Shown in pieces: positions 1 through 64,000 of a DNA stretch of 64,000 nt. Position 1 is the first letter of the stretch, and the number at the start of each line of letters is the position of its first letter. Below the pieces are notes generated by a model, which made no database searches, was not told where the DNA came from, and worked only from the letters and a program-made list of their open reading frames with translations. Both the position numbers and the translations under genes were made by a program. Origin of the DNA: Tautonia plasticadhaerens (lineage in GTDB: Bacteria; Planctomycetota; Planctomycetia; Isosphaerales; Isosphaeraceae); the NCBI RefSeq assembly GCF_007752535.1, contig NZ_CP036426.1:992001-1056000 (forward strand). The letters run 5' to 3'.

Positions 1-532
1 GCCCCAGCGCCAGGCCCCCGGCCACGCCGACCCCGATCCAGACCGCGCCGTGGAAGAGCATCGGCATGACCAGGTTCACGTCCCGGGGGTCGAGCCCGCC
101 GAGGTAGTCCAGGTGCCTCGGCACCACCACGGCTGCCAGCACCGAGGGGGCCGCCGCGCCCACCGCCGCCCCGATCGCCGCCGATCGGGCCGCCACCCCG
201 GTCGACCCCCGGAGCATCCCCCCGGCCGCCCCCATCGCCAGGCCGAGCAGCGCCCCGAGCCCGCCGTAGACCGCCGCCGAGTTGGCGACGTCGGTCCTCC
301 GCTTCGACTCGGGCACGGCCACCTCCAGGGGGCCGGCCATGGTCACCACCCGCCTCGTCTCGGGCCGGAACGCCCGATGGGTCGCCTCCGACGCCCCCCA
401 GGCCGCCAACCCGGCCACCAACCCCGCCCCCAGCGCCGCACCGAGCAGCATCCCGCCGCCCGGGGGACGGGGGGCCGCACCCCCCACCGAGCCCGAATCG
501 CCTTCGGGCCGCCCGCCCTGATCGAGCGCCAT
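1..532 (-). CDS. Membrane protein, N-terminal part (cut by window edge)
   Basis: Only the first ~177 residues lie in the window; the reading frame runs off the left edge without a stop. It starts at an ATG at 532, with a Gly/Pro-rich cytoplasmic leader followed by Ala/Gly/Leu-rich hydrophobic segments at about residues 28-46, 87-105, 115-137 and 157-177. This looks like a polytopic inner-membrane protein. A polar stretch (about 50-82) separates the first two segments. Codon positions are strongly GC-biased as in a real Isosphaeraceae gene, whereas the opposite-strand frames read as Arg/Pro-rich noise. I do not recognise a family. It is transcribed away from the 1-kb intergenic region to its right. 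Confidence 0.6.
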   Translation of the reverse strand, partial: MALDQGGRPEGDSGSVGGAAPRPPGGGMLLGAALGAGLVAGLAAWGASEATHRAFRPETRRVVTMAGPLEVAVPESKRRTDVANSAAVYGGLGALLGLAMGAAGGMLRGSTGVAARSAAIGAAVGAAAPSVLAAVVVPRHLDYLGGLDPRDVNLVMPMLFHGAVWIGVGVAGGLALG

Positions 533-955
533 CAGTCTGTCTCCCGTTTCGAGTGCGACGTGACGGCCGGATCGGGAATCACCGGCCGCCGATATCGTAC
601 CCGCGTCCTGCCGCCCCCCGCGAGCGTCCCGAGGGCCGTCCGGCCGCGATTTCCCGGAATTGATGACTGGAACCCGGCCCGGACACGATGATATTGATGT
701 CCCGACCCGACCGACCCCGGGCCCCGGCCGCCCCGCGTCGACCCCTCGGGGTCGGCCCCGTCGGCTTCGCCCGGGATTCGGCCTCGGGCGGGCCTCCCGG
801 ATTCGTGCCCCCCTCGGCGTCGAGGCGAGGGGTCGATCCGGCCGGCCCGGCGGCGATCGGCCCCGCTCTTTCTCAATCGAGCCTGCGAGCGGAGACCGGC
901 ATCCTGCCCCCGTTAGTCGCGCCGGACTCGCCCCCGATCCTCCCTGGGGTCGATA

Positions 956-1073
956 CGGAGCGAACCCATTTCGGGCCTCGGGCGATCGACTCGATTCGGT
1001 CGAAACGGTCCATGGAGAAAGGGTTTGCGGAGGACGAACTCTCGGCCAGGTCGGGACCCGGTTCGGCGCACCG
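956..1073 (+). repeat. Dispersed intergenic repeat, copy A
   Basis: Starts with CGGAGCGAACCCATTTCGGGC-type sequence (956-976), and 109 nt after its first base comes GGCGCACCG (1065-1073). The same two boxes with exactly the same spacing occur in copy B, and the boxes recur with 75-nt spacing in two copies near 47 kb. The interior between the boxes is not conserved between A and B. A third degenerate box (GCGGAGGACGAAC) lies at about 1027-1039. Confidence 0.5.
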
Positions 1074-1214
1074 ACCCGTTCCCGGCCGGCGTCGGCCCGT
1101 CAGGTCCCGGCGCCGAGACTGGCCCTCGGCGACGACGATCGTCTCCGCCGATCCGGCGGGAGGGGCCGAAAGCCTTCGCCCCGGGGCCCTGGCCATCAAT
1201 CGGGTGCGCCGCGA

Positions 1215-1332
1215 CGGAGCGAACCCATTTCGGGCGCCGGGGTGGCCCGGAGTTTTTGGCACAAAGTCCTGCGATTTTTGAGGTTGCGACGATTGTTCGT
1301 GGTGGGCGGCCCCGGGGCCGTTTGGCGCACCG
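1215..1332 (+). repeat. Dispersed intergenic repeat, copy B
   Basis: The first 21 bases (1215-1235) are identical to copy A. The terminal GGCGCACCG box is at 1324-1332, again 109 nt from the first base. The interior contains TTTGAGGTTGCG (about 1277-1288), which matches the TTGAGGTTGCG of copy D at 47 kb, so B links the two loci. Confidence 0.5.
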
Positions 1333-1460
1333 GTCCCGATCCGGTCCCGCCCGGGCCGGCGACGCCGCCCCGCCGAGGGTGGGGAGGCCGGGTGAGCGAT
1401 CCCTCGGTCGACGCGGGTCAGGGTCGGCGGGAGATCGGCATCGCCGGGGGTTGGCCCGGG

Positions 1461-1469
1461 TGATAAGAT
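1461..1469 (+). promoter_or_regulatory. Extended -10 promoter for the M16 peptidase gene
   Basis: TGATAAGAT matches an extended -10 (TG-N-TAtAAT). No good -35 is seen. It would give a leader of about 100 nt before the ATG at 1579. Confidence 0.35.
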
Positions 1470-1578
1470 GACATGTCCGCCGCCTCGATCACGGCACCGA
1501 GCCTGGCCGGCGTCCTGCCGGCCGGCCCCGGGGGCCGCCCGACGAATCCCGATATCCCCGTTGAGGAGGGGGCAAGCG

Positions 1579-4272
1579 ATGGCCCGACGTCGGACCGCCG
1601 AGGCCCTCCCCGTCCCCCACGGCGACCTCCCGGTCGTCGAGCGGACGCTCCCCAACGGCCTCCGGGCGCTGATCCTGCCCCGGCCGAGGGCGGCGGTGGT
1701 CGTCTGCGACCTGTATTACCCGGTCGGCTCGGTCGACGAGCCCGAGGGGAAGACGGGGCTGGCCCACTTCGTCGAGCACATGCTCTTCAAGGGGACCAGG
1801 CGGTTCCCCAAGGGGCAGCTCGACCGCCTCACCTTCGTCAGCGCCGGCGAGGTCAACGCTGAGACCGACGAGGACTGCACCCACTACTGGTTCCGGTTCC
1901 CCCGGGATCGCTGGGAGCTGGCCCTCGACCTCGAGGCCGACCGCATGAGGGGCGCCCTGTTTGACCCCTCGGAGGTGGAGTCGGAGCGTCGGGTGATCGA
2001 CGAGGAGCGGGCCCGGGAGCTAGACTCCCCCACCGGCCGGCTCGACGAGCAGTTCCTCCTGAACTGTTACACCGCCCACCCCTACCGCAACCCGATCCTC
2101 GGCTGGCCCGAGCACCTGGACTCGATCACCGTCGACGACCTGAAGTCGTTCTACGACACGCACTACCGTCCCGACGGCGCCGTGCTGGTGCTGGCCGGGG
2201 ACCTCGACCCGGATGCGGCCTTCGACGCCGTCTCCGCCCGATTCGGCCCGATCCGGCCCGGCCGGGGGGCCCGCCGGCATCCCTCGACGGTCGAGCCCCC
2301 GCAGCGGGAGGCCCGGCGGTTCGAGCTGAAGGAGCCCGACGCGATCGCCCGGGGCCTGATCGGCTGGCACAGCGTCGCCCGGGGTCATGCCGACTCCCCG
2401 GCCCTCGGCGTGACGGCCGACCTGCTTAGCTGCGGCCGACGCTCCCGGCTCTGGGACGCCCTGGTCGAGCGCGGGAGGCTGGCGACCTACGTCGACGCCC
2501 TGCACGAGCCCTCCCACCTGGCCGGACAGATGATGGTCCAGGTCGAGGCCGTGCCCGGGGTCGACCCGAGGCGGATCGAGGCCGCCGTCCGCAAGGAGCT
2601 GGACCGCCTCGCCGCCGAGGGGCCGACCTCCGAGGAACTGCTCCGCTCCCGTCGTCGCCTGGAGGCCGCCTGGCGATGGCAGCAGGACGACCTGCCCGGC
2701 CTGGCCGGGGGCCTCGGCGTGACCGCCCTCTGGGGCCGCTGGACCGACTGGCCGGACGAGCACCGGGCCGCCCTGTCGGTGTCGGCCGACGACGTCCGGC
2801 GGGTCGCGTCGGCCTACCTCTGCGCCGAGGGCTCGACGGTCGGCTGGGCGCTGCCCCGGAACGGCCGGGCGACCGTCTCGCTGATGCCGGCGACGGCCGC
2901 CAATCCGGCCCCGAGCCCACAGCTTTCCCCGGCCCGGACCGCCGCCGCCTCGTCGGCCATGCCGACCGCCTCCCCCCGCTCGTCCGCCCCGACCCTGCCG
3001 GACTACCGGCCGAGGTCCCGGGTGCTGGACAACGGCCTCCGGGTGATCACCGAGCGCCATCCCGGCGCCGGGGTCGTCGCCCTCGAACTCTTCGTCGACG
3101 CCGATTCGACCCGGGAGGCCGTGCCCGGCGCCGCCTACCTCACCGGCCGGCTGCTGGAGGAGGGGACCGGACGGCGGTCGGCCGAGGAGCTGGCCGAGGC
3201 GGTCGAGGACGTGGGCGCCGTGCTCGACGCGGGCTCCACCGGGGCCTCGTTGGAGATCCGGGCCGAGGACCTGGCCCTGGGGATCGAGGTCCTGGCCGAC
3301 CTGGTCCGCCGCCCCACCTTCCCCGGGGACGCCGTCTCCTGGGCCAAGCGGCGGACCGTCGCCGAGCTGCGGGGGGACCGGGACGACCCGGCCTTCCGCG
3401 CCGACCTGCTGTTCCGGGGCCTCGTCTACGGCGACCACCCCTACGCCCGGGACTCCCGGGGGACCCCCCGACAGCTCTCCGGCCTGACCCGGGACGACGT
3501 GGTGGCGCACCACCGCCGCTACTTCGCCCCGGACAACGCCGTGCTCGTCGCCGTCGGCGACTACGAGCCCCGGGCCCTCCGCACCCTGCTGGCCCGGCAC
3601 TTCGGCGACTGGAGGCCGGTCGGCCGCCCCGCCCCCCCCGTGCCGATGCCCCGCCGGTCGAGCCGGCCGAGGACCCGGCGGGTCGACCACCCGGGGGAGC
3701 AGGTCCACCTGATGATCGGGCACCTGGGCGTGGAGCGTCGGCACCCGGACTTCGAGGCCCTGGCGGTGCTCGACCACGTCTTCGGCTCGGGCCCGGGCTT
3801 CACCGACCGCCTCAGCGCCTCGCTCCGGGACGACCTGGGCCTGGCCTACAGCGTCTCCGGCGGCATGACCGACTCGGCCGACCGCGCCGCCGGGGTCTTC
3901 CGGGTCTACGTCGGCACCGGACCGGACGAGGCGGAGCTCGCCGTCTCGGCGGTGCTCGACCAGATCCGGGCCCTGCACCGGGGCGACTTCGGCGACGAGG
4001 AGGTGGCCCAGGCGGTCCACTACCTCCGGGGCTCCTGGGTCTTCGACTACCAGACCGTCAGCCAGCGGTCCGACCGCCTGGTCGACCTCGCCTACTACGG
4101 GCTGCCGCTGGACGACCCGATCCGGATGCCGGCCCGGCTCGCCCGGCTGTCGCCGTCGGACATCCGCCGGGTCGCCCGCCGCCACATCGACCCGACCGCC
4201 CTCGTCCGGGTCGAGTACGGGCCGCTCCGGGGCCGGGCCCGCCGCCGGTCCGCCCGGCCCGAGTGCGCCTGA
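1579..4272 (+). CDS. M16 family zinc peptidase, two fused M16 halves
   Basis: An 897-residue insulinase/pitrilysin-family protein that degrades peptides within a closed two-lobed chamber. The first half carries the inverted zinc motif HxxEH (HFVEH, about residue 70) and a downstream acidic helix (ESERRVIDEE) supplying the third ligand. The second half, after a Pro/Ala/Ser-rich linker at about 440-475, repeats the M16 fold but has AYLTGRLLEEGT where the zinc motif would be, so it is the usual non-catalytic partner. No signal peptide is evident. The ATG at 1579 is chosen because GAGGAGGGGG lies 7-15 nt upstream and homology starts just after. Bacteria often encode the halves as two adjacent genes; here they are fused. 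It is followed convergently by the small secreted protein at 4303-4857. Confidence 0.88.
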   Translation: MARRRTAEALPVPHGDLPVVERTLPNGLRALILPRPRAAVVVCDLYYPVGSVDEPEGKTGLAHFVEHMLFKGTRRFPKGQLDRLTFVSAGEVNAETDEDCTHYWFRFPRDRWELALDLEADRMRGALFDPSEVESERRVIDEERARELDSPTGRLDEQFLLNCYTAHPYRNPILGWPEHLDSITVDDLKSFYDTHYRPDGAVLVLAGDLDPDAAFDAVSARFGPIRPGRGARRHPSTVEPPQREARRFELKEPDAIARGLIGWHSVARGHADSPALGVTADLLSCGRRSRLWDALVERGRLATYVDALHEPSHLAGQMMVQVEAVPGVDPRRIEAAVRKELDRLAAEGPTSEELLRSRRRLEAAWRWQQDDLPGLAGGLGVTALWGRWTDWPDEHRAALSVSADDVRRVASAYLCAEGSTVGWALPRNGRATVSLMPATAANPAPSPQLSPARTAAASSAMPTASPRSSAPTLPDYRPRSRVLDNGLRVITERHPGAGVVALELFVDADSTREAVPGAAYLTGRLLEEGTGRRSAEELAEAVEDVGAVLDAGSTGASLEIRAEDLALGIEVLADLVRRPTFPGDAVSWAKRRTVAELRGDRDDPAFRADLLFRGLVYGDHPYARDSRGTPRQLSGLTRDDVVAHHRRYFAPDNAVLVAVGDYEPRALRTLLARHFGDWRPVGRPAPPVPMPRRSSRPRTRRVDHPGEQVHLMIGHLGVERRHPDFEALAVLDHVFGSGPGFTDRLSASLRDDLGLAYSVSGGMTDSADRAAGVFRVYVGTGPDEAELAVSAVLDQIRALHRGDFGDEEVAQAVHYLRGSWVFDYQTVSQRSDRLVDLAYYGLPLDDPIRMPARLARLSPSDIRRVARRHIDPTALVRVEYGPLRGRARRRSARPECA

Positions 4273-4279
4273 TCCGGCG

Positions 4280-4300
4280 GGGCCGGCCGGGCGCCGGCCC
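4280..4300. terminator. Hairpin between convergent genes
   Basis: GGGCCGGC-CGGGC-GCCGGCCC forms a perfect 8-bp stem between the stop codons of the peptidase and the convergent secreted protein. It has no U-tract, as is common in very GC-rich genomes. Likely a bidirectional terminator. Confidence 0.45.
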
Positions 4301-4302
4301 GG

Positions 4303-4857
4303 TCAGGGGGTCGTGATCTCCGTCAGCTCGATGGTCGTCGTCTTCTTCGCCGCGTCGACCCGGGTGACGGCCTTGAGGAGCTGTCCGGGGGCCTCGTCGG
4401 AGTACCAGGTCCGGGTGATCGCCCGGCCGGCTTCGGTCTGGTCCTTGGTCTCGTACCACCGGGCCTCGAAGGTGCGGCCCGCCAGTTCGAGCGTCTCCGA
4501 CCCCTCGGCCAGGGGGTTGATGGGCTTGCCGATGTCCTCCTTCGTCATCCCGGCGGGCAGCGGGAACCAGCGTCGGTGGCGCAGCTTCAGGGTCGACTCC
4601 TCGGCCGAGTCCCCCGCCCCGGCCCGATGGACCTGCTCGACGACCGCCTGGGAGTCGTCGATCGACACCAGCCGCTGGGTCGTCGTCGACTCCAGCCTGC
4701 TCCCCTGGGACTCGGTCACCGTCCGGAGCGTCAGGGTGGTGCCCGGCTCGAACTCCGACCAACTCGAATAGATCGGGGCCTCGACCATCTGCCCCCCCGC
4801 GGCGGGGGCGATCAGGGCGAGGGTGAGGGCGGCGGTCGCGGCGATCGGGCGGGTCAT
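4303..4857 (-). CDS. Hypothetical secreted protein
   Basis: 184 residues with a clear signal peptide ([21 protein letters not shown], cleavage probably after AAG or GGQ). The mature part is rich in beta-prone Thr/Val segments ([40 protein letters not shown]) and a [12 protein letters not shown] motif. This resembles a small periplasmic domain that may bind or be modified at the envelope. Similar proteins are common as orphans in planctomycetes, but I do not recognise a named family. The start at 4857 is preceded by a GGAG-type ribosome-binding site. The 274-bp region to its right holds the promoters for this gene and the divergent DUF1559 gene. Confidence 0.7.
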
Positions 4858-5131
4858 CTCGGGGGCTCCTGTCCTCGGGGCTCGTCTCGGCCCGATCGCG
4901 TCCGATCGGGCACGACACGGTAACGGAACGGGGAGCGTTTCCCAAAGGACTTCATCCGGATTTCATCATGCCAGCGATCCTTTGGGCATTGCGTGGTTGG
5001 GCGAGGGTGGCAAGGTTCATGGGGGTTTAATCGTTCCGACATATCACCGCTACGCGATCGGGGACAATACGGACTCTCCCACCCGACCGTCCCTCCGTCC
5101 CACACCGAACCCGATCCCCGGAGACGCCATC

Positions 5132-6271
5132 GTGACCTCCCCGACCCGGTCCCCCCGAATCCGCCGGGCCTTCACGCTGATCGAGCTGCTGGTAGTAATC
5201 GCCATCATCGGCGTGCTCATCGCCCTGCTGCTGCCCGCGGTGCAGAGCGCCCGGGAGGCCGCCCGCCGGGCCCAGTGCACCAACAACCTCAAGCAGATCG
5301 GCCTGGGGTTCATGAACTTCGAGAGCGCCAACGGCCACCTGCCCCAGGGGGCGCACGACGGCCACCCGCAGGCCGTCACGGCGAGCGGCGCCCCGTCCCC
5401 CTCCGGCTACAACTACGACGAGCAGCCCCCCTCCTACGGCGGGACGACCTGCTGCAACGCCGCCACCCCGGAGGGCTGGAATCACTTCTTCCACATCCTG
5501 CCGTTCATGGAGCAGCAGCAGACCTACGACCTGGCCAATTTCGACCTCCCGCCCATCTGGCCGACCAACACCCGACCGGCCGACTACAACAACGGCGAGA
5601 ACGACGTCGCCCGGGTCTCGATCGCCATCTACAACTGCCCGACCCGTCGCCCGCTGGAGCGCTACGGCAACGACCCCGTCACCGCGACCACCCGGAACGA
5701 CTACGCCGGATGCGCGGGCTTCTACCACGGCGAGTATTACGAGTGCCGGACCAGCGTCTTCATCCCCCCCCCGCCCAACGGCATCGAGGACCCCGCCAAC
5801 TACGCCGACGAGCGGGCCAACCTCAACCACGGCAACACGGGCAAGCGCAAGGGCGCGATCGTCTGGAGCGGCCGGGGCGCCACCCGCAAGCTGGCCGACT
5901 TCCGGGACGGGACCTCGAACTCGATCCTCGTCTCCGAGAAGAGCCTTCCCCTGGACCGGTTCGGCGCCGACGGCGGCGACAACGAGAGGTGGAACAACGC
6001 CGGCTGGGATGAAGACAACATCCGCTACCACTTCGTCCCCATCCCCGACTCGCAGGCCCCGTCCTTCAACGGCCAGTGCTCGACCCCGCCCTCGCCGACC
6101 ACCGGCGGCACGCTCTGGCGGCGGATGTTCGGCAGCTCGCACCCCGGCGGCCTGAACGTCCTGCTCGGCGACGGCTCCGTCCGGTTCGTCAAGTTCACGA
6201 TCGACCCGTCGGCCTTCCGCCGGCTGGCCGTGATCGACGACGGCGAGCCGATGAGCGCCGACCAGTACTGA
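5132..6271 (+). CDS. DUF1559 pseudopilin-like protein (copy 1)
   Basis: 379 residues. The N-terminus is a type IV/type II prepilin signal ([19 protein letters not shown]), with a basic leader, Phe at +1, Glu at +5 and a hydrophobic helix. This is followed by the DUF1559 signature ([20 protein letters not shown]) and a C-terminal H-x9-DG motif ([14 protein letters not shown]). Planctomycetes carry dozens to hundreds of such paralogues; they are thought to be exported or assembled by a pseudopilin system, but their function is unknown. The only reasonable start is the GTG at 5132 with GGAGA 8 nt upstream; there is no in-frame ATG between it and the prepilin motif. The central region has paired Cys residues (TTCCN, YNCPTRR) usual for the family. 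It is followed by a tiny lipoprotein, a frequent pairing. Confidence 0.9.
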
Positions 6272-6315
6272 GCACGACCCGCCCCGGGACCGAACGAACC
6301 GATCGAGGGGAATCC

Positions 6316-6510
6316 ATGCGAATACTGATGAAGGTCGCCCTGCTGTCCGGCCTCGCGGCCGCCTCCGCCGGCTGCGGCGGTGCCGAGGAGCCGATCACCG
6401 ACCCGTCCCAACTGCCCCCGCTGACCGAGGAGCAGGAGGCGGAGATCCAGGCCCGAGACGCCGAGATCGCGGACGAGGAGCAGCAGGGTGGGGTCGTCCC
6501 CCCCGGCTGA
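6316..6510 (+). CDS. Small lipoprotein
   Basis: A 64-residue protein with a lipoprotein signal peptide and lipobox (AAASAGCGG, Cys at about residue 22), then a short acidic tail (EEQEAEIQARDAEIADEEQQ) that probably forms a single helix. The ATG at 6316 follows a GAGGGG ribosome-binding site. It starts 44 nt after the DUF1559 stop and ends before a strong terminator hairpin, so the two probably form one transcript. Short Cys-acylated proteins of this kind often follow DUF1559 genes in planctomycetes. Function unknown. Confidence 0.72.
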   Translation: MRILMKVALLSGLAAASAGCGGAEEPITDPSQLPPLTEEQEAEIQARDAEIADEEQQGGVVPPG

Positions 6511-6540
6511 TCCGGTCCGGGTGAGAGTCAGGACACGCCG

Positions 6541-6574
6541 GGCCCGGCATCGGTCCGCCGACCGATGCCGGGCC
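6541..6574. terminator. Strong bidirectional terminator hairpin
   Basis: A perfect 15-bp stem (GGCCCGGCATCGGTC paired with its complement) and 4-nt loop CGCC lie between the lipoprotein (+) and the beta-helix gene (-), which converge here. Confidence 0.7.
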
Positions 6575-6593
6575 GGCCCGCCTCCCGGCCGCC

Positions 6594-7973
6594 TCAACCG
6601 GCGCCGGGGAAGGCGACCGTCCCATCCACCGACACCCCGTCCCCTCCGCGGTCGACGACGATCGCGGCCTCGCCCCCCGAGACCACGTTGCCCCGGATCG
6701 AGACCCCGGGGCAGCGTCCCCTCAGGCGGATCGCCTCGGTCATGGAGGGCTCCGGCCTCCGGTCGATCACGGTGCAGCCCTCGACGATCGCCCCCCGGAC
6801 GCCGTCCAGCTCGACGCCCCTCGCCGTCGGGTCGAGCACCTGGCAATGGCCGATGGTGACCGCCTCCGAGTCCCGGACCGCGATCGCGGCCCCGCGATCG
6901 GGCCGTCCCGACCGGACCCCTTCGAGGATCAGGCCGGTCATCGACACCGCCGAGGAGCGGCGGACGACGATCCCGTCGCGATAGGACCCCCGGTAGTCGG
7001 GGTTGTGGTCGATCGTGTTCGCCCCGAGGTTGATGATCCGGCATCCGTCGATGTCGACCGAGTGCCGCTCGGCCGACGCGAACGAGTTGCCGGAGACGGC
7101 CACCGCCCGGCATCGCCGGAGCCAGAGGTTCCGCTCCTGGTCCTGGAGCACGTTGCCGACGATCGTCCAGAGGCCGGCCCCCGCCGCGTCGTCCCGCTCG
7201 GGGCCCTCGATCCGGACGTTCGACCCGTCGGGGCTGGGCTTGGCCTGGATCGTGTTCGAGGCGATCGTCCCCTCCCGGACCGTCCCCTCTCGGGCGTCGA
7301 TCCAGACGTCGGCCGAGTCGGGGTCCCCCTCCCGGTCGGCGTCGTTGTACTCGATGTCGTTGCCGGTGATCTGGAGGTTGCGGACCTCGCTCCGGGCGAC
7401 CTTGATGCCCGCATGCCGCTGATAGCTGATGTGGCAGGCCGAGATGATCGCCTGGTGCAGGTTCACCCCGTCGAAGTAGACGCCGATCGCCGGGCCCCGG
7501 CCGTCGTAGATGTGGCAGGCGTCGAGCAGGAGGTTCCGGTTCCTCCGGGTCAGGTGCACGCCGATGAGGCACTGACGGATGTGGATGCCCTGGAGGGTGG
7601 CCTGGACCGTGCCCGTCAGCTCGACCCCGACGGCGCCGTCGTGCTCGCCGAAGATCTCGATCCCGGAGACGGTCGGCATCCGCTCCCGGGTCGCCACCGA
7701 GGGGGTCTGCGATCCCGGGTCGGCCGTCCCCTCGTGGGAGCCGACGACCCGGAACGCGGGCCCCTCGCCCCTCATCACCACCCGGGCGGTGCCGTCCCCC
7801 CTGATCGAAATCGGGCCGGAGCGGGAGAGGTCGACCTCGACCGGGCTCGAGAGGAGATAGGTGCCCCGGTCGAACGCGATCGAGCCGTCCCCGGCCTCGA
7901 CCGCGTGGCGGATCGCCTCGGTGTCGTCGGTCGAGCCGTCTCCGGCGGCGCCAAAATCTCGGACGGATGCCAT
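6594..7973 (-). CDS. Right-handed parallel beta-helix protein (pectate-lyase-3 type)
   Basis: 459 residues. The N-terminus VRDFGAAGDGSTDDTEAIRHAV is the hallmark of the pectate_lyase_3 / GH28-like superfamily, followed by many short beta-helix rungs (repeats of the form 'xxNxIxxN', e.g. SNTIQAK, GNVLQDQ, GNSFASA, ANTIDHN, GNVVSGG). Members cleave or bind polysaccharides or act as structural spikes; no catalytic set could be assigned by eye. Unusually there is no signal peptide: the helix superfamily motif begins within five residues of the Met. It starts 51 nt downstream of the YVTN-repeat gene on the same strand, so the two are probably co-transcribed. Confidence 0.8.
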   Translation of the reverse strand: MASVRDFGAAGDGSTDDTEAIRHAVEAGDGSIAFDRGTYLLSSPVEVDLSRSGPISIRGDGTARVVMRGEGPAFRVVGSHEGTADPGSQTPSVATRERMPTVSGIEIFGEHDGAVGVELTGTVQATLQGIHIRQCLIGVHLTRRNRNLLLDACHIYDGRGPAIGVYFDGVNLHQAIISACHISYQRHAGIKVARSEVRNLQITGNDIEYNDADREGDPDSADVWIDAREGTVREGTIASNTIQAKPSPDGSNVRIEGPERDDAAGAGLWTIVGNVLQDQERNLWLRRCRAVAVSGNSFASAERHSVDIDGCRIINLGANTIDHNPDYRGSYRDGIVVRRSSAVSMTGLILEGVRSGRPDRGAAIAVRDSEAVTIGHCQVLDPTARGVELDGVRGAIVEGCTVIDRRPEPSMTEAIRLRGRCPGVSIRGNVVSGGEAAIVVDRGGDGVSVDGTVAFPGAG

Positions 7974-8024
7974 GGGAATGGATCCTCGTGGTCGTCGGCG
8001 GTCGGGTCGCGACGGACCCTCCGT

Positions 8025-9152
8025 TCAGTCTCCCCTCACCCGGCCGAGGCCGAACTGGTCGCCGGCCCGGACGGGCTCGTCCCCCTCGAACTGGACCTCG
8101 ACCACCTTCTCGCTCATGACGGGGTTGCCGTGCTCGTCGGCGAGGGTGGCGATGATCTCGCGCGAGGCGACGTCGATCACGTCGCCGGTCGAGGGCCAGG
8201 CGAGGGTGCCGTCGAGGCTGAAGGTGATCCAGCCGGGCTCCTCCCGGACGGCGATGCTCCCGGCCTGCTCGGGCGGGAACGTGGTGTTGTCGAAGATATG
8301 GACCCGCTGATTCGTCGCGTCCATCACCCAGACCTCCGACTCGTCCGGCGTGAGGCCGATGCCGTGGCTGGGGCAGCCGTGGCGCTTGACCGGGCCCTTC
8401 TCGAAGCCCCGGACCTCGACCCGGGCGAGCTTCTCGCCGGTGGCGAGGTCGCCGACCTCGAAGCCGAGCAGGTCGTTCACGCAGACGTAGCATCGCGTCT
8501 GGGAGCCGTCGACCGTGAACGGGCGGATCGATGCGGCGAAGGGGCCGACGGTCCCGGCGATGGTGTGCGTCGAGGTGTCCGCGACGGTCAGCAGCGGCGA
8601 CCGCAGCCCGGCGAGGTAGGCGAAGCGGCCGTCCGGGCCGTAGACCGTGTTGTGGGCGCCGGAGTCGGGGACGATCCTGGCGATCACGTCGCCGGTCATC
8701 GCGTCGACCACGTGCCAGTGCTCCTTCTCGAACGACGGGAGGTAGATCGTCTTCCCGTCGGGGGAGAGGGACATGCGGTCGCAGCCCCCCTCGTAGGCCT
8801 TCTCCCAGAGCAGTTCGTCGGTCTCCAGGTCGAGGCACATGAGCGTCTCGATCGTGCTGATGTAGACGCGGTCGGTCTCGGCGCTGGCGCAGATGCCCTT
8901 GACGTTGATCGGCGACCCGTCGTCGTCCAGGCCCCCGGTCGGGATGCGTCGGAGGAGGCGATGGCCGTCGTCGACGTCGAAGACGAGCAGGCCGTGGCCG
9001 CCGTACTCGAGGTAGTTGCGGATGCCCGGTGCGGCGACGTAGAGGAGCCTCCGGGTGCCCTCGGCCGCCGGGTCGTCGGCGAGGGCGGGGAGGGGGACCA
9101 TCACGGCGAGGATGGAGAGCAAGGCGCGTCGGGTCGGGTCGGGCATCGACAT
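8025..9152 (-). CDS. YVTN-type beta-propeller protein, secreted
   Basis: 375 residues. The N-terminal signal (MPDPTRRALLSILAVMVPLPALADDP, with an RR pair that could be Tat) precedes about seven repeats of the YVTN/surface-layer propeller type: LLYVAAPG..LEYGGHGLLVFDVDD, RVYISTIETLMCLDLET, MSLSPDGKTIYLPSFE, YGPDGRFAYLAGL, GLTPDESEVWVMDATN, ITFSLDGTLAW. Such propellers are usually extracytoplasmic binding or scaffold modules. The start is taken at the ATG at 9152; a second ATG two codons later (9146) is equally well placed relative to GGAGGGG. The gene lies directly upstream of the beta-helix gene and probably forms an operon with it. Confidence 0.78.
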   Translation of the reverse strand: MSMPDPTRRALLSILAVMVPLPALADDPAAEGTRRLLYVAAPGIRNYLEYGGHGLLVFDVDDGHRLLRRIPTGGLDDDGSPINVKGICASAETDRVYISTIETLMCLDLETDELLWEKAYEGGCDRMSLSPDGKTIYLPSFEKEHWHVVDAMTGDVIARIVPDSGAHNTVYGPDGRFAYLAGLRSPLLTVADTSTHTIAGTVGPFAASIRPFTVDGSQTRCYVCVNDLLGFEVGDLATGEKLARVEVRGFEKGPVKRHGCPSHGIGLTPDESEVWVMDATNQRVHIFDNTTFPPEQAGSIAVREEPGWITFSLDGTLAWPSTGDVIDVASREIIATLADEHGNPVMSEKVVEVQFEGDEPVRAGDQFGLGRVRGD

Positions 9153-9547
9153 GGGCCCCTCCGTCGTTCGGCTCGGGTCTCCGGGGACGGGCGACCCCAG
9201 GCGCCCGGTCCCGACGATCGGCCAGGCTACAGCGCGTCGTGGGGCGGGGCAACGAGCCGCCGTCGGCGGGGCTGGCCCCGGGACGTAGGGCTGTGGGACG
9301 GACGGCGGGAGCACGGGAGGAGGGGGACGGGCGCCCGGACCGGCTCTACGTAGACGCTCCTCGGGGCCCGTCGGGCGCGTCCCGGGCCGGTCCGATCGGC
9401 CGACGGGACCCGGAAGTCGCCTTGCCGTGACGGCGGGTGCGTGTATCCTCCGAGGGCCCCGAACCCGGTCCGGGGCGTCCCCGGAGGGGGGAGCGCCGGC
9501 CGGGTCCCGCCCAGGATCTCGCTGGGGAGTCACGGAGGATGAACTCG

Positions 9548-10384
9548 ATGAACCGACCGAATCCCGCCCCGCCCCGCCTCGCCCTGGCCTCCGGGCTGCT
9601 GGCGACGCTATCCCTCACCCTGTCCGGCTGCGGCTCGGGCCCGGCCGACCCGGCCTCGACCGCCGGGTCGGCCCCGGCCCCCGCGCCGTCGCCGGCCGTC
9701 ACCGAGACGAAGGCCGCCCCCGCCCCGACGCCCTCGCCGTTCCCGCTCGACGACTCCCTGGCCCCGGCCGGGTTCGAGCGGACCCCGCTGACCCCCCCGC
9801 CCCTGCCCGAAATCCCCATGCCCCCCGATCCCGCCGCGCTCGCCGGCGAGCTGAGGGGTGACGTGGAGCAGGCCGCCGGCGAGGTCGTCGGCGGCGTCCA
9901 CCAGACGATCGAGGGGCTCGCGGGCGATGCTGCGGGGGCCGCCTCGGGGGTCCGGGACGGCGTCGACTCGACCGTCGGCGAGGTCCGGGCCGGCGTCCAG
10001 GAGACGATCGGCGAGGTCAAGGGCGGCGCCCTCGAGGTGGCCGGCGAGCTTCGGGGAGAGGTGGACGCCGTCATCGACGAGGCCAGGGGCGAGGTCGACG
10101 CGACGATCGACGAGGCCAAGCAGGGGGTCCGCCAGGCCGTCGACGGCGTGAAGGGCCAGGTCGGTCTGGCGGTCGACGGGGCCAAGCAGGGGGTCCGGGA
10201 GGCGGTCGGCGAGGTCAAGGGCCGGGTGGTCGAGGAGGCCGGCCGGGCCAAGGAAGACCTCAAGAACTCGGCCAAGCAGTTCACCGGCCAGCTCTTCAAC
10301 GACCTCATCGGCCCGGCCGACCTGCCGCCCCCCCGCCCCGAGGCGACCCCGGCACCGGCCCCCCCGACGCCCCCCCAGCCCTGA
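9548..10384 (+). CDS. Lipoprotein with amphipathic LEA/apolipoprotein-like repeats
   Basis: 278 residues. Lipoprotein signal with lipobox LTLSGCGSG, then a disordered Ala/Pro/Thr linker (about 30-95). A long central region (about 100-235) is built from an imperfect 11-residue amphipathic pattern with recurring units such as GEVRAGVQETIGEVKGG, DEARGEVDATIDEAK and KQGVRQAVDGVKG, then a Pro-rich tail. This pattern is typical of LEA-like or apolipoprotein-like helices that fold on membranes or on drying; a direct role is inference. Two ATGs occur at 9539 and 9548. GGAGG overlaps the first and sits 9 nt from the second, so 9548 is preferred. No operon partner is evident. Confidence 0.7.
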   Translation: MNRPNPAPPRLALASGLLATLSLTLSGCGSGPADPASTAGSAPAPAPSPAVTETKAAPAPTPSPFPLDDSLAPAGFERTPLTPPPLPEIPMPPDPAALAGELRGDVEQAAGEVVGGVHQTIEGLAGDAAGAASGVRDGVDSTVGEVRAGVQETIGEVKGGALEVAGELRGEVDAVIDEARGEVDATIDEAKQGVRQAVDGVKGQVGLAVDGAKQGVREAVGEVKGRVVEEAGRAKEDLKNSAKQFTGQLFNDLIGPADLPPPRPEATPAPAPPTPPQP

Positions 10385-10578
10385 TCTCCCGGCGGACGAC
10401 TCCCCGTCCTCCCGAATCGAATCCCCGGGAGGGTCGACGGCGAGTACGTCCGCCCCTCCAACCGAGGCTCCGGGCGCGGGTGAGGGGGGCGGGCGATTCC
10501 GCCCCTCCTCGACTCGCCCTCGGCCCTTCGAAGCGCGGCCGGAGGGCCGTGCCCGACGGCCCGACATCCCCCCTCCGG

Positions 10579-10584
10579 TACAAT
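10579..10584 (+). promoter_or_regulatory. Possible -10 box for the AsmA-like gene
   Basis: TACAAT, about 70 nt before the GTG start, in an otherwise very GC-rich stretch. No recognisable -35. Confidence 0.28.
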
Positions 10585-10658
10585 ACCTGCACATCCTCGC
10601 GACCCCCTGCCGTCCTCCCCCGTCCCGGGCGGCCAACCGCGTCCCAGGAGCCGGTGCC

Positions 10659-13658
10659 GTGTCGAATCCGCCCCAGAGCCCCCGACCCGGGGGAAGGTGC
10701 CGCCTGCGATGGATCGCGGCGGGCCTGCTCGTCGTGGTCGTCTTCGTCGTCGCCGCCGGGGTCGCCGGCCTGCCCTGGCTGATCGGCGTGCCGGCGGTGC
10801 GCCGGGCGGTCGTCTCCCAGGTCAATCGGATGTACGCGCCGACGGTGATCGAGCTGGACGGCGCGTCCGCCTCCTGGACGGGCCCGGTCCGGCTCTCGGG
10901 CGTCGTGCTCCGGGACGGCAACGGCAAGGCCGTCGTCTCCAGCCCGACGGCCACCCTCGACCGGTCGCTCTGGCAACTGCTCACCATCCGGCCCGACTAC
11001 GGGACGCTCACCCTGCACGGGGCGACCGTCGACATCGAGCGCCGGGCCGACGGCTCGATCGACTTGGCCGAAGCCCTCGCCCCGATCCTCGAAGGGGACG
11101 AGGACGAGGAACCGGACGACGGCGGCCCCGAGACGCAATTCACCCTGGCGATCGACGGCGGCACCCTGCTCCTCACCAGCCCCGAACTGGCTTCGCCGAT
11201 CACCGCCGAACGGCTGGACATGACGCTCCATTGCACCCCTTCGCCGTTGAGCTGGGAGATCGCGCTCGCCAATCCCGACGCCCAGACCCTGGGCATCTCG
11301 GGCCGCTACGGCTCGGAGGAGGATCCGGAATCGAGCGAGATCGTCGTCGACATCGCCGGTGAGGGCTGGCCGCTGTCGGTGGCCCAGGCGGGCGTCGAGG
11401 CGGACCTGGTCTTCGGCGGGGCGGTCGCCCTGCGGATCGACGGCGACGCGATCGGCTCGGCGGGGGACGCGGTCCTGACGGCGGTCGAGGTCGGGGGCCC
11501 GGCCCTGAAGGGAGACCGGCCTCGGTTCGACCGGATCGAGGCGGGCTGGGACGTCGAGCTGGCCGGCTCGGGGGTCGCCGCCCGGAGGCTCGACCTCGAC
11601 TCCCCGGTGGCGACCGTCGGCCTGGCCCCGGATGCCCCCGAGGGGGCGTCGAGGTGGGTCGGCCGGGTCGACCTGGCCGCCCTGGCGGGGCAGCTGCCGA
11701 ACACGATCGCCCTGCGAGACGGGATGTCGCTGGAACGCGGCTCGGCCGAGTTCGAGGCCACGGTGGGGCCGGAGTCGGGGTCCGGCACCCCGATCCTCGC
11801 CTCCGCCCGGCTGGCCGACCTGGCCGCGAGGAACGGCGACCAGCTCGTGACGATGGACGCCCCCGTCACGCTCTCGGCCGAGCTGGCCCGGGGCGAGGGG
11901 TCGGCCGTCTCGGTCTCGAAGGCGGCGATCGAGTCGGCGTTCCTCCGGGCCGAGGGGCAGGGGGACCTGGACCGGGGGGTGACGCTCTCCGGCGCGGTCG
12001 ACCTCGCTGCGCTGGATGCCCAGCTCCGCAAATGGGTCGACCTGGGGGAGGTCGCCCTCTCCGGATCCGGCCGATTCGGGGGCGATTACCGCCGGGAGGA
12101 GGGGGGGGCCGCCTTCACGGCCCGGCTGGCGATCGAGGGGAGCGGGCTCCGGGTGCTCGGGATCACCGAGGGGCCGATCGCCCGGGAATCGGCCCGGCTC
12201 GACCTCATCGTCCAGGGCCCGGCCGCGCCGCCGGGGGTGCCGTCCGGCTGGACGAGGGTCCACGCCTCGGCGAAGTCGGAGGGGGCCGAGGCGGTGGTCG
12301 AGGCCTCGCCGGTCGCCGACGCGCTCGCCCTGAAGGGCCGGGTCAGCCTGCCCCCGGCCGCCCCGGTCGAGGGCGAGCCCGCCCCCGGGCCGATGAGCCT
12401 CGCCTTCGACGCCGCCTACCGATCGGCCGAGGACCGGCTCGACCTGGCCTCGGTCGAGGCGTCGCACGACCTGGGACGCGTCCGGGCCTCCGGCCGGATC
12501 GAGGGGGTCTCCGGCCCCCGGGTCGCCGACCTGACCGGCTCGGCCGAGCCGAATTGGGAGGCGATCAGCGCGATCGTGGCCGAGTCGACCGAGCCCCAGG
12601 CCCGGCTCTCCGGCACCCCCCGGGTCTTCCGGCTCAGCGGGCCGCTCTCGGGGGGCTCGACCTCGGAGATCCTCGCCGGGATCGACGCCGAGCTGGGCGT
12701 CGACCTGGTCGGCGCGGTCGTCTTCGGCATGGACCTCGGGCCGACGCCGGTGCTCGTCCGGCTCGCCCGGGGGGACGTCCAGATCAACCCGATCGACACG
12801 TCGCTGAACGGCGGCCGGGTCGTCCTGACGCCCGACGTGCTCTTGCTTGAAGACGGGTCGATGGTCCTGACCCTCGGGGACGGCTCCGGGGTCGACGGGG
12901 TGGAGATCACCGACGACGTCTCGAAGCGGGTGCTCGCCTACATCGCCCCGGTCCTGCGGGAGGCGACGGAGGTCAACGGCCGGGTCTCGGCGCGGATCAA
13001 TCGCCTGAGCGTGCCGCTGGCGGGCCCGGCGGCGGGCCCGGGGGGGATGCCGATCGACCTGGCGTCCCGGGTCGCCTTCCAGGGGGTGACCTACGGCCCG
13101 GGGCCGATGATGCGGAACATCCTGGGGATGTCGGGCCTGGCCCCCGATCGGGTGCCGAACCTGACGATCGACCAGGTGGTGGACGTCGCCATCGCCGAGG
13201 GACGGGTCCACCAGACGGGGCTGGAGATCACCGCGGCCGAGGGGGTGGCCATGCAACTGGAGGGCTCCGTCGGCCTGGACCAGACGCTGGCCCTCCGCGT
13301 CGGCGTGCCGCTGAGCGACCGCCTGCTCGGCGGCCAGGAGGTGCTGTCCGACGTGCTCGGCGGCACCCGGGTCGGCGTGCCGATCGGCGGCACCCTGAGC
13401 CAGCCCCAGCTCGACCGCGAGGCGTTCCGCGTGGGCCTCCGGCAGCAGGGGGGCCGGCTGCTCGGCCGAGGGGCGGCCGTGGGGGCCGGGCAGTTGCTCC
13501 GGATGCTGGAGGACGACCCGCAGGCCGGCGAATCGGGCGGGACGGACGGGCCGGCCCCGGTCGCCCCACCGGCGGAGGAGCTGCTCAAGGGCCTCGGCCG
13601 TGGCCTGCTCCGGGACGCGATCGGCGGCGGCCAGCCCGGGCAAGGCGGGAACCCCTGA
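10659..13658 (+). CDS. AsmA/TamB-like envelope protein
   Basis: 999 residues. One N-terminal transmembrane helix (about residues 17-42, LLVVVVFVVAAGVAGLPWLIG) anchors a very long periplasmic beta-rich region. The start of that region (VNRMYAPTVIELDGASASWTG..LSGVVLRD) matches the AsmA/DUF748/DUF3971 type, and the tail (LGGTRVGVPIGGTLSQPQLD) is typical of AsmA-like C-termini. Such proteins form long lipid-conducting beta-tauco folds that carry phospholipid between inner and outer membrane. Start: GTG at 10659 with AGGAG 9 nt upstream. The gene stands alone and ends at a strong bidirectional terminator facing dps. The assignment to the superfamily is fairly firm; the subfamily is not. Confidence 0.68.
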   Translation: MSNPPQSPRPGGRCRLRWIAAGLLVVVVFVVAAGVAGLPWLIGVPAVRRAVVSQVNRMYAPTVIELDGASASWTGPVRLSGVVLRDGNGKAVVSSPTATLDRSLWQLLTIRPDYGTLTLHGATVDIERRADGSIDLAEALAPILEGDEDEEPDDGGPETQFTLAIDGGTLLLTSPELASPITAERLDMTLHCTPSPLSWEIALANPDAQTLGISGRYGSEEDPESSEIVVDIAGEGWPLSVAQAGVEADLVFGGAVALRIDGDAIGSAGDAVLTAVEVGGPALKGDRPRFDRIEAGWDVELAGSGVAARRLDLDSPVATVGLAPDAPEGASRWVGRVDLAALAGQLPNTIALRDGMSLERGSAEFEATVGPESGSGTPILASARLADLAARNGDQLVTMDAPVTLSAELARGEGSAVSVSKAAIESAFLRAEGQGDLDRGVTLSGAVDLAALDAQLRKWVDLGEVALSGSGRFGGDYRREEGGAAFTARLAIEGSGLRVLGITEGPIARESARLDLIVQGPAAPPGVPSGWTRVHASAKSEGAEAVVEASPVADALALKGRVSLPPAAPVEGEPAPGPMSLAFDAAYRSAEDRLDLASVEASHDLGRVRASGRIEGVSGPRVADLTGSAEPNWEAISAIVAESTEPQARLSGTPRVFRLSGPLSGGSTSEILAGIDAELGVDLVGAVVFGMDLGPTPVLVRLARGDVQINPIDTSLNGGRVVLTPDVLLLEDGSMVLTLGDGSGVDGVEITDDVSKRVLAYIAPVLREATEVNGRVSARINRLSVPLAGPAAGPGGMPIDLASRVAFQGVTYGPGPMMRNILGMSGLAPDRVPNLTIDQVVDVAIAEGRVHQTGLEITAAEGVAMQLEGSVGLDQTLALRVGVPLSDRLLGGQEVLSDVLGGTRVGVPIGGTLSQPQLDREAFRVGLRQQGGRLLGRGAAVGAGQLLRMLEDDPQAGESGGTDGPAPVAPPAEELLKGLGRGLLRDAIGGGQPGQGGNP

Positions 13659-13676
13659 GCGGGGCTGAAACGCGAA

Positions 13677-13708
13677 CGCCCCCGGCGGGGCTTGGCCCGC
13701 CGGGGGCG
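13677..13708. terminator. Strong bidirectional terminator hairpin
   Basis: A perfect 13-bp stem (CGCCCCCGGCGGG and complement) with a 6-nt loop GCTTGG, between the AsmA-like gene and the convergent dps. Confidence 0.7.
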
Positions 13709-13756
13709 TCTCGATGCGCGGTCAAGTCCGATCGGGACCGGGGGGCCGGCCCGGGC

Positions 13757-14272
13757 TCACTCGTTGTCCCCCTCGCCCTGGAGGTGGGCCTCGAAGAACC
13801 AGAGCCGCTTGTCGACCAGCCGGCTGATCTCGGTGAACAGGTCGGCGGTGTCCTTGTCGCCGATTTCCTCGGACGAGTCGATCGCGGCCCGGACGCTGTT
13901 GGCGAAGTGGCCGATGCGCTCGACGATCGTCTCGACGTGATCCATGCCGTCGATGACATCCGTCGGGTACTCGGGGAGGGTCGTGGACTCGGCGGCCATG
14001 CGGACCGTGCCGGTGACGTAGCCTCCCAGGGCGGTCACGCGCTCGCCGAGCTCGTCGATGAACGCGATGATCTCGCCGGAGAACGCGTCGGTCAGCTCGT
14101 GGATCGAGAGGAAGTGACGCCCCTTGACGTTCCAGTGCACCTGCTTGACCTGGGTGTAGAGGTCGAGCGCGTCGGCGACGTGCTGGTTGAGCAGCGTCAT
14201 CAGCTTCTCGCGGCGGTCGGCGGGGAGGTCGACCCGGGTCCGGAACATTCGCGACTTCTGCTTGGTCGCCAT
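13757..14272 (-). CDS. dps: DNA starvation/stationary-phase protection protein Dps
   Basis: 171 residues, the usual Dps length. Dps forms a 12-subunit cage that oxidises and stores iron using peroxide and can coat DNA. The intersubunit ferroxidase signature is visible: KQVHWNVKGRHF (His) followed by HELTDAFSGEIIAFIDELGERV (Asp/Glu ligands), then a C-terminal helix ending LVDKRLWFFEAHLQ. The basic N-terminal leader (MATKQKSRMFRTR) could serve DNA binding. Start ATG at 14272. A short AT-rich island (14411-14431) about 140 nt upstream is the only low-GC stretch in the leader and probably holds the promoter. Transcribed convergently to the AsmA-like gene. Confidence 0.93.
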   Translation of the reverse strand: MATKQKSRMFRTRVDLPADRREKLMTLLNQHVADALDLYTQVKQVHWNVKGRHFLSIHELTDAFSGEIIAFIDELGERVTALGGYVTGTVRMAAESTTLPEYPTDVIDGMDHVETIVERIGHFANSVRAAIDSSEEIGDKDTADLFTEISRLVDKRLWFFEAHLQGEGDNE

Positions 14273-14676
14273 GAGTCTTCTCCGAAGGGGGGCGGCAGCG
14301 GGATGGGGCCGGGCCGCCGGGGTCCGATTCACATCCGACCGGGCGGTCTCGCGGTCGATTTTAGGTCGAGGCCGGTCCGTCGGCCAGCGGCGTCTGCCGG
14401 TCGGGCTCGATGTCATAATAAAGTGATGCAAGGGGCGTGCCGCGGCCGGGACGGTGGCCGGGCTGCCTCGCGGCGAGAGATGCCGATCCGCCCACGCTGT
14501 CACAGCTTACGGCGACGAGGCGCCGCTTGACACCGGAGTCGGCGATCCCCTAGGATGTCGCCTTCTCGCCGCCCGAGGCGGTCAAGAGCCGCGGGACCGT
14601 GCCGCGGAACCGATCACCCCTGCGCCGCGCCGGATGCCCGGCCGCGTCCGAGGAATCTGAAGGGAGTTCACCACCG
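14273..14676. other. Divergent intergenic region dps / plsX
   Basis: 404 bp between divergently transcribed dps and plsX. It contains an AT-rich island (14411-14431, TGTCATAATAAAGTGATGCAA) likely serving dps, and a good sigma70-like promoter for plsX at 14527-14556. No small gene is apparent; rpmF, often found before plsX, is absent. Confidence 0.5.
14527..14556 (+). promoter_or_regulatory. Sigma70-like promoter of plsX
   Basis: TTGACA (14527-14532), 18-nt spacer, TAGGAT (14551-14556). Consensus -35 and 4/6 -10. Leader of about 115 nt to the plsX ATG. Confidence 0.6.
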
Positions 14677-15753
14677 ATGCGGATCGTGCTGGACGCGATG
14701 GGGGGCGACCACGCCCCCGGGCCGATCGTCGAGGGTGCCGTCGAGGCGGTCCGGGGGGAACCCGGCCTGAGCGTCGTCCTGGTCGGCGACCAGCCCCGGG
14801 TCGAGGCCGAGTTGGGCCGCTTCCCCGACGCGCCGAGGGACCGACTGCCGGTCGTCCACGCCGCCGAGGTCGTCGGCATGGAGGAGAAGCCGGTCGAGGC
14901 GTTGCGCCGGAAGCGGGACAACTCGATCTCCCGGAGCTGGGCCCTGATGGCCGCCGGGGAGGTCAGCGGGATCGTCTCGGCCGGCAGCACCGGCGCGATG
15001 GTCGCCTCGGCCCTCTTCAACGCCAAGATGTTCTTGCCCGGCGTCCGGCGCCCCGGGATCGCCGCGATCTTCCCCTCGCACCAGGGGCCGGTGGTGATCG
15101 TCGACGTCGGCGCCAACATGAACGCCCGCCCCGAGGACCTGTACCAGTACGGCCTGATGGGGGCCGTCTATGCCGAGCAGATCCTCGGCGTCGATCAACC
15201 CCGGATCGGCATCCTCAACGTCGGCAGCGAGGAAGCCAAGGGGACCGACCTGACCCGATCCGCCGCCGCCCTGTTCCGGGCGGGGCCGATCCACGGCCGG
15301 TTCATCGGCAACGTCGAGGGCCGGGACATCTACGAGGGCCACGCCCGGGTCGTGGTCTGCGAGGGGTTCGTGGGCAATGTCCTGCTGAAGGCCGGGGAGG
15401 GGGCCGTCGAGTTCCTCTTCGCCGAGCTGAAGCAGGAGATGGCCCGCCTCTTGCCCGAGATCCCCGAGGAGGCCGGGGGCAAGCTCATCGCCTCGCTCCG
15501 GGGCCTGAAGCGACGCTACGAGTACCACGAATACGGCGGCGGCCCCCTGCTGGGCATCCGGGGCTCCTGCATCATCTGCCACGGCTCCAGCGACGCCCGG
15601 GCCATCAAGAACGCCTTGAGGGTCGCCTCGACGCTCGCCACCGACCGCGTCAACGACCAGATCATCCGGGACCTGGAGGCCGCCCCCAAGGTCGAGGAGG
15701 TGGTGCTTCCGAAGGCCGAGGACGCTTCGCAGGCGAAGCCCGAGCAGCCATAA
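14677..15753 (+). CDS. plsX: Phosphate acyltransferase PlsX
   Basis: 358 residues, family length 330-350 plus a short charged tail. PlsX converts acyl-ACP to acyl-phosphate, the first committed step in phosphatidic acid synthesis by the PlsX/PlsY route, acting peripherally at the inner membrane. Family motifs: MRIVLDAMGGDHAPGPIVEG at the N-terminus, SAGSTGAMVASAL, VDVGANMNARPEDLYQ, LNVGSEEAKGTD, and GNVEGRDIYEGHARVVVCEGFVGNVLLK. ATG at 14677 follows GAAGGGAG. First gene of a fatty-acid/phospholipid cluster (fabD, fabG, acpP, fabF follow on the same strand), the classic bacterial arrangement with two extra genes inserted. Confidence 0.96.
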   Translation: MRIVLDAMGGDHAPGPIVEGAVEAVRGEPGLSVVLVGDQPRVEAELGRFPDAPRDRLPVVHAAEVVGMEEKPVEALRRKRDNSISRSWALMAAGEVSGIVSAGSTGAMVASALFNAKMFLPGVRRPGIAAIFPSHQGPVVIVDVGANMNARPEDLYQYGLMGAVYAEQILGVDQPRIGILNVGSEEAKGTDLTRSAAALFRAGPIHGRFIGNVEGRDIYEGHARVVVCEGFVGNVLLKAGEGAVEFLFAELKQEMARLLPEIPEEAGGKLIASLRGLKRRYEYHEYGGGPLLGIRGSCIICHGSSDARAIKNALRVASTLATDRVNDQIIRDLEAAPKVEEVVLPKAEDASQAKPEQP

Positions 15754-15828
15754 GATGGGGGGAGGGACGCCCCGCCGATCGAATCGAGGACGGCGTCTCC
15801 CTTTCACCTTCGTTCGAAGGGGATCTCC

Positions 15829-16200
15829 ATGTCGAGGCCATCGACGGGGGCCGATGCCCCGAGTGCGGCCGAACGGGCCGCGATGCACGAGCACTATCGA
15901 AACGGAGGCGAGGCACGACGGATGGCTCCCCACGTCGTCTACCCCGAGGCCTCCTGCCCCCATCCCGACTGCAATCACCCGTTGCAGGCGATCGACTTCC
16001 GCCTCGAGGATTACGGCAAGGCGGTCCACGATCCCCTCGTCACCGCCTGGTGGGCGGACACCGGGTTCGCCGGGCGCTGCCCATCCTGCGGGGGGTGGAT
16101 TCACTTCACCATCCTCGGCAAGCGGGCGATCCCGGCGGAGGACGCCGCCCGACTCCCGAACTTGCCCGACGACTGGCACTCGAACGCGACGATCCTCTGA
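15829..16200 (+). CDS. Hypothetical zinc-ribbon-like protein in the fatty-acid cluster
   Basis: 123 residues. Two Cys pairs, CPHPDC (about residue 44) and CPSC (about 85), separated by ~38 residues, suggest a zinc ribbon. The region between contains DFRLEDYGKAVHDPLVTAWW, and a C-terminal helical tail follows. No catalytic family recognised. It sits 75 nt after plsX and 23 nt before fabD, so it is probably co-transcribed with the fatty-acid genes. Whether it works with them is unknown. Start ATG at 15829 is preceded by AAGGGGAT. Confidence 0.65.
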   Translation: MSRPSTGADAPSAAERAAMHEHYRNGGEARRMAPHVVYPEASCPHPDCNHPLQAIDFRLEDYGKAVHDPLVTAWWADTGFAGRCPSCGGWIHFTILGKRAIPAEDAARLPNLPDDWHSNATIL

Positions 16201-16223
16201 TCCGAGCTGATCCCGGAGCGAGC

Positions 16224-17144
16224 ATGAGCAAGGTCGCCTTCCTCTTCCCCGGCCAGGGCGCCCAGGCCGTCGGCATGGGCAAGGAGCTGTACGAGCAGGT
16301 CCCGGCGGCCCGGGAGCTGTTCGATCGGGCCGATTCGGCCCTGGGGATCCCGCTGTCGAGGCTCTGCTTCGAGGGGCCCACCGAGGCGCTGGAGGCGACC
16401 GACGTCAGCCAGCCGGCCATCTACGTCGCCAGCCTCGCGGCCCTCGAAGACCTGAAGGCGAGGGAGCCCGACCTCGTCTCCTCCGCCGCCGGGGCGGCCG
16501 GGCTGAGCCTGGGAGAGTACACCGCACTCACCTTCGCCGGGGCGGTCGGCTTCGAGGACGGCCTCCGGATCGTCCGACGCCGGGGGGAGGCGATGCAGGC
16601 CGCCGCCCTCGCCACCCCCAGCGGCATGACCAGCGTGCTCGGCCTGGATGAGGCCAAGGTCGATGAGCTGATCGCGCGTGTCGCCTCCTCCGGCGGCGGG
16701 ACGATCCGGAAGGCGAACATGCTCTGCCCCGGGAACATCGTCGTCTCGGGAGGTAGGGAGGCCCTGGGATACGTCGAGCCGATCGCCACCGAGCTGGGGG
16801 CGATGAAGGTCATCCCCCTGGCCGTCGCCGGCGCCTTCCACACCGACCTGATGAAGCCGGCCGATGAGCAGCTCGCCGAGGTCCTCGCGGCCAGCGACCT
16901 GAAGCCGCCTCGCATCCCCGTCTACTCCAACGTCTCGGGGGCCCCGCACGGCGACGACCTCGACGAGATCCGCGAGGCGCTGGCGATCCAGGTCACCCGG
17001 GGGGTGCTCTGGGAGGCCTCGATGCGGCGGATGATGGCCGACGGCTTCGACACCTTCTATGAGATCGGCCCCGGCCGGGTCCTGACCGGACTGCTCAGGC
17101 GGATCGACCGCAAGACCCCCTGCACCAGCGTCCCGGCCCGGTAG
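16224..17144 (+). CDS. fabD: Malonyl-CoA:ACP transacylase FabD
   Basis: 306 residues. FabD moves malonyl from CoA to acyl carrier protein, supplying the extender unit for fatty-acid elongation. Motifs: FLFPGQGAQAVGMGKEL at the N-terminus; the nucleophile motif GLSLGEYTAL (Ser about 95; Leu replaces the more usual His before Ser, as in cyanobacterial-type FabD); VAGAFHTDLMKPA (catalytic His); C-terminal EIGPGRVLTGLLRRI. Start ATG at 16224 with GGAG upstream. Lies between the zinc-ribbon protein and the Uma2-like gene in the fab cluster. Confidence 0.95.
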   Translation: MSKVAFLFPGQGAQAVGMGKELYEQVPAARELFDRADSALGIPLSRLCFEGPTEALEATDVSQPAIYVASLAALEDLKAREPDLVSSAAGAAGLSLGEYTALTFAGAVGFEDGLRIVRRRGEAMQAAALATPSGMTSVLGLDEAKVDELIARVASSGGGTIRKANMLCPGNIVVSGGREALGYVEPIATELGAMKVIPLAVAGAFHTDLMKPADEQLAEVLAASDLKPPRIPVYSNVSGAPHGDDLDEIREALAIQVTRGVLWEASMRRMMADGFDTFYEIGPGRVLTGLLRRIDRKTPCTSVPAR

Positions 17145-17174
17145 GCCGCTCCCCGGCCCGGAGGAAGGCTCCCG

Positions 17175-17813
17175 ATGAGCACGTCCCGCATCCGCCGACG
17201 GATCCGGCTCGGCAAGCACTCAAACGGCATGATCATGACGCCGGAGGAGTTCGACGCCGTCACCGAGGTCGACGAGCGTTATGTCTACGAGCTGATCCAT
17301 GGAGTCCTCATCGTGAGCCCCCCGCCCGGCGAAGGCGAACGCGACCCGAATGGAGAGCTCGAATACCTCCTCAGGAGGCACAAGGAGGACCATCCCCAGG
17401 GCTCGCTCCTCGACAAGACCCTCTCGGAGCAGTACGTCCATCTCCCGGACAGCCGACGCCGGGCCGATCGCGTCCTCTGGATCGGCCTCGGCCGGGTCCC
17501 GGACCCGGCGAAGGACGTGCCGACGATCGTCGTCGAGTTCGTCTCGAAGCGGAAGCGGGACCGGGTCCGGGACTTCGAGGAGAAGCGTCGGGAGTACCTC
17601 GACCTCGGCGTGCACGAATACTGGATCATCGATCGCTTCTCCCGGTCGATGACCGTCGTCCGTCGCACCCCGGCCGGGCCCGAAGAGGTGGTCGTGCCCG
17701 AGTCGGGCACCTACCAGAGCCCCTCGCTGCCCGGCTTCGAGCTGCCCCTGTCCCGGCTGCTCTCCCTGGCCGATCACTGGGGGGAGGGTGGCCGTCCCCG
17801 ACCGCCCCGCTGA
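17175..17813 (+). CDS. Uma2 (DUF820) family restriction-endonuclease-fold protein
   Basis: 212 residues. The PD-(D/E)xK nuclease-like Uma2 family is expanded in planctomycetes and cyanobacteria; role unknown. Visible elements: MTPEEFDAVTEVDERYVYELIHGVLIV (family N-terminal strand-helix), RRRADRVLWIG (the catalytic Asp position), PTIVVEFVSKRKRDR (the E-x-K pair), then EYLDLGVHEYWIIDRFSRSMTV. All three predicted active-site residues are retained, so it should be a competent nuclease fold. It lies 30 nt after fabD, interrupting the fab gene order; a functional link to fatty-acid synthesis is not implied. Confidence 0.85.
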   Translation: MSTSRIRRRIRLGKHSNGMIMTPEEFDAVTEVDERYVYELIHGVLIVSPPPGEGERDPNGELEYLLRRHKEDHPQGSLLDKTLSEQYVHLPDSRRRADRVLWIGLGRVPDPAKDVPTIVVEFVSKRKRDRVRDFEEKRREYLDLGVHEYWIIDRFSRSMTVVRRTPAGPEEVVVPESGTYQSPSLPGFELPLSRLLSLADHWGEGGRPRPPR

Positions 17814-18210
17814 CTTCCCGTCCGGGGTCGTCGAGGAGTCCGGACCGGTGAGACCTCGGGCAGTCGAGCCCCGGGGACGATTCCTCGGGCTCCTCGCCCC
17901 CGATCCGATCTCGCCAGGGCCGTGACGCTCGCCGGCCTGGGGGACGCCATGGACTCCCCACGCCTGCCGGGGATCGCCGAGCGGACCCGAGTCGAGCGGC
18001 GGGCATGGGCGACCTGATCGGGCCCCGCTCCGTCGATCACCGGGCCGCCGAGACGCCGATCGAGGCCCCTCGGGTGCACTCCGGACCCCGCCCGGATTGA
18101 CCTTGATCCGCCCGGCCCGGCCCGATTATAACCGCCCGAATTCCCCCCGAACTCGGCCCGGGTTTCCCGCCCGAGGGTCGGGCACCGCCGCGTTGAAGGA
18201 CGCATCCATC
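17814..18210. other. Intergenic region with the fabG promoter
   Basis: 397 bp without a credible gene; open frames are low-complexity Arg/Pro-rich shadows. Holds the fabG promoter near its right end (18103-18132). Confidence 0.5.
18103..18132 (+). promoter_or_regulatory. Sigma70-like promoter of fabG
   Basis: TTGATC (18103-18108), 18-nt spacer, TATAAC (18127-18132). Leader about 70 nt to the fabG ATG. Confidence 0.55.
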
Positions 18211-18987
18211 ATGGCCGCCGACGTTCCCACTCCAACCGGTTGCAGGGTCGACTTGACGGGGCAGGTCGCCCTGGTGACGGGGGCCTCCCGGGGCATCGGC
18301 CGTGCGATCGCCGAGCGGCTGGCGTCCTGCGGTGCCTCGGTCGCCGCCGTGGCCCGGTCGGCCGACGGGCTGCAGGAGACGATCGGGGCCATCCGGGCCG
18401 CCGGGGGGACCGCAGAGGCCTTCGCCGGCAGCGTGGCCTCCTCCGAGGAGGTCAATCGGATCGTCGGCGAGGTGGAGGCGAAATTCGAGAAGGTGCACGT
18501 CCTGGTCAACAATGCCGGGATCACCCGAGACGGCCTGATGCTCCGCATGGAGGACGAGGCCTTCCGGGAGGTGCTGGAGACCAACCTCCTCGGCGCCTTC
18601 TATTTCACCCGGGCCGTCGGCGCGCTGATGATGCGGCAGCGGTACGGCAGGATCGTGAACATCTCCAGCGTCGCCGGCCTGATGGGCAACCCGGGGCAGG
18701 CGAACTATTCGGCCAGCAAGGCGGGGCTGATCGGCTTCACGCGGACCGTGGCCCGGGAGCTGGCCAGCCGGAACATCACGGTCAACGCCGTGGCCCCGGG
18801 GTTCGTCGAGACGGACATGACCGGCGTGTTGCCCGACAAGATCAAGGAGGCGGTGAAGGAGCACGTGCCGATGAAGAAATTCGGCCAGGTCGAGGACATC
18901 GCCGACCTGGTCTGTTACCTGTCGGGCCCCGGGGCCCGCTACTTGACCGGCCAGGTGGTCGCCGTCGACGGCGGCATGACCGCCTGA
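18211..18987 (+). CDS. fabG: 3-oxoacyl-[ACP] reductase FabG
   Basis: 258 residues, a classical short-chain dehydrogenase using NADPH to reduce beta-ketoacyl-ACP. Motifs: VALVTGASRGIGRAIAERL (TGxxxGIG cofactor loop), VNNAGITRDGLMLRM (NNAG), NISSVAG (catalytic Ser), ANYSASKAGLIGF (YxxxK), and VAPGFVETDMT. The ATG at 18211 is used although an upstream in-frame extension is open, because the family N-terminus starts here and the promoter lies upstream within that extension. Position between fabD and acpP and the clean family motifs support FabG rather than a generic SDR. Confidence 0.94.
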   Translation: MAADVPTPTGCRVDLTGQVALVTGASRGIGRAIAERLASCGASVAAVARSADGLQETIGAIRAAGGTAEAFAGSVASSEEVNRIVGEVEAKFEKVHVLVNNAGITRDGLMLRMEDEAFREVLETNLLGAFYFTRAVGALMMRQRYGRIVNISSVAGLMGNPGQANYSASKAGLIGFTRTVARELASRNITVNAVAPGFVETDMTGVLPDKIKEAVKEHVPMKKFGQVEDIADLVCYLSGPGARYLTGQVVAVDGGMTA

Positions 18988-19036
18988 GGCCGGACGGCCG
19001 ATCGCGCCGATGACAAACCCAGGCCGAGACTTGCGC

Positions 19037-19058
19037 CTCGGGCCCGCGGGGGCCCGGG
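19037..19058 (+). terminator. Possible terminator after fabG
   Basis: CGGGCCC-GCGG-GGGCCCG stem of 7 bp, extendable by a G-U and a C-G pair, 50 nt after the fabG stop and just before the acpP promoter. No U-tract. Confidence 0.35.
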
Positions 19059-19063
19059 TAGTG

Positions 19064-19092
19064 TAGACAATTCGGGGGCGTCCTGATAAGGT
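19064..19092 (+). promoter_or_regulatory. Sigma70-like promoter of acpP-fabF
   Basis: TAGACA (19064-19069), 17-nt spacer, TAAGGT (19087-19092). 5/6 match at -35. Confidence 0.45.
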
Positions 19093-19365
19093 GTTGCCCT
19101 CGGGACCATCGATCCGGATCCGGCCGTCCCGGCCCCGACCGCCGGTCGAGGGCCGGGGAGGAACGTCGGGCCATCGGGCCCGATCGGGGCGTTGCAGGAC
19201 ATCCGCCCCGATCGACCCGATCCCGACCGCCGGGCCCCGCCGATCGTCCCCCTCGCACTCATACCAGACCGCATCCCCACCCGCCGGCAGCCGTGCCGCC
19301 GCCATCCGTCCAGGGAAGGACGCGGGCCGGCCGATGCTTGCCCCCGAGACCAAGGAGGTCCGCCC

Positions 19366-19599
19366 GTGTCGATCGAAGAACGCGTGGTCGAGATCGTCAG
19401 CGAGCAGATGGGCGTCGCCAAGGACCAGATCTCGCGCGAGACCGAGTTCATCAAGGACCTCGGCGCCGACTCGCTGGACACCGTCGAGCTCGTCATGGAG
19501 TTCGAGGAGGAGTTCGACATCCAGATCCCCGACGAGGAAGCCGAGAAGATCCAGACCGTCGGGCAGGCGGTCGATTACATCACCGAACATAGCAAGTGA
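19366..19599 (+). CDS. acpP: Acyl carrier protein
   Basis: 77 residues, standard ACP length. It carries growing acyl chains on a 4'-phosphopantetheine attached to Ser in the [18 protein letters not shown] motif (Ser about 36-37). Highly acidic four-helix protein, as expected. The start is the GTG at 19366: a near-perfect AAGGAGG lies 7 nt upstream, which outweighs in-frame upstream ATGs that would add an unrelated tail. Followed 150 nt later by fabF. Confidence 0.95.
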
Positions 19600-19749
19600 C
19601 CGGCCCGAATCCGGCCCGCACCCCGACGGGCCGGCCCCCACGCCGACCCCCGACTTAACCGAACCCCTCGCCCATCGCGAGCCCCGGGAGCACCGGCGGC
19701 CCCCCCTCGACCGCCGCCGGCCCGCCGGGCCGAATCGAGATCGATCGTC

Positions 19750-20997
19750 ATGTCGCGTCGCGTCTTCATTACGGGCATCGGTGTGGTCACCGGCCTGGGC
19801 GAGACCCTCAAGGACTTCTGGTCCGGCCTGCTGGAGGGCCGCAGCGGGGTCGGCCCGCTGACGCTCTTCGACACCTCCCCGTTCAAGGTCCACTTCGGCG
19901 GCCAGGTCCGGGACTGGGATGCCGACGCCCGGTTCGGCCACAAGGAGGCCCGCCGGATCGATCGGTTCGCGCAGTTCGCCCTGGTGGCCGCCGAGTCGGC
20001 CGTGAAGGACGCCGGGCTCGACCTCGTCGCCGCGCCCCCCGTGCCGCCGGAACGCTTCGGCGTCTACATCGGCTCGGGCATCGGCGGCCTCAACGAGTTC
20101 GAGGAGCAGCATCGCAACCTGATCGACAAGGGCCCCCGACAGATCAGCGCCTTCACCATCCCCAAGCTGATGGTCAACGCCGCCAGCGGCCAGATCTCGA
20201 TCAAATACGGCCTGAAAGGCCCCACCTCGGCCGTCGCGACCGCCTGCGCCAGCGCCGCCAACGCGATCGGCGACGCCTTCAAGGCCATCCAGGCCGGCTG
20301 GGCCGACGCCATGGTCACCGGCGGCTCCGAGGCCGCGATCACCCACATGGGCCTCGGCGGCTTCGCCTCCATGCGGGCCCTCTCCACCCGCAACGACGAC
20401 CCCCAACGTGCCAGCCGCCCGTTCGACAAGGACCGGGACGGCTTCGTCCTCGCGGAGGGGGCCGGCGTCCTGATCATCGAGGCCGAGGAGGTCGCCCGGG
20501 CCCGGGGGGCCCGGGTCTACGCCGAATTGCTCGGCTACGGCATGTCGGCCGACGGCTCCCACATCACCGCCCCCGACGAGGAAGGCCGGGGCGCCGAGCG
20601 CGCCATGCGGATGTGCCTGCAGGACGCCCGCTGCAACCCCGATCAGGTCGGCTACATCAACGCCCACGGGACCAGCACCGGCCTCGGCGACCTGGCCGAG
20701 ACCAAGGCCATGAAGACGATCTTCGGCGACCACGCCAAGCACGGGCTGATGGTCTCCAGCACCAAGAGCCACCTCGGCCACCTGCTCGGCGCCTCCGGCG
20801 GGGTGGAGCTGGTCGCCTCCTGCCTGGCGATCCATCGGGGCGTCCTGCCGCCGACGATCAACCTGGACGAGCCCGGCGAGGGGTGCGACCTGGACTACAT
20901 CCCCCACACGGCCCGGGAGGTCCGGGTCGACCGGGTCATGTCCAACAGCTTCGGCTTCGGCGGCCACAACGCCAGCCTGCTGATCGGCCGGCCCTGA
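19750..20997 (+). CDS. fabF: 3-oxoacyl-[ACP] synthase II FabF
   Basis: 415 residues. Condenses malonyl-ACP with acyl-ACP in chain elongation. Catalytic Cys in ATACASAANAIGDA (about residue 166), His in NAHGTSTGLGD, second His in KSHLGHLLGASGG, and the C-terminal NSFGFGGHNASL, the full C-H-H triad of elongating ketosynthases. Start ATG at 19750. Likely co-transcribed with acpP. The fabD-fabG-acpP-fabF order is the widely conserved bacterial FAS II cluster, which supports every assignment in it. Confidence 0.95.
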   Translation: MSRRVFITGIGVVTGLGETLKDFWSGLLEGRSGVGPLTLFDTSPFKVHFGGQVRDWDADARFGHKEARRIDRFAQFALVAAESAVKDAGLDLVAAPPVPPERFGVYIGSGIGGLNEFEEQHRNLIDKGPRQISAFTIPKLMVNAASGQISIKYGLKGPTSAVATACASAANAIGDAFKAIQAGWADAMVTGGSEAAITHMGLGGFASMRALSTRNDDPQRASRPFDKDRDGFVLAEGAGVLIIEAEEVARARGARVYAELLGYGMSADGSHITAPDEEGRGAERAMRMCLQDARCNPDQVGYINAHGTSTGLGDLAETKAMKTIFGDHAKHGLMVSSTKSHLGHLLGASGGVELVASCLAIHRGVLPPTINLDEPGEGCDLDYIPHTAREVRVDRVMSNSFGFGGHNASLLIGRP

Positions 20998-21056
20998 CCC
21001 GTTGGGTTCGGGGCGGCCCCGGCCGATCGACCGGCAGCCCGATCGGGGCCCCTCCC

Positions 21057-22325
21057 ATGATCCTCTCCCGACGCGACGCCCTGCGATCCCTGCTCGCCCC
21101 GGCCCTGCTCGGCGTTACGCCCGGGCCGGGGCGTCCCGAGGCGCCGACGGTCCTGCTCCGGTCCGGGTGGCAGACCGAGAACATCGGCGACATCGCCCAC
21201 ACCCCCGGCCTGCTCGCCCTGCTGGAGCGGCACTGGCCCGAGGCCGACGTCATCCTCTGGCCCGGCCGGCTCGACCGGGACGTCGAGCCGATGCTCCGTC
21301 GCCGGTTCCCCCGGCTCCGGCTGGTCCGGGAACAGCTCGTGGGGGAGCCCAGGGTCGACGACCCGACGCTCGACGAGGCGATCGCCCGGGCCGACCTGCT
21401 GATCCACGGCTCCGGCCCCTCGATCGTCGGCGCGGCCGCGATCCGACGCTGGCGGGACGCCTCCGAGAAGCCCTTCGGCCTGTTCGGCGTCACGATCAGT
21501 GCCATCGACGACGATGCCCGGGACCTGATCGCCGCCGCCTCGTTCGTCTTCACCCGGGAGACCCGGTCGCTCGACCTCGTCCGGGACGCCGGCCTCGACG
21601 GCACCCACGTCCGGTTCGTGCCCGACGCCACCTTCGCCCTCGACCTCCGGGACGAGTCGGCGGCCGATCGCCTGCTGGGCGAGCACGGGTTGGAGCCCGG
21701 CCGGTTCGCCTGCGTCGTCCCCCGATTGCGTTACACGCCCTACTGGGAGATCCGTCCCGGCTCGGTCTCCGAAGACCGGATCCGGGAGCGGACGGCCGTC
21801 AACGCGCAGTTCGCCGAGCAGGACCACGCCAAGCTCCGGGAGGCCGTCGTGGCCTGGGTGCGGGGGACGGGGGGCAAGGTGCTGATCGCCCCGGAGATGA
21901 CCTACCAGGTCGACATCATCCGCCCCCTCGTCTTCGACCCTCTTCCCGACGACGTGAAGCCGAACGTCGTCCCCCTCGACCGCTTCTGGCTGACCGACGA
22001 GGCGGCCTCGGTCTACCGGCGGGCGGCCGCGGTGGTGAGCATGGAGTGCCATTCGCCGATCATCGCCCTGGCCGGCGGCACCCCGGCCCTCTACGTCCGC
22101 CAGCCGACGGACACCTGGAAGGGCCGGATGTACCCGGACCTCGGGCTCGGCGACTGGCTCGTCGAGGTCGACGACGCGACCGGCGCCGACCTCTCCACCA
22201 GGCTTCTCGCCTTCCACGAGGATCCCGATGCCGCCCGGGGCCGTCGGGACCTGGCGATTGCCCGGGCCTCCGACCTGTTCCGCCTGGGGATCTCCTCGGC
22301 CCGGGGGGCGATCCGGGCCGGTTGA
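21057..22325 (+). CDS. Polysaccharide pyruvyl transferase family protein
   Basis: 422 residues. The N-terminus has a twin-arginine-like signal (LSRRDALRSLLAPALLGV), followed by WQTENIGDIAHTPGLLALLERHWPEADVILWPG, the N-terminal signature of PF04230 proteins (CsaB/WcaK-like). Later HGSGPSIVGAAA, VFTRETRSLDLVRDAGL, FVPDATFAL and a C-terminal SMECHSPIIALAGGTPALYVRQP fit the same family. Members transfer pyruvate from PEP to sugar residues of cell-surface polymers. An export signal on a PEP-using enzyme is odd, so the planctomycete secreted branch may do something different. The ATG at 21057 is 59 nt after the fabF stop. Confidence 0.78.
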   Translation: MILSRRDALRSLLAPALLGVTPGPGRPEAPTVLLRSGWQTENIGDIAHTPGLLALLERHWPEADVILWPGRLDRDVEPMLRRRFPRLRLVREQLVGEPRVDDPTLDEAIARADLLIHGSGPSIVGAAAIRRWRDASEKPFGLFGVTISAIDDDARDLIAAASFVFTRETRSLDLVRDAGLDGTHVRFVPDATFALDLRDESAADRLLGEHGLEPGRFACVVPRLRYTPYWEIRPGSVSEDRIRERTAVNAQFAEQDHAKLREAVVAWVRGTGGKVLIAPEMTYQVDIIRPLVFDPLPDDVKPNVVPLDRFWLTDEAASVYRRAAAVVSMECHSPIIALAGGTPALYVRQPTDTWKGRMYPDLGLGDWLVEVDDATGADLSTRLLAFHEDPDAARGRRDLAIARASDLFRLGISSARGAIRAG

Positions 22326-22373
22326 TCGGCCGGCGGGTTCGGGTTCGCCGGGGGGCGTCCGTTGGAGGCCCGA

Positions 22374-22694
22374 TCAGTCCGGCGGGCGGTAGGATCGGCG
22401 ACGGCCGAGGAGCGAGCCGACGGCGTGTCTGGCCCGGTGGGCGGCCCGGTCGATCGCCGGGGCCAGTCCCGCCTCGGTGGCGTCCACCACCACCGGCTCC
22501 GCGGCCGGCAAGTTCACCACGACCCGGCATCGCAGGTCCTGGCCGCCCCGTGGGCCGTTCTGGTCCGACAGGAAGACGGTGACGCGATCGATCCGCCGGG
22601 AGAATCGGTCGAGCGCGAAGCCGAGTCGACGCTCGATGTGGTCCCGGGCCTTCGCGTCGAGCGGGGTCCTGTCGTGGCGGATCTCCAGCTGCAT
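22374..22694 (-). CDS. HPF/RaiA-type ribosome-associated protein (short form)
   Basis: 106 residues. Matches the S30AE domain: MQLEIRHDRTPLDAKARDHIERRLGFALDRFSRRIDRVTVFLSDQNG, then DLRCRVVVNLPAAEPVVVDATEAGLAPAIDRAAHRA. Short HPF/YfiA proteins bind the 30S decoding centre and idle or dimerise ribosomes in slow growth. The basic tail (GSLLGRRRSYRPP) replaces the long C-terminal dimerisation domain. The ATG at 22694 is where the family begins; an upstream open extension is Arg-rich and not family-like. Convergent with the pyruvyl transferase gene. Confidence 0.8.
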   Translation of the reverse strand: MQLEIRHDRTPLDAKARDHIERRLGFALDRFSRRIDRVTVFLSDQNGPRGGQDLRCRVVVNLPAAEPVVVDATEAGLAPAIDRAAHRARHAVGSLLGRRRSYRPPD

Positions 22695-23039
22695 GGCACC
22701 CTCCGATCGGCGTGGCGGTCGAGGCCGGGCCTCGGCCCGACGACGATCGCGGCGGGCCTCGGTCCTCGGGTTCGGGTCAGCAGAAGCGTAGGTCGGCCGT
22801 CCCCCGGCGTGCCTCCCCGGCAACATCCGCCCCGCCGGACGCCCGACCTCCGGGGACGCCCGGATCGGCCTCCCGGCCCCCGGCCCGAATCGCGTGGCGA
22901 CCTCCTCCCGAGGTTGACCCCGAGGAGTCGCCCTGGAGGTTCACTGATTGACCTCGGATGTCGAGGTGGCATCCCAGCCCATTGGCGCGGTCGATCTGGG
23001 GCGCCCCTGGAGATCCTGGGAGCGGGCGGCCGTCGAAGC
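22695..23039. other. Intergenic region
   Basis: 345 bp between the HPF gene and the 3' fragment of the split TPR gene. No gene supported. A short stretch at about 22981-22996 (ATTGGCGCGGTCGATC) resembles a segment inside the TPR fragment at about 23129-23144, possibly a small duplication. Confidence 0.35.
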
Positions 23040-23381
23040 TCAGCGATCGGGGCCGCGGTCGGCCTGACGACCCTTGCCGAACAGCGACCGCAATTGCCCG
23101 CCGGCTTCCTTGATCGCTCGCAAATCGTTGGCGCGGTCGATCCTGCCCCGGAGCCGGCGGGTGAGCGGGTGGTCGGGCTCCAACTCGACGAGGGAGGCGT
23201 AGTACCGCTCGGCGACCTCGATCCTGTCGAGGGCGACGAAGTAGGCCCCGACGATGCTGGAGAACGCGACGAACTCGGAGACGTGGAAGGTGCGACGGTC
23301 CGGGTACAGCAGCTTGAGGTCGAACTTGTGGTCGAGGACCTCGGCGAACTCGTCGAGCCGGCCTTCGTTCAGGCAGATCTC
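23040..23381 (-). pseudogene. Split TPR protein gene, C-terminal half
   Basis: 113 codons plus stop. It has a normal coding composition but no start codon of its own: the frame continues upstream only into the end of the recombinase element. The protein reads ICLNEGRLDEFAEVLDHKF..LYPDRRTFHVSEFVAF..ALDRIEVAERYYASLVELEPDHPLTRRL, i.e. TPR-like helix pairs and a final basic helix. Its first codons (GAG ATC TGC) continue exactly from the N-terminal half at 25892, with GAG shared by both sides. The uninterrupted protein would be 233 residues. The coding frame is intact, so the interruption is probably recent. Unless the element excises, this half is not translated. Confidence 0.8.
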
Positions 23382-23382
23382 G
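23378..23382. repeat. Left junction core repeat (attachment-site-like)
   Basis: TCTCG, identical to 25891-25895. The host codon GAG spans it on the minus strand. Five bases is consistent with a serine-recombinase crossover core or a short target duplication; the exact crossover dinucleotide cannot be told from one copy. Confidence 0.6.
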
Positions 23383-23417
23383 ATGTTCCAGCCATAATGC
23401 CCTCCAAGAGCGCGATG

Positions 23418-23450
23418 GGGCGGCCCGGCTCGCCCTGAGCCGGGCCGCCC
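23418..23450 (-). terminator. Terminator of the recombinase gene
   Basis: Perfect 13-14-bp stem (GGCGGCCCGGCTC and complement; outer G-C pair at 23418/23450) with a 5-nt loop, 6 nt after the recombinase stop codon and inside the element. Confidence 0.65.
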
Positions 23451-23455
23451 TCACT

Positions 23456-25573
23456 CTACCGTCCCGGGCGCGGCCTCGGTCTGGTCAGTTCGGCAAGCCG
23501 CCCCTTGTTCGCCCACGTCCGCGGCAGCCGGCGGAGCTCGCGCAGCCGCCGCAGCTCGGACCCGTCGGCCCAGATCACGTGGTGGCCCTGGGCGTCGCGA
23601 TGCGCCGTCAACCACCCGACCCGCACCCATCGCCGCACCGTGTCTCGCGACACCCCCAGCCGACGCGCCAGCGACGACGGCCGGTATTCGTCGCGGCCGA
23701 GGCCGGCCGGGCTGCCGAAGGGCGTGCGGGCCAGCCCCAGGTGCCAGAGCAGCCGTTGCACCATCCCCCGCGTGAACCGCTCGGCCCGCTTCGGGGGACG
23801 GAACCCCTCGACGTTGAGCCGCTCGGCCATCGCCGCCGGGCTGAGCCGCTCGGCGCGCCATCCCCGCAGTCGCTCGACCAGTCGGGGGTAGTCGGCCAGG
23901 AGGTCGTACCGCTTCACCGGCCGGGACATGGCGTGCGACTCGGTCATGCCGCCGGACCAGTGGAGCGTCACATCGACCCGCTCGCTCGCCTTGTCCACGG
24001 TGACGGACACGTGGTCAATCAGGAGTCGGGCGATCCGCTGCCGCTCGGCGGGCGTCGTCGTCGTCGCCTGCCACACCGCCGGCAAGTCGCCGGCCAGCGA
24101 CCGGATCGTCCGCTCGTCGTCCGGTGAGAGCCGACCGGGGGCCGACCCCCGCCACCGCTCGTGCTCGTCCTCGAGGCGCCGCTGCGCCCTCAACGCCTCC
24201 TCCCAGCGCCGCTCCAACTCGCGGCCGACCAGGCGATTCTCCGGCTCGCAGGCCTGGTACTGCCGGGCCGCGCGGTCGGCCTCGCAGCCGGCGCGTTCGA
24301 GGCGGAGCCGCCAGTGCCGGGCCAGCTCGGACCGCTCGCGCTCGACCTCGGCCACCGCCGCCAAGCTCGCCTCCAGCGCCGCCGGCTCCACCGCCGCCAG
24401 GACCCGGCCGGCGACCAGCCCGTCGAGCGCCGGCCCGGAGAGGCTCTGGCAGATCGGCTCGGCGTGGTCGGCCGCCCCGCGGGCACAGGTGTAGCTGTAC
24501 CGGCCCGTCGCCCCCGAGTACCGCACGAGCATCCGCCGGCCGCACCGCCCGCACCGCAGGAGTCCGGCCAGCAGCGAGGCCCCCTGCCGCGGCGCGCCGG
24601 GGCGGTCCCGGCGGGCCCGGTTGGCCTCCAGCCGCTCCTGGTTGTCACAGAACCGCTCCCAGGTGATGTAGGCCGGCAGCCGGTCGCGGATCAGCACCAG
24701 GCACTCCTCCGGGCGGCGGACCAGCTTGCCGGTGTCGGGCCGCCCGGGCCGCTTGCGCCGCGGGTCGACCTCCCGGTGGCCGAACCGGTAGGCACCGGCG
24801 TAGGCCGGGTGGTGCAGGACGTTCGACAGCGTCGGGCGGTTCGGCCGCCGCCACTCCAACCCGCCGCGGTTGGGGCCGTGGCGGGGTCGGATCGGGATGC
24901 GGACCCCGTGGTGGACCAGGTAGCGGAGCAGGCCGTGCAGGGTACCCTCGCGGTCGAACCGGTCGAAGATCAGCCGCACGGTCGCCTGGACCTGCTCGTC
25001 GGGGTCGATCGCCCACTCGCCCGAGGCGAGGCGTACGTAGCCCAGCGGCGGGGAGCCCATCGGCTCGCCCCGGCGGGCCTTGTTGAGCCGGCCCTGGCAC
25101 ATCCGCTCCTTGATGACATGAAGTTCTGCCTCGTTCAACATGCCGTGCAGGCCCAGCAGGAGCCTGTCGTTGTGGTCGGCCGGGTCGTAGACGGCGTCGG
25201 CGTCGGCCAGGAGCACGCGGAAGCGGGCGCAGAGCTCGAGCAGCTGGTGCCAGTCGCGGTTGGACCGGGCCAGCCGGCTCATCTCCAGGCCGAGGATCAG
25301 CCCGACGTTGTCGAGCGCCACCTCGGCCAGCAGCCGCTGGAACCCGGGCCGGCCCTCGATCGACTGGCCGCTCTTGCCCAGGTCGTCGTCGATCGTGGTG
25401 ACGCGGTCCCGTGGCCACCCGAGGGCGACGGCGCGGTCGGCCAGGGCGTACTGCCGGTCGGTGGACTCGCGGTGGTCGAGCACCTGCTGGGGTGTGGATT
25501 GGCGGACGTAGACGAAGGCCGCCCGGTCGAGATGCCAGGGCCGGAGCTTGGGCGAGCGGGTTGCGTCACTCAT
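23456..25573 (-). CDS. Large serine recombinase
   Basis: 705 residues. N-terminal resolvase domain: AFVYVRQSTPQQVLDHRESTDRQYALADRA (nucleophilic Ser in VRQST, about residue 21), then LGKSGQSIEGRPGFQRLL, LILGLEMSRLARSNRDWHQLLE (catalytic Arg pair), and HGMLNEAELHVIKERM. The recombinase domain follows (GSPPLGYVRL..GEWAIDPDEQ..VRLIFDRFDREGT), then a zinc ribbon (CGRCGRRM..YTCARG..C), a coiled coil (about 390-480) and a C-terminal helix-turn-helix region (SSLARRLGVSRDTVRRWVRVGWL). It catalyses site-specific insertion and excision through a phosphoserine intermediate. The start ATG overlaps the stop of the small upstream ORF (ATGAGTGA). It ends at a strong hairpin. Active-site residues are intact, so it is probably functional. 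Confidence 0.92.
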   Translation of the reverse strand: MSDATRSPKLRPWHLDRAAFVYVRQSTPQQVLDHRESTDRQYALADRAVALGWPRDRVTTIDDDLGKSGQSIEGRPGFQRLLAEVALDNVGLILGLEMSRLARSNRDWHQLLELCARFRVLLADADAVYDPADHNDRLLLGLHGMLNEAELHVIKERMCQGRLNKARRGEPMGSPPLGYVRLASGEWAIDPDEQVQATVRLIFDRFDREGTLHGLLRYLVHHGVRIPIRPRHGPNRGGLEWRRPNRPTLSNVLHHPAYAGAYRFGHREVDPRRKRPGRPDTGKLVRRPEECLVLIRDRLPAYITWERFCDNQERLEANRARRDRPGAPRQGASLLAGLLRCGRCGRRMLVRYSGATGRYSYTCARGAADHAEPICQSLSGPALDGLVAGRVLAAVEPAALEASLAAVAEVERERSELARHWRLRLERAGCEADRAARQYQACEPENRLVGRELERRWEEALRAQRRLEDEHERWRGSAPGRLSPDDERTIRSLAGDLPAVWQATTTTPAERQRIARLLIDHVSVTVDKASERVDVTLHWSGGMTESHAMSRPVKRYDLLADYPRLVERLRGWRAERLSPAAMAERLNVEGFRPPKRAERFTRGMVQRLLWHLGLARTPFGSPAGLGRDEYRPSSLARRLGVSRDTVRRWVRVGWLTAHRDAQGHHVIWADGSELRRLRELRRLPRTWANKGRLAELTRPRPRPGR

Positions 25574-25756
25574 GGCCGGCCTCCTCGCTTCGGGTGGCCG
25601 CCAGGAGCCTGGCGAGGAGTTGGCCGAGCAGGTCGCGGAGCTGTCGCTGCCGGTCGGCCGGCAGGCGGGCCCAGATCGTCGGTGCGACCGTCGGCGGTGG
25701 GCAGGGCGCCGTCGTCAGGCGCGGGGGGGAGCGTTGTGACGGGGGGCGACGGACAT
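25566..25756 (-). pseudogene. Small recombinase-coupled ORF, frameshifted in a C7 run
   Basis: An ATG at 25756 with GGGAGA 8 nt upstream opens a frame (MSVAPRHNAPP) that hits a stop after 13 codons. One base away, another frame reads TVAPTIWARLPADRQRQLRDLLGQLL and ends EEAGHE, overlapping the recombinase start by 8 nt. That second frame has protein-like composition but no start codon. The two join if one more C is present in the C7 run (G7 at 25723-25729 on the plus strand), giving 63 residues. Either the gene is broken, a homopolymer base was miscalled, or -1 frameshifting occurs there. A leucine-rich helical tail suggests a small helper or binding protein; function unknown. Confidence 0.5.
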
Positions 25757-25850
25757 GCGATGTCTCCCGATGCCGAGGTCAGGTGATGTCGGCACCACGC
25801 CGCCAGCTCAAGCAGCGCGGCGGCGCTGATCGTAACCGCCGCCGGGGGTG

Positions 25851-25877
25851 CTGCACCACCGGTCGCTTGAGGTGCAG
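25851..25877. repeat. Inverted repeat near the right end of the element
   Basis: CTGCACC (25851-25857) and GGTGCAG (25871-25877), 13 nt apart, ending 13 nt from the junction core. Possibly a recombinase binding site; inference from position only. Confidence 0.35.
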
Positions 25878-25890
25878 TCTGCTTGGCACG

Positions 25891-25895
25891 TCTCG
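25891..25895. repeat. Right junction core repeat (attachment-site-like)
   Basis: TCTCG, the partner of 23378-23382. On the minus strand it lies in GCCGAGACG, where the first six bases are still host gene (Ala-Glu). Confidence 0.6.
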
Positions 25896-26254
25896 GCGTA
25901 GTTCAGGCGGGCGAAGAGGTAATCGGGGTGCCTCCGGAGGTTCTCCCGGATCGTCTCCTCGGCCTTGGCGTCCTGTCGAGTGAGCGAGTAGGCCACCGCG
26001 AGGTAGTTGTACAGGACCCTGACATCGGGATATCGCCCGATCAGGTCGATGAGGTCCGGGATCGCTTCGCGGGGGCGGGACTGCGAGCCCTCGTGGAGTC
26101 GCTGGATCTGCTCCCGGACGACGCCCGGGAGGCGGTCCTGCTCCGGGTCGTCGATCGGCTCATAGGTGATGTCGTATTCCAGGAGCAGCACGACCTGGGG
26201 ATCGCGCCGCGTCCTGGGAGCCACCTTCTTCGGCTTCTTTCGACGCTTGGCCAT
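25892..26254 (-). pseudogene. Split TPR protein gene, N-terminal half
   Basis: 121 host codons from the ATG at 26254: a lysine/arginine-rich leader (MAKRRKKPKKVAPRTRR), then VVLLLEYDITYEPIDDPEQDRLP and TPR-like helices (PREAIPDLIDLIGRYPDVRVLYNYLAVAYSLTRQDAKAEETIRENLRRHPDYLFARLNYAE). After Glu121 the frame runs into the element and stops at 25808 after 27 foreign residues (TCQADCTSS...). A 148-residue truncated protein could therefore still be made. AGGAGGG lies 11 nt before the ATG. The gene starts 44 nt downstream of thrS on the same strand. See the C-terminal half at 23040-23381. Confidence 0.82.
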
Positions 26255-26298
26255 GGGGATCACGACCCTCCTCGTCGGCAGGAGTTCGCGGCGAGCGA

Positions 26299-28572
26299 TC
26301 AGTAGGCGTGCTTCTCCCCCTCGGACTCCGGGGTCACGGCCTCGGGGGGCGAGGGGGCGGCGGCCTGCCGGATCACCCGGCCGTCGACCTCGGCCCGGAG
26401 TCGGGCCACGGCCTCGGCGAGCGGCATGCTGCCGAGGTTGCCGTCGATCCGGTCCCGGAAGGCGACGGTGCCGGCCTCGACCTCGTTGGCGCCGACCACG
26501 AGCATGGCCGGGATCTTCTCGAGCTGGGCGTCCCGGATCCGTGCGTTGACCTTCTCCGGGCGACGGTCGACCGAGGTCCTCAGGCCGGCGGCCTTCAGCT
26601 CTTCGAGGACGCGGTCGGCGTAGTCGACGAACTTGTCGGAGATCGGCAGGACGCGGACCTGCTCCGGGGCCAGCCAGAGCGGGAAGGCGCCGGCGAAGTG
26701 CTCGATGAGGATGCCCATGAAGCGTTCCATCGAGCCGAACGGGGCCCGGTGGATCATCACCGGGCGGTGGGGCGTGTTGTCGGCCCCGGTGTATTCCAGC
26801 TCGAAGCGTTCGGGGAGGACGTAGTCGAGTTGCACGGTGCCGAGCTGCCACTGGCGGCCGAGGCAGTCCCGGACGACGAAGTCGGCCTTCGGGCCGTAGA
26901 AGGCGGCCTCGCCGGCGGCCTCCTCGTACCGGAGGCCCATCTCGTCGAGCACGGAGCGGATGTCGGCCTCGGCCCGCTCCCAGACGTCGAAGTCGGCGCC
27001 CTTGAACTTCGGGTCGTCCCGGTCGCTCTTGGAGAGCCGAACCCGGTAGTCATGCAGCCCGAGGCTGCCGAGCACGTACTGGGTCAGCTCCATCGTGGCC
27101 CGGAATTCGCCCCGGACCTGGTCTGGCGTGCAGAACAGGTGGGCGTCGTCCTGGGTGAACCCCCGGACCCGGGTCAGGCCGGCGAGCTGCCCCGACTGCT
27201 CATACCGGTAGACGGTGCCGAACTCAGCCAGGCGGACGGGGAGGTCGCGATAGCTGCGGGGCTGGGCGGCGTAGATCTGGATGTGGTGTGGGCAGTTCAT
27301 CGGCTTGAGGAGGTACTGATCTTGTTGGACTAACCAGCCATCGAGAAATTCATATCGTCTCCTCAATTCGAAAACCTTGCTGATCGGTCCAGTATGGTAT
27401 CTTTCAAATGGAAAGTCCGGATGCTTTAATGCCTCAGCTCTGAACTCTTCGTCGAGCTTTTCTGCATGTGCGAGGATGTTTTCCTCTCTCTTCATATCCT
27501 CCGATTCAACGCCCATCGGGAGGTCACGAAATTTAACGTCAAGCCTGTCTCTGTTCAGTTCTGCCCACGGAGCCAATGGGTGAGCATAAAATGGGGGAAA
27601 TTGTGAGTCTCGGTAGTAAGGGTAATGGCCACTCGTTTCGTAGAGTTCGATCTTCCCGATGTGAGGCGTGTAGACCGGCTCATAGCCTCGCTTGAGCAAT
27701 TCGTCCTTCAGGAACTGCTCCAGGATCCCCCGGACGATCGCCCCCTTGGGCATCCAGAGGATCAGGCCCGAGCCGACCCTCTCGGAGATGGTGAAGAGAT
27801 TCAGCTCCTTGCCGATCTTGCGGTGATCGCGCTTCTTGGCCTCCTCGATCTGGGTGAGGTAGGCGTCCAGGTCCTTCCTGTCGAAGAAGGCGGTGCCGTA
27901 GAGGCGTTGGAGCATCGGGCCGTCGGTCCGGCCCTTCCAGTAGGCCGCGGCGATCGAGAGCAGCTTGAACGCGCCGACCTTCCCCGCGTGGGGGATGTGG
28001 GGCCCCCGGCAGAGGTCGACGAACTCCCCCTGGCGGTAGAAGGAGAGGATGCCGAACTTGTGCAGTTCCTGGTCGATGTGCTCGACCTTGAGTTGCTGGC
28101 CCAGGTCCTCGCAGAACTGGCGGGCGTCGTCGGCGGGGAGGGTGAAGCGCTCGAAGGGCTCGGCCGAGGCGACGATCTTCTGCATCTCGGCCTCGATGGC
28201 CGGGAAGTCGTCCTCGGAGATGGTCCGAGAGCCGGGCAGGTCGATGTCGTAGTAGAAGCCGGTGGCGGTGGTCGGGCCGAAGGCGAGCCGGGCGTCGGGG
28301 AACAGGCGGAGCACGGCGCGGGCCATCACGTGGGCGGTCGAGTGCCGGAGCACGTCGATCGCCTCGGCGTCCCTGGGGGTCAGGACCCGGAAGGCGATCG
28401 GTGCCCCGGTGCCGTCCTCCAGCGGTCGGTCGAGGTCGACGACCGTCCCGTCGGCCACGGCGGCGACGGCGGCCTCGGCCAGCCGCTTGCCGATCGAGGC
28501 GGCGACGTCCCTCGGCCGCACGCCCTCGGGGAACTCCTTGACCGAACCGTCCGGCAACTGGATCTGGACCAT
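26299..28572 (-). CDS. thrS: Threonyl-tRNA synthetase with a large internal insertion
   Basis: 757 residues versus the usual 640-690. Attaches Thr to tRNA-Thr and edits Ser-tRNA. Order: TGS domain (1-62), N2 editing domain ([24 protein letters not shown]), class II catalytic core with motif 1 (SGHYPYYRD, about 314), KPMNCPHH (about 424), motif 2 region ([27 protein letters not shown]), motif 3 ([16 protein letters not shown]), and the anticodon-binding domain ([15 protein letters not shown] onward). About 108 residues separate SGH from KPMNCP instead of ~22. That stretch (27300-27700) is about 47-52% GC over counted lines while flanks exceed 65%. The ATG at 28572 is chosen because the TGS domain starts there; its ribosome-binding site is weak. 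A short disordered Pro/Glu tail follows. Confidence 0.95.
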
Positions 28573-28690
28573 CGGGATGCGCGCCCGGCCCGTCCGGGCC
28601 GGCCCTTCTGGGGCGACGCCCCGCCCCCTCCGACCCACGATGCCGGCACGGGGCGGCCTCGCCCACTCGGATCGAGACTGTCCGACCCGT

Positions 28691-28720
28691 AGCCTAGCAC
28701 GACGGTTCGGGCGCCGTCCA
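28691..28720 (-). promoter_or_regulatory. Weak promoter candidate for thrS
   Basis: On the minus strand TGGACG (28720-28715), 18-nt spacer, TAGGCT (28696-28691). 4/6 and 3/6 matches. No T-box leader is visible. Confidence 0.25.
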
Positions 28721-28751
28721 CCGGAGCGACGAGCCGCCCCTCGGGCCGGGT

Positions 28752-29147
28752 TCAGCGGACATTCGGGGAGCCGGACCCGGCCGCCTCGCGGTCCTTCCCG
28801 TTCGCGTCCCAGGCGGTGAGCACGAGGAACCCCCCGCGCTCCACCCGGAAGTGCTCATCCTGGAGCACCCGGCCGTCTCGCTCCACCCGGAGGCGGTGGC
28901 CGCCGGGCGACAGTTCGCGGACGATCGGCTCGTATCGCCGACCCTCCACCCGGAACGACTCGCCGCCGAAGATCACCTCGACGTCGGGCTCGACGACGTG
29001 GAGGACCACCTCGCCGCTCGTGCCCTTGGAATGGGCCACGATCGAGGAGAGCATCGTCATGCCGAGCACGCCGGCCGCGACGGACTGGGCCGCCTGACCC
29101 AGGATGGGGGACTTGGCGAACACGAGCAGGAGGGGCCGGACGAACAT
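28752..29147 (-). CDS. Small membrane-anchored protein with PEGA-like domain
   Basis: 131 residues. A hydrophobic N-terminal part (about 1-40, [32 protein letters not shown]) probably anchors it. The rest reads as a PEGA-like beta-sandwich: [66 protein letters not shown]. In planctomycetes this module typically follows Ser/Thr kinase domains outside the membrane; here it stands alone. The gene lies upstream of thrS on the same strand with 179 nt between them. Confidence 0.6.
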
Positions 29148-29596
29148 GGTTCCGAGGCTCCGGGGGTGGGCAGGAGTGGCCGACGACGCCCGGGAGGTCG
29201 ACGGCCCGATCCGGGGGGGAGAGCAGGCAGAAGAGATTGGTTTATCTCATTCGAGCATGGGTGTCCAGATCCCCGAGAGGTCTCCCGGCGGGATCGGACC
29301 CCCCCGGGCCGCCGACCGGGGCGGGCATGCGGCGCGACGGGGCGGCGGGAGGCGGTCGGGGCCCTCGGGGGCCGCCGACCGGGGGGGACGCCTGCTCAGG
29401 CCGCAAGGGTTGCCCCGCCTCCCGGGTCGGTGCCGACCGTCACGAGCGGCGCCCCGGGCTCCCGGGGCGTCCCGAGTCGGTTCGGGAGCCGGCCCGGGCG
29501 GGCCGATGATTGGCAGGCGACAGGATGTTCCGTCCCCGGGCCCGCGAGGATCGCTCGCCCGCCCCGGGACCTGGTCAATCGGAGGAGCGCCGACCC
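29148..29596. other. Intergenic region
   Basis: 449 bp between divergent genes. One AT-richer stretch at about 29232-29262 (AGAGATTGGTTTATCTCATTC) may hold promoters. No gene or structured element recognised otherwise. Confidence 0.4.
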
Positions 29597-30763
29597 ATGG
29601 GCTTCCTGAACGGGCGCGTCAGCTACATGCGATTCCGGGTCAGCGGCGATGCGCCGCTGCCGTTCGACGAGGAGACCCTGGAGAAGGCCTCCGCCCACGG
29701 CATCGGCCGGCACGGCGACGCCGACCCGACCGACGGCGTCCACTTCGGCTGGTCGGGCGGCAACCACGTGCTCGACATGACCTTCGAGCCGGGCAAGAAC
29801 GTCGTCAACGACGCCCTGCACCTGGGACTGAGGATCGACGCCGACAAGATCCCCGGCGACCTGCTCAAGGCCTACACCCAGATCGAGCTGGACGCCCGGG
29901 CCGCGCAGAACCCCAGCGGCAGGCCCACCAAGGCCCAGCGCGAGGAGGCCAAGGAGGCCGCCAAGGTCCGGGCCGAGGCCGAGGCCGCCGACGGCCGCTA
30001 TCGACGCCGCAAGATGCACCCGATGCTCTGGGACGGCCGGACCAACACCCTCTACGCCGGCGCCGCCTCCAACGCCGTGCTCGACCGCCTCCTCCCGCTC
30101 TTCCGGGAGACGTTCGACCGCACCCTCGAGCCGGTCACCGCCGGGGTGCTCGCCGCCTCCATCGCCGCCGAGATGGGCCGCGACGACGCCATCTACGACG
30201 CCGTCCCGCTCGCCCTCTTCGGCGACGGGGACTCGGCCCTCTATTCCTCGATCGCCTGGGCCGAGGCCGACCCCACCAGCCGGGACTACTGGGGCAACGA
30301 GTTCCTCCTCTGGCTCTGGCACACGCTCCAGAACGAGGGGGACGTGCTCACCCTGGCCGACGGCTCCGAGTGCTCGGTCATGATCTCCAAGACCCTGCAG
30401 CTCGACTGCCCCCGGGGCGAGACCGGCCGGGACAGCCTCTCCTACGAGGGCCCGACCCGCATGCCCGAGGCCCTCCGCGCCCTCCAGTCCGGCAAGCTCC
30501 CCCGCAAGGCCGGCCTGCTGATCGAACGCCAGGGGTCCACCTACGAGCTGACGATCCAGGCCGAGACGATGGCCGTCTCCGGCGCGGCCCTGCCCAAGGA
30601 AGACGGCGTCTCGGGCCGGGAGGCGCACGAAGGCCGGATCGACTACCTCCGGCACCTCACCGAGACCGTGGACCTGCTCTACGGCAGCTACGTCCGTCGC
30701 CGCCTCGACGCGAGCTGGACCGGCGAACTCGGCCGGATCCGCGACTGGCTCCGCGCCGCCTGA
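29597..30763 (+). CDS. RdgC-like (recombination-associated) protein
   Basis: 388 residues. N-terminus MGFLNGRVSYMRFRVSGDAPLPFDEETLEKASAHGIG, then DGVHFGWSGGNHVLDMTFEPGKNVVNDALHLGLRIDADKIPGDLLKAYTQIELDA, a charged helix (about 120-145), RRKMHPMLWDGRTNTLYAGAASNAVLDRLLPLFRETF, and a C-terminal region with DYWGNEFLLWLWH. The layout (N-terminal beta domain, basic helix linker, tip domain, C-terminal helices) resembles the DNA-binding ring protein RdgC/ExoRdgC, but sequence similarity to E. coli RdgC is faint. ATG at 29597 with GGAGGAG 9 nt upstream. It stands alone and ends at a strong hairpin. Could instead be a planctomycete-specific family. Confidence 0.5.
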   Translation: MGFLNGRVSYMRFRVSGDAPLPFDEETLEKASAHGIGRHGDADPTDGVHFGWSGGNHVLDMTFEPGKNVVNDALHLGLRIDADKIPGDLLKAYTQIELDARAAQNPSGRPTKAQREEAKEAAKVRAEAEAADGRYRRRKMHPMLWDGRTNTLYAGAASNAVLDRLLPLFRETFDRTLEPVTAGVLAASIAAEMGRDDAIYDAVPLALFGDGDSALYSSIAWAEADPTSRDYWGNEFLLWLWHTLQNEGDVLTLADGSECSVMISKTLQLDCPRGETGRDSLSYEGPTRMPEALRALQSGKLPRKAGLLIERQGSTYELTIQAETMAVSGAALPKEDGVSGREAHEGRIDYLRHLTETVDLLYGSYVRRRLDASWTGELGRIRDWLRAA

Positions 30764-30775
30764 TCCCCCCGCGAT

Positions 30776-30816
30776 GTCCCCCGGGGGGAGGGCGATGGCC
30801 CTCCCCCCGGGGGGAC
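30776..30816. terminator. Strong bidirectional terminator hairpin
   Basis: GTCCCCCGGGGGGAGGGC and its complement with one bulged base form a ~17-bp stem with a short loop (GATG), between the convergent RdgC-like and DUF885 genes. Confidence 0.7.
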
Positions 30817-30821
30817 TGCGA

Positions 30822-32600
30822 TCAGTCGCCCGCCGCCTCCATGCCCAGCGACCGCCGGACCAGTTCCGGCAGGTACTTGACCGGCAGGGTGCCGTGGGAA
30901 AGCGCGGCCTCGTGGTAGCGGCCGAGGTCGAATTCGTCCCCCTGCTCGAGCTGGATGTCCCGGCGGAGGCGGTGGAAGGCGACGCGGCCCACGAAGTAGG
31001 TCGAGAGCTGCGCCGAGGATTGCTTGGAGCGGATGACCTTCCCGACCGCTTCTCCCTCGGTCTGGAAGGCGCGGTCCATGAGGAGGTCCAGGGCCTCGTC
31101 GTCGGTCATGTCGCCGGCGTGCATCTCGTGGTCGAGGATCGCGTTGACCACGGCCCTCAGGTAGAACTTGAGCTGCTGGAGGCGCAACTTCGGGTCGCCC
31201 TCGCCGAAGCCCTCGTCGAGCATCATCCGCTCGGTGTAGACCGCCCACCCCTCGGCGAAGGTGCCGGAGGAGAGGACCTTGCGGATCAGCGACGGGCATC
31301 GGTTCGCGTATTCGAGCTGGACGTAGTGGCCCGGGTAGGCCTCGTGGATCGTCAGGATCCGGAGCATCCTCGCGTTGTACTCGCGGAGGAAGCTGTCGAC
31401 CCGGCCCTCGTCCCAGTCGCCCGGGGGCGGGCTGATGGCGTACTCGCTGCCGCCCCCCGGGTCGAGCGGGGGGGCGGGGTTGAGGTAGGCGACCGAGTTG
31501 CCCCTCATGAACTCGGGCATCTCGATGATCGCGCAGCGGTCGGGCTCCGGCAGTTCGAGGACGCCCCGCTCGGCGATGAACGCCTTGATCGCGTCGACGG
31601 TGGCGGTCGCGTCCTCGACCAGGCCCTCGGGGGTGCCGTGCTCCTCGCCGATCCGCCCCAGCACGCGGCGGATCATCGCCCGGCGGCCCCGCTCGTCGTC
31701 GGGGGGGATGACCTCGCCCGGGAATAGGCCGGACCAGATCTGCCGGGAGAGGACGGCCATCTCGGCCTCGACCTGCTCGGCCTCGGCCCTCGCCTCGTCG
31801 AGGATCTCGGCGGCGGTCAGGCCGGAGTCCAGCTCCCGCCCCACCTTCTCGGCGAACAGCTCGGGCCCGATCCGCCAGCCCTCCCCGGCCTCGGGCAGCA
31901 GCTCGCCCTCCAGGAATTCCAGGTAGCCCCGCAACGCCTCGACGGCGGCCCCGGCGGCCTCGGCCAGCTCCCCCTCCCCCCGGGGGCGATCGGCGAGCAG
32001 GAAGACCTCGTCGGTGTAGAAGCCGATCGCCCCCCTGGTCTGGAGGATCGCCGTCTCGACCTTCACGCGGGGCGTCTCCCCGGCCGAGAGCGTGGCCTTC
32101 GCCGTCTCGACGACCCGGGGCACCTGCCCGATCCGGGCGATCGCGTTGGCCAGGTTCGTCGCCTTCGGCAGGGTCGACTGCGTGAGCAGCAGGTACACCC
32201 CCTCGGTCGTGTAGCCGACGTAGACGCGGGGGTCCTCGACGAACGGGTCGAAGTGCTCGGCGAGCCAGAGGGCGGAGTCGAGGTGGTGGCGGAAGATCTC
32301 GTAATCGACCTGCCCGTCCCGGGAGAGGGCGTCGTAGTCGACCCGGCGGGGCAGGTCGTCCAGGAATGCGCGGTCGCGACCGACCCAGCCGGCCCGGGCC
32401 TCGGGCGAGAGGTCGTCGAGCCGGTCGTCGAAGCGGTGGTCGCCCAGCCGGGTGGCCGAGAGGGGCTCGTCGGCGAACCAGGCGTCGAGGTACTCCCGGA
32501 AGTAGGCGTCGAGCCGGTCGTCCTCCCGCTCGACGGCCGGCGAGGGGGTCGGCAAGAGGGCCATCGTGGCAAGGAGGGTCCAGGCGGTTCGCGAGGTCAT
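30822..32600 (-). CDS. DUF885 family secreted metallopeptidase-like protein
   Basis: 592 residues with a signal peptide (MTSRTAWTLLATMALLPTPSPAV). DUF885 proteins are predicted zinc peptidases; the motif HEAYPGHYVQLEYAN (HExxxH variant, about residue 415) followed by GTFAEGWAVYTERMMLDEGFG (Glu ligand region) matches the family, as does the N-terminal RLDAYFREYLDAWFADEPLSATRLGDHRFDDRL. It probably acts in the periplasm on peptides. ATG at 32600 follows GAGGAG with 10-nt spacing. Stands alone, convergent with the RdgC-like gene, divided from the upstream SGNH gene by 62 nt. Confidence 0.85.
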   Translation of the reverse strand: MTSRTAWTLLATMALLPTPSPAVEREDDRLDAYFREYLDAWFADEPLSATRLGDHRFDDRLDDLSPEARAGWVGRDRAFLDDLPRRVDYDALSRDGQVDYEIFRHHLDSALWLAEHFDPFVEDPRVYVGYTTEGVYLLLTQSTLPKATNLANAIARIGQVPRVVETAKATLSAGETPRVKVETAILQTRGAIGFYTDEVFLLADRPRGEGELAEAAGAAVEALRGYLEFLEGELLPEAGEGWRIGPELFAEKVGRELDSGLTAAEILDEARAEAEQVEAEMAVLSRQIWSGLFPGEVIPPDDERGRRAMIRRVLGRIGEEHGTPEGLVEDATATVDAIKAFIAERGVLELPEPDRCAIIEMPEFMRGNSVAYLNPAPPLDPGGGSEYAISPPPGDWDEGRVDSFLREYNARMLRILTIHEAYPGHYVQLEYANRCPSLIRKVLSSGTFAEGWAVYTERMMLDEGFGEGDPKLRLQQLKFYLRAVVNAILDHEMHAGDMTDDEALDLLMDRAFQTEGEAVGKVIRSKQSSAQLSTYFVGRVAFHRLRRDIQLEQGDEFDLGRYHEAALSHGTLPVKYLPELVRRSLGMEAAGD

Positions 32601-32662
32601 CGTCGCGTCGCTCCTCGGTGTCGTTCGGCCGATCGACCCGGTCGACCGGGTGGCCCCGGATC

Positions 32663-33526
32663 CTACCCCGCCGGGCTCCCCGACAGAAGACGCGGATCAC
32701 CGGCGTCGGCCCCGGGGGGCGGGCCGAAGAACAGCCGCAAGGTCGGCTCCATCGCGTCGGCCCAGGCCCCGTAGCCCTCGGTCGAGAGGTGCAGCAGATC
32801 CGGCTGCATCGAGCGGACGACTCGGCCGTCCTCGTCGAGCAGGCGGTGGCCGAAGTCGAGGAAGGCGACGCGGGGGCGGGCGTCGATCGGGGCGAGCAGG
32901 CGGTTGATCTCGGCGATGCGCGGGTCGGGCACGTCCGAGATGGCCGGCTGGCCGTGGCCGAGGGTCGTCCCCCGGGGCAGCATGCCGATCACGAGGATGA
33001 CCGAGTCCGGGCTGCGGCGGCGGATCTCGTCGACCAGGGCGACGACCCCCTCGGCGATCGCCTCGGGCGCGTCGAGGCCGATGTTGTTCGTCCCCGCGAG
33101 CAGCACGACCAGCTCCGGCCTCAGCCCGGCGAGCCCGCCGTGGCGGAGCCGCCAGAGCAGGTGCTCGACGTGGTCGCCGTCCATGCCGAAGTTCACGGCG
33201 CCTCGGGAGTCGAGGCGTCGCCGGCGGAGCCGATCGAGCGCCGAGTCTTCGCCGTCGAGGGCCGGGCCGAGCCAGCCCCGGGTGATCGAGTCGCCGAGCA
33301 GGAGCAGGGGGGCCGGCCCCGCCATCGCCCGGGAGACGTGCCGGGCGTGCCGGCCGACCCATTCGTCCAGGTGCGCCCTCGGCGCGGCGATCGTCGGACC
33401 GCGACGGTCCGGGTCCGGGCCGGCGACCCGGGACAGGACCGCCGACGCGACCGCCGTCATCAACAGGACGACCGACGCGACGATCGCGGACAGGCGGGCG
33501 ACCGGATGGCGAGGGGGGCGGATCAC
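32663..33526 (-). CDS. SGNH/GDSL-family hydrolase, membrane-anchored
   Basis: 287 residues. One N-terminal hydrophobic helix (about 11-33) then an SGNH esterase domain: block I LLLLGDSITRGWLG (catalytic Ser), block II Gly (VNFGMDGDHVEHLLWRL), block III LLAGTNNIGL (Asn), block V DLLHLSTEGY (Asp-x-x-His). All four family residues are present. The ATG overlaps the last 4 nt of the acyltransferase gene (ATGA), so the two are translationally coupled. SGNH domains are often fused to OafA-type acyltransferases that O-acetylate cell-surface glycans; here the two parts appear as separate coupled genes. Substrate unknown. Confidence 0.85.
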   Translation of the reverse strand: MIRPPRHPVARLSAIVASVVLLMTAVASAVLSRVAGPDPDRRGPTIAAPRAHLDEWVGRHARHVSRAMAGPAPLLLLGDSITRGWLGPALDGEDSALDRLRRRRLDSRGAVNFGMDGDHVEHLLWRLRHGGLAGLRPELVVLLAGTNNIGLDAPEAIAEGVVALVDEIRRRSPDSVILVIGMLPRGTTLGHGQPAISDVPDPRIAEINRLLAPIDARPRVAFLDFGHRLLDEDGRVVRSMQPDLLHLSTEGYGAWADAMEPTLRLFFGPPPGADAGDPRLLSGSPAG

Positions 33527-34941
33527 GGCTCGTCTTGCGCGGTTGGGCCGCCGGGAGACGGCTCGGGGTGGTGCTCCGGGAGGACGGCCATCGTACCATC
33601 TCCGGCCGGCACGTCACGGGCCGATCCCTCCTCACGCCGGTCGACCGGCCGCGAGGGCACGCGGGTCCAGCGGGCCTTCAGGCGCAGGAAGGGCCGCTCG
33701 ATGCCGTAGTACGAGGCCGCCGCCAGGCCGATCGTGGCCGCAGGGCCCATCAGGGCGGCCACCGTCCCCAGCTCGGGAGAACGGGGCAGCGCCCGGGATG
33801 CCCAGGAGACCAGCCCCAGGGCGATCTCGTGATAGAGATAGAGCCCGTAGCTGACCCGGCCGAGCCAGACCATCGTCGGCCTGGCCAGGAACCCCGAGGT
33901 CCGGTCGCGGCCCGACGCCGCCCATGCGACCAGCGCGACCGCCCAGGCCCACACCAGGACGTCGTCGGCCGCCCGTCGCCAGGGCGCCTCGGCGTAGCCG
34001 AGCGTGATCGAGTAGATGGCGGCCCCCCCGCCGACCACCGCGAGCCTCGTCCCCCAGAGCGACGCCGGCCCCGCCCCCGACCGCCCCCGCGCCAGCAGCG
34101 CCAGCATCACGCCCGCGAGCAACGTGTCCAGGTTCGCGAGCGTGTTGTACCGCAGGGCGGCCCCCCGATACCCGGCGTCGGCGAGCGCGTACCGGCAGGC
34201 GATCGCCGCCGCCATCAGCCCGGCGACCAGCGCGACCCGCCACCGCCCCCCCGACCAGGCCACGATCAGGGGCACGACGAGGTAGAATTGCTCCTCGACG
34301 CAGACGCTCCAGAGCACCGAGATCGAGTCCGAGGGCACCGGCCCCCCGTTCGCCAGCGACCAGTTCCCCAGGAACGCCAGGAACGCCGGCAGCCGGTCGG
34401 CCGCGAGCCGTCTCCAGGGGCCCGGGTCGATCCCGACGGCCGCCCTCGCCAGCGGCGTGAGGACGAAGCAGATCAGCACGACGAGGTAATACAGCGGCCA
34501 GATCCGCAGGATTCGCCGGATCCAGAACGACCGCAGGTCCACCCGGCCGAATCGCTCCCGCTCGCGGAGCAGCAGCGTCGTGATCAGGTACCCGCTGAGC
34601 ACGAAGAAGATGTTGACGCCGATCCAGCCGTTCTCCCGCAGCGGCGAGACGAGCGACCGCATCCGGAAGGAGATCTCGGGCAGCCCGGCGAGCCTGAGGA
34701 TCGGGTCGACGAGCAGGGCCAGCGGCAACGCCAATGCTTGCGAGAGCCGTTCGAGCAGGTCCAATTCCCGGTCGTGGAAGCAGTAGACCAGCGCGATCGC
34801 CACGGCCCGGAGCCCGTCGAGCCCGGGGTAATAGACGCGATCACCTCCGGTCCCGACCCCCGACCGGGCGGCCGGCGAGGCCCACCTCGGGTCGGGGGGC
34901 GTCGGGGCCCCTCCGGTCGTCGATCCCGCGTTCCCCGACAT
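33523..34941 (-). CDS. Acyltransferase 3 (OafA-like) membrane protein
   Basis: 472 residues with about ten transmembrane helices. The family signature is clear: YYPGLDGLRAVAIALVYCFHD (R and H of the active site), NGWIGVNIFFVLSGYLITTLLL, RFGRVDLRSFWIRRILRIWPLYYLVVL, LWSVCVEEQFYLVVPLIV, and LGRVSYGLYLYHEIAL near the end. Such proteins transfer acetyl or other acyl groups across the inner membrane to sugars of exopolysaccharide, lipid A/O-antigen or wall polymers. The cytoplasmic C-terminal tail is charged and disordered. An extended open frame upstream is rejected because the family starts right after the ATG at 34941. Couples to the SGNH gene by a 4-nt overlap. Confidence 0.9.
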   Translation of the reverse strand: MSGNAGSTTGGAPTPPDPRWASPAARSGVGTGGDRVYYPGLDGLRAVAIALVYCFHDRELDLLERLSQALALPLALLVDPILRLAGLPEISFRMRSLVSPLRENGWIGVNIFFVLSGYLITTLLLRERERFGRVDLRSFWIRRILRIWPLYYLVVLICFVLTPLARAAVGIDPGPWRRLAADRLPAFLAFLGNWSLANGGPVPSDSISVLWSVCVEEQFYLVVPLIVAWSGGRWRVALVAGLMAAAIACRYALADAGYRGAALRYNTLANLDTLLAGVMLALLARGRSGAGPASLWGTRLAVVGGGAAIYSITLGYAEAPWRRAADDVLVWAWAVALVAWAASGRDRTSGFLARPTMVWLGRVSYGLYLYHEIALGLVSWASRALPRSPELGTVAALMGPAATIGLAAASYYGIERPFLRLKARWTRVPSRPVDRREEGSARDVPAGDGTMAVLPEHHPEPSPGGPTAQDEP

Positions 34942-35095
34942 GGCGCCCCCGTCACCCCGGGCGTCGGCCTCCCCCGTCGAACCGACCCGGACCGTAACAC
35001 GCCCCGGCCGCGGGAGGAACCCGGTCGCCTCCCCTCGGGCGGTCGATCTCCGGGTCGATCGCCCGGGGATCGGCCCGGTCCCCGGCCGGCTCGGC

Positions 35096-35123
35096 TCGAC
35101 GCCCGGCCGCGGGACGGTACGAT
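35096..35123 (+). promoter_or_regulatory. Promoter candidate for the DUF457-like gene
   Basis: TCGACG (35096-35101), 16-nt spacer, TACGAT (35118-35123). About 50 nt leader. Confidence 0.35.
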
Positions 35124-35178
35124 GGCCGATCGTCGAGGATCGGGGGTCGGGCCGGGCGCGAGGGGCGAGGTCGCAACG

Positions 35179-35889
35179 ATGGGGAACTTCCGCCAGCACG
35201 TCGGCTTCGCCGGCTTCCTCGGCGTCTTCTACGCCTGGGGGGCGGCGGTGGTAATGGGCCTGCACTGGGTCTACGGCTCGGTGGCGGCGCTGCTGGTCAC
35301 GGTCGCCGGGCTGCTGCCGGATCTCGACTCCGACAGCTCGGTGCAGCTCCGGGGCTTCAGCGGGCTGCTCGGCGTGCTGGCGGCGGTGGCCGTCTGGCAG
35401 GACCTCGACGACTCGTCGATCATCGTCCCCTTCGAGCTGCACCTCTGGGCGGCGATCGTCTCCTACGTGCTCGTCCGCCACTTCCTGAGGCGGTCCCTGG
35501 CGTACCTGACCGTCCACCGGGGGATGAACCACAGCATCCCGACCGCGGGGATCTGGGGGGCGATCGCCTACCTCGGCTACCCGTCCGACTCCCACCTGAT
35601 CCGCCTGCTGATGGCCGTCGCCGTGATCCTCGGGTTCCTCTCCCACCTGGCCCTGGACGAGTGGTGCAGCGTCGACCTCGCCGGCCGCCGGGTGAACCGG
35701 GCGTTCGGCACGGCCCTGAAATTCGGGTCGAAGTCGGTCGGGGCGACGATGGTGACGTACCTGCTGCTCGCCCTGCTCTGCTGGTGGGTGACCGCCGTCT
35801 GGCCCGCCGACCCGCTCTCCGGCCGGCTGCCGACGCCGGTCATCCGATGGCCCGACGGGGTCGAGGACCCGGCCGACCTCGGGCGGTGA
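35179..35889 (+). CDS. DUF457/YdjM-like membrane-bound metal-dependent hydrolase-type protein
   Basis: 236 residues, about five transmembrane helices. The family hallmarks are a LLPDLDSDSS motif after the first helices, HRGMNHSIPT in the middle, and LSHLALDEWCSVDL before the last helices; these His/Asp residues are proposed metal ligands in YdjM-type proteins. Biochemical role unknown. ATG at 35179. Divergent from the acyltransferase gene; the 237-bp region between holds their promoters. A 145-bp gap separates its stop from the convergent kinase gene. Confidence 0.72.
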   Translation: MGNFRQHVGFAGFLGVFYAWGAAVVMGLHWVYGSVAALLVTVAGLLPDLDSDSSVQLRGFSGLLGVLAAVAVWQDLDDSSIIVPFELHLWAAIVSYVLVRHFLRRSLAYLTVHRGMNHSIPTAGIWGAIAYLGYPSDSHLIRLLMAVAVILGFLSHLALDEWCSVDLAGRRVNRAFGTALKFGSKSVGATMVTYLLLALLCWWVTAVWPADPLSGRLPTPVIRWPDGVEDPADLGR

Positions 35890-36034
35890 GGCGGACCCGG
35901 CCTCGACCGTCGCGCCGTGGGGCCGTCGTCGCCTCGGCCCGGATGCGGGTCGCCCCCACGCCTCTCTCGTCGAGCGGCCCCCGTCCGTCACGCCGGGGAC
36001 GGGCCCCGGGCCGCGGCCCTCGATCGATCGGGGT

Positions 36035-39000
36035 TCACTCCGCCGACCCCGTGCCGGCCATCCCCGGGGTCGGCCCGGGGGGCGTCGGGCCGTTGGTCAG
36101 GGACCTCGAGATCGCGACCAGCAGGCGCAGCTCGGGGCGGTCGGAGGACCACGACGAGGCGTGGTCGAGGTCCGCCCTCGCGGCCGAGACGAGGCCGAGG
36201 CGGCGATGGAGCCGGGCCCGGTGCAGCGAAATCCTCGGATCTTGCGGATCCCGGTCCAGGGCCTCGGTGAGCGACCGGACCGCCAGGTCCGCCCGGCCGA
36301 GTGCGGCCAGGGCGACGGCCCGCGCCCGGTGCAGCGCGGCGTCGTCGGCGCCGATCGCCTGGGAGCGGTTCAGCTCGGCCAGGGCGTCGGCCGGGCGTCC
36401 CGCCTCGGCGAGCACCAGGCCCCGGAGCGTCCTCGCGTCCGCGTCGTCGGGCCGGAGCGCGAGGGCGGCGTCCAGGTCGATCAGGGCGCCGTCGAGGTCG
36501 CCGGATCGGTGGCGGATCCGGGCCCGGACGAGGCGGGGCAGCGAGGCGTCGGGGGCGACGAGCACCGCGTCGGTCGCCCCGTCCTCGGCCGGGGCCGACT
36601 CGCCCAGCGCCGAGAGCAGGACCGCCCGGGTGAGCATCCTCGGCACGGGGGAGGGCTCGGGCTCGGGGGGGGGCTCGGCCATCGCCCCGACGGCGTGCCG
36701 GAGGTCGGCGACGAGACCGGGGCCGGGTGCGGGGAGCAGGTCGATCGCCGAGGGGTCGTCCAGCCGGAGGGAGCCCCCGGGGCGGGTCGCCAGCGTCGCC
36801 CGGAGCCGCAGCCGCTCGCCGGCCGGCGACGGCGAACGGCCCATCGCCTCGTCCGCGTCGGCCAGGGCGAGCTCGGCCCGGCCCGCCTCCAGTCGGCACC
36901 GCGCCCTCAGGTCGAAGGCCTCGGCGGCCGAGGAGGCCGGCAGCGACCGGGGGCGGCCCTCGGGCCCGAGGCGTCCGTCCCGGTCGGCGGCGATGAGCAG
37001 GTCGGCATCCGCCTCCGCGGCCCGGACGTCCCCCAGGGCGAGCGCCAGCAGGGCCCGGCCCAATCGGGCCTCGCGGTGGCCGGGGTCGTCGAGCAGCAGG
37101 TCGTTGTAGGCCAGCAGGGCGAGATCCGGCCGGCCGGCCTCGGCGTCGAGCCGGGCCAGGTCGAGCCGGGCGGCCCGCGAGAACCGGGAGCCGCCGGCCG
37201 CCGCCATCGCCGACTCGCCGCCGAGCCCGGCGGCGGCCGAGGCGAACGCCGAGCCCGGCGAGGCCGCCGAGATGACCGCCAGGCGGGCCGCGACCCCGGC
37301 CACCGACCGGCCGGGGGCCGACGGGCCGAGCACCGCCTCGAAGGCGTCCCTCGCCCCGGCCCGGTCGCCCCGCTCCAGCAGGACGAGCCCCAGGTTCAGG
37401 TCGATCCGGTCCCGGAGCCGGTCGCGATCCCGTTCCAGGACCCGGGCGGCGGCGGCCCGGAGGTCCCCCAGCGCCTCGGCCGAATCCCCCGTGGCCCGGT
37501 TCGCCAGCGCCCGGTTGAACAGCGCCCAGGGCGAGCCCGGCTTCAGGGCCACCGCCGCGTCGGCGTGCCGCAGGGCGTCGGAATGCCGGCCCGACTCCAG
37601 GGCGAAGGTCGCCAGGTAGAACCGGGGCCAGTACGAGTCGGGCCTCCCCCGGGCCGCGGCCTCGAGCGAGGCGAGCGCCCGGGCCGCGTCGGCCGGATCC
37701 CCCGTCTCCTGGAACCGGGAGGCGTGGGCAATCCCCCACAGGAATGCCGCCTCGGCCAGGTACCTCGGCCGGTCGGCCTCCGGCACGACCGCCCCCTCGG
37801 CCGGCCCGATCGCGGGGCTGGTGACGCCCAACTCCTCGCAGAGCGCGTCCCAGGGGCCCCGCCTCGGGTCGTCCCCCGGCATCGCCCGGACGGCCCGATC
37901 CCGGAGGTCGGCGACCCCGGACGCGATCCCCCCCCTCGGCCCCGGCCCCGGCCCGGTCAGCCGGAGGTGGACCGCCCTCAGGAAGAGCAGTTCGGGGACC
38001 TCGTCGAGCAGCCGGCGGCGGTGGTCCCCCTCCAGCCGGTCGAAGTCGGGGTTGGCGGCCCAGTCGACCGTCTTGAACACGCCGAAGTCGCCGAGCGCCT
38101 CCCGCAGCGCGTCCCCCGGCGGGCGTTCGGGCTCGACGAAACCGAAGAGGCGGTAGCGGAGCCATTCCGCCTCGGCGAAGAACTCCCCGACGAGCAGCTC
38201 CAGGGCGTAGGTGTGCGTCGCCCAGAGGCGCTTCTCCTCGGCCTCCCAGTACAGCGGGGCCAGCGACGGGTGGCGGGCGGCGGCGGTCTTGGCGAACAGA
38301 TAACCCTGGATCGCCTGCTCCAGCTTGCCGGCCTCCACGTTCACGTCGGCCTGGTCGATGTTCCGGCGGACCTCCCCCTCGGCCTCGACCCGCCTGACCC
38401 GGGCGTCGTGCAGGGTCGCCACCAGGATCGACCCGGCCACCACCGCGGGCGCCGCCACGGCGAACCTCCAGCGGTTCCGGCGCACCCACCGCAGCGACCG
38501 GCTGGCGATCGGCTCCTTCGCCACCCGGAGCGGGCCGTCGTCGGCCACGGCGAGCAGGTCGGCGGCCAGCTCGGCGGCCGACTGGTAGCGCCGAGCCGGG
38601 TCCGGCTCCAGGCTCTTGCGGATGACCGCCTCCAGCGCCGGGGAGACGGCCCGGCCCCCCCGTCGCAGCGGCGGGGGGCCGTCCCGGCGCTGCTGGGCGG
38701 TCTGCAGGAGGGCCTCGGCCACCGACCTCGCCTTGCGGACGACCGGGAAGGGGCGGTCCCCGGCGATCGCCTCGAACAGGACGACCCCCATCGCGAACAG
38801 GTCCGCCCGGGCGTCGACGCCCGAGTCGATCCCGTCGGCCAGCGCCTCGATGTGCTCCGGGGCCATGTAGGCGAGCGTCCCGCCGAGGGTCTCCGCCTCC
38901 TCGCCCGAGCCCTCGATCCTCGGGCCCATCGCCAGGTTGAAGTCCAGCAGCATCGGCAGGCCGTCGCCGGTGACGAGCACGTTGGAGGGCTTCACGTCCC

Positions 39001-40021
39001 GGTGCAACACCCCGCGGTCGTGCGCGTGCTGCAACGCCTCGGCCAGCCGGGCGCCCCACCAGGCGATCGCCCCCGAGAATGACCGGCCCGCCATCGCCCT
39101 CCGCGCCGAGGTCGACGGCCGGGGCAGCCCCACCTCGGGGGGCTCCAGCCGGTCGAGCACGTCCAGCAGCTCCCCCCCCGATCGCGCGGAGGCCGTCGCC
39201 GGGTCGGCCAGCACGGCGGCCAGGGTCAGGCGGCCGAAGTAGGGCATGCAGAGCAGGTGCAGGCCCGAGACCGGGTCGACCCGGTAGCTGTGGACCGGGA
39301 CGATGTGCGTGTGCTGCAGGCGAGCGAGGGTCTGCGGCTCCCTCGACCCCGCCGTCGCCACCTTCAACGCCACCGGCCGGTCGGCCAGCAGCCGCTCCTG
39401 GGCGAGGTAGACCCGGGCGAAGGAGCCCCGGCCCAGCTCCTCGATCAGCCGGAAGCCGCCGATCGTCTCCCCCGCCTCCGGGAACGAGGACAGATCGGGG
39501 TCCGGGTCGTCGCCGGCCCTCCTCGTCCGGGGCTGGCCGCCGGTGGTCATCGTGGCGCCGATCGAGCCGAGCGTCGGCGCGTTCGGGCCGCCGACCAGCG
39601 CGTGGATGTCGAACACCCGGCGGAGCCTCGGCGCCAGCTCGGGGAAGCGACGCTCGTACTCCAGCGGGTCGGCGGCGGCCCCGGCCTCCTCCTTCAGGCA
39701 GAACTCCTCGTAGAGCAGGCCGACGACCACCTCGGGGTCGAGCCCGGGGTAGCGCAGGCGGTATTGCTCCACCGACGGCTCCTGGCCGTCGTCCCATCGC
39801 AGGCCGAGGTCGGCCCGGAGCAGGGCGAGCCAGGCGCCGGGGCGCTCCTCCTCGGCGTCGGGCAGATACGAGGCGGGGTCGGGCCGGGCGCCGAGCTTCG
39901 AGCGCCTCCAGTCCTCCTCGAAGCGGCGGGCGAGCCGGGCGGCGGCGGGGGACGAGGCGTCGTCCCAGGTCCGGCCCGAGGTGCTGGCCAGGCTGGTCGG
40001 GGTGCTGGAGGGCTCGGTCAT
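36035..40021 (-). CDS. Ser/Thr protein kinase with C-terminal TPR region
   Basis: 1328 residues. N-terminal 185 residues include a helical domain (EQYRLRYPGLDPEVVVGLLYEEFCLKEE) found on many planctomycete kinases. Kinase domain about 188-490: GRGSFARVYLAQ (P-loop, about 197), VALKVA (Lys), HRDVKPSNVLV (about 341), LLDFNLAMGP (DFN in place of DFG, about 359), and GTLAYMAPEHIEAL. One transmembrane helix at about 508-528 (FAVAAPAVVAGSILVATL) is followed by a long region of TPR repeats to the C-terminus. Membrane sensor kinase; the input is probably read by the TPR part outside. The start lies 15 nt after the stop of the ECF sigma gene, so they form an operon. PknB-type kinases next to ECF factors are a known planctomycete signalling layout. 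Confidence 0.93.
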   Translation of the reverse strand: MTEPSSTPTSLASTSGRTWDDASSPAAARLARRFEEDWRRSKLGARPDPASYLPDAEEERPGAWLALLRADLGLRWDDGQEPSVEQYRLRYPGLDPEVVVGLLYEEFCLKEEAGAAADPLEYERRFPELAPRLRRVFDIHALVGGPNAPTLGSIGATMTTGGQPRTRRAGDDPDPDLSSFPEAGETIGGFRLIEELGRGSFARVYLAQERLLADRPVALKVATAGSREPQTLARLQHTHIVPVHSYRVDPVSGLHLLCMPYFGRLTLAAVLADPATASARSGGELLDVLDRLEPPEVGLPRPSTSARRAMAGRSFSGAIAWWGARLAEALQHAHDRGVLHRDVKPSNVLVTGDGLPMLLDFNLAMGPRIEGSGEEAETLGGTLAYMAPEHIEALADGIDSGVDARADLFAMGVVLFEAIAGDRPFPVVRKARSVAEALLQTAQQRRDGPPPLRRGGRAVSPALEAVIRKSLEPDPARRYQSAAELAADLLAVADDGPLRVAKEPIASRSLRWVRRNRWRFAVAAPAVVAGSILVATLHDARVRRVEAEGEVRRNIDQADVNVEAGKLEQAIQGYLFAKTAAARHPSLAPLYWEAEEKRLWATHTYALELLVGEFFAEAEWLRYRLFGFVEPERPPGDALREALGDFGVFKTVDWAANPDFDRLEGDHRRRLLDEVPELLFLRAVHLRLTGPGPGPRGGIASGVADLRDRAVRAMPGDDPRRGPWDALCEELGVTSPAIGPAEGAVVPEADRPRYLAEAAFLWGIAHASRFQETGDPADAARALASLEAAARGRPDSYWPRFYLATFALESGRHSDALRHADAAVALKPGSPWALFNRALANRATGDSAEALGDLRAAAARVLERDRDRLRDRIDLNLGLVLLERGDRAGARDAFEAVLGPSAPGRSVAGVAARLAVISAASPGSAFASAAAGLGGESAMAAAGGSRFSRAARLDLARLDAEAGRPDLALLAYNDLLLDDPGHREARLGRALLALALGDVRAAEADADLLIAADRDGRLGPEGRPRSLPASSAAEAFDLRARCRLEAGRAELALADADEAMGRSPSPAGERLRLRATLATRPGGSLRLDDPSAIDLLPAPGPGLVADLRHAVGAMAEPPPEPEPSPVPRMLTRAVLLSALGESAPAEDGATDAVLVAPDASLPRLVRARIRHRSGDLDGALIDLDAALALRPDDADARTLRGLVLAEAGRPADALAELNRSQAIGADDAALHRARAVALAALGRADLAVRSLTEALDRDPQDPRISLHRARLHRRLGLVSAARADLDHASSWSSDRPELRLLVAISRSLTNGPTPPGPTPGMAGTGSAE

Positions 40022-40036
40022 GCGTCGATCCGGCCG

Positions 40037-40714
40037 TCACGTTCCGGGGAGGGTCCCGTCCGCCGATCCCCCGTCGGGGTCCGCCTCGTCCGAGGAGCCG
40101 AACCCCGGGCCGAGGGGCTCGAGTCGACGGCGGAGGTCCTCGATGACCCGCTGCACGGTCCGCTCGCTGATCCCGAGCTTCTCGCCGACATCCCGGCTGG
40201 ACAGGCCCTGGGCCTTCAGCTCGACGATCGCCCGGCGGTCGTCGGGCATCAGCTCCGTCAACCGGGCCAGGACCTCATGCGCCTGGGCCACCTCGCTCGG
40301 GGTGTCCTCGTTGCCGGCGACGTCCCGGGGCCGCTGGCCGTCGACCCAGAGCGGCTCCTCCCGGTGCATGTCCTGCTTCTGGCTCCCGGCCCGGCGATAC
40401 TCGTCGATCACCTTGTTCTTCGCGGCCCGGGCCAGGAAGGCGACAAGGTGCCGGGAATCCTCGAAATCCGAGGGGCCGTCCCCCCCCCTCATCCGCCGGA
40501 AGAAGCTGCCCCAGACGCTCTGGAGGAAGTCCAGCGAGTCGAACCGCGACCGCAGGAGCCTCGGCAACTGCCGCCGGACCACCAGCCGGACCTCGGCCTC
40601 GTACCGGCCCAGCAGCTCCCGGGCGGCCACCTCGTCGCCGGCCCGGATGCGGCCCAGGAACTGGCGCAATTCCTCGCCGTCGTCGGGCCTTGCGCCCGGA
40701 CCGTCAGTCGCCAT
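40037..40714 (-). CDS. ECF-type RNA polymerase sigma factor
   Basis: 225 residues. Region 2: ELLGRYEAEVRLVVRRQL..SRFDSLDFLQSVWGSFFRRM and LVAFLARAAKNKVIDEYRR; region 4 helix-turn-helix: MPDDRRAIVELKAQGLSSRDVGEKLGISERTVQRVIEDLRRRL. This is the DFLQ/KNKVIDEYRR type seen in planctomycete ECF groups linked to Ser/Thr kinases rather than to anti-sigma factors. No anti-sigma gene is next to it. ATG at 40714 with GGAGGG 6 nt upstream; an open upstream extension is low-complexity. Co-transcribed with the kinase-TPR gene downstream, so phosphorylation probably controls it. Confidence 0.92.
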   Translation of the reverse strand: MATDGPGARPDDGEELRQFLGRIRAGDEVAARELLGRYEAEVRLVVRRQLPRLLRSRFDSLDFLQSVWGSFFRRMRGGDGPSDFEDSRHLVAFLARAAKNKVIDEYRRAGSQKQDMHREEPLWVDGQRPRDVAGNEDTPSEVAQAHEVLARLTELMPDDRRAIVELKAQGLSSRDVGEKLGISERTVQRVIEDLRRRLEPLGPGFGSSDEADPDGGSADGTLPGT

Positions 40715-40831
40715 GGTCGCTGCCCTCCGCCTCCGGCCCGCCCGAGCGGTCCCCTTGCGCCAAAGCCTAACCAGCCTCCCCCCCCTTGGCAAGCAATCCC
40801 GACCCCTCCCCCCGATTCCCGGGGAATTCAT

Positions 40832-40860
40832 TTGCCCCCTCGGCCATGCGCCGGTATTAC
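40832..40860 (+). promoter_or_regulatory. Sigma70-like promoter of the DUF4198-DUF1559 operon
   Basis: TTGCCC (40832-40837), 17-nt spacer, TATTAC (40855-40860), followed by an AT-rich CTTTTTGTG. Leader about 50 nt. Confidence 0.5.
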
Positions 40861-40915
40861 CTTTTTGTGCTACTTCCTACGCCGCCCGGCCATTCTCACC
40901 AGGAGCATCGACATC

Positions 40916-41782
40916 ATGACTCGGGGACGAGCGATCAGGGGCATCGGGGCGATCGTCGCGGCGGCGACGCTGTCGGGGGCGGTCGGCCGGGCGACGGCGC
41001 ACGAGATCAAGGTCCTGGCCGGCCGGCTCGTCACCGAGCCGGGCACCCGGGACACCGTCTACCTCTCCTGGGGGCACATCCTGCCCGTCGACATGCCGGT
41101 CGACGCCGAGGCGATCAAGGACTACCGCCTGCACACCCCCTCCGGCTCGGTCAGCTACCTGGCGACCGAGGGCTACTCCCTGCACGCCAACGAGGTCACC
41201 GTCGAGGAGGAGGGGCTCTACACCGCCGAGGTGACCCGGCACCCCTCCCTCTACACGGTCGTCGTCGACGAGCACGGCCAGCACCGCCACCTGGGCGCCT
41301 CGAAGGCCGAGGCCCGGGCCCAGGTCCAGGACGGGACGATCGACTACTCCGCTCGGAGCCACCAGTTCGCCAAGGCGATGCTCATCTCCGGCCACGACCT
41401 CGGCCACGGGCACTCTCACGAACAGGCTTCGCCTTCCGCGGGGGAGCCGGCCACGAAGGTCCTCGGCCACGACTTCGAGATCGTCCCGCTCGACGGCCCC
41501 GAGGCCTGGACCGCCGGCGCCGACCTCCGGGTGCAGGTCCTCTTCCAGGGCGAGCCCGCCGCCCGCCAGGACGTCTTCGCCCGGTTCATCGGCTTCAAGC
41601 CCGACCAGGCCTGGTGCTTCGCCATCCCGACCGACAACGAGGGGATCGCCTCGATCCGGGTCGACCGCCCCGGCACCTGGATCATCCGGGCCCAGAAAAT
41701 CCTCCCCGCCGCCGTCGAGGACCGCGAGCAGTTCGACGTCGAGTCCTTCACCGCGACTGTCGCCCTCGAAGTCCTGCCCTGA
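40916..41782 (+). CDS. DUF4198 domain secreted protein with His-rich loop
   Basis: 288 residues with a signal peptide (GIGAIVAAATLSGAVGRATAHE; His becomes one of the first mature residues). Beta-rich DUF4198 fold: HEIKVLAGRLVTEPGTRDTVYLSWGHILPVD, EGLYTAEVTRHPSLYTVVVDEHGQHRH, LRVQVLFQGEPAARQDVFARF, and RPGTWIIRAQK. A central HDLGHGHSHEQ cluster and other His residues suggest metal binding; DUF4198 proteins are often tied to nickel/cobalt uptake (NikM-like). ATG at 40916 with AGGAG 9 nt upstream. The DUF1559 gene starts 23 nt downstream, forming an operon. Metal role is inference. Confidence 0.78.
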   Translation: MTRGRAIRGIGAIVAAATLSGAVGRATAHEIKVLAGRLVTEPGTRDTVYLSWGHILPVDMPVDAEAIKDYRLHTPSGSVSYLATEGYSLHANEVTVEEEGLYTAEVTRHPSLYTVVVDEHGQHRHLGASKAEARAQVQDGTIDYSARSHQFAKAMLISGHDLGHGHSHEQASPSAGEPATKVLGHDFEIVPLDGPEAWTAGADLRVQVLFQGEPAARQDVFARFIGFKPDQAWCFAIPTDNEGIASIRVDRPGTWIIRAQKILPAAVEDREQFDVESFTATVALEVLP

Positions 41783-41805
41783 CCACCCCGCCGGGAGCCC
41801 CACCC

Positions 41806-42798
41806 ATGACCCACGCTCGACGCGGCTTCACCCTGATCGAGTTGCTGGTGGTGATCGCGATCATCGGTGTGCTGATCGCCCTGCTGCTGCCCGCCGTCCA
41901 GGCCGCCCGGGAGGCGGCCCGCCGGGCCCAGTGCACCAACAACCTGAAGCAGCTCGGCATCGCGCTGCACAACTACCACGACACGCTCGGCTGCTTCCCG
42001 ATCGGCTACACCATCTACGCGTCTCCCTGGCCGGGCGACCCCACCGTGCCCGGCGGCCACGCCAAGTGGGGGGCCCTGGCGCTGTTGACCCCCTTCCTAG
42101 AGCAATCGGCCGTCCACAATGCGCTGAACTTCAGCTTCCCGATCATCGGCGGCCCGGCCCAGGACTACGCCGTCTTCGCCGAGAACCTGACGGCCCTCTC
42201 GACCAAGGTCGGCCTCTTCCACTGCCCGAGCGACGGCATCGAACAACCCGCCCCGCCCGTCTTCGGGGCGAACTACGTGGCGACCGTCGGGACGGGCGTC
42301 GAGGTCCCGGCCAACGGCTATGAGCGCCTCGACGGCACCTTCTACGTCAACTCCTCGACCAGCATCGCCGACCTGAGGGATGGCACCAGCAACACCGTCG
42401 TCCTGTCCGAGAGCCTGCTCGGCCCCGGCGGCCCCTACAACATCCCCGCCTCGGAGATGAGCGACGACCCTCGCCGCTACATCCGCCACGTCGACACGCT
42501 GACCGAGGCCGACTGCCTCGCCGCCGTGAACCTCCACCCCGTCAAGCGGAGCAACTGGGCCGACGGCGACGGCAACGCCGGCACCTACGCCCACTTCTAC
42601 CCCCCCAACCGCCCCGAGCCCAGCTGCAACCGCCACTCCGTCGGCTGGTCCGACGCTAGCAGCAACCACCCCGGCGGCGTCAACGCCCTGCTCGGCGACG
42701 GCTCCGTCCGCTACCTCAAGGACACCGTCGCCCTGGAAACCTGGAGGGCCCTCTCCACCCGCAAGGGGGGCGAGGTCGTCTCCGCCGACAGACTCTGA
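41806..42798 (+). CDS. DUF1559 pseudopilin-like protein (copy 2)
   Basis: 330 residues. Prepilin leader [20 protein letters not shown] with Phe at +1 and Glu at +5, then [38 protein letters not shown] (typical DUF1559 order), FHCPSDG, DLRDGTSNTVVLSESLLG, and the C-terminal [18 protein letters not shown]-x9-DG motif. ATG at 41806 with GGGAG upstream. Sits directly behind the DUF4198 gene, suggesting that the pseudopilin is expressed together with an exported metal-binding-type protein. Shares the first ~45 residues almost exactly with copy 1 at 5.1 kb but little beyond, as usual for the family. Confidence 0.9.
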   Translation: MTHARRGFTLIELLVVIAIIGVLIALLLPAVQAAREAARRAQCTNNLKQLGIALHNYHDTLGCFPIGYTIYASPWPGDPTVPGGHAKWGALALLTPFLEQSAVHNALNFSFPIIGGPAQDYAVFAENLTALSTKVGLFHCPSDGIEQPAPPVFGANYVATVGTGVEVPANGYERLDGTFYVNSSTSIADLRDGTSNTVVLSESLLGPGGPYNIPASEMSDDPRRYIRHVDTLTEADCLAAVNLHPVKRSNWADGDGNAGTYAHFYPPNRPEPSCNRHSVGWSDASSNHPGGVNALLGDGSVRYLKDTVALETWRALSTRKGGEVVSADRL

Positions 42799-43176
42799 CA
42801 CCGGCTCGCCCGCTTGAGCGACTGTTCGAGCGACCGTTGGGATCGTTGGGGGGGCGGTCCCCCGCCGACAAGACGTGGCCCCACTCGCCCCCATATCGTT
42901 CGACACGCCCCTTGCCATCCCGCAATAAGGTGACAAATAGGTTCTCGCAAACGCCGCCCTTCGTCCTTCGAGAGGCAGGCTGGCCCTGGATCGGCTCAAC
43001 ACCTGGCGGTTGGAGTAGACGCTACCTGGCGGAGGCTAAGTCCGTGATTGGACCGGATGGCCTCGACGACTGATCCCCATCCCCAAATTCGCTCGTCGCC
43101 GGCGTGACTACCCGGTACGGTATCGGTTGGTGTTCCCCATCACCCATCACCAGGGCGTTGCCCGAGGGACCCGAAG
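42799..43176. other. Intergenic region, somewhat lower GC
   Basis: 378 bp with a visibly lower GC content than the surroundings. A short open frame (42837-43073) ends in SRRYLAEAKSVIGPDGLDD, which could be a decayed gene tail, but there is no ribosome-binding site or family match. Otherwise nothing recognised. Confidence 0.35.
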
Positions 43177-43683
43177 ATGCGTACCCTGCTCCTCCTTGCC
43201 GTCGTCCTCCTGGGGGGGCCCGAGTCGGGCTCCGTTCAGCACAGCGGCCCCTACCAGTCCATGACGCCCTTCGATGATGACCCGCGATCGGGCGGTATGA
43301 AGGTCCGGGTCGGCAATGGAGTCGAGGGCGACTATGGGCGTCGCGCCTTCATGCCCGACCGCGCCGGCAACATCGAGCTGGCCGTGCAGTATCAGGTCAA
43401 GCTGCCCGACCGCTACGGGCCAGGCGGGGAGGTCTACCGACTGATCGTCCAGGCCGTCCGGGTCCCTGTCGAGGAAGGCGACCAATGGGAGTTCGACTTC
43501 GAATTCCCGTTCGAGCCGTTCCGCGTCGGCGCGGGCGAGCACGTCAACGAAGTCGTGGCGGTCAAGGTGCCCTGCCCACCCGCGGAGGATGGGGGCGCGG
43601 TGCGCGTCATCGTCGAGGAGTTGCAGTCCGATGGCAAATGGGAGTCGCGATCGGTCGATACCGTCAACCTGATGCCCCTCTGA
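43177..43683 (+). CDS. Hypothetical secreted protein
   Basis: 168 residues with a signal peptide (MRTLLLLAVVLLGGPESG, cleavage near Ser18). The mature part is beta-prone, with ELAVQYQVKLPDRYGPGGEVYRLIVQAVRVPVEEGDQWEFDFEFPFEPFRVGAGEHVNEVVAVKVPCP and a C-terminal VRVIVEELQSDGKWESRSVDTV. No family recognised; it looks like a single extracytoplasmic beta domain. Base composition is a little lower in GC than neighbours, so it may be acquired. Convergent with the helicase gene. Confidence 0.6.
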   Translation: MRTLLLLAVVLLGGPESGSVQHSGPYQSMTPFDDDPRSGGMKVRVGNGVEGDYGRRAFMPDRAGNIELAVQYQVKLPDRYGPGGEVYRLIVQAVRVPVEEGDQWEFDFEFPFEPFRVGAGEHVNEVVAVKVPCPPAEDGGAVRVIVEELQSDGKWESRSVDTVNLMPL

Positions 43684-43906
43684 AGATTCACCGTCTCGAC
43701 CCACACGCCCCGGCCACAACCCCGTCCGGGGCTGTCGGGGCCGGTCAACGGCGGCGGTGCCATGTAGCGTATACTCCAAACGGCCTCCCGGCGGTGTGGC
43801 TGGGGTCTCGCGTAGCGAGCCCTCAGGCCCTGGGGCCTCCCGACCGGGGTCGACACGACGGCGACCGCCCCGCCCTCCAATCGTCAGGCTCCCGGGATCT
43901 CTGGCA

Positions 43907-46522
43907 TCAGGTGCCATCCCCCGAGAACAGCCGCTCGTGGAACCGCCGCAGCGCCTCCTCGGGCGATTCGAACCGCATCGGCTCCGGGCCCGCCGCGTCG
44001 ATCCAGGCGGCGGTGAAGGGGGAGGGGCCGTCGAGGACCCGGAAGCGGACGACCGGCCGGGAGCGGAGCCACTCCAGCGCCTTCGGGGCGTCGAGCAGGT
44101 CGTCGAGCACCTCCCGCCTCGTCTCCTTCAGCAGGGGATGGCCGGGGCAGGCGGCCTTGACCAGCGGGTAGAGCCTCCGGCTGACCCAGAGCAGGCCGCC
44201 GACCCGGGTGCGGCCCCCCTCGGGGCGTCGCAGGACCATCAACGCCGTCGCCGCGACGTGGCGGAACCGCCTCGCGGGCAGGTTGCCGCGGTCGACCCCG
44301 GCGAGCACGTCCTCCTCGAACCCGTCGGGGGAGAGCAGGGGGGGGATGTCCTCGGCGTCCAGTTGCGCCTCGATCGGGAGCCGGATCTGCCAGCCGAGGT
44401 CGGCGACGACCAGCCCCAGGTCCCGGCCGAATCGCCGGCCCAAACGGGCCGAGACCGCCCGCCCGGCCGCCTCGCAGGCCGACCGGCCGAGCGGGGCGTG
44501 GAAGGTGTAGCTGAGCCCGTCCTCAAGGGGCGACTCCTCGACCAGCACCGACCCCGGCCTGGGCACCTCGCTCAACCGCTCCTGGGCCGAGAACAGGGCT
44601 TCGAGCACGCCGATCGCCTGGGGCTCCAGCCCGTACTCGTCGACCAGCCAGGCCCGGAGCGCCGAGGGCCCCTCGTCGAGCAGCGTCGCGGCCCGGTAGC
44701 GGAAGGCGGCGAGATCCGAGGCGAGTTCCGAGGAGAGCCCCTGGCGGTCGCTCGTCCAGCGGGGGAGGTCGGGCTCCCCCCCCGAGAACCGGGCATGGAC
44801 CACCAGGTTGTCGAGCCGGTCGAACTCCAGGGCCCGGCCGTCGAGCACGAAGCGGTCCCCCCGCTGGAGGCGTTCGGCGTAGTTCCCCTCCAGGGTGCCG
44901 ATCGACTCGTCCTCCACGAGGACCCTGACGGATTCCTCCGACGTGATCGTCCCCACGTTGGACCGGAACCAGCGGATGATCCGGGTGTTCTTGACCCCGA
45001 ACAGCCCCCCCTTCTTCCAGAACCGGGGCGAGGTCCATTGCGGGGTCGCCCCCGGCTCCGGCTCCCAGGCGCCGGGGGGTGAGGGCAGTTCCCCCGCCAG
45101 GAAGTTGAGGCAGGCGTCGAAGTCGGGCCGGGTCAGGTGCTCCATCGGCCCCGCCTTACGGACGAGGTCGATCGCCTCGTCGCCCGAACACTCGCCGACG
45201 CAGGCCATGCCGATCAACTGCTGGCAGAGCACGTCTAGCGGCGCGGAGGTCATCCGCAAGGGTTCGACCCTCCCCTCCCGCGCCGCCTTCGCCGTCACGG
45301 CCGCTCCCGCCAGCTCGGCGGCGGTGGCGGCGAGCATCAGGCCCCTCGTCCGGGCCCCGACCCGGTGCCCGGCCCTCCCCACCCGCTGCAGGCACCTGGA
45401 GGCGCTGCCCGGCAGGCCGACCAGCACCGCCAGGTCGGCCGTGCCGATGTCGACCCCCAGTTCCAGGCTCGTGCTGGTGACGACCGCCCGCAGTTCCCCC
45501 GCCTTCAAGGCCGCCTCGACGGCCCGCCGCCGGTCGGCGTCGAGCGCCGAGTGGTGCGCCGCCACGGCGTCCTCGCCCAGGTCCCCCTTCAGGTCGTGCG
45601 TGATCCGCTCGGTGAAGGCCCGGGTGTTGGCGAAGACGACGGTGGTCCGGTTCCCCGCCGCCTCCTCGCGGAGCCTCCGGAGCAGTCGCCGATACGTCAG
45701 GCCCCGGTGCGGGCCCTCGTCGGGCTCCAGGAGCGACTCGACCTCGATGACCGGCCCCGCCTTGCCGTCCGGCCGGGGGGCCTCGATGACCCGGCACTCC
45801 CGGGTCGGACCGACCAGGAACCGGGCGACGGGCCCGGGCGGCTTGCAGGTCGCCGAGAGCCCCACCCGGCCCGGGTCGCGCTCGGCCTGCGCCGCCAGCC
45901 GCTCGAGCGAGACGGCCAGGTCCGCACCCCGCTTCGACGGCACGAGCGCATGGACCTCGTCGACGATCAGGTGCCCCACCGGCCGCCAGATCCTGCCCCA
46001 GGTCTTCTGGCTCAGGAGTAACGACAGGCTTTCGGGCGTCGTGATCAGCAGGTGCGGCGGGTTCTCCCGGAGCTTGCGGCGGAAGTGGCCCGAGGTGTCC
46101 CCCGTGCGGACCCCGATCGTCACCGGGCTGGTCGCCAGCCCCAGTTCGTGCCGGATGGCCTCGAGCGGCTCCAGCAGGTTCCGCTCGATGTCGTAGCCGA
46201 GGCTCCTCAGCGGCGAGACGTAGACGCACCGCAGGCCGGGTGCGAGCCCCCCGGACTCGTGCTCCCGGTAGAGCTGGTCGATGAGGGCGAGGAACGCCGC
46301 CAGCGTCTTCCCCGTGCCGGTCGGGGAGACGAGCAGGACGTTCTCCCCCGAGTCGATCGCCGGCCAGGCCAGCGCCTGGGCCGGGGTCGGACCGCCGGGG
46401 AAGGCCCGGGCGAACCAGGCCCGCACCGGGGCCGATCGGATCGCGGGCGCCGCCCCGACTCCCCCCGTCGCCGGGTTCGCTCGGGCCGATCGGGGGCGTC
46501 CGGAGGCGTCGTCTCGGGGCAT
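43907..46522 (-). CDS. Lhr-like DEAD/DEAH-box helicase
   Basis: 871 residues. RecA-like domain 1: PTPAQALAWPAI (Q-like motif), VSPTGTGKTLAAFLALI (Walker A, about 67), YVSPLRSLGYDI, TTPESLSLLLS, VDEVHALV (motif II, about 189), and GLSATC (motif III). Domain 2: VFANTRAFTERI, VAAHHSALDADRRRAVEAALKAGELRAVVTSTSLELGVDIG, and QRVGRAGHRVGARTRG (motif VI). A long C-terminal region with winged-helix and Lhr-specific domains follows. This is the Lhr core (superfamily 2, 3'-5'), best known in archaea and some bacteria, where it acts in DNA/RNA repair. The C-terminal extension of actinobacterial Lhr (~1500 aa) is absent. No nuclease or ligase partner is adjacent. Confidence 0.9.
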   Translation of the reverse strand: MPRDDASGRPRSARANPATGGVGAAPAIRSAPVRAWFARAFPGGPTPAQALAWPAIDSGENVLLVSPTGTGKTLAAFLALIDQLYREHESGGLAPGLRCVYVSPLRSLGYDIERNLLEPLEAIRHELGLATSPVTIGVRTGDTSGHFRRKLRENPPHLLITTPESLSLLLSQKTWGRIWRPVGHLIVDEVHALVPSKRGADLAVSLERLAAQAERDPGRVGLSATCKPPGPVARFLVGPTRECRVIEAPRPDGKAGPVIEVESLLEPDEGPHRGLTYRRLLRRLREEAAGNRTTVVFANTRAFTERITHDLKGDLGEDAVAAHHSALDADRRRAVEAALKAGELRAVVTSTSLELGVDIGTADLAVLVGLPGSASRCLQRVGRAGHRVGARTRGLMLAATAAELAGAAVTAKAAREGRVEPLRMTSAPLDVLCQQLIGMACVGECSGDEAIDLVRKAGPMEHLTRPDFDACLNFLAGELPSPPGAWEPEPGATPQWTSPRFWKKGGLFGVKNTRIIRWFRSNVGTITSEESVRVLVEDESIGTLEGNYAERLQRGDRFVLDGRALEFDRLDNLVVHARFSGGEPDLPRWTSDRQGLSSELASDLAAFRYRAATLLDEGPSALRAWLVDEYGLEPQAIGVLEALFSAQERLSEVPRPGSVLVEESPLEDGLSYTFHAPLGRSACEAAGRAVSARLGRRFGRDLGLVVADLGWQIRLPIEAQLDAEDIPPLLSPDGFEEDVLAGVDRGNLPARRFRHVAATALMVLRRPEGGRTRVGGLLWVSRRLYPLVKAACPGHPLLKETRREVLDDLLDAPKALEWLRSRPVVRFRVLDGPSPFTAAWIDAAGPEPMRFESPEEALRRFHERLFSGDGT

Positions 46523-46818
46523 CCGATTCCCAATCCGGGGCGCGGCCCCCTCCCCGTCGGCTCGCCTCGCACCGATCCCGGTCGGGTCGGGTCGGGTCGC
46601 GTCAGCATTCTATTCCCGCCCGCCGATCTCGTCGAGCCGGCGGACGACTCGTCGGGAAGTGGTGCGTGGGTGATTGTGTGGGTGTTCGGGCGGCTCGTGT
46701 GACTAAGGTTGCCGATTCTCTCGATGATATCGGAGGGGGGCCGTCCCCGATCCCGATGCCCCGGGGATCGTCGTCTCGGCCGGGACGGGGGGCGCAGGTC
46801 GGATCCGGAGGGCGTTCG

Positions 46819-46902
46819 CGGAGCGAACCCAATTGGGTTGGCGGAACTCATGAATTCGAAACGGGTTTCTGCGAATGAGGAGGGGCGTCGATTGGCGCAC
46901 CG
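46819..46902 (+). repeat. Dispersed intergenic repeat, copy C
   Basis: CGGAGCGAACCCAATTG at 46819-46835 (preceded by TTCG), ending with GGCGCACCG at 46894-46902, 75 nt after the first base. Within it TTCGCGGAGCGAACCC is mirrored by GGGTTTCTGCGAA (about 46863-46875), giving an imperfect hairpin. Confidence 0.55.
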
Positions 46903-47194
46903 GCCCGGGATTCGCCCGGCCACCGGCCCGGAGTCCGGCCGGGTTGCCCGGGGCCTGCGCCTCCCGAGCTGGCGTCGGGCCGCGGGGCGATCGGATCGGC
47001 CTTGGCGTCGGATTCCGGGGATTTCCCGGGACCGACGCGCAACGACCGGGCCCCTCGGGCGATCAGACAGTGGGCGTACCTCATGAGGCCCGGGCTCCGG
47101 GGCCGGGGGTCGGGCCGGTCGGCCCCTCGACTCCTCGGGAGCTCTCGGAGGGCTCGGCCGGGCCCGGCCGGACGGGGGGGCGGGGCCGGATTCG

Positions 47195-47278
47195 CGGAGC
47201 GAACCCAATTGAGGTTGCGCAACTCGTTTCATGCCAAATGATTCCAGACGATGGCTCCCCCCCTCATCAGGCGCACCG
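47195..47278 (+). repeat. Dispersed intergenic repeat, copy D
   Basis: Same boxes and the same 75-nt spacing as copy C: CGGAGCGAACCCAATTG at 47195-47211 and GGCGCACCG at 47270-47278, with TTCG in front. The bases after the first box (AGGTTGCGCAACTC) align with GGTTGGCGGAACTC of copy C. Confidence 0.55.
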
Positions 47279-47679
47279 ACCGGCGCACCGCCCCTTGCCC
47301 GGCCGTCGAGCCCCATCCGGCTTGGCGGGGGGGGACGAGGCCCCGCCGTCCTCGGGCGGATCGAATCGGGGGGCCGCTCGCGTCGTCCCTCAAGGTGGGA
47401 GGGCGTCCGATTCGGGACACGGTCGACCCGGGCCCGGGTCGACCGGGGAGGATCGGAGGCCAGGGCCGAACCCCTGGTCCGGGATCGGGATCGGGAAATG
47501 GGAGGGCCGTCCGTGTCGTCGGACTGACCGCGGTTGCGATTACATGGGGAGCAGTCGGTCTCGGGGCCGCCGGGGGTGATGGGATGTCGCCCCCGGTCGG
47601 CCGGACTCCTCGGGGATCGGACTGCCGCCACGCCGACGATCGGTCTGGAGAGGCCCAGGGATCGAGGGACTCGACCGTC

Positions 47680-49290
47680 ATGAGTGTCGCCTGCCGAGCG
47701 CCGAGACTATCCCACGCCCGTCGACGCCTCCCCCGCCTCGAATCGCTGGAGGGCCGGGCCCTGCTGGCGACGACCCCCGTCGGGCCTGGCCTGGGGTTCC
47801 CCCCCCCGGCGACGGAGGTCGCCCTGCATCCGCAGCCGGAAGGGGGCGGGCCGTTCGCCGAGTCGGGTGCGAGCTCGGGGCTGGCCCAGGACGCGACGGA
47901 GCGGCCGACGCCTTGGCGGATCTCGACGGCCTTCCCCTGGCGGGTCGCCGCGTGGCGGCTCCCGGAACTGGAGCGTCCCCCGGCGGCCCCGCTCCTCCTC
48001 GAGCCGGGAGGGCCCCGGGCGGGCATCGACTCGGCCGTGATGTTCCCCAGGCTCCGTGAGCTCCGGCTCGAGGGTCACGTCGCCCCCGGCGAGGGGATCG
48101 ACTTCTTCGGCCTGGAGATCGGCCCCGGCACGCGATCCTTCGACGTCTCCTACCTCCGCCTGGAGGACGAGGCGTGGGGGGGGCCGGTCCGGGTCTGGCT
48201 GCTCGACGCCGGGGGGAACGTCATCGACTCCTGGACGCTGGATCCCTCGTTCGACGGCCTCGAGCTCCAGATGCTCGCCCTCGTCAGGCCCGACCCGACC
48301 GTGATCTACTTCGGGATCGAGGCGGCCTGGGGCGAGGGCAGTGGCGCGGGGGGGGCCGGCTACGCGCTGGAGATCCGCCGGGGCGGCGGCATGGGAGCCA
48401 GCCCGTTCGTGTTCCCCACCTCGAGCCCGATCTCGACCGGGCCCCCCTCGACGGGCGGGGATTCCCCGGGCGGGTTCGCCGAGGGTGCCGACCCCGGGGC
48501 GTCCCTGGGCCAGGGGCTCCCGGGGGCCGTCGCCGGTCCCTCGATCGGGTTCGGGCCGCCCGACGCCTCGGGGGGAGGCTCGGGGTCCTCGTTCCTCGAG
48601 GTCGTCGCCCCGGGCGCGATCGGCCTGGGACGGGGCGTCCCCCGACCGCTGCCGACCCAGGCGGCGGCCTCGGCGGGCGGGCTGCTGGCCGCCGGCCCGG
48701 ACGTGCGGGGCGACTCCGGATCTCCCGCCCGGGTGACCCGGTTCGACGACTTCGCCGACCCCATCCTGCTGGCCGTCGAGCCGGTCTTGCCGGCCGACCC
48801 CGAGGGGACCGAGGGGGGGGGGCCCTCGGGGACTCCCCGACGCGGGGTGCCGGCGAGCGGCGCCGGGCGGGAGGCCTCGGGGATCGCCATGGCCTCCCCG
48901 ACGGCCACGCCCCCGATCCGCCTGGCCGGGGTCGGCGGCGGGAGCCTCCCCCTGCTCGTGGCCGGGCTCAGGCTCGCCTGGGGCGGGCCGGTGGCCTCGG
49001 CTCCCGGGCTCGGGCCCGACGCGCCGGCGGAGGTCGCCGAGGAGCTGGCCTCGATCGCGGCGATCCCGCCCCTGGGCCCGATCGAGCCGAGGTCGCCGGC
49101 CCTCCCCCCCGTGCCGAGGACCGACCCGGAGGCCGAGCCGACCCGCCCCCGGGTCCTCCGGACGGCCCTGATCGGGGCCGCGGCGCTGGCCGTCGGGCTG
49201 ATCCTGCCGGACCTCGCCGCCGACCGGCCATGCCTCCGGCACCGGCGGGCCCGGCCGCTCCGCCCCTGGCGGCGACTCACCCGGTCGTGA
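47680..49290 (+). CDS. Planctomycete exported protein with N-terminal LESLEGRALL motif
   Basis: 536 residues. The N-terminus is RRRLPRLESLEGRALLATT, the LExLExRxLL motif that starts many large planctomycete surface/secreted proteins in place of a classical signal peptide. Next comes a beta-rich domain (about 110-230) with LRELRLEGHVAPGEGIDFFGLEIGPGTRSFDVSYLRL and YALEIRRG, resembling a pre-peptidase-C/jelly-roll domain. After a long Gly/Pro/Ser-rich disordered region, a C-terminal hydrophobic helix (ALIGAAALAVGLILPDLA) is followed by an Arg-rich tail (RHRRARPLRPWRRLTR), which looks like a sorting or anchor signal. ATG at 47680. Function unknown. Confidence 0.7.
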   Translation: MSVACRAPRLSHARRRLPRLESLEGRALLATTPVGPGLGFPPPATEVALHPQPEGGGPFAESGASSGLAQDATERPTPWRISTAFPWRVAAWRLPELERPPAAPLLLEPGGPRAGIDSAVMFPRLRELRLEGHVAPGEGIDFFGLEIGPGTRSFDVSYLRLEDEAWGGPVRVWLLDAGGNVIDSWTLDPSFDGLELQMLALVRPDPTVIYFGIEAAWGEGSGAGGAGYALEIRRGGGMGASPFVFPTSSPISTGPPSTGGDSPGGFAEGADPGASLGQGLPGAVAGPSIGFGPPDASGGGSGSSFLEVVAPGAIGLGRGVPRPLPTQAAASAGGLLAAGPDVRGDSGSPARVTRFDDFADPILLAVEPVLPADPEGTEGGGPSGTPRRGVPASGAGREASGIAMASPTATPPIRLAGVGGGSLPLLVAGLRLAWGGPVASAPGLGPDAPAEVAEELASIAAIPPLGPIEPRSPALPPVPRTDPEAEPTRPRVLRTALIGAAALAVGLILPDLAADRPCLRHRRARPLRPWRRLTRS

Positions 49291-49346
49291 CCTCGAGGGG
49301 GCCCCGGGGGCGGCGAGGGGTGAAGGGTTCCCGATCGGGGATCGGC

Positions 49347-49375
49347 TCAACAGGGGACGCCCCAGGCCGTATAAT
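49347..49375 (+). promoter_or_regulatory. Sigma70-like promoter of the PPIase gene
   Basis: TCAACA (49347-49352), 17-nt spacer, perfect TATAAT (49370-49375). Leader about 92 nt. Confidence 0.6.
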
Positions 49376-49473
49376 GCCGCCGACTCGACGAGCCTCCGGG
49401 GGCGATCGACCCGCCCCGAGGCCCCGCTTCCCGATCGAATCGGATCGGATCCCCCGCCACGGAGGCTGTCCCC

Positions 49474-50556
49474 ATGTCCGACCTCGCCCGACGCTCCCCG
49501 GCGCCGGCCGCCCTGGCGCTGGGCCTCGCCCTGGGCCTGGCCCCGGCCCCCCTCGCGATCGGCCAGGCCCCGCCCTCGCCGCCCCGGTCCCCGGCCCCGG
49601 CCGCCCCCCCGGCCAACGACCCCGTCGTCGCCACCTTCGAGGGGGGGACGATCACCAAGTCCGAGGTGCTCGACTTCCTCGGCCAGTACGCCATCCAGCC
49701 CGACCGCCAGGGGGAGGTGTACGAGCAGGCCGTCAATGCGCTGGTCAATCAGGAACTGCTGGCCTCCTTCCTCCAGCAGCAGAACGTCGCCGTGACCGGC
49801 CCGGAGCTGGACGCCGAGGTCGCCAAGCTCTCCGAGCAGCTCCAGCAGTCCGGCCAGGGGACGCTCAACAGCCTGCTCGCCGAGATGGGGCTGACGGAGA
49901 TGGAGCTGAAGGAGCGGATGATGACCGGCCTCCGCTGGTCGAAGTACCTCCAGTCCCGCGCCGACGAGGCCACGCTCCGCTCCTACTTCGAGCAGAACAA
50001 GGACCTGTTCACGGGCACCGCCGTGAAGGCCAGCCACATCCTCGCCCGGGTCGAGCCCGACGCCTCCGAGGGGCAAAAGGAGGAGGCCCGGCAGAAGCTC
50101 GCTGAGCTTAAGAAGAAGATCGACGCGGGGGAGCTGGACTTCGCCGTCGCCGCCGACCAGTACTCCGAGGATCCCAGCAACCAGGAAGCCCCCGACGGCG
50201 GGAATATCGGCTACTTCGGCAAGCGAGGCCAGGTCATCGACGCGTTCGCCGACGCCGCCTTCGCACTCGAGGTCGGGGAGGTCTCCGACCCGGTCGAGAC
50301 CGACTACGGCTACCACCTGATCAAGGTCACCGACCGCCGGGAGGGCCAGGAGGTCACCTTCGAGCAGATCCGGGAGGCCGTCCTGAGCACCTACGGCGAC
50401 GAGATCCAGGAGCAGCTTCTCGACCAGGCCCGGGCCTCGGCCAAGCTCGACATCAAGCCGATGCCCGAGGATTTCTTCCCCGCCGTCCCGACGACCACTC
50501 CCGGATCGACCCTCGCCCCGGCCCCCGCCGCGGCCCCCGCAGGGCCCGGACGCTGA
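49474..50556 (+). CDS. Parvulin-type peptidyl-prolyl isomerase (SurA/PrsA-like)
   Basis: 360 residues. Signal peptide (APAALALGLALGLAPAPLAIGQA), SurA_N-type helical chaperone region (about 55-180: VNALVNQELLASFLQQQNVAVTGPELDAEV, LLAEMGLTEMELKERMM), then a parvulin rotamase domain (about 185-290): AVKASHILARVEP, EEARQKLAELKKKIDAGELDFAVAADQYSEDPS, GGNIGYFGKRGQVIDAFADAAFALEVGEVSDPVETDYGYHLIKV. Assists folding of exported proteins in the periplasm by cis-trans isomerisation of prolyl bonds. Pro/Ala-rich linker and tail. Own promoter; ends at a hairpin facing the cytochrome gene. Confidence 0.92.
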   Translation: MSDLARRSPAPAALALGLALGLAPAPLAIGQAPPSPPRSPAPAAPPANDPVVATFEGGTITKSEVLDFLGQYAIQPDRQGEVYEQAVNALVNQELLASFLQQQNVAVTGPELDAEVAKLSEQLQQSGQGTLNSLLAEMGLTEMELKERMMTGLRWSKYLQSRADEATLRSYFEQNKDLFTGTAVKASHILARVEPDASEGQKEEARQKLAELKKKIDAGELDFAVAADQYSEDPSNQEAPDGGNIGYFGKRGQVIDAFADAAFALEVGEVSDPVETDYGYHLIKVTDRREGQEVTFEQIREAVLSTYGDEIQEQLLDQARASAKLDIKPMPEDFFPAVPTTTPGSTLAPAPAAAPAGPGR

Positions 50557-50565
50557 ACCGAGACG

Positions 50566-50589
50566 CGGCCGGGGCGTCCGCCCCGGCCG
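50566..50589. terminator. Bidirectional terminator hairpin
   Basis: CGGCCGGGGC-GTCC-GCCCCGGCCG, perfect 10-bp stem between the convergent PPIase and cytochrome genes. Confidence 0.6.
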
Positions 50590-50622
50590 ACCGGTCCCCT
50601 CCGCGCCCGGGTCGATCCGGGA

Positions 50623-51264
50623 TCAGTCGGACTGCGACCCGAGCCAGGCCAGGGTGTCGGCCATCTGCTGGTCGGAGAGGACGAATCGGAAGCCGGGCAT
50701 CCGACGACGGCCGTCGTGCAGGATCTCGGCGTACTCGGCGGGCCGCTGCAGGACTGGCCGGGCGATGAGGTTCTGCCCCAGCTCTCCCCCCCGGGCGTCG
50801 GGCCCGTGGCAGGTGGCGCAGTGCTCGGCGATCAGCGAGGCGCCCCGATCGGGGTCGCCCTCGGGGAGGGCGTCGGCCTCGGGCTCCGGGAGGGTCGGGA
50901 GCCGGGCGGCGTCCAGGGCCAGCATCGGGGGGGGCGGGGCCTCGCCGTCGGTCGGGAAGGAGGAGACGAGGTAGCCGACCAGCCCGTCTTTTTCCTCCGG
51001 GGGGACCGGCGCCCCCCAGCCGATCATCTTGTCGACCTCGGCGGCCCACTGCTCGGGCGTCAGCCGGAGGGACTCGACCATCCCGGCCGAGTGGCACATC
51101 AGGCAGTTATTCTCGAACGACCGGCGGCCCAGCTCCAGGGCGAAGACCCGCTCGTCGTCGGCCTGGTCCCGGACCCCCGCACCCCCCGGGGCCGGGGACG
51201 ACGCCAGGGCCAGGGCCGCCAGGGCGAGGCCGAACACGGGCAAGGCGATTCGGGGCTGCATCAT
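50623..51264 (-). CDS. Dihaem cytochrome c (sulfite dehydrogenase electron acceptor)
   Basis: 213 residues, signal peptide (ALPVFGLALAALALASSPA). Two haem-c sites: CLMCH (about 53-57) and CATCH (about 149-153), each followed by a plausible distal Met (MVESLRL; RRMPGFRFVLSDQQMADTLAWL). The second half is a typical cytochrome-c/cbb3-like domain. It follows the sulfite oxidase-like gene by 54 nt on the same strand, and such pairs make sulfite:cytochrome c oxidoreductase, where this subunit takes electrons from the molybdenum subunit to the respiratory chain. Two haems instead of the single haem of classical SorB is a variation worth noting. Confidence 0.85.
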   Translation of the reverse strand: MMQPRIALPVFGLALAALALASSPAPGGAGVRDQADDERVFALELGRRSFENNCLMCHSAGMVESLRLTPEQWAAEVDKMIGWGAPVPPEEKDGLVGYLVSSFPTDGEAPPPPMLALDAARLPTLPEPEADALPEGDPDRGASLIAEHCATCHGPDARGGELGQNLIARPVLQRPAEYAEILHDGRRRMPGFRFVLSDQQMADTLAWLGSQSD

Positions 51265-51318
51265 CGTCTCTTCTCGGTCCGATCCTCGGGCGGAGGGGTG
51301 AGGGACTCAGTCCCCGGC

Positions 51319-52518
51319 TCAGGAGACCTCGACGTCGACCTGCTCGATCGCGTTCCAGAGGTAGCCGCTCTTGTTCCAGGGGCTCTGATCGGGCTGCGTC
51401 TGGCCCTGGGAGTCGGTAGCCCGGGATCGGATGGTGTGCGAGCCGGCGGGGGCGTCCCAGGACATCGACCAGGTCCGCCACGAGCCCTCGACGTCCGGCC
51501 CCCCGAGCGCGGCGGGCCGCCAGGGGCCGCCGTCGATCGACACCTCCACCGACTCCACCCGCCCCGGCCCGGTCCAGGCCACTCCGGAGACCTCGACGGG
51601 ACCGGCTCCCAGCCGGAGGCCGTCTCCCGGGGCGGTGATGAGTGACTTCACGTTCATCGCCGTCACCGGGATGAGCTCGGCGTCCTGATCCTCGATCAGG
51701 GAGCCCGGGGGCGCCTGCTCCCGGGGGATCCGGTAGCCGGTCTGCTGGTAGAAGCCGGGCGCCTCCTCCTCGCTCGCGGTGATCTCCCGGAGCCACTTCA
51801 CCGAGTGATTCGCCGTCCAGCAGGGGACGACCAGCCGGATCGGCCCCCCGTGCAGGCCGGGCAGGGGCTCTCCGTTCATCCGGGTGGCGAGCAGGGTGGT
51901 CGGGTCGATCGCCTTCTCCCTGGGCAGGCTCCTCAGGAACGCGGGCGTCTTCGGGTGCGGCGGCAGGTCGGCCCCGAGGAGGTGGAGATGCCGCACGCCC
52001 TCCTGCAAGCCGGCCTCCTCCAGCACGTCGACCAGCCGGACCCCGCCCCACTCCGCGTTGCCGACCGCACCCCTGGCCCAGCCGATCCCCGGGATGTTCG
52101 GCCGGAAGAGGCCCCGGCCGTTGCCCGCGCACTGGAGGACCGCCGGCAGGGTGACCTGTTCCATGGCGTCGAGGTCGGCCAGTGACAGCGCGATCGGCCG
52201 GTCGACCAGCCCCCCGATCGACACCGTCCACCGATCCGAGACGGCCGCCGGCGCCCCGAAATGGCTGCGGACGAAGAACAAGTCATTCGGGGTGATCCAG
52301 CCCCCCAGGCTCGTCGGCGGGGTCTCGGCGTCGAGCGGGACGAGGTTCCGGATGATCAGGGCCCGATCGTCGACGGCCGGCTCGTCCCCCCGGGCGACCC
52401 GGTCGAATCGGGGGCCGGCCCAGACGCCGAACCCGGCCGCCGCCCCGCCGACGATGGCCCGTCGGAGCGCTTCCCGTCTCGTGGTCTCCGGGGCGTCCCC
52501 CCTGGAATCGTTCATCAT
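51319..52518 (-). CDS. Sulfite oxidase-family molybdopterin enzyme (Tat-exported)
   Basis: 399 residues. Twin-arginine signal (TTRREALRRAIVGGAAAGFGVWAG). Oxidoreductase molybdopterin domain: FVRSHFGAP, LPAVLQCAGNGRGLF (Cys ligand of molybdenum, about residue 130), GAVGNAEWGGVRLVDVL, LHGGPIRLVVPCWTANHSVKWLREI; then the Mo-co dimerisation domain (VSGVAWTGPGRVESVEVSIDGGPWRPA..WRTWSMSWDAPAGSHTIRSRATDSQGQTQP). Oxidises sulfite to sulfate in the periplasm. Upstream of the dihaem cytochrome gene with 54 nt between; together they form a SorAB-like pair. Electrons go to cytochrome c. Confidence 0.9.
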   Translation of the reverse strand: MMNDSRGDAPETTRREALRRAIVGGAAAGFGVWAGPRFDRVARGDEPAVDDRALIIRNLVPLDAETPPTSLGGWITPNDLFFVRSHFGAPAAVSDRWTVSIGGLVDRPIALSLADLDAMEQVTLPAVLQCAGNGRGLFRPNIPGIGWARGAVGNAEWGGVRLVDVLEEAGLQEGVRHLHLLGADLPPHPKTPAFLRSLPREKAIDPTTLLATRMNGEPLPGLHGGPIRLVVPCWTANHSVKWLREITASEEEAPGFYQQTGYRIPREQAPPGSLIEDQDAELIPVTAMNVKSLITAPGDGLRLGAGPVEVSGVAWTGPGRVESVEVSIDGGPWRPAALGGPDVEGSWRTWSMSWDAPAGSHTIRSRATDSQGQTQPDQSPWNKSGYLWNAIEQVDVEVS

Positions 52519-52604
52519 CGCAGTTCCTCCGGGCGGGGCAGTCCTGGCGAGCGCCCCATTCTACCCCGGCTCGGACGCCGGGGCCAAACCGCGAGGGCCC
52601 CCGA

Positions 52605-53573
52605 TCAGAGGTCCGACAGGTCGAGCCTGCCCTGCTCCCGGAGCGAGGCGAAACGCCGGTAGGTCTCGCCGATGCCCTGCTCCAGGGTGGTCCGGGGCAG
52701 GGGGCCGAGCCGGGCCTGGAGCCGGGAGTCGTCCAGGCTCGGGGCGATCGGGAGCTGGTTCGAGCCGTGGGAGACGCGCCCCTTCGCATCGGGCACGACG
52801 GCCTCGAAGGCGGAGACGAACGCCTCGATCGGCACCACGTCGCCCCGGACGTTGAAGGCGTCGGCCCCCTCGAAGGGGGCCTCCAGGGCCCGGACGAAGG
52901 CGGCGGCCACGTCGCCGACGTACTGCAAGTCCTGGAGGCCGCCGTAGCTGATCGCGTAGTCCCGGCCGGCGGCGACGGCCTTGATCGCCTTGGTCGGCTC
53001 GCTCGTCATGCCGAAGTCCCGCCCGACGCCGTAGACGGTCCAGGGCCGGAGCGAGACGCTGCTCACCCCGTGGTCGAGCCAGTAGACCTGGGCGTTCAGC
53101 TCGTTGCAGACCTTGAAGGCGCCATAATGGGTCATCGGGGCCAGGCGGACCTCGTCCCCCAGCGCCTCGCCCCCCGGCTCCCCGGGGCCGTGCACCGCGG
53201 CGGAGCTGGCCAGCACGACGCGGTCGACCTGCCCCTTCAGCGCCCGGGCCGCCTCGAAGGCGGCGAGGGTGCCGACGACGTTGACCATCGCCCCCTTGAT
53301 CGGGTCGGCCCGGCAGAGCGGGACCTGCAGCGCCGCCAGGTGCAGGAGGTGGGTCGCCCCGGCCTCCTCGGCGGCCCGGAGTACCGCGCCCGGGTCGGTC
53401 ACGTCCCCCGGGATGAACCGGACCCGGTCGATCTGATCGGGCCCGAGCAGCAGCTCCAGCCGGTGGGTGTCCCGCTTCAGGTCGAGGATCGACACCTCGT
53501 GCTCGCCCTCGATCAGCTGCGTCGCCACCCAGGACCCGATGCAGCCGTAACCGCCCGTCATCAGCACGCGCAC
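52605..53573 (-). CDS. NAD-dependent epimerase/dehydratase (extended SDR)
   Basis: 322 residues. Rossmann start VRVLMTGGYGCIGSWVATQL (GGxGxxG), D32-type acidic residue (SILDLKRD), HLAALQVPL, VLASSAAVHG, catalytic MTHYGAFKVCNE (YxxxK), RPWTVYGVGRD, and substrate-side LQDLQYVGDVAAAFVRAL. Fits nucleotide-sugar epimerases or reductases of cell-surface glycan synthesis; the substrate cannot be told. Start: GTG at 53573 with GGGAG 7 nt upstream; a downstream ATG (53561) would cut into the Rossmann strand. Same strand as the sulfite oxidase genes but 86 nt upstream of them, so read-through is possible; functional linkage is doubtful. Confidence 0.85.
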   Translation of the reverse strand: MRVLMTGGYGCIGSWVATQLIEGEHEVSILDLKRDTHRLELLLGPDQIDRVRFIPGDVTDPGAVLRAAEEAGATHLLHLAALQVPLCRADPIKGAMVNVVGTLAAFEAARALKGQVDRVVLASSAAVHGPGEPGGEALGDEVRLAPMTHYGAFKVCNELNAQVYWLDHGVSSVSLRPWTVYGVGRDFGMTSEPTKAIKAVAAGRDYAISYGGLQDLQYVGDVAAAFVRALEAPFEGADAFNVRGDVVPIEAFVSAFEAVVPDAKGRVSHGSNQLPIAPSLDDSRLQARLGPLPRTTLEQGIGETYRRFASLREQGRLDLSDL

Positions 53574-53831
53574 GACGTCGCTCCCGGCCCTCGGGCCGCC
53601 TGCCCCTCGCTCGCCGATCGACCCGAGCGGCCGACCGTCCGATGCCCCGAAGTCTACCCCCGCCCGACGGCCGTGCCCAGCGCCCGGCCCGGGGAATGCA
53701 GGGGAGGCACGGGCCCCGGACGGGGATCGACCGCCGGCCGACGGGTCGTCCGGCCGTCCCGAGGTGACTCGGGGCGATCGAGGCCGTAGGGTAGTAGGTC
53801 TGCGACGCCGCACCGACCGAAGAGGGCCGCC

Positions 53832-55304
53832 ATGCCAGCGTTCCCGATCTCGTTCCAGTGGGAACACGTCCTGCTGTGGCTCCTGAGCCTCGCCGTGAGC
53901 GTCTCGGCCACCTTGCACGTCCTGCTCCACAAGAAGGACACCCGGGCGGCGATCGGCTGGATCGGGCTGATCTGGCTGTCCCCGTTCGTGGGGACGGTGG
54001 TCTACGTGCTGCTCGGGATCAACCGGATCGAGCGGAAGGCCCGGGCCCTGAGGCGCGACCGGCCCCCGGTGAACAAGCTCGACCCGGACGAGGAGGGCTC
54101 CGAGCGCCTGCTCCGGACCCTCGGGCCGGAGCGGGCCTACCTGGCCACCCTGGGGCGGCTCGGCGGCGAGGAGACGGGGCGCCGCCTGCTGGGGGGGAAC
54201 CGGGTCGAGCCGCTCGACGGCGGCGACGAGGCCTACCCGAAGATGGTCGAGGCGATCGACGCGGCCCGGCGGTCGGTCACCATGCTCACCTACATCTTCC
54301 GGCACGACCAGGCCGGCACCCCCGTGGCCGACGCCCTGACCCGGGCCCGGGAGCGGGGGGTGGAGATCCGGGTGCTGGTCGACGCCCTCGGCTCGGTCCA
54401 CGAGGGGGCCCCGATCATCGAGCACCTCCGGCAGCTCAAGCTGGCCGTCGAGCTGTTCATCCCCACCACCCGGCCCGGCTGGATGCGATACGCCAACCTC
54501 CGCAACCACCGCAAGGTCATGGTCGTCGACGGCCTGGTCGGCTTCACCGGCGGGATGAACGTCCTGGACGACTTCCTCGGGCCGGGCCGGGACGGCGAGG
54601 CCGGGGGGAAGGGGTGCCGCGACCTGCACTTCCGGGTCGAGGGGCCGCTCGTCACCACGCTCCAGCAGGCCTTCGCCGACGACTGGGCGTTCACCACCGG
54701 GGAGGTCCTCGACGGCGACCCCTGGTTCGTCCCCGACCCCCAGCCCCGGGCCGGGGAGACCATCGGCCGGATCGTCGTCGACGGCCCGGACATCGACTCC
54801 GACCCGCTGGCCGCCGTCTTCTTCGGGGCGCTCGCGGTCGCCCGGGAGTCGGCCACGATCATCACCCCCTACTTCATCCCCGACTCCCCGCTCTCCGCCG
54901 CCCTGGCCTCCGCGGCCCGGCGCGGGGTGCGGGTGGACATCATCCTGCCCCGGGAGAACAACCACCGGTTCGTGAAGTGGGCCGGCATCCCGTTGCTGGA
55001 GCCGCTGCTGGAGGCCGGCTGCCGGGTCTGGCTGACCGAGCCCCCCTTCGATCACACCAAGCTGATGGTCGTCGACGACGCCTGGGCCTTCTTCGGCTCG
55101 GCCAACTGGGACCCCCGCAGCCTCGTCCTGAACTTCGAGCTGAACGTCGAGTGCTACGACCCCGGCCTCGCCTCCCGGCTCTCCGAGCTGGCCGGGTGCC
55201 GGATGCGGGGCGCCCTGCGACTGACGCTCGACGAGGTCCGCGACCGGCCGCTCGCCCTCAAGCTGCGGGACAGCCTCGCCCGCCTCTTCTCGCCCTACCT
55301 CTGA
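53832..55304 (+). CDS. cls: Cardiolipin synthase
   Basis: 490 residues. Two N-terminal transmembrane helices (VLLWLLSLAVSVSATLHVLL; AIGWIGLIWLSPFVGTVVYVLLG), then two phospholipase-D-like halves: NHRKVMVVDGLVGFTGGMNV (first HxKxxxxD) and FDHTKLMVVDDAWAFFGSANWDPRSL (second HxKxxxxD). Joins two phosphatidylglycerol molecules to give cardiolipin and glycerol at the inner membrane. Spacing and length match bacterial Cls. ATG at 53832. Divergent from the epimerase gene. Confidence 0.92.
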   Translation: MPAFPISFQWEHVLLWLLSLAVSVSATLHVLLHKKDTRAAIGWIGLIWLSPFVGTVVYVLLGINRIERKARALRRDRPPVNKLDPDEEGSERLLRTLGPERAYLATLGRLGGEETGRRLLGGNRVEPLDGGDEAYPKMVEAIDAARRSVTMLTYIFRHDQAGTPVADALTRARERGVEIRVLVDALGSVHEGAPIIEHLRQLKLAVELFIPTTRPGWMRYANLRNHRKVMVVDGLVGFTGGMNVLDDFLGPGRDGEAGGKGCRDLHFRVEGPLVTTLQQAFADDWAFTTGEVLDGDPWFVPDPQPRAGETIGRIVVDGPDIDSDPLAAVFFGALAVARESATIITPYFIPDSPLSAALASAARRGVRVDIILPRENNHRFVKWAGIPLLEPLLEAGCRVWLTEPPFDHTKLMVVDDAWAFFGSANWDPRSLVLNFELNVECYDPGLASRLSELAGCRMRGALRLTLDEVRDRPLALKLRDSLARLFSPYL

Positions 55305-55374
55305 CGACCGGTCCGGGGGGCGCGAGTGCCCGGCGATCGGGCCGGGGCCCCCGCCGGCACCGTCCCCCCTCCTG

Positions 55375-55403
55375 TTGTCGCCCCGGTGGGGTGGCGCTAT
55401 GAT
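55375..55403 (+). promoter_or_regulatory. Sigma70-like promoter of the MFS-cobA/hemD operon
   Basis: TTGTCG (55375-55380), 17-nt spacer, TATGAT (55398-55403). No cobalamin riboswitch is visible in the leader. Confidence 0.5.
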
Positions 55404-55502
55404 TGACGAACCGATCGGCCCGCCCCCGTGTCACCGCGGCGGCGGGTCGATTTCTTGGATCGGGCGGGGTCGGGACGCGAGCCGAGGGGGAGGGCGCCGT
55501 TG

Positions 55503-56777
55503 GCAATCCGGGCGACGATGGGAGGCGGGGTGGTGTTCCTGGCGGCGTTGACGATGGCACACCTGGTGGTGGATGCCTTCGCCGCCTCGGTCCACCCGCT
55601 CTGGCCCGACCTGCAGGATCGGCTCGGCGGCGGCCCGGGGATGATCCAGGCGGCGTTCCTGCTCTGGAGCCTGACGACCTCGGCCAGCCAGCTCGTCTTC
55701 GGCTACCTGGGGGACCGGCATCGGGGGGAGTGGATGCTCTGGGCCGGGCCGATGGTGGGGATCGCCTGCATGGGGGCCGTGGGCCTGGCCGGGTCGCTGC
55801 CCGCCCTGGGGGGCCTGCTGGTGCTCGGGGGGCTCGGGGTGGCCGCGTTCCACCCCGAGGCGGCGGCCGCCGCCGGCCAGGCGATGCCCGATTCCCGGAG
55901 CCGGGCCATGTCCCTCTTCGCCACCGGGGGTTTCCTCGGCCAGTCGCTCGGCCCGCTCGGCAGCGGCTGGCTCTCGGAGCACCGCGGCCTGCCGTCCCTG
56001 GCCTGGAATATCCTCTGGGGGATCGCCCTGGTGGCGATGCTCCTGCCCTGGCTGCGCCCGGCCTCGGGGGCCTCGGGGGGCGTCCGGCCCTCCCGGGGGG
56101 CGGCGCTGCCGGAATTGCTCCGGGCCAGCGGGGGGAGGCTCGGCACGCTGATGGGGGTCGGCATCCTGCGGACCCTGCCCGCGGCGGGGGCGCCGATCGC
56201 CCTGGCCTTCCTGCTGGAGGCCCGGGGGGTCGGCAACTCCCGGATCGGCCTGGTCCAGTCCGCCTTCTTCGGCGGGATCGGCCTCGGCGGGCTCGCCTGC
56301 GCCGCCCTGGTGAGTACGAGGCGGGAACGCCGGGTGCTCTGGCTCCTGCCAATGCTGGCCGCCCCGCTGCTGGCCGCCTGCCCGGTCGTGGTCGGGGCCG
56401 GGATGGTGGCGGTGTCGGGGGCCCTGGGGCTGGTCGTCGGGCTCGGGCTGCCCGTGTATATCAGCTACGGCCAGCAGCTCGTGCCCGAGGGGCCGAGGGT
56501 GGCCAGCTCGATCACGATGGGGGTGACCTGGGGCCTGGGGGGTGTCCTGGTCGCCGCGATCATGGCCGCCTCGGATCGCCTCGGGCAGCCGGACCTCGCC
56601 TTCGGCGCCTTCGCCCTCGCCTCCCTGCTCGCGGGGGTCGCCTGCCTCCGCCTCCCCGAGCCCGGCCGACGGCCGGCCCCCGGGACCGACCCCGGGCCGG
56701 GCCCCTCCCCGAAGCCGGTCCCCGTCGGAGAGGCCGCGACCCGACCCCCGATCCCCTCGCCCCCCGCCCTCCCATGA
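55503..56777 (+). CDS. MFS transporter, fosmidomycin-resistance (Fsr) type
   Basis: About 424 residues, 12 predicted transmembrane helices. Fsr-like features: TMAHLVVDAFAASVHPLWPDL in helix 1, FGYLGDRHRG, GVAAFHPEAAAAAGQAM and SRAMSLFATGGFLGQSLGPLGSG (helix 4-5 region), and VPEGPRVASSITMGVTWGLGG near the end. Efflux of small molecules or precursors. Starts are ambiguous: GTG at 55428 lies only 25 nt from the -10 box and has no ribosome-binding site, while TTG at 55503 has GGGGGAGGG 6-7 nt upstream and ATG at 55518 follows. TTG is preferred. The stop overlaps the cobA-hemD start by 4 nt (ATGA), so they are translationally coupled. Confidence 0.82.
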   Translation, partial: AIRATMGGGVVFLAALTMAHLVVDAFAASVHPLWPDLQDRLGGGPGMIQAAFLLWSLTTSASQLVFGYLGDRHRGEWMLWAGPMVGIACMGAVGLAGSLPALGGLLVLGGLGVAAFHPEAAAAAGQAMPDSRSRAMSLFATGGFLGQSLGPLGSGWLSEHRGLPSLAWNILWGIALVAMLLPWLRPASGASGGVRPSRGAALPELLRASGGRLGTLMGVGILRTLPAAGAPIALAFLLEARGVGNSRIGLVQSAFFGGIGLGGLACAALVSTRRERRVLWLLPMLAAPLLAACPVVVGAGMVAVSGALGLVVGLGLPVYISYGQQLVPEGPRVASSITMGVTWGLGGVLVAAIMAASDRLGQPDLAFGAFALASLLAGVACLRLPEPGRRPAPGTDPGPGPSPKPVPVGEAATRPPIPSPPALP

Positions 56778-58357
56778 GCCTCGAAGAAGCCCGTCGCCGA
56801 TCCGCCGAAGGCCCGCCCGTCGGGCTCGTCACCCTGGTCGGCGCCGGGCCCGGCGACCCCGGCCTGCTGACCCGGGCCGGGGCCGAGGCGCTCGGCCGGG
56901 CCGACGCGGTCGTCTACGACCAGCTCGTCCAGTCCCGGCTGCTGGACCTCGCCCGGCCCGGGGCCGATCGCATCTTCGCCGGCAAGAGCCGGGGCAAGTG
57001 CCCGGTCCCCCAGGGCGAGATCAACGCCCTGCTGGTCCGCCTCGCGAGGGAGGGGAAGGCGGTGGTCCGGCTCAAGGGGGGGGACCCCTACGTCTTCGGC
57101 CGGGGGGCGGAGGAGGCCGAGTACCTGCACGACGCCGGCGTGCCGTTCCGGATCGTTCCGGGGGTGACGGCCGGGGTCGGCGCCACCTCGTATGCCGGGA
57201 TCCCCGTCACCCACCGGGAGGCCACCTCGGCCGTCGCCTTCGTCACCGGCCACAACGAGCCGGGCGACCCGGCCGACCGCCTCGACTGGCCCGCCCTCGC
57301 CCGGTTCCCCGGCACGCTGGTCTTCTACATGGGCTTCCGGCACCTGGGGTCGATCTGCTCGACCCTGGTCGGGCTGGGCAAGCCCCCGGGGACGCCCGCC
57401 GCGCTCGTCTGCTCCGGGTCGACCGCCTCCCAGCGGACGGTCTCCGGTCGCCTCGCCGACCTGCCCGACCGGGTGGAGAACGAGGGGGACCGCCTCGGGG
57501 CCCCGGCGCTGCTCGTGGTCGGGGACGTGGTGGCCCGTCGCGACCGACTCCGCTGGTTCGAGCGGCTCCCCCTGTTCGGCCGGGTCGTCCTGCTCATCCG
57601 GCCGATCGGCGAGTCGGACCGGTCGGCCGCCGACCTGGAGCGACTCGGGGCCGAGGTGCTGGTGGCCCCCACCGTCCAAATCCTCCCGGTCGGGGACGCC
57701 GGGCCGATGGACTCGGCCATCGCCCGGCTCGACTCCTTCGACTGGCTGGTCTTCACCTCGGGCAACGGCGTCTCCGCCTTCCTCGACCGGATCGAGGCGC
57801 TGGGCCGGGACCTCCGGGCGCTGGGCCACCTGAAGCTCGCCGCGATCGGGCCCGGGACCGCCGAGGTCCTGGGCCGATCCCGGCTGAGGGCCGACCTCAT
57901 CCCGGCATCCTTCCGGTCAGAAGGGCTGGCCGAGGCGCTCCGGCCCCTCGTCGCCGGCCGTCGGGTCCTGCTGGCCAGGGCCGACCGGGGCCGGGACCTC
58001 CTGAGGGAGGAACTGGGGGAGGTCGCCGAGGTCGAGCAGGTCGCGGCCTACCGCAACGCCGACGCCGAGGCCCTGCCGAAGACAGTCGTCGACCGGCTGG
58101 AGCGCGGGGAGGTCGACTGGATCACGCTGACCAGCTCGGCCATCGCCTCGAGGCTCCACGGCCTGCTCCCGGATCGTGCCCGGCAGCTCGTCTCATCGGG
58201 TTCGATCCGGCTGGCGAGCATCAGCCCCGTGACGAGCGAGGCCGCCCGGAGCCTGGGCTGGCCGGTGGCCGCCGAGGCGAGCGAGCATACCTGGCCCGGT
58301 CTGGTCCGGGCCCTGCTCGACGAGGCGTCGGCGACCAAGGACGCCGAAGGGTCCTGA
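56774..58357 (+). CDS. cobA-hemD: Uroporphyrinogen-III C-methyltransferase / uroporphyrinogen-III synthase fusion
   Basis: 527 residues. N-terminal SAM-dependent methyltransferase (about 15-265): VTLVGAGPGDPGLLTRAGAEAL, VVYDQLV, GKSRGKCPVPQGEINALLVRLAREGKAVVRLKGGDPYVFGRGAEE, VTAGVGATSYAGIPVTHRE. C-terminal HemD domain (about 270-520): VVLLIRPIGESDRSAADLERLGAEVLVAPTVQI, FDWLVFTSGNGVSAFLDR, AAIGPGTAEVL, RVLLARADRGRDLLREEL, WITLTSSAIASRL, and SPVTSEAARSLGW. It closes hydroxymethylbilane to uroporphyrinogen III and methylates it to precorrin-2, feeding sirohaem/cobalamin. The start overlaps the MFS stop. Such fusions exist in several bacterial groups. Confidence 0.93.
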   Translation: MSLEEARRRSAEGPPVGLVTLVGAGPGDPGLLTRAGAEALGRADAVVYDQLVQSRLLDLARPGADRIFAGKSRGKCPVPQGEINALLVRLAREGKAVVRLKGGDPYVFGRGAEEAEYLHDAGVPFRIVPGVTAGVGATSYAGIPVTHREATSAVAFVTGHNEPGDPADRLDWPALARFPGTLVFYMGFRHLGSICSTLVGLGKPPGTPAALVCSGSTASQRTVSGRLADLPDRVENEGDRLGAPALLVVGDVVARRDRLRWFERLPLFGRVVLLIRPIGESDRSAADLERLGAEVLVAPTVQILPVGDAGPMDSAIARLDSFDWLVFTSGNGVSAFLDRIEALGRDLRALGHLKLAAIGPGTAEVLGRSRLRADLIPASFRSEGLAEALRPLVAGRRVLLARADRGRDLLREELGEVAEVEQVAAYRNADAEALPKTVVDRLERGEVDWITLTSSAIASRLHGLLPDRARQLVSSGSIRLASISPVTSEAARSLGWPVAAEASEHTWPGLVRALLDEASATKDAEGS

Positions 58358-58374
58358 CGCCCCGGCCGCTCGCC

Positions 58375-59406
58375 TCAGCGTGCCTCCTGGCCCTCCCGCG
58401 CCTCGTCCCCCTCCCCCGGGTCGGCGAAATGGAGCAGGTAGGTGACGTCGTCGAGCACCTCATAGATCGGCGGGTCGCCGTTGATCGGGTTGCTCGGGAC
58501 GGCGGGCAGAACCCCGGGGACGAGGTCGTCCAGCCGATCGGGGAGGGCGTCGTCCCGGAGCCGGTAGCCCCGGATCGCCAGCTCGATCGCCAGCAGTCTT
58601 CGCCGGGCGGCGACCCGATCGAGGGCCGTTCGGATCGAGTCCTGGGCGGGTCGGGCCAGGGCCCGCAACTGGCTCCGGACCCCGGGGATCAGCGCCCTGC
58701 TGAACCGGATGTTCCGGGGCATCGACGCCTCCGACCAGCCGGCTTCCAGGGCCAGGACCTCTTCGATCGGGGGGCTCGACCGGTCGAGTTCGAGCAGGTC
58801 CCGGGCCGCCTCGCGGCACTGTGCCTCGTCCAGTTGCTCCAGGCCGAGTCGGAGCCCTTCGAGGCCCACGCCCTCCTCGATCGCGACGCCGGTCAGGGCG
58901 TGCAGGAGGAGTCCGTTGCGGGTCGCCTTGCGGGCGAACCGGATCGCGTCGATCGACCTCCGGCTCGCGTCCCCGGCCCGGCCCTCGGCCAGGGCGACCC
59001 GGGCGTCGGCCAGCATCAGCCGGCCGAGCGTCCGGAGCGGGCCGAGGTCCTCCATCGAGGCCTGGAGGTCGGCCTGGGTGTAGGTCAGCGGCACCCCGCT
59101 CGGCAGGTCGAGGGCGTGGTCGGCGAGGTCGAGCGCCTCCCGGTTGTCGGCAACCCAGACGCGGAGCGGGTCGATGTCGGCGTCGAGAATGTTGCCGCCG
59201 TCGGGGCCCAGGCCCTCGATCATCCGGGAGGCCCGGACCAGGGCGTCATGGCCGTTCGGGGAGGGGATGGGGGGCGGCCGGAACGCGGGGGGGCCGGGGC
59301 GGGATCGGGAGAGGATGAGGATGGCGACGAGGCCGACCACCGAGAGGGCCGCCAGGGCCCACCGGATCCGCCTCCTCGGCCGCGTCGAGGCCGTCGGGTT
59401 CGACAT
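58375..59406 (-). CDS. Hypothetical membrane-anchored protein
   Basis: 343 residues. A basic leader (RPRRRIRW) and one hydrophobic helix (about 18-35, ALAALSVVGLVAILIL), then a mostly helical extracytoplasmic region (GHDALVRASRMIEGLGPDGG, LGRLMLADARVALAEGRAGDASRRSIDAIRFARKATRNGLLLHAL). The end, YRLRDDALPDRLDDLVPGVLPAVPSNPINGDPPIYEV, resembles planctomycete proteins with a pseudopilin-like C-terminal 'LP..L..LVP' module. Function unknown. Start is put at the ATG at 59406 (GGGA nearby); a GTG five codons upstream is possible. Only 17 nt from the convergent cobA-hemD stop. Confidence 0.65.
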   Translation of the reverse strand: MSNPTASTRPRRRIRWALAALSVVGLVAILILSRSRPGPPAFRPPPIPSPNGHDALVRASRMIEGLGPDGGNILDADIDPLRVWVADNREALDLADHALDLPSGVPLTYTQADLQASMEDLGPLRTLGRLMLADARVALAEGRAGDASRRSIDAIRFARKATRNGLLLHALTGVAIEEGVGLEGLRLGLEQLDEAQCREAARDLLELDRSSPPIEEVLALEAGWSEASMPRNIRFSRALIPGVRSQLRALARPAQDSIRTALDRVAARRRLLAIELAIRGYRLRDDALPDRLDDLVPGVLPAVPSNPINGDPPIYEVLDDVTYLLHFADPGEGDEAREGQEAR

Positions 59407-59517
59407 CTCGAAGATTCCCACCGGGTCCGGACCGGGGCGGTTCGAGGGCCCGAGGGTGATTCGTCGGTCGAGGTGGGATCTTCCCGGGGATCGGGACGGG
59501 GGGGAGGGGGCCGGCGG

Positions 59518-59700
59518 TCACTTCAATTCCCGGTACGTCTCCACGCCCTGCCAGATCACGAACGCGGCGCCCAGGACGAACAGGATATCCAGGGCGATAT
59601 ACCGTCCGAAGATCCCCAGGATCAGGTCCAGCAGGAACAGCAAGGCCACCAGCCCCGCGACGATCATCGACGCGAAGCAGAGGATCTTCTCGGTCTCCAT
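59518..59700 (-). CDS. Small two-helix membrane protein
   Basis: 60 residues: METEKILCFASMIVAGLVALLFLLDLILGIFG forms a first hydrophobic helix (about 8-32) and IALDILFVLGAAFVIWQGVETY a second (about 34-55), with a charged end. Its codons are less GC-rich than neighbours, which is normal for hydrophobic proteins. No family recognised; it may be a structural or regulatory microprotein. ATG at 59700. Confidence 0.6.
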   Translation of the reverse strand: METEKILCFASMIVAGLVALLFLLDLILGIFGRYIALDILFVLGAAFVIWQGVETYRELK

Positions 59701-59853
59701 GAGTGAGGCGCTCCGGGCGAACGACGGACGGGAGGTGAGTCCTCCACGACTCTACCACACGCGGCGAGGCGGCGAGGGCCCTCATCATGCCCTCGAATCG
59801 GGCACCGATCAAGCCGGCGATCCCCGGCGGCGTTGCCCCGGGCCGACACGCCG

Positions 59854-60315
59854 TCAGGGGGCCGGATTCTCGCCGTCGAGCCCCCGGATCTCGATCCGAC
59901 GAGGCCGGGCCCGCTCGGCCTTGGGCATCAGCAGCCGGAGCACGCCCGACTTCAGCTCGGCCGAGATCCGGGACCGGTCCACCTCGTCGCTGAGGATGAA
60001 GGTGCGCTGGAAGGCACCCGGGGGGAACTCCTCCAGCATCGGCTCGGACCCCTCGGGCACCGGGAGGGACCCCCGGGCCCGGAGGGTCAGCAGGTTGTCC
60101 TCCAGCTCGATGGCGACCGAGTCCTCGGCCACCCCGGGCAGGTCGGCCAGCAGGATCAGGCCGTCGGGCTCCTCGAAGATGTCGATCGGCGGGGTCCGGG
60201 GCGCCGCCGGGGGCGACGGCCTCCCCGGACCGGCCGGGGGTGCGGGGCCGTCGGCGGCGGGGTCCGGGTCGGCCCGGCCGACGGACACCGGGATCGCTCG
60301 ATTCGGGGAGGACAT
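59854..60315 (-). CDS. Hsp20/alpha-crystallin small heat-shock protein (second gene)
   Basis: 153 residues. Pro/Ala-rich N-terminal arm (about 1-45), alpha-crystallin domain PIDIFEEPDGLILLADLPGVAEDSVAIELEDNLLTLRARG..GAFQRTFILSDEVDRSRISAELKSGVLRLLMPKAE. It lacks the classical C-terminal I-x-I tail but ends RRIEIRGL. Holds unfolding proteins in oligomeric form. Starts 40 nt after the first hsp20 gene and is co-transcribed with it. The two paralogues differ strongly in sequence, so they may form a hetero-oligomer. Confidence 0.88.
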   Translation of the reverse strand: MSSPNRAIPVSVGRADPDPAADGPAPPAGPGRPSPPAAPRTPPIDIFEEPDGLILLADLPGVAEDSVAIELEDNLLTLRARGSLPVPEGSEPMLEEFPPGAFQRTFILSDEVDRSRISAELKSGVLRLLMPKAERARPRRIEIRGLDGENPAP

Positions 60316-60355
60316 GTTCGGGCCTCGGCTCAGGGGGTCGGATCGGGCTCTCCCG

Positions 60356-60793
60356 TCAGGAGGGCGTGGACACGGCGATCTGCCGGGGGCGGGCCTCGGC
60401 GTCCTTGGGCAGGGTCACGGTCAGGATCCCGAGGGAGAAGCTGGCCACGACCCCGGTGCCGTCGACCCGCTCCGGGAGCGTGATCGACCGCGACCAGCGC
60501 CCGAATGCCCGCTCCTGCCTCCGGTAGCGGTCCTCCGAGACGCCCTCCGGCCGCGTCCGCTCCCCCCGGAGGGTCAGCGTCTCGCCGGCGATCGACAGCT
60601 CGATCTCGCGGACCGAGACGCCCGGCAGCTCGGCGGCCAGGACGAAACGGTCCCCCGCGTCGTACAGGTTGATCGCCGGGAACGGCCGGGGCAGCCGCAC
60701 GCCGATCGTCTCGATGTTCCCCAGCAGCCGACCCACCTCCCGCCGGATCTCGCGGAACGGATCCCACTGCCCCTGCCAGTGCAGACCGCCCAT
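60356..60793 (-). CDS. Hsp20/alpha-crystallin small heat-shock protein (first gene)
   Basis: 145 residues. MGGLHWQGQWDPFREIRREVGRLL is the typical WDPFREI N-terminal signature of class A bacterial Hsp20, then the alpha-crystallin domain (FPAINLYDAGDRFVLAAELPGVSVREIELSIAGETLTLRGER..YRRQERAFGRWSRSITLPERVDGTGVVASFSLGILTVTLPKDAEARPRQIAV). An I-x-V motif (IAV) close to the end is present. ATG at 60793 with GGAGAGG upstream. First gene of a two-gene operon. A perfect 11-bp inverted repeat lies about 113 nt upstream. Confidence 0.92.
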   Translation of the reverse strand: MGGLHWQGQWDPFREIRREVGRLLGNIETIGVRLPRPFPAINLYDAGDRFVLAAELPGVSVREIELSIAGETLTLRGERTRPEGVSEDRYRRQERAFGRWSRSITLPERVDGTGVVASFSLGILTVTLPKDAEARPRQIAVSTPS

Positions 60794-60905
60794 GCAGGCC
60801 TCTCCGCCATCGAGCCCGTGATTCGATTCCGCGCACGTCGATGGAAGGGCGGGACGCACATCGGATGCCGGGGCCGGAGGGAACCCCCCGCCGTGCCGGG
60901 ATTGT

Positions 60906-60940
60906 CGGCGCAAACCTCGCGTAAATCCCGGTTTGCGCCG
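60906..60940. promoter_or_regulatory. Perfect inverted repeat upstream of the hsp20 operon
   Basis: CGGCGCAAACC (60906-60916) and GGTTTGCGCCG (60930-60940) with a 13-nt, AT-richer spacer. It lies 113 nt upstream of the first hsp20 ATG and is not a CIRCE (TTAGCACTC-N9-GAGTGCTAA) element. Either an operator for a repressor or a terminator/attenuator. No gene lies on the opposite side that needs a terminator here: purD also runs leftwards and ends at 61116. Confidence 0.5.
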
Positions 60941-61115
60941 TGATGGATTGGGCGCGCCGCGGACCAGGATCGCCGGAGGTGCGCCGGGTCCTGCAAGAAT
61001 GGCAGGAGTCCGCGGGCCCACTCGGCAGGCCGGGGCCGGGGTGCCAGATCGGCAGGGGTCCCGGGTCGAGGCCGCCCTCGCGTCCCGGGAGTCGGGCGGC
61101 CGACCCGGGGCCCGG

Positions 61116-62636
61116 TCAGCTCCGGTCCTCGGCCGGGGGTTCCCCCTTAAGGGCACGGTCGGCGATGTCGTGCCGGAACCAGCCCCCGGTGAACCGGATG
61201 GCGGAGGCGGCCCGATAGGCGCGGTCCCGGGCCTCGGCGAAGTCCTCGCCGATCGCCGTCACGTTCAGGACCCGGCCGCCATCGGTGATGATCCGGGGCC
61301 CCTGGGGCTCGTTCCGGGTGGCCGTGCCGGCGTGGAAGACCTTGACCCCCTCCATCGCACCGGCCTCATCCAGCCCGTTGATCGGCCGGCCGCGCTCGTA
61401 GGCCCCGGGGTAGCCCTCGGAGGCCATGACCACGGTGACGGCGGGGCGGGGATCCCAGTCCAGGGCGACCGAGTCGAGCCGCTCGTCGACCACCGCCTCC
61501 AGGGCGTCGACCAGGTCGGACCGCAGCCGCATCAGGATCGCCTGGATCTCGGGGTCGCCGAACCGGACGTTGAACTCCAGGACCTTCGGCCCCTGGTGCG
61601 TGAGCATGATCCCCGCGTACAGGACGCCCCGGAAGGCGCGCCGGGAACGCTTCATGGCGTGGACGATCGGCACCAGGATCTCGCGCTCGACCTCCGCCAT
61701 CAGTTCGGGGGTGAGCACCCGGGCGGGGGAGTAGGCGCCCATGCCCCCGGTGTTGGGGCCCTCGTCGCCGTCGAAGGCCCGCTTGTGGTCCTGGCTCGAT
61801 TCCAGGGGGATGATCGTCCGGCCGTCGGTCAGGGCCAGGACGCTGGCCTCGACGCCGTCGAGCCGCTCCTCGATCAACACCCGGTCGCCGGCCCGGCCGT
61901 GGAGCCGTCGGACCATGATCTCGTCGATCGCCTCCAGCGCCTCGCCGAGGTCCTTGCAGACCGCCACCCCCTTGCCCGCCGCCAGCCCGTCGGCCTTGAT
62001 GACCAGGCCGATCGGCCGGGTGAGGACGTAGCGCCGGGCCTCCTCGATCGTCTTGAACGAGCGCCGCTTGCCCCGCTCGTCGACCTCGACCTCGGCTTGG
62101 CCGGGGACGAGCACCTCCCGGGGGTCCAGGATCGCCTCGATCGCCTCGATCGCCTCGGCGGCGGTTCGGCAATGCTGGGTCCCCCGGACCGGGGACCGGC
62201 CCCGGGGGCGGAGGGTCAGGGCCACCTCCCGGGAGAGGATGAACTGCTCGGCGTCGGGGGCCCCCCGGAAGACCCGGAACTCGGCGGTGGGGATGCCCGC
62301 CTGCCGCATGACCTCCTTGGCGAAGATCTTGCTCCCCTCCAGCTCGGCGGCGAGCTTGCTCGGCCCGAAGACCCGCAGCCCCTCGCGCTGGAAGGCGTCG
62401 ACGATCCCGTTGACCAGCGGCTCCTCGGGGCCGACCACCGTCAGGCCGACGTCCCGGCTCTTGGCGAACCGGACGAGTTCCCTCGTGTCCTTGGGGTCGA
62501 TCGCCACGTTCTCGGCGTCCCGGGAGGTCCCGGCGTTGCCCGGGGCGCAGTAGATCGTCTTCACCCGGGGGGACTGCCCCAGCTTCCAGCAGAGCGCGTG
62601 CTCGCGCCCCCCCCTGCCGATGACCAGCACGTTCAC
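61116..62636 (-). CDS. purD: Phosphoribosylamine-glycine ligase with internal insertion
   Basis: 506 residues versus about 420-430 usually. PurD joins glycine to 5-phosphoribosylamine with ATP in de novo purine synthesis. ATP-grasp features: VLVIGRGGREHALCWKL, TVVGPEEPLVNGIVD, EGSKIFAKEVMRQAGIPTAEF, VIKADGLAAGKGVAVCKDL, VLIEERLDGVEASVLALTDG, SQDHKRAFDGDEGPNTGGMGAYSPA, and FNVRFGDPEIQAILMRL. Between PTAEFRVF and LVIKADGLAAGKG there are about 68 additional residues (about 137-205; 62021-62227) with RPRGRSPVRGTQHCRTAAEAI and a basic end. Start: GTG at 62636 with GAGGAG 8 nt upstream. Confidence 0.95.
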   Translation of the reverse strand: MNVLVIGRGGREHALCWKLGQSPRVKTIYCAPGNAGTSRDAENVAIDPKDTRELVRFAKSRDVGLTVVGPEEPLVNGIVDAFQREGLRVFGPSKLAAELEGSKIFAKEVMRQAGIPTAEFRVFRGAPDAEQFILSREVALTLRPRGRSPVRGTQHCRTAAEAIEAIEAILDPREVLVPGQAEVEVDERGKRRSFKTIEEARRYVLTRPIGLVIKADGLAAGKGVAVCKDLGEALEAIDEIMVRRLHGRAGDRVLIEERLDGVEASVLALTDGRTIIPLESSQDHKRAFDGDEGPNTGGMGAYSPARVLTPELMAEVEREILVPIVHAMKRSRRAFRGVLYAGIMLTHQGPKVLEFNVRFGDPEIQAILMRLRSDLVDALEAVVDERLDSVALDWDPRPAVTVVMASEGYPGAYERGRPINGLDEAGAMEGVKVFHAGTATRNEPQGPRIITDGGRVLNVTAIGEDFAEARDRAYRAASAIRFTGGWFRHDIADRALKGEPPAEDRS

Positions 62637-62778
62637 GGATCGACTCCTCGATGCTCCCCGGATCGGCCCGCCGCCGGGCCCGGCCTTCCTCACTGTTGGA
62701 TCGCTCATTCTAACCAACCGGCGGCCGGTCTCGCGGCGCATTCTTCGGGGAGGCGTCAAACGGACCGGGGAGGGATCC

Positions 62779-62856
62779 GGATCTCTCGCGGCGGCGCGGG
62801 GTCGCGGAGAGGAGGAGCGGGATTCTCCCCGACCCCGCGCCGCCGGGGGGAGATCC
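62779..62856. repeat. Large near-perfect hairpin
   Basis: Outer arms GGATCTC/GAGATCC, a perfect 15-bp inner stem (GGCGGCGCGGGGTCG at 62790-62804 with its complement at 62830-62844) and an apical GGAGA/TCTCC, loop about 13 nt. It sits upstream of both promoters, so it is neither a terminator nor an asd leader; it could be a repetitive palindromic element or a protein-binding cruciform. Confidence 0.55.
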
Positions 62857-62868
62857 GCCGTCCCCCGA

Positions 62869-62898
62869 TTGGCCCCGCATCATTCGATTCGCTAAACT
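62869..62898 (+). promoter_or_regulatory. Promoter candidate of asd
   Basis: TTGGCC (62869-62874), 18-nt spacer, TAAACT (62893-62898), the lowest-GC stretch in this interval. Leader about 67 nt. Confidence 0.4.
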
Positions 62899-62971
62899 GT
62901 TCCATCCCGCCGCGCCACGGCCCCCGAGGGGCCGGAGGCGGGGCGAAGTCGCCAGAGAGGAGCGTAGGATC

Positions 62972-63997
62972 GTGAAGCGCGTCGCCGTCGTCGGGGCCAC
63001 CGGGGCCGTGGGAGAGCGGATGGTCCGCCTGCTGGAGGAGCGCGCCTTCCCGGTCGGCTCGATCAAATTCCTGGCCTCGGCGCGGGGCGCCGGCGAGGAC
63101 CGGGTGGTCCGGTTCCGGGGGGAAGACGTCCCGGTCGAGCCGGTGAGCGAGGAGGCGTTCCGGGGCGTCGAGATCGTCCTGTCGAGCACCCCGGCCTCGG
63201 TCTCGAAGCAGTGGAGCCCGGTCGCCGCCGCCGCCGGGGCCGTGGTGATCGACAATTCCAGCGCCTTCCGGATGGACCCCGAGGTCCCGCTGGTCGTCCC
63301 CGAGGTCAACGCCCACGACATCCCGAGGCACCGGGGGATCATCGCCAACCCCAACTGCTCGACCATCCAGATGGTCGTCGCCCTGAAGCCGATCCACGAC
63401 GCGGCGACGATCCGGCGGGTGATCGTCAGCACGTATCAATCGGTCTCCGGCGCCGGGCAGAAGGGGCTGGTGGAGCTGGAGGAGCAGCTCGAGGCGCTGG
63501 TCCACCGGAGGGACTGGCCCGCCCCCTCCAAGTTCTCCCACCCGATCGCCGGCAACTGCCTGCCCCAGATCGACGCCTTCCTCCCCGACGGCTACACCAA
63601 GGAGGAGCGGAAGATGATCGACGAGACCCGGAAGATCATGGGGAGCGAGGCCATCGAGGTCGTCCCCACCTGCGTCCGGGTCCCGGTGCCGTACTCGCAC
63701 AGCGAGTCGATCCTCGTCGAGACCGACCGGCCCCTGTCGGCGGACGAGGCCCGGTCCCTCTGGGCGAGTGCGCCCGGCGTGACCGTGGTCGACGACCCCG
63801 AGCACGGCCGATACCCCCTGGCCGCCGACGCCGAGGGGCATGATGATGTGTTCGTCGGCCGGATCCGGCGCGACCCGTACCGCCCGAACGCCCTGCTGTT
63901 CTGGTGCGTCAGCGACAACCTCCGCAAGGGGGCCGCGACCAACGCCGTGCAGATCGCCGAGGAGCTGGTCAAGCTGGAGGTCGGCACCCGGGGCTGA
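62972..63997 (+). CDS. asd: Aspartate-semialdehyde dehydrogenase
   Basis: 341 residues, the normal bacterial length. Reduces aspartyl phosphate with NADPH to aspartate semialdehyde, the branch point to lysine/diaminopimelate, threonine and methionine. Motifs: VAVVGATGAVGERMVRLL (cofactor), VIDNSSAFRMDPEVPLVVPEVN, IIANPNCSTIQMVVAL (active-site Cys in PNCST, about residue 129), STYQSVSGAGQKGLVEL, and RVPVPYSHSESI (His-type base region). Start GTG at 62972 with GAGGAG 10 nt upstream. Complete in the window, with the stop 3 nt before the end. Divergent from purD. Confidence 0.95.
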   Translation: MKRVAVVGATGAVGERMVRLLEERAFPVGSIKFLASARGAGEDRVVRFRGEDVPVEPVSEEAFRGVEIVLSSTPASVSKQWSPVAAAAGAVVIDNSSAFRMDPEVPLVVPEVNAHDIPRHRGIIANPNCSTIQMVVALKPIHDAATIRRVIVSTYQSVSGAGQKGLVELEEQLEALVHRRDWPAPSKFSHPIAGNCLPQIDAFLPDGYTKEERKMIDETRKIMGSEAIEVVPTCVRVPVPYSHSESILVETDRPLSADEARSLWASAPGVTVVDDPEHGRYPLAADAEGHDDVFVGRIRRDPYRPNALLFWCVSDNLRKGAATNAVQIAEELVKLEVGTRG

Positions 63998-64000
63998 GCC

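Follow-up and report, generated by a model that had tools for sequence, protein, structure and literature searches.

Helix-phased arrays of an intergenic DNA element mark strand-asymmetry steps in Tautonia chromosomes

Dispersed intergenic repeats with an associated gene family are known from the REP/BIME sequences and RAYT, and directly repeated protein sites in helical phase are known from the iteron origins of plasmids such as RK2, R6K, F and P1, which are polar arrays with an AT-richer stretch. For iterons, an excerpt of one study states that the co-operativity of binding is lost when two of them are separated by a half turn (PMC4980987), and for lac-type looping operators, a passage of another states that the spacing of the sites matters by helical phase (PMC5081198). 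On the scale of whole chromosomes, the abstract of a study on cyanobacteria reports DnaA-independent replication from multiple origins, together with an irregular GC skew, for Synechocystis 6803, Nostoc 7120 and Cyanobacterium aponinum (PMC7198777).

The Tautonia arrays described here resemble iteron origins in their directly repeated sites, their AT-richer stretch, their polarity and the helical phase of the tandem sites (11.3 bp both within and between copies), with an initiator role that is putative in our case. Unlike iteron origins, they occur on the chromosome by the dozen, with four kinds of site per unit and a spacing that varies by whole turns, and they come without enrichment of DnaA boxes and without a recognisable Rep protein. 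Lac-type operator pairs share the spacing by helical phase, whereas the Tautonia arrays are distributed genome-wide and tied to strand-asymmetry steps. With the multi-origin cyanobacteria, the arrays have in common an irregular GC skew and, putatively, more than one start per chromosome; the cyanobacterial abstract names no element, whereas the steps in Tautonia are marked by a defined array, and dnaA is present. As in the case of REP/BIME and RAYT, the repeats are dispersed and intergenic, and a multicopy gene has a copy of the element at one end, but the Tautonia element has no conserved hairpin and no transposase match, and it occupies orthologous positions where these can be compared. Among the matches listed in our literature search, the element was not described in titles or abstracts.

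Composition, spacing and conservation of the arrays

The window is a stretch of 64,000 nucleotides (C1:992001-1056000) of a 9.40-Mb, six-contig Tautonia genome. The first-pass annotation had recognized copies C and D of the second array by two boxes with 75-nt spacing, and this is exactly what is found, as the distances from L start to R start run from 46819 to 46894 and from 47195 to 47270. The features of the two arrays are:

956..1073, plus strand: first array, copy A, left box L at 956-971 and right box R at 1065-1073, distance 109; orthologous array in two congeners
1215..1332, plus strand: first array, copy B, left box L at 1215-1230 and right box R at 1324-1332, distance 109
46819..46834, plus strand: left box L of copy C, CGGAGCGAACCCAATT; the fetched loci have 137 such L matches
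46838..46850, plus strand: inner site M of copy C, around GGCGGAACTC, from the class-75 consensus
46862..46877, plus strand: inner site M' of copy C, around GGGTTTCTGCGAA, from the consensus
46894..46902, plus strand: right box R of copy C, GGCGCACCG, L-R distance 75
47195..47210, plus strand: left box L of copy D, CGGAGCGAACCCAATT, from the sequence
47217..47225, plus strand: inner site M of copy D, GCGCAACTC, from the consensus
47270..47278, plus strand: right box R of copy D, GGCGCACCG, L-R distance 75
47282..47290, plus strand: additional right box of copy D, 12 bp past the first one, from the sequence

Within the window, TTCGCGGAGCGAACCCAATT occurs twice (at 46815 and 47191, with at most 3 mismatches), and it was not found in 100 shuffles. 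The annotation had staked its repeat family on further copies, and these exist in number: the 15-base box has 95 matches in the own genome at up to 1 mismatch and the 16-base box 158 at up to 2 mismatches, with no match of the reversed-pattern control of the former or of the control of the latter. In three congeners, the 16-base box gave 49, 17 and 19 matches against 2, 2 and 0 in the controls, and the composite element pattern also matches the public genome of Tautonia sociabilis GM2012. The proposed genome-wide intergenic repeat family with size classes is thus real and numbers more than 100 elements in the own genome; they form 64 clusters, each with one to four copies on the same strand. 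We fetched 62 own-genome regions of 13-19.5 kb each, 60 of which contain elements, with 137 L boxes altogether; the two fetched loci without an L box are L071 and L108.

The L box CGGAGCGAACCCATTT and the R box GGCGCACCG enclose a core that is richer in AT than the flanks (42% versus 22%, 132 elements). The order of sites is an optional CGGTGCGCC, placed 12-16 bp ahead of the L box, then L, M, M' and R, with the inner site M in the family form CGCAA[C/G]TC.TT and M' (TTGCG.CGAA) inverted relative to M. The R box is sometimes doubled, with the second one 10-12 bp further on and recurrent in the family, and some arrays carry extra ACGAA[CG]CCAAT-like sites 22, 31-34 or 44 bp ahead of the L box. 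Both box motifs are concentrated between genes, the L motif CGAA[CG]CCA[AT]T with 0.718/kb in intergenic versus 0.013/kb in genic DNA and the R motif GCGCACCG with 1.21/kb versus 0.054/kb; the inverse L motif is absent from the listed array regions of up to 3 kb. Called genes are overlapped by 10 of the 137 elements, the genes having been called by codon-position GC, with Pfam matches obtained for these calls. A coding repeat was rejected, as the arrays are intergenic and the L-R distances are not all multiples of three. Full-length homology of the kind seen in MITEs is not found either, since the cores do not align beyond the boxes.

In other genera of the Isosphaeraceae (L161 in G023, G010:C256 and L166 in G015), the box core CGAACCCATT and close variants of it form short iterons in tandem, about 25, 26 and 35 bp in length. 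Another side observation concerns an insertion sequence that appears to insert at a single precise position within the L box, between ..GAACCCAT and CTATGAGAGG.., in seven cases (L133, L145, L153, L157, L202 and L206 in G001, L166 in G015). A contig-end fragment (L213, L215) matches DEDD_Tnp_IS110 with an E-value of 0.0027, below the family cut-off, and judging from these sequences an IS110-like element may target the boxes.

The distances between the boxes are quantised. Instead of the two size classes (109 and 75) of the first-pass annotation, at least five were found, namely 63-65, 75, 85-87, 97 and 109 bp. The L-R distances follow a period of 11.25-11.3 bp with a vector length of 0.90 (62 locus-strand groups, one value each), compared with a maximum of 0.44 in 3000 sets of uniform distances, and the congeners show the same phasing (vector length 0.84, n=39). 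The copy-to-copy L-L spacing also has a period of 11.3 bp (vector length 0.55, n=65). M could be recognised in 74 of 132 elements, and in these the L-M distance is mainly 21-22, 32-34 or 44 and the M-R distance mainly 42-44, 53-54 or 65, each of them stepping separately. Adjacent copies tend to belong to the same spacing class (46 of 71 pairs versus 18.7 expected), and orthologous arrays either keep their distance or change it mostly by whole turns (75 to 85, 64 to 74, 87 to 53 or 63), with one exception, an orthologous copy at 101 beside 109. Relaxed B-DNA has 10.5 bp per turn, and the period of about 11.3 bp is longer than this; it has the size that has been reported for loops in living cells. 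As the spacing is quantised in whole turns, it suggests proteins on one face of the DNA, and we consider it very likely, judging by this periodicity, that the element is bound by protein in this way.

A structured noncoding RNA, as had been proposed, would leave other traces, and we regard it as extremely unlikely. RNAalifold of 31 class-75 copies gave -2.12 kcal/mol with 5 pairs, compensatory changes were found at none of these 5 pairs, and the stem proposed for copy C pairs in other copies only as the column composition predicts. Compared with shuffled sequences, the folds of copies C and B are slightly more stable (z -1.74 and -1.60), whereas those of A and D are not (+0.22 and +0.54). The fold of copy C contains the long-range pairing of the suggested hairpin, and that of copy D does not. 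There is no Rfam match in the window at the gathering score, and the spacing steps of 11.3 bp also speak against an RNA, which was rejected as a candidate on the grounds of folds, covariation and Rfam. The segment TTGAGGTTGCG is indeed common to copies B and D, as had been noted, but it does not have the same place within the element.

The element also exists in the three congeners, partly at orthologous places. Thirty-one of 37 congener loci have the composite element, and 14 of these have protein matches to fetched own loci, the other 17 having no match to compare. In 12 of the 14 comparable loci, both the position and the orientation of the array are kept, which speaks against the mobility that had been suggested for the element; the placement disagrees for L201/L129 and L204/L130. 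These 12 loci form seven ortholog groups (L096, L082, L118, L078, L090, L104 and L128), of which the L078 group contains the first array of the window and the L096 group spans four species; the congener regions that we fetched showed no ortholog of the second array, with copies C and D. Five of the seven groups have matched genes to either side of the array. In the L096 group, the boxes are kept while the remaining intergenic DNA has diverged. The arrays that can be compared are therefore vertically conserved, and it is certain that the arrays as a whole represent a large intergenic family of helix-phased DNA elements, conserved wherever comparable.

The gene neighbourhood bears on the possibility that the arrays are transcriptional or architectural, with DNA-binding proteins on phased sites regulating genes or organising the chromosome, and with the strand-asymmetry step described below stemming from something co-located. 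In the four-species group, a TATAAT motif lies some 50-65 bp past the R box, ahead of a gene that reads as def (peptide deformylase), in 39 of 64 clusters the array precedes the start of the R-side gene, several housekeeping enzymes are among the R-side neighbours, and helical phasing is expected of co-operative regulators. However, the R-side gene presents its 3' end to the array in the other 25 of the 64 clusters, and no gene family prevails, a Pfam family being shared by at most 2 of 63 neighbours on the R side and 4 of 62 on the L side (sigma-70 regions). The association with particular gene types that the earlier annotation had advised checking was thus not found among the neighbours. Furthermore, a regulator would leave unexplained a skew tail of 40-60 kb that runs across both gene orientations, and we regard this explanation as rather doubtful.

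Strand asymmetry around the arrays

The sign of the GC skew is opposite to the array orientation in most loci, with L070, L080, L094 and L113 as the exceptions among 13-kb means. The skew analysis covers a continuous 464-kb stretch of the chromosome, along with some 60 local regions and a number of sampled pieces. When the raw skew is read in the orientation of the element in 500-bp bins over 6 kb, the L side has values of -0.06 to -0.10 and the R side values between 0 and -0.03. Among 56 single-cluster loci, the raw L-side skew is negative in 51 and R exceeds L in 47; the multi-cluster loci L114, L124, L125 and L129 were left out of the per-locus tests. At third codon positions, the L-side skew is -0.284 in sense and +0.008 in antisense genes, compared with -0.171 and +0.103 on the R side. 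Since sense and antisense genes are shifted to a similar extent, the effect is an additive one on the strand, independent of the gene strand. After codon correction, the GC3 skew of 50 single-cluster loci outside the six own HGL loci described below is -0.142 on the L side, where it is negative in 45 of the 50, and -0.030 on the R side, which gives a step of 0.112 (bootstrap 95% 0.084-0.141) that is positive in 43 of the 50 loci; a locus was included only if more than 100 sites were scored on each side. The third-position TA skew agrees weakly, with -0.058 versus -0.011 within 6 kb, and this difference is absent within 3 kb.

Along the 464 kb of continuous chromosome, in which L130 on the second contig was left out, the skew has the form of a sawtooth. 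Each of the five largest upward 15-kb steps has an array at a distance of 0.4-6.9 kb, and for three of these steps the distance is no more than about 1.5 kb. Averaged over the five testable arrays, the step is 0.120, a value that 5 of 20000 random draws attained. Successive 10-kb values on the L side are -0.138, -0.109, -0.098, -0.040, -0.067 and -0.023 and then rise above zero, which corresponds to a tail of 40-60 kb. The near part of such a tail lies in the window:

36001..46800, no strand: near L-side skew tail of the second array; 4-kb bins of C1:1028001-1040000 with codon-corrected GC3 skew of -0.134, -0.190 and -0.156

The third of these bins contains the second array, and the two bins after it have values of -0.015 and -0.007. 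The congeners repeat the pattern, with a negative raw skew on the L side in 30 of 31 loci and L below R in 28 of 31, some of these loci having a very short side at a contig end. Pooled third positions of G001 gave -0.141 (antisense) and -0.392 (sense) for the L side and +0.114 and -0.245 for the R side; those of G003 are similar, and the data for G002 are incomplete. In conclusion, it is well supported that the arrays mark strand-asymmetry steps. The "nucleoid site" or replication feature considered in the first-pass annotation thus pointed in the right direction as far as the location at skew steps is concerned, with a function that is putative.

Array-free sampled pieces at 4.23-4.31 and 5.20 Mb have a skew mostly near zero, and array-free 20-kb pieces with a marked skew were sampled at 5.40 Mb (about -0.19), 5.60 Mb (+0.16) and 8.63 Mb (+0.31). 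The arrays therefore do not explain every skewed stretch observed. The contig C1 of the own genome (8.67 Mb) starts at dnaA and, as sampled, has only a weak GC skew on the replichore scale, with R-side means of -0.001 on the right arm and -0.041 on the left arm. As this weak component remains, dnaA/oriC may still be used.

Skew peaks may also stem from inversions or assembly errors, as an excerpt of a study on skew points out (PMC8941118), and the steps at the arrays could accordingly be old inversion ends, or an artefact of gene strand or codon use. The chromosome has no plain two-replichore skew, as would be seen in a much-inverted genome. However, gene order is kept on both sides of the array in the five ortholog groups mentioned above, the skew on the R side is near zero (sd 0.056-0.077), and the effect is equal in sense and antisense genes and repeated in the congeners. 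We therefore regard such an origin of the steps as very unlikely.

Directional sites of recombination or break repair, at which a break or a fork restart is followed by one-sided synthesis resembling break-induced replication, could leave a tail of strand-biased mutations as well. The tail is indeed one-sided and decaying, and the arrays are polar, as the copies of each cluster lie on one strand. However, deamination of C makes an exposed strand G-rich, so that simple 5' resection with C deamination predicts a G-rich element strand on the L side, where this strand is in fact C-rich. Resection at double-strand breaks was thus rejected for its wrong skew sign, and the wider explanation by break repair appears unlikely to us, even though skew cannot separate break-induced synthesis from the firing of an origin.

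The HGL gene family

Eight of the 64 clusters adjoin an HGL gene, in the form of a single class-109 element at or inside the 3' end of a paralogous gene. The five HGL proteins that were read out have 451-519 amino acids and start like MTTPSQKQ..ANRRNALRSTGPRTAEGK..SRRNGL.HGL, with the N-terminal signature RRNA..STGPRTAEGK..SRRNGL.HGL (L080:6539-7894, minus strand, and paralogs). There are 28 matches in the own genome. In a search of 40 genomes, this one among them, 19 gave matches, and G004, G006, G010, G021 and G023 contain 19-37 copies each. Two HGL proteins gave no Pfam or NCBIfam match up to an E-value of 10, a third one (L114) had a Pfam match at chance level only (E 0.79), and an HGL query found no PHROGs match up to an E-value of 1 and no PDB match. 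There was no match in viral contigs, where close relatives only were searched, and one plasmid record had a match. An adjacent winged-helix Rep gene, as would be expected for an iteron origin, is thus not seen, given that HGL lies beside so few of the clusters and lacks a significant Pfam match, and neither is a Y1 transposase of the RAYT type, as the NCBIfam search was equally without a significant match.

All 12 strong own HGL copies have an L-type motif near the stop codon, and in 11 of the 12 an R box follows exactly 108 bp further on; in this survey of 3' ends, seven own-genome loci were without the HGL signature, and L275 was a false match. The boxes are read in frame as ..RSEPI.. and ..RRTDP... 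The motif CGAASCCA lies in the 3' coding end, in the orientation of the gene, in 15 of 20 HGL genes of G023, where one inverse motif was also seen, and near the 3' end of many HGL homologs in other genera. The HGL family thus shares the DNA code of the arrays.

This sharing would also be expected if the element were a mobile or REP-like repeat cognate to HGL, comparable to REP and RAYT and without a chromosomal role. The motifs at the 3' ends, both in the own genome and in other genera, agree with such a relationship, as does the multicopy nature of HGL, with 13-37 copies in several relatives. However, the arrays are orthologous between species where they can be compared, the copies share boxes and phase and not body sequence, there is no conserved hairpin, and the tested HGL proteins have no significant match in Pfam or NCBIfam. 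We consider this explanation quite unlikely.

The HGL loci differ from the other arrays with respect to the skew. At six own HGL loci (L080, L089, L093, L098, L113 and L126), there was no upward step within 6 kb, rather one of -0.088, for which the paralogous gene itself may be the source of bias. The 20 HGL loci of G023 had no step either, with R above L in 10 of 20, although the reference point is uncertain for L315, L320, L322 and L324, where an off-centre reading frame was picked. The locus at C1:1073 kb, which belongs to the six own HGL loci and also to the five testable arrays of the continuous stretch, does show a step, of about 0.10, when 15 kb on each side are considered, and L is below R in at least three of the four congener HGL loci (L181, L191, L197 and L204). 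The absence of a step at the own and G023 loci implies that an element plus the gene is not enough, and the exception is not a clean one. HGL genes as the origin itself are not supported, given the six own loci within 6 kb and the 20 loci of G023.

Around the HGL genes of G023 (L315-L334), the skew in gene orientation is negative on both sides (17 and 18 of 20), with plus-strand and minus-strand genes interspersed. The G023 genome may also have alternating skew domains.

Dispersed replication starts as a reading of the arrays

If skew is taken as a long-term record of fork polarity, an upward step stands for net initiation. As such a step is what an initiation site would leave, the best reading of the arrays is that they are replication start sites dispersed over the chromosome, with forks that would run mainly toward the L side, and we hold this reading tentatively, as a plausible one. 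On the same premise, the one-sided tail would mean that forks leave mainly toward L and end over tens of kilobases. The step of the expected sign at 43 of the 50 loci is in this respect a proxy for a change of fork direction. On the L side, the G-rich strand is the one opposite to the element strand, as would be the case for the leading strand of an outgoing fork, and a G excess on leading strands is described in the excerpt cited above (PMC8941118). Skew is a long-term average, and the present activity of an origin lies beyond its reach. Near the arrays, DnaA boxes are not enriched (1 found versus 1.5 expected in 55 kb, for the E. coli-type box with at most 1 mismatch). Genes on the L side show no clear co-orientation with the proposed fork, with 125 in the opposite and 115 in the same orientation, and on the R side 148 genes have the same and 99 the opposite orientation.

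What we infer, from protein binding and looping through the initiation and direction of forks to the identity of the binder, can be put as follows. The array would be the DNA site of a protein complex that sits on L, M/M' and R, all on the same helical face, with the AT-richer core between these sites probably bent or looped by the complex. It would start replication locally and send the fork mainly toward the L side, so that the chromosome would be copied from dozens of dispersed starts and not almost only from dnaA/oriC. The HGL proteins are the first candidate for the binder, as the element recurs in the 3' coding end of their genes. A more far-reaching version is that Tautonia chromosomes are mainly duplicated from dozens of helix-phased, polar origins defined by sequence, each firing one way, which took the place of a single-origin plan, with HGL or a protein that shares its code as the initiator and with the spacing classes as geometries of one complex; this we think possible, and on balance doubtful.

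Even without a role in replication, the spacing series, advancing by 11.3 bp, provides a naturally occurring readout of DNA twist in the cell, and HGL is an uncharacterised multicopy protein family tied to array sites. A single origin per chromosome is the textbook rule for bacteria, and the multi-origin exceptions in cyanobacteria are reported, in the abstract cited above, without a defined start sequence (PMC7198777). If our reading of the arrays is true, a recognisable element would make multi-origin replication in bacteria testable by sequence, by mutation and by the mapping of forks.
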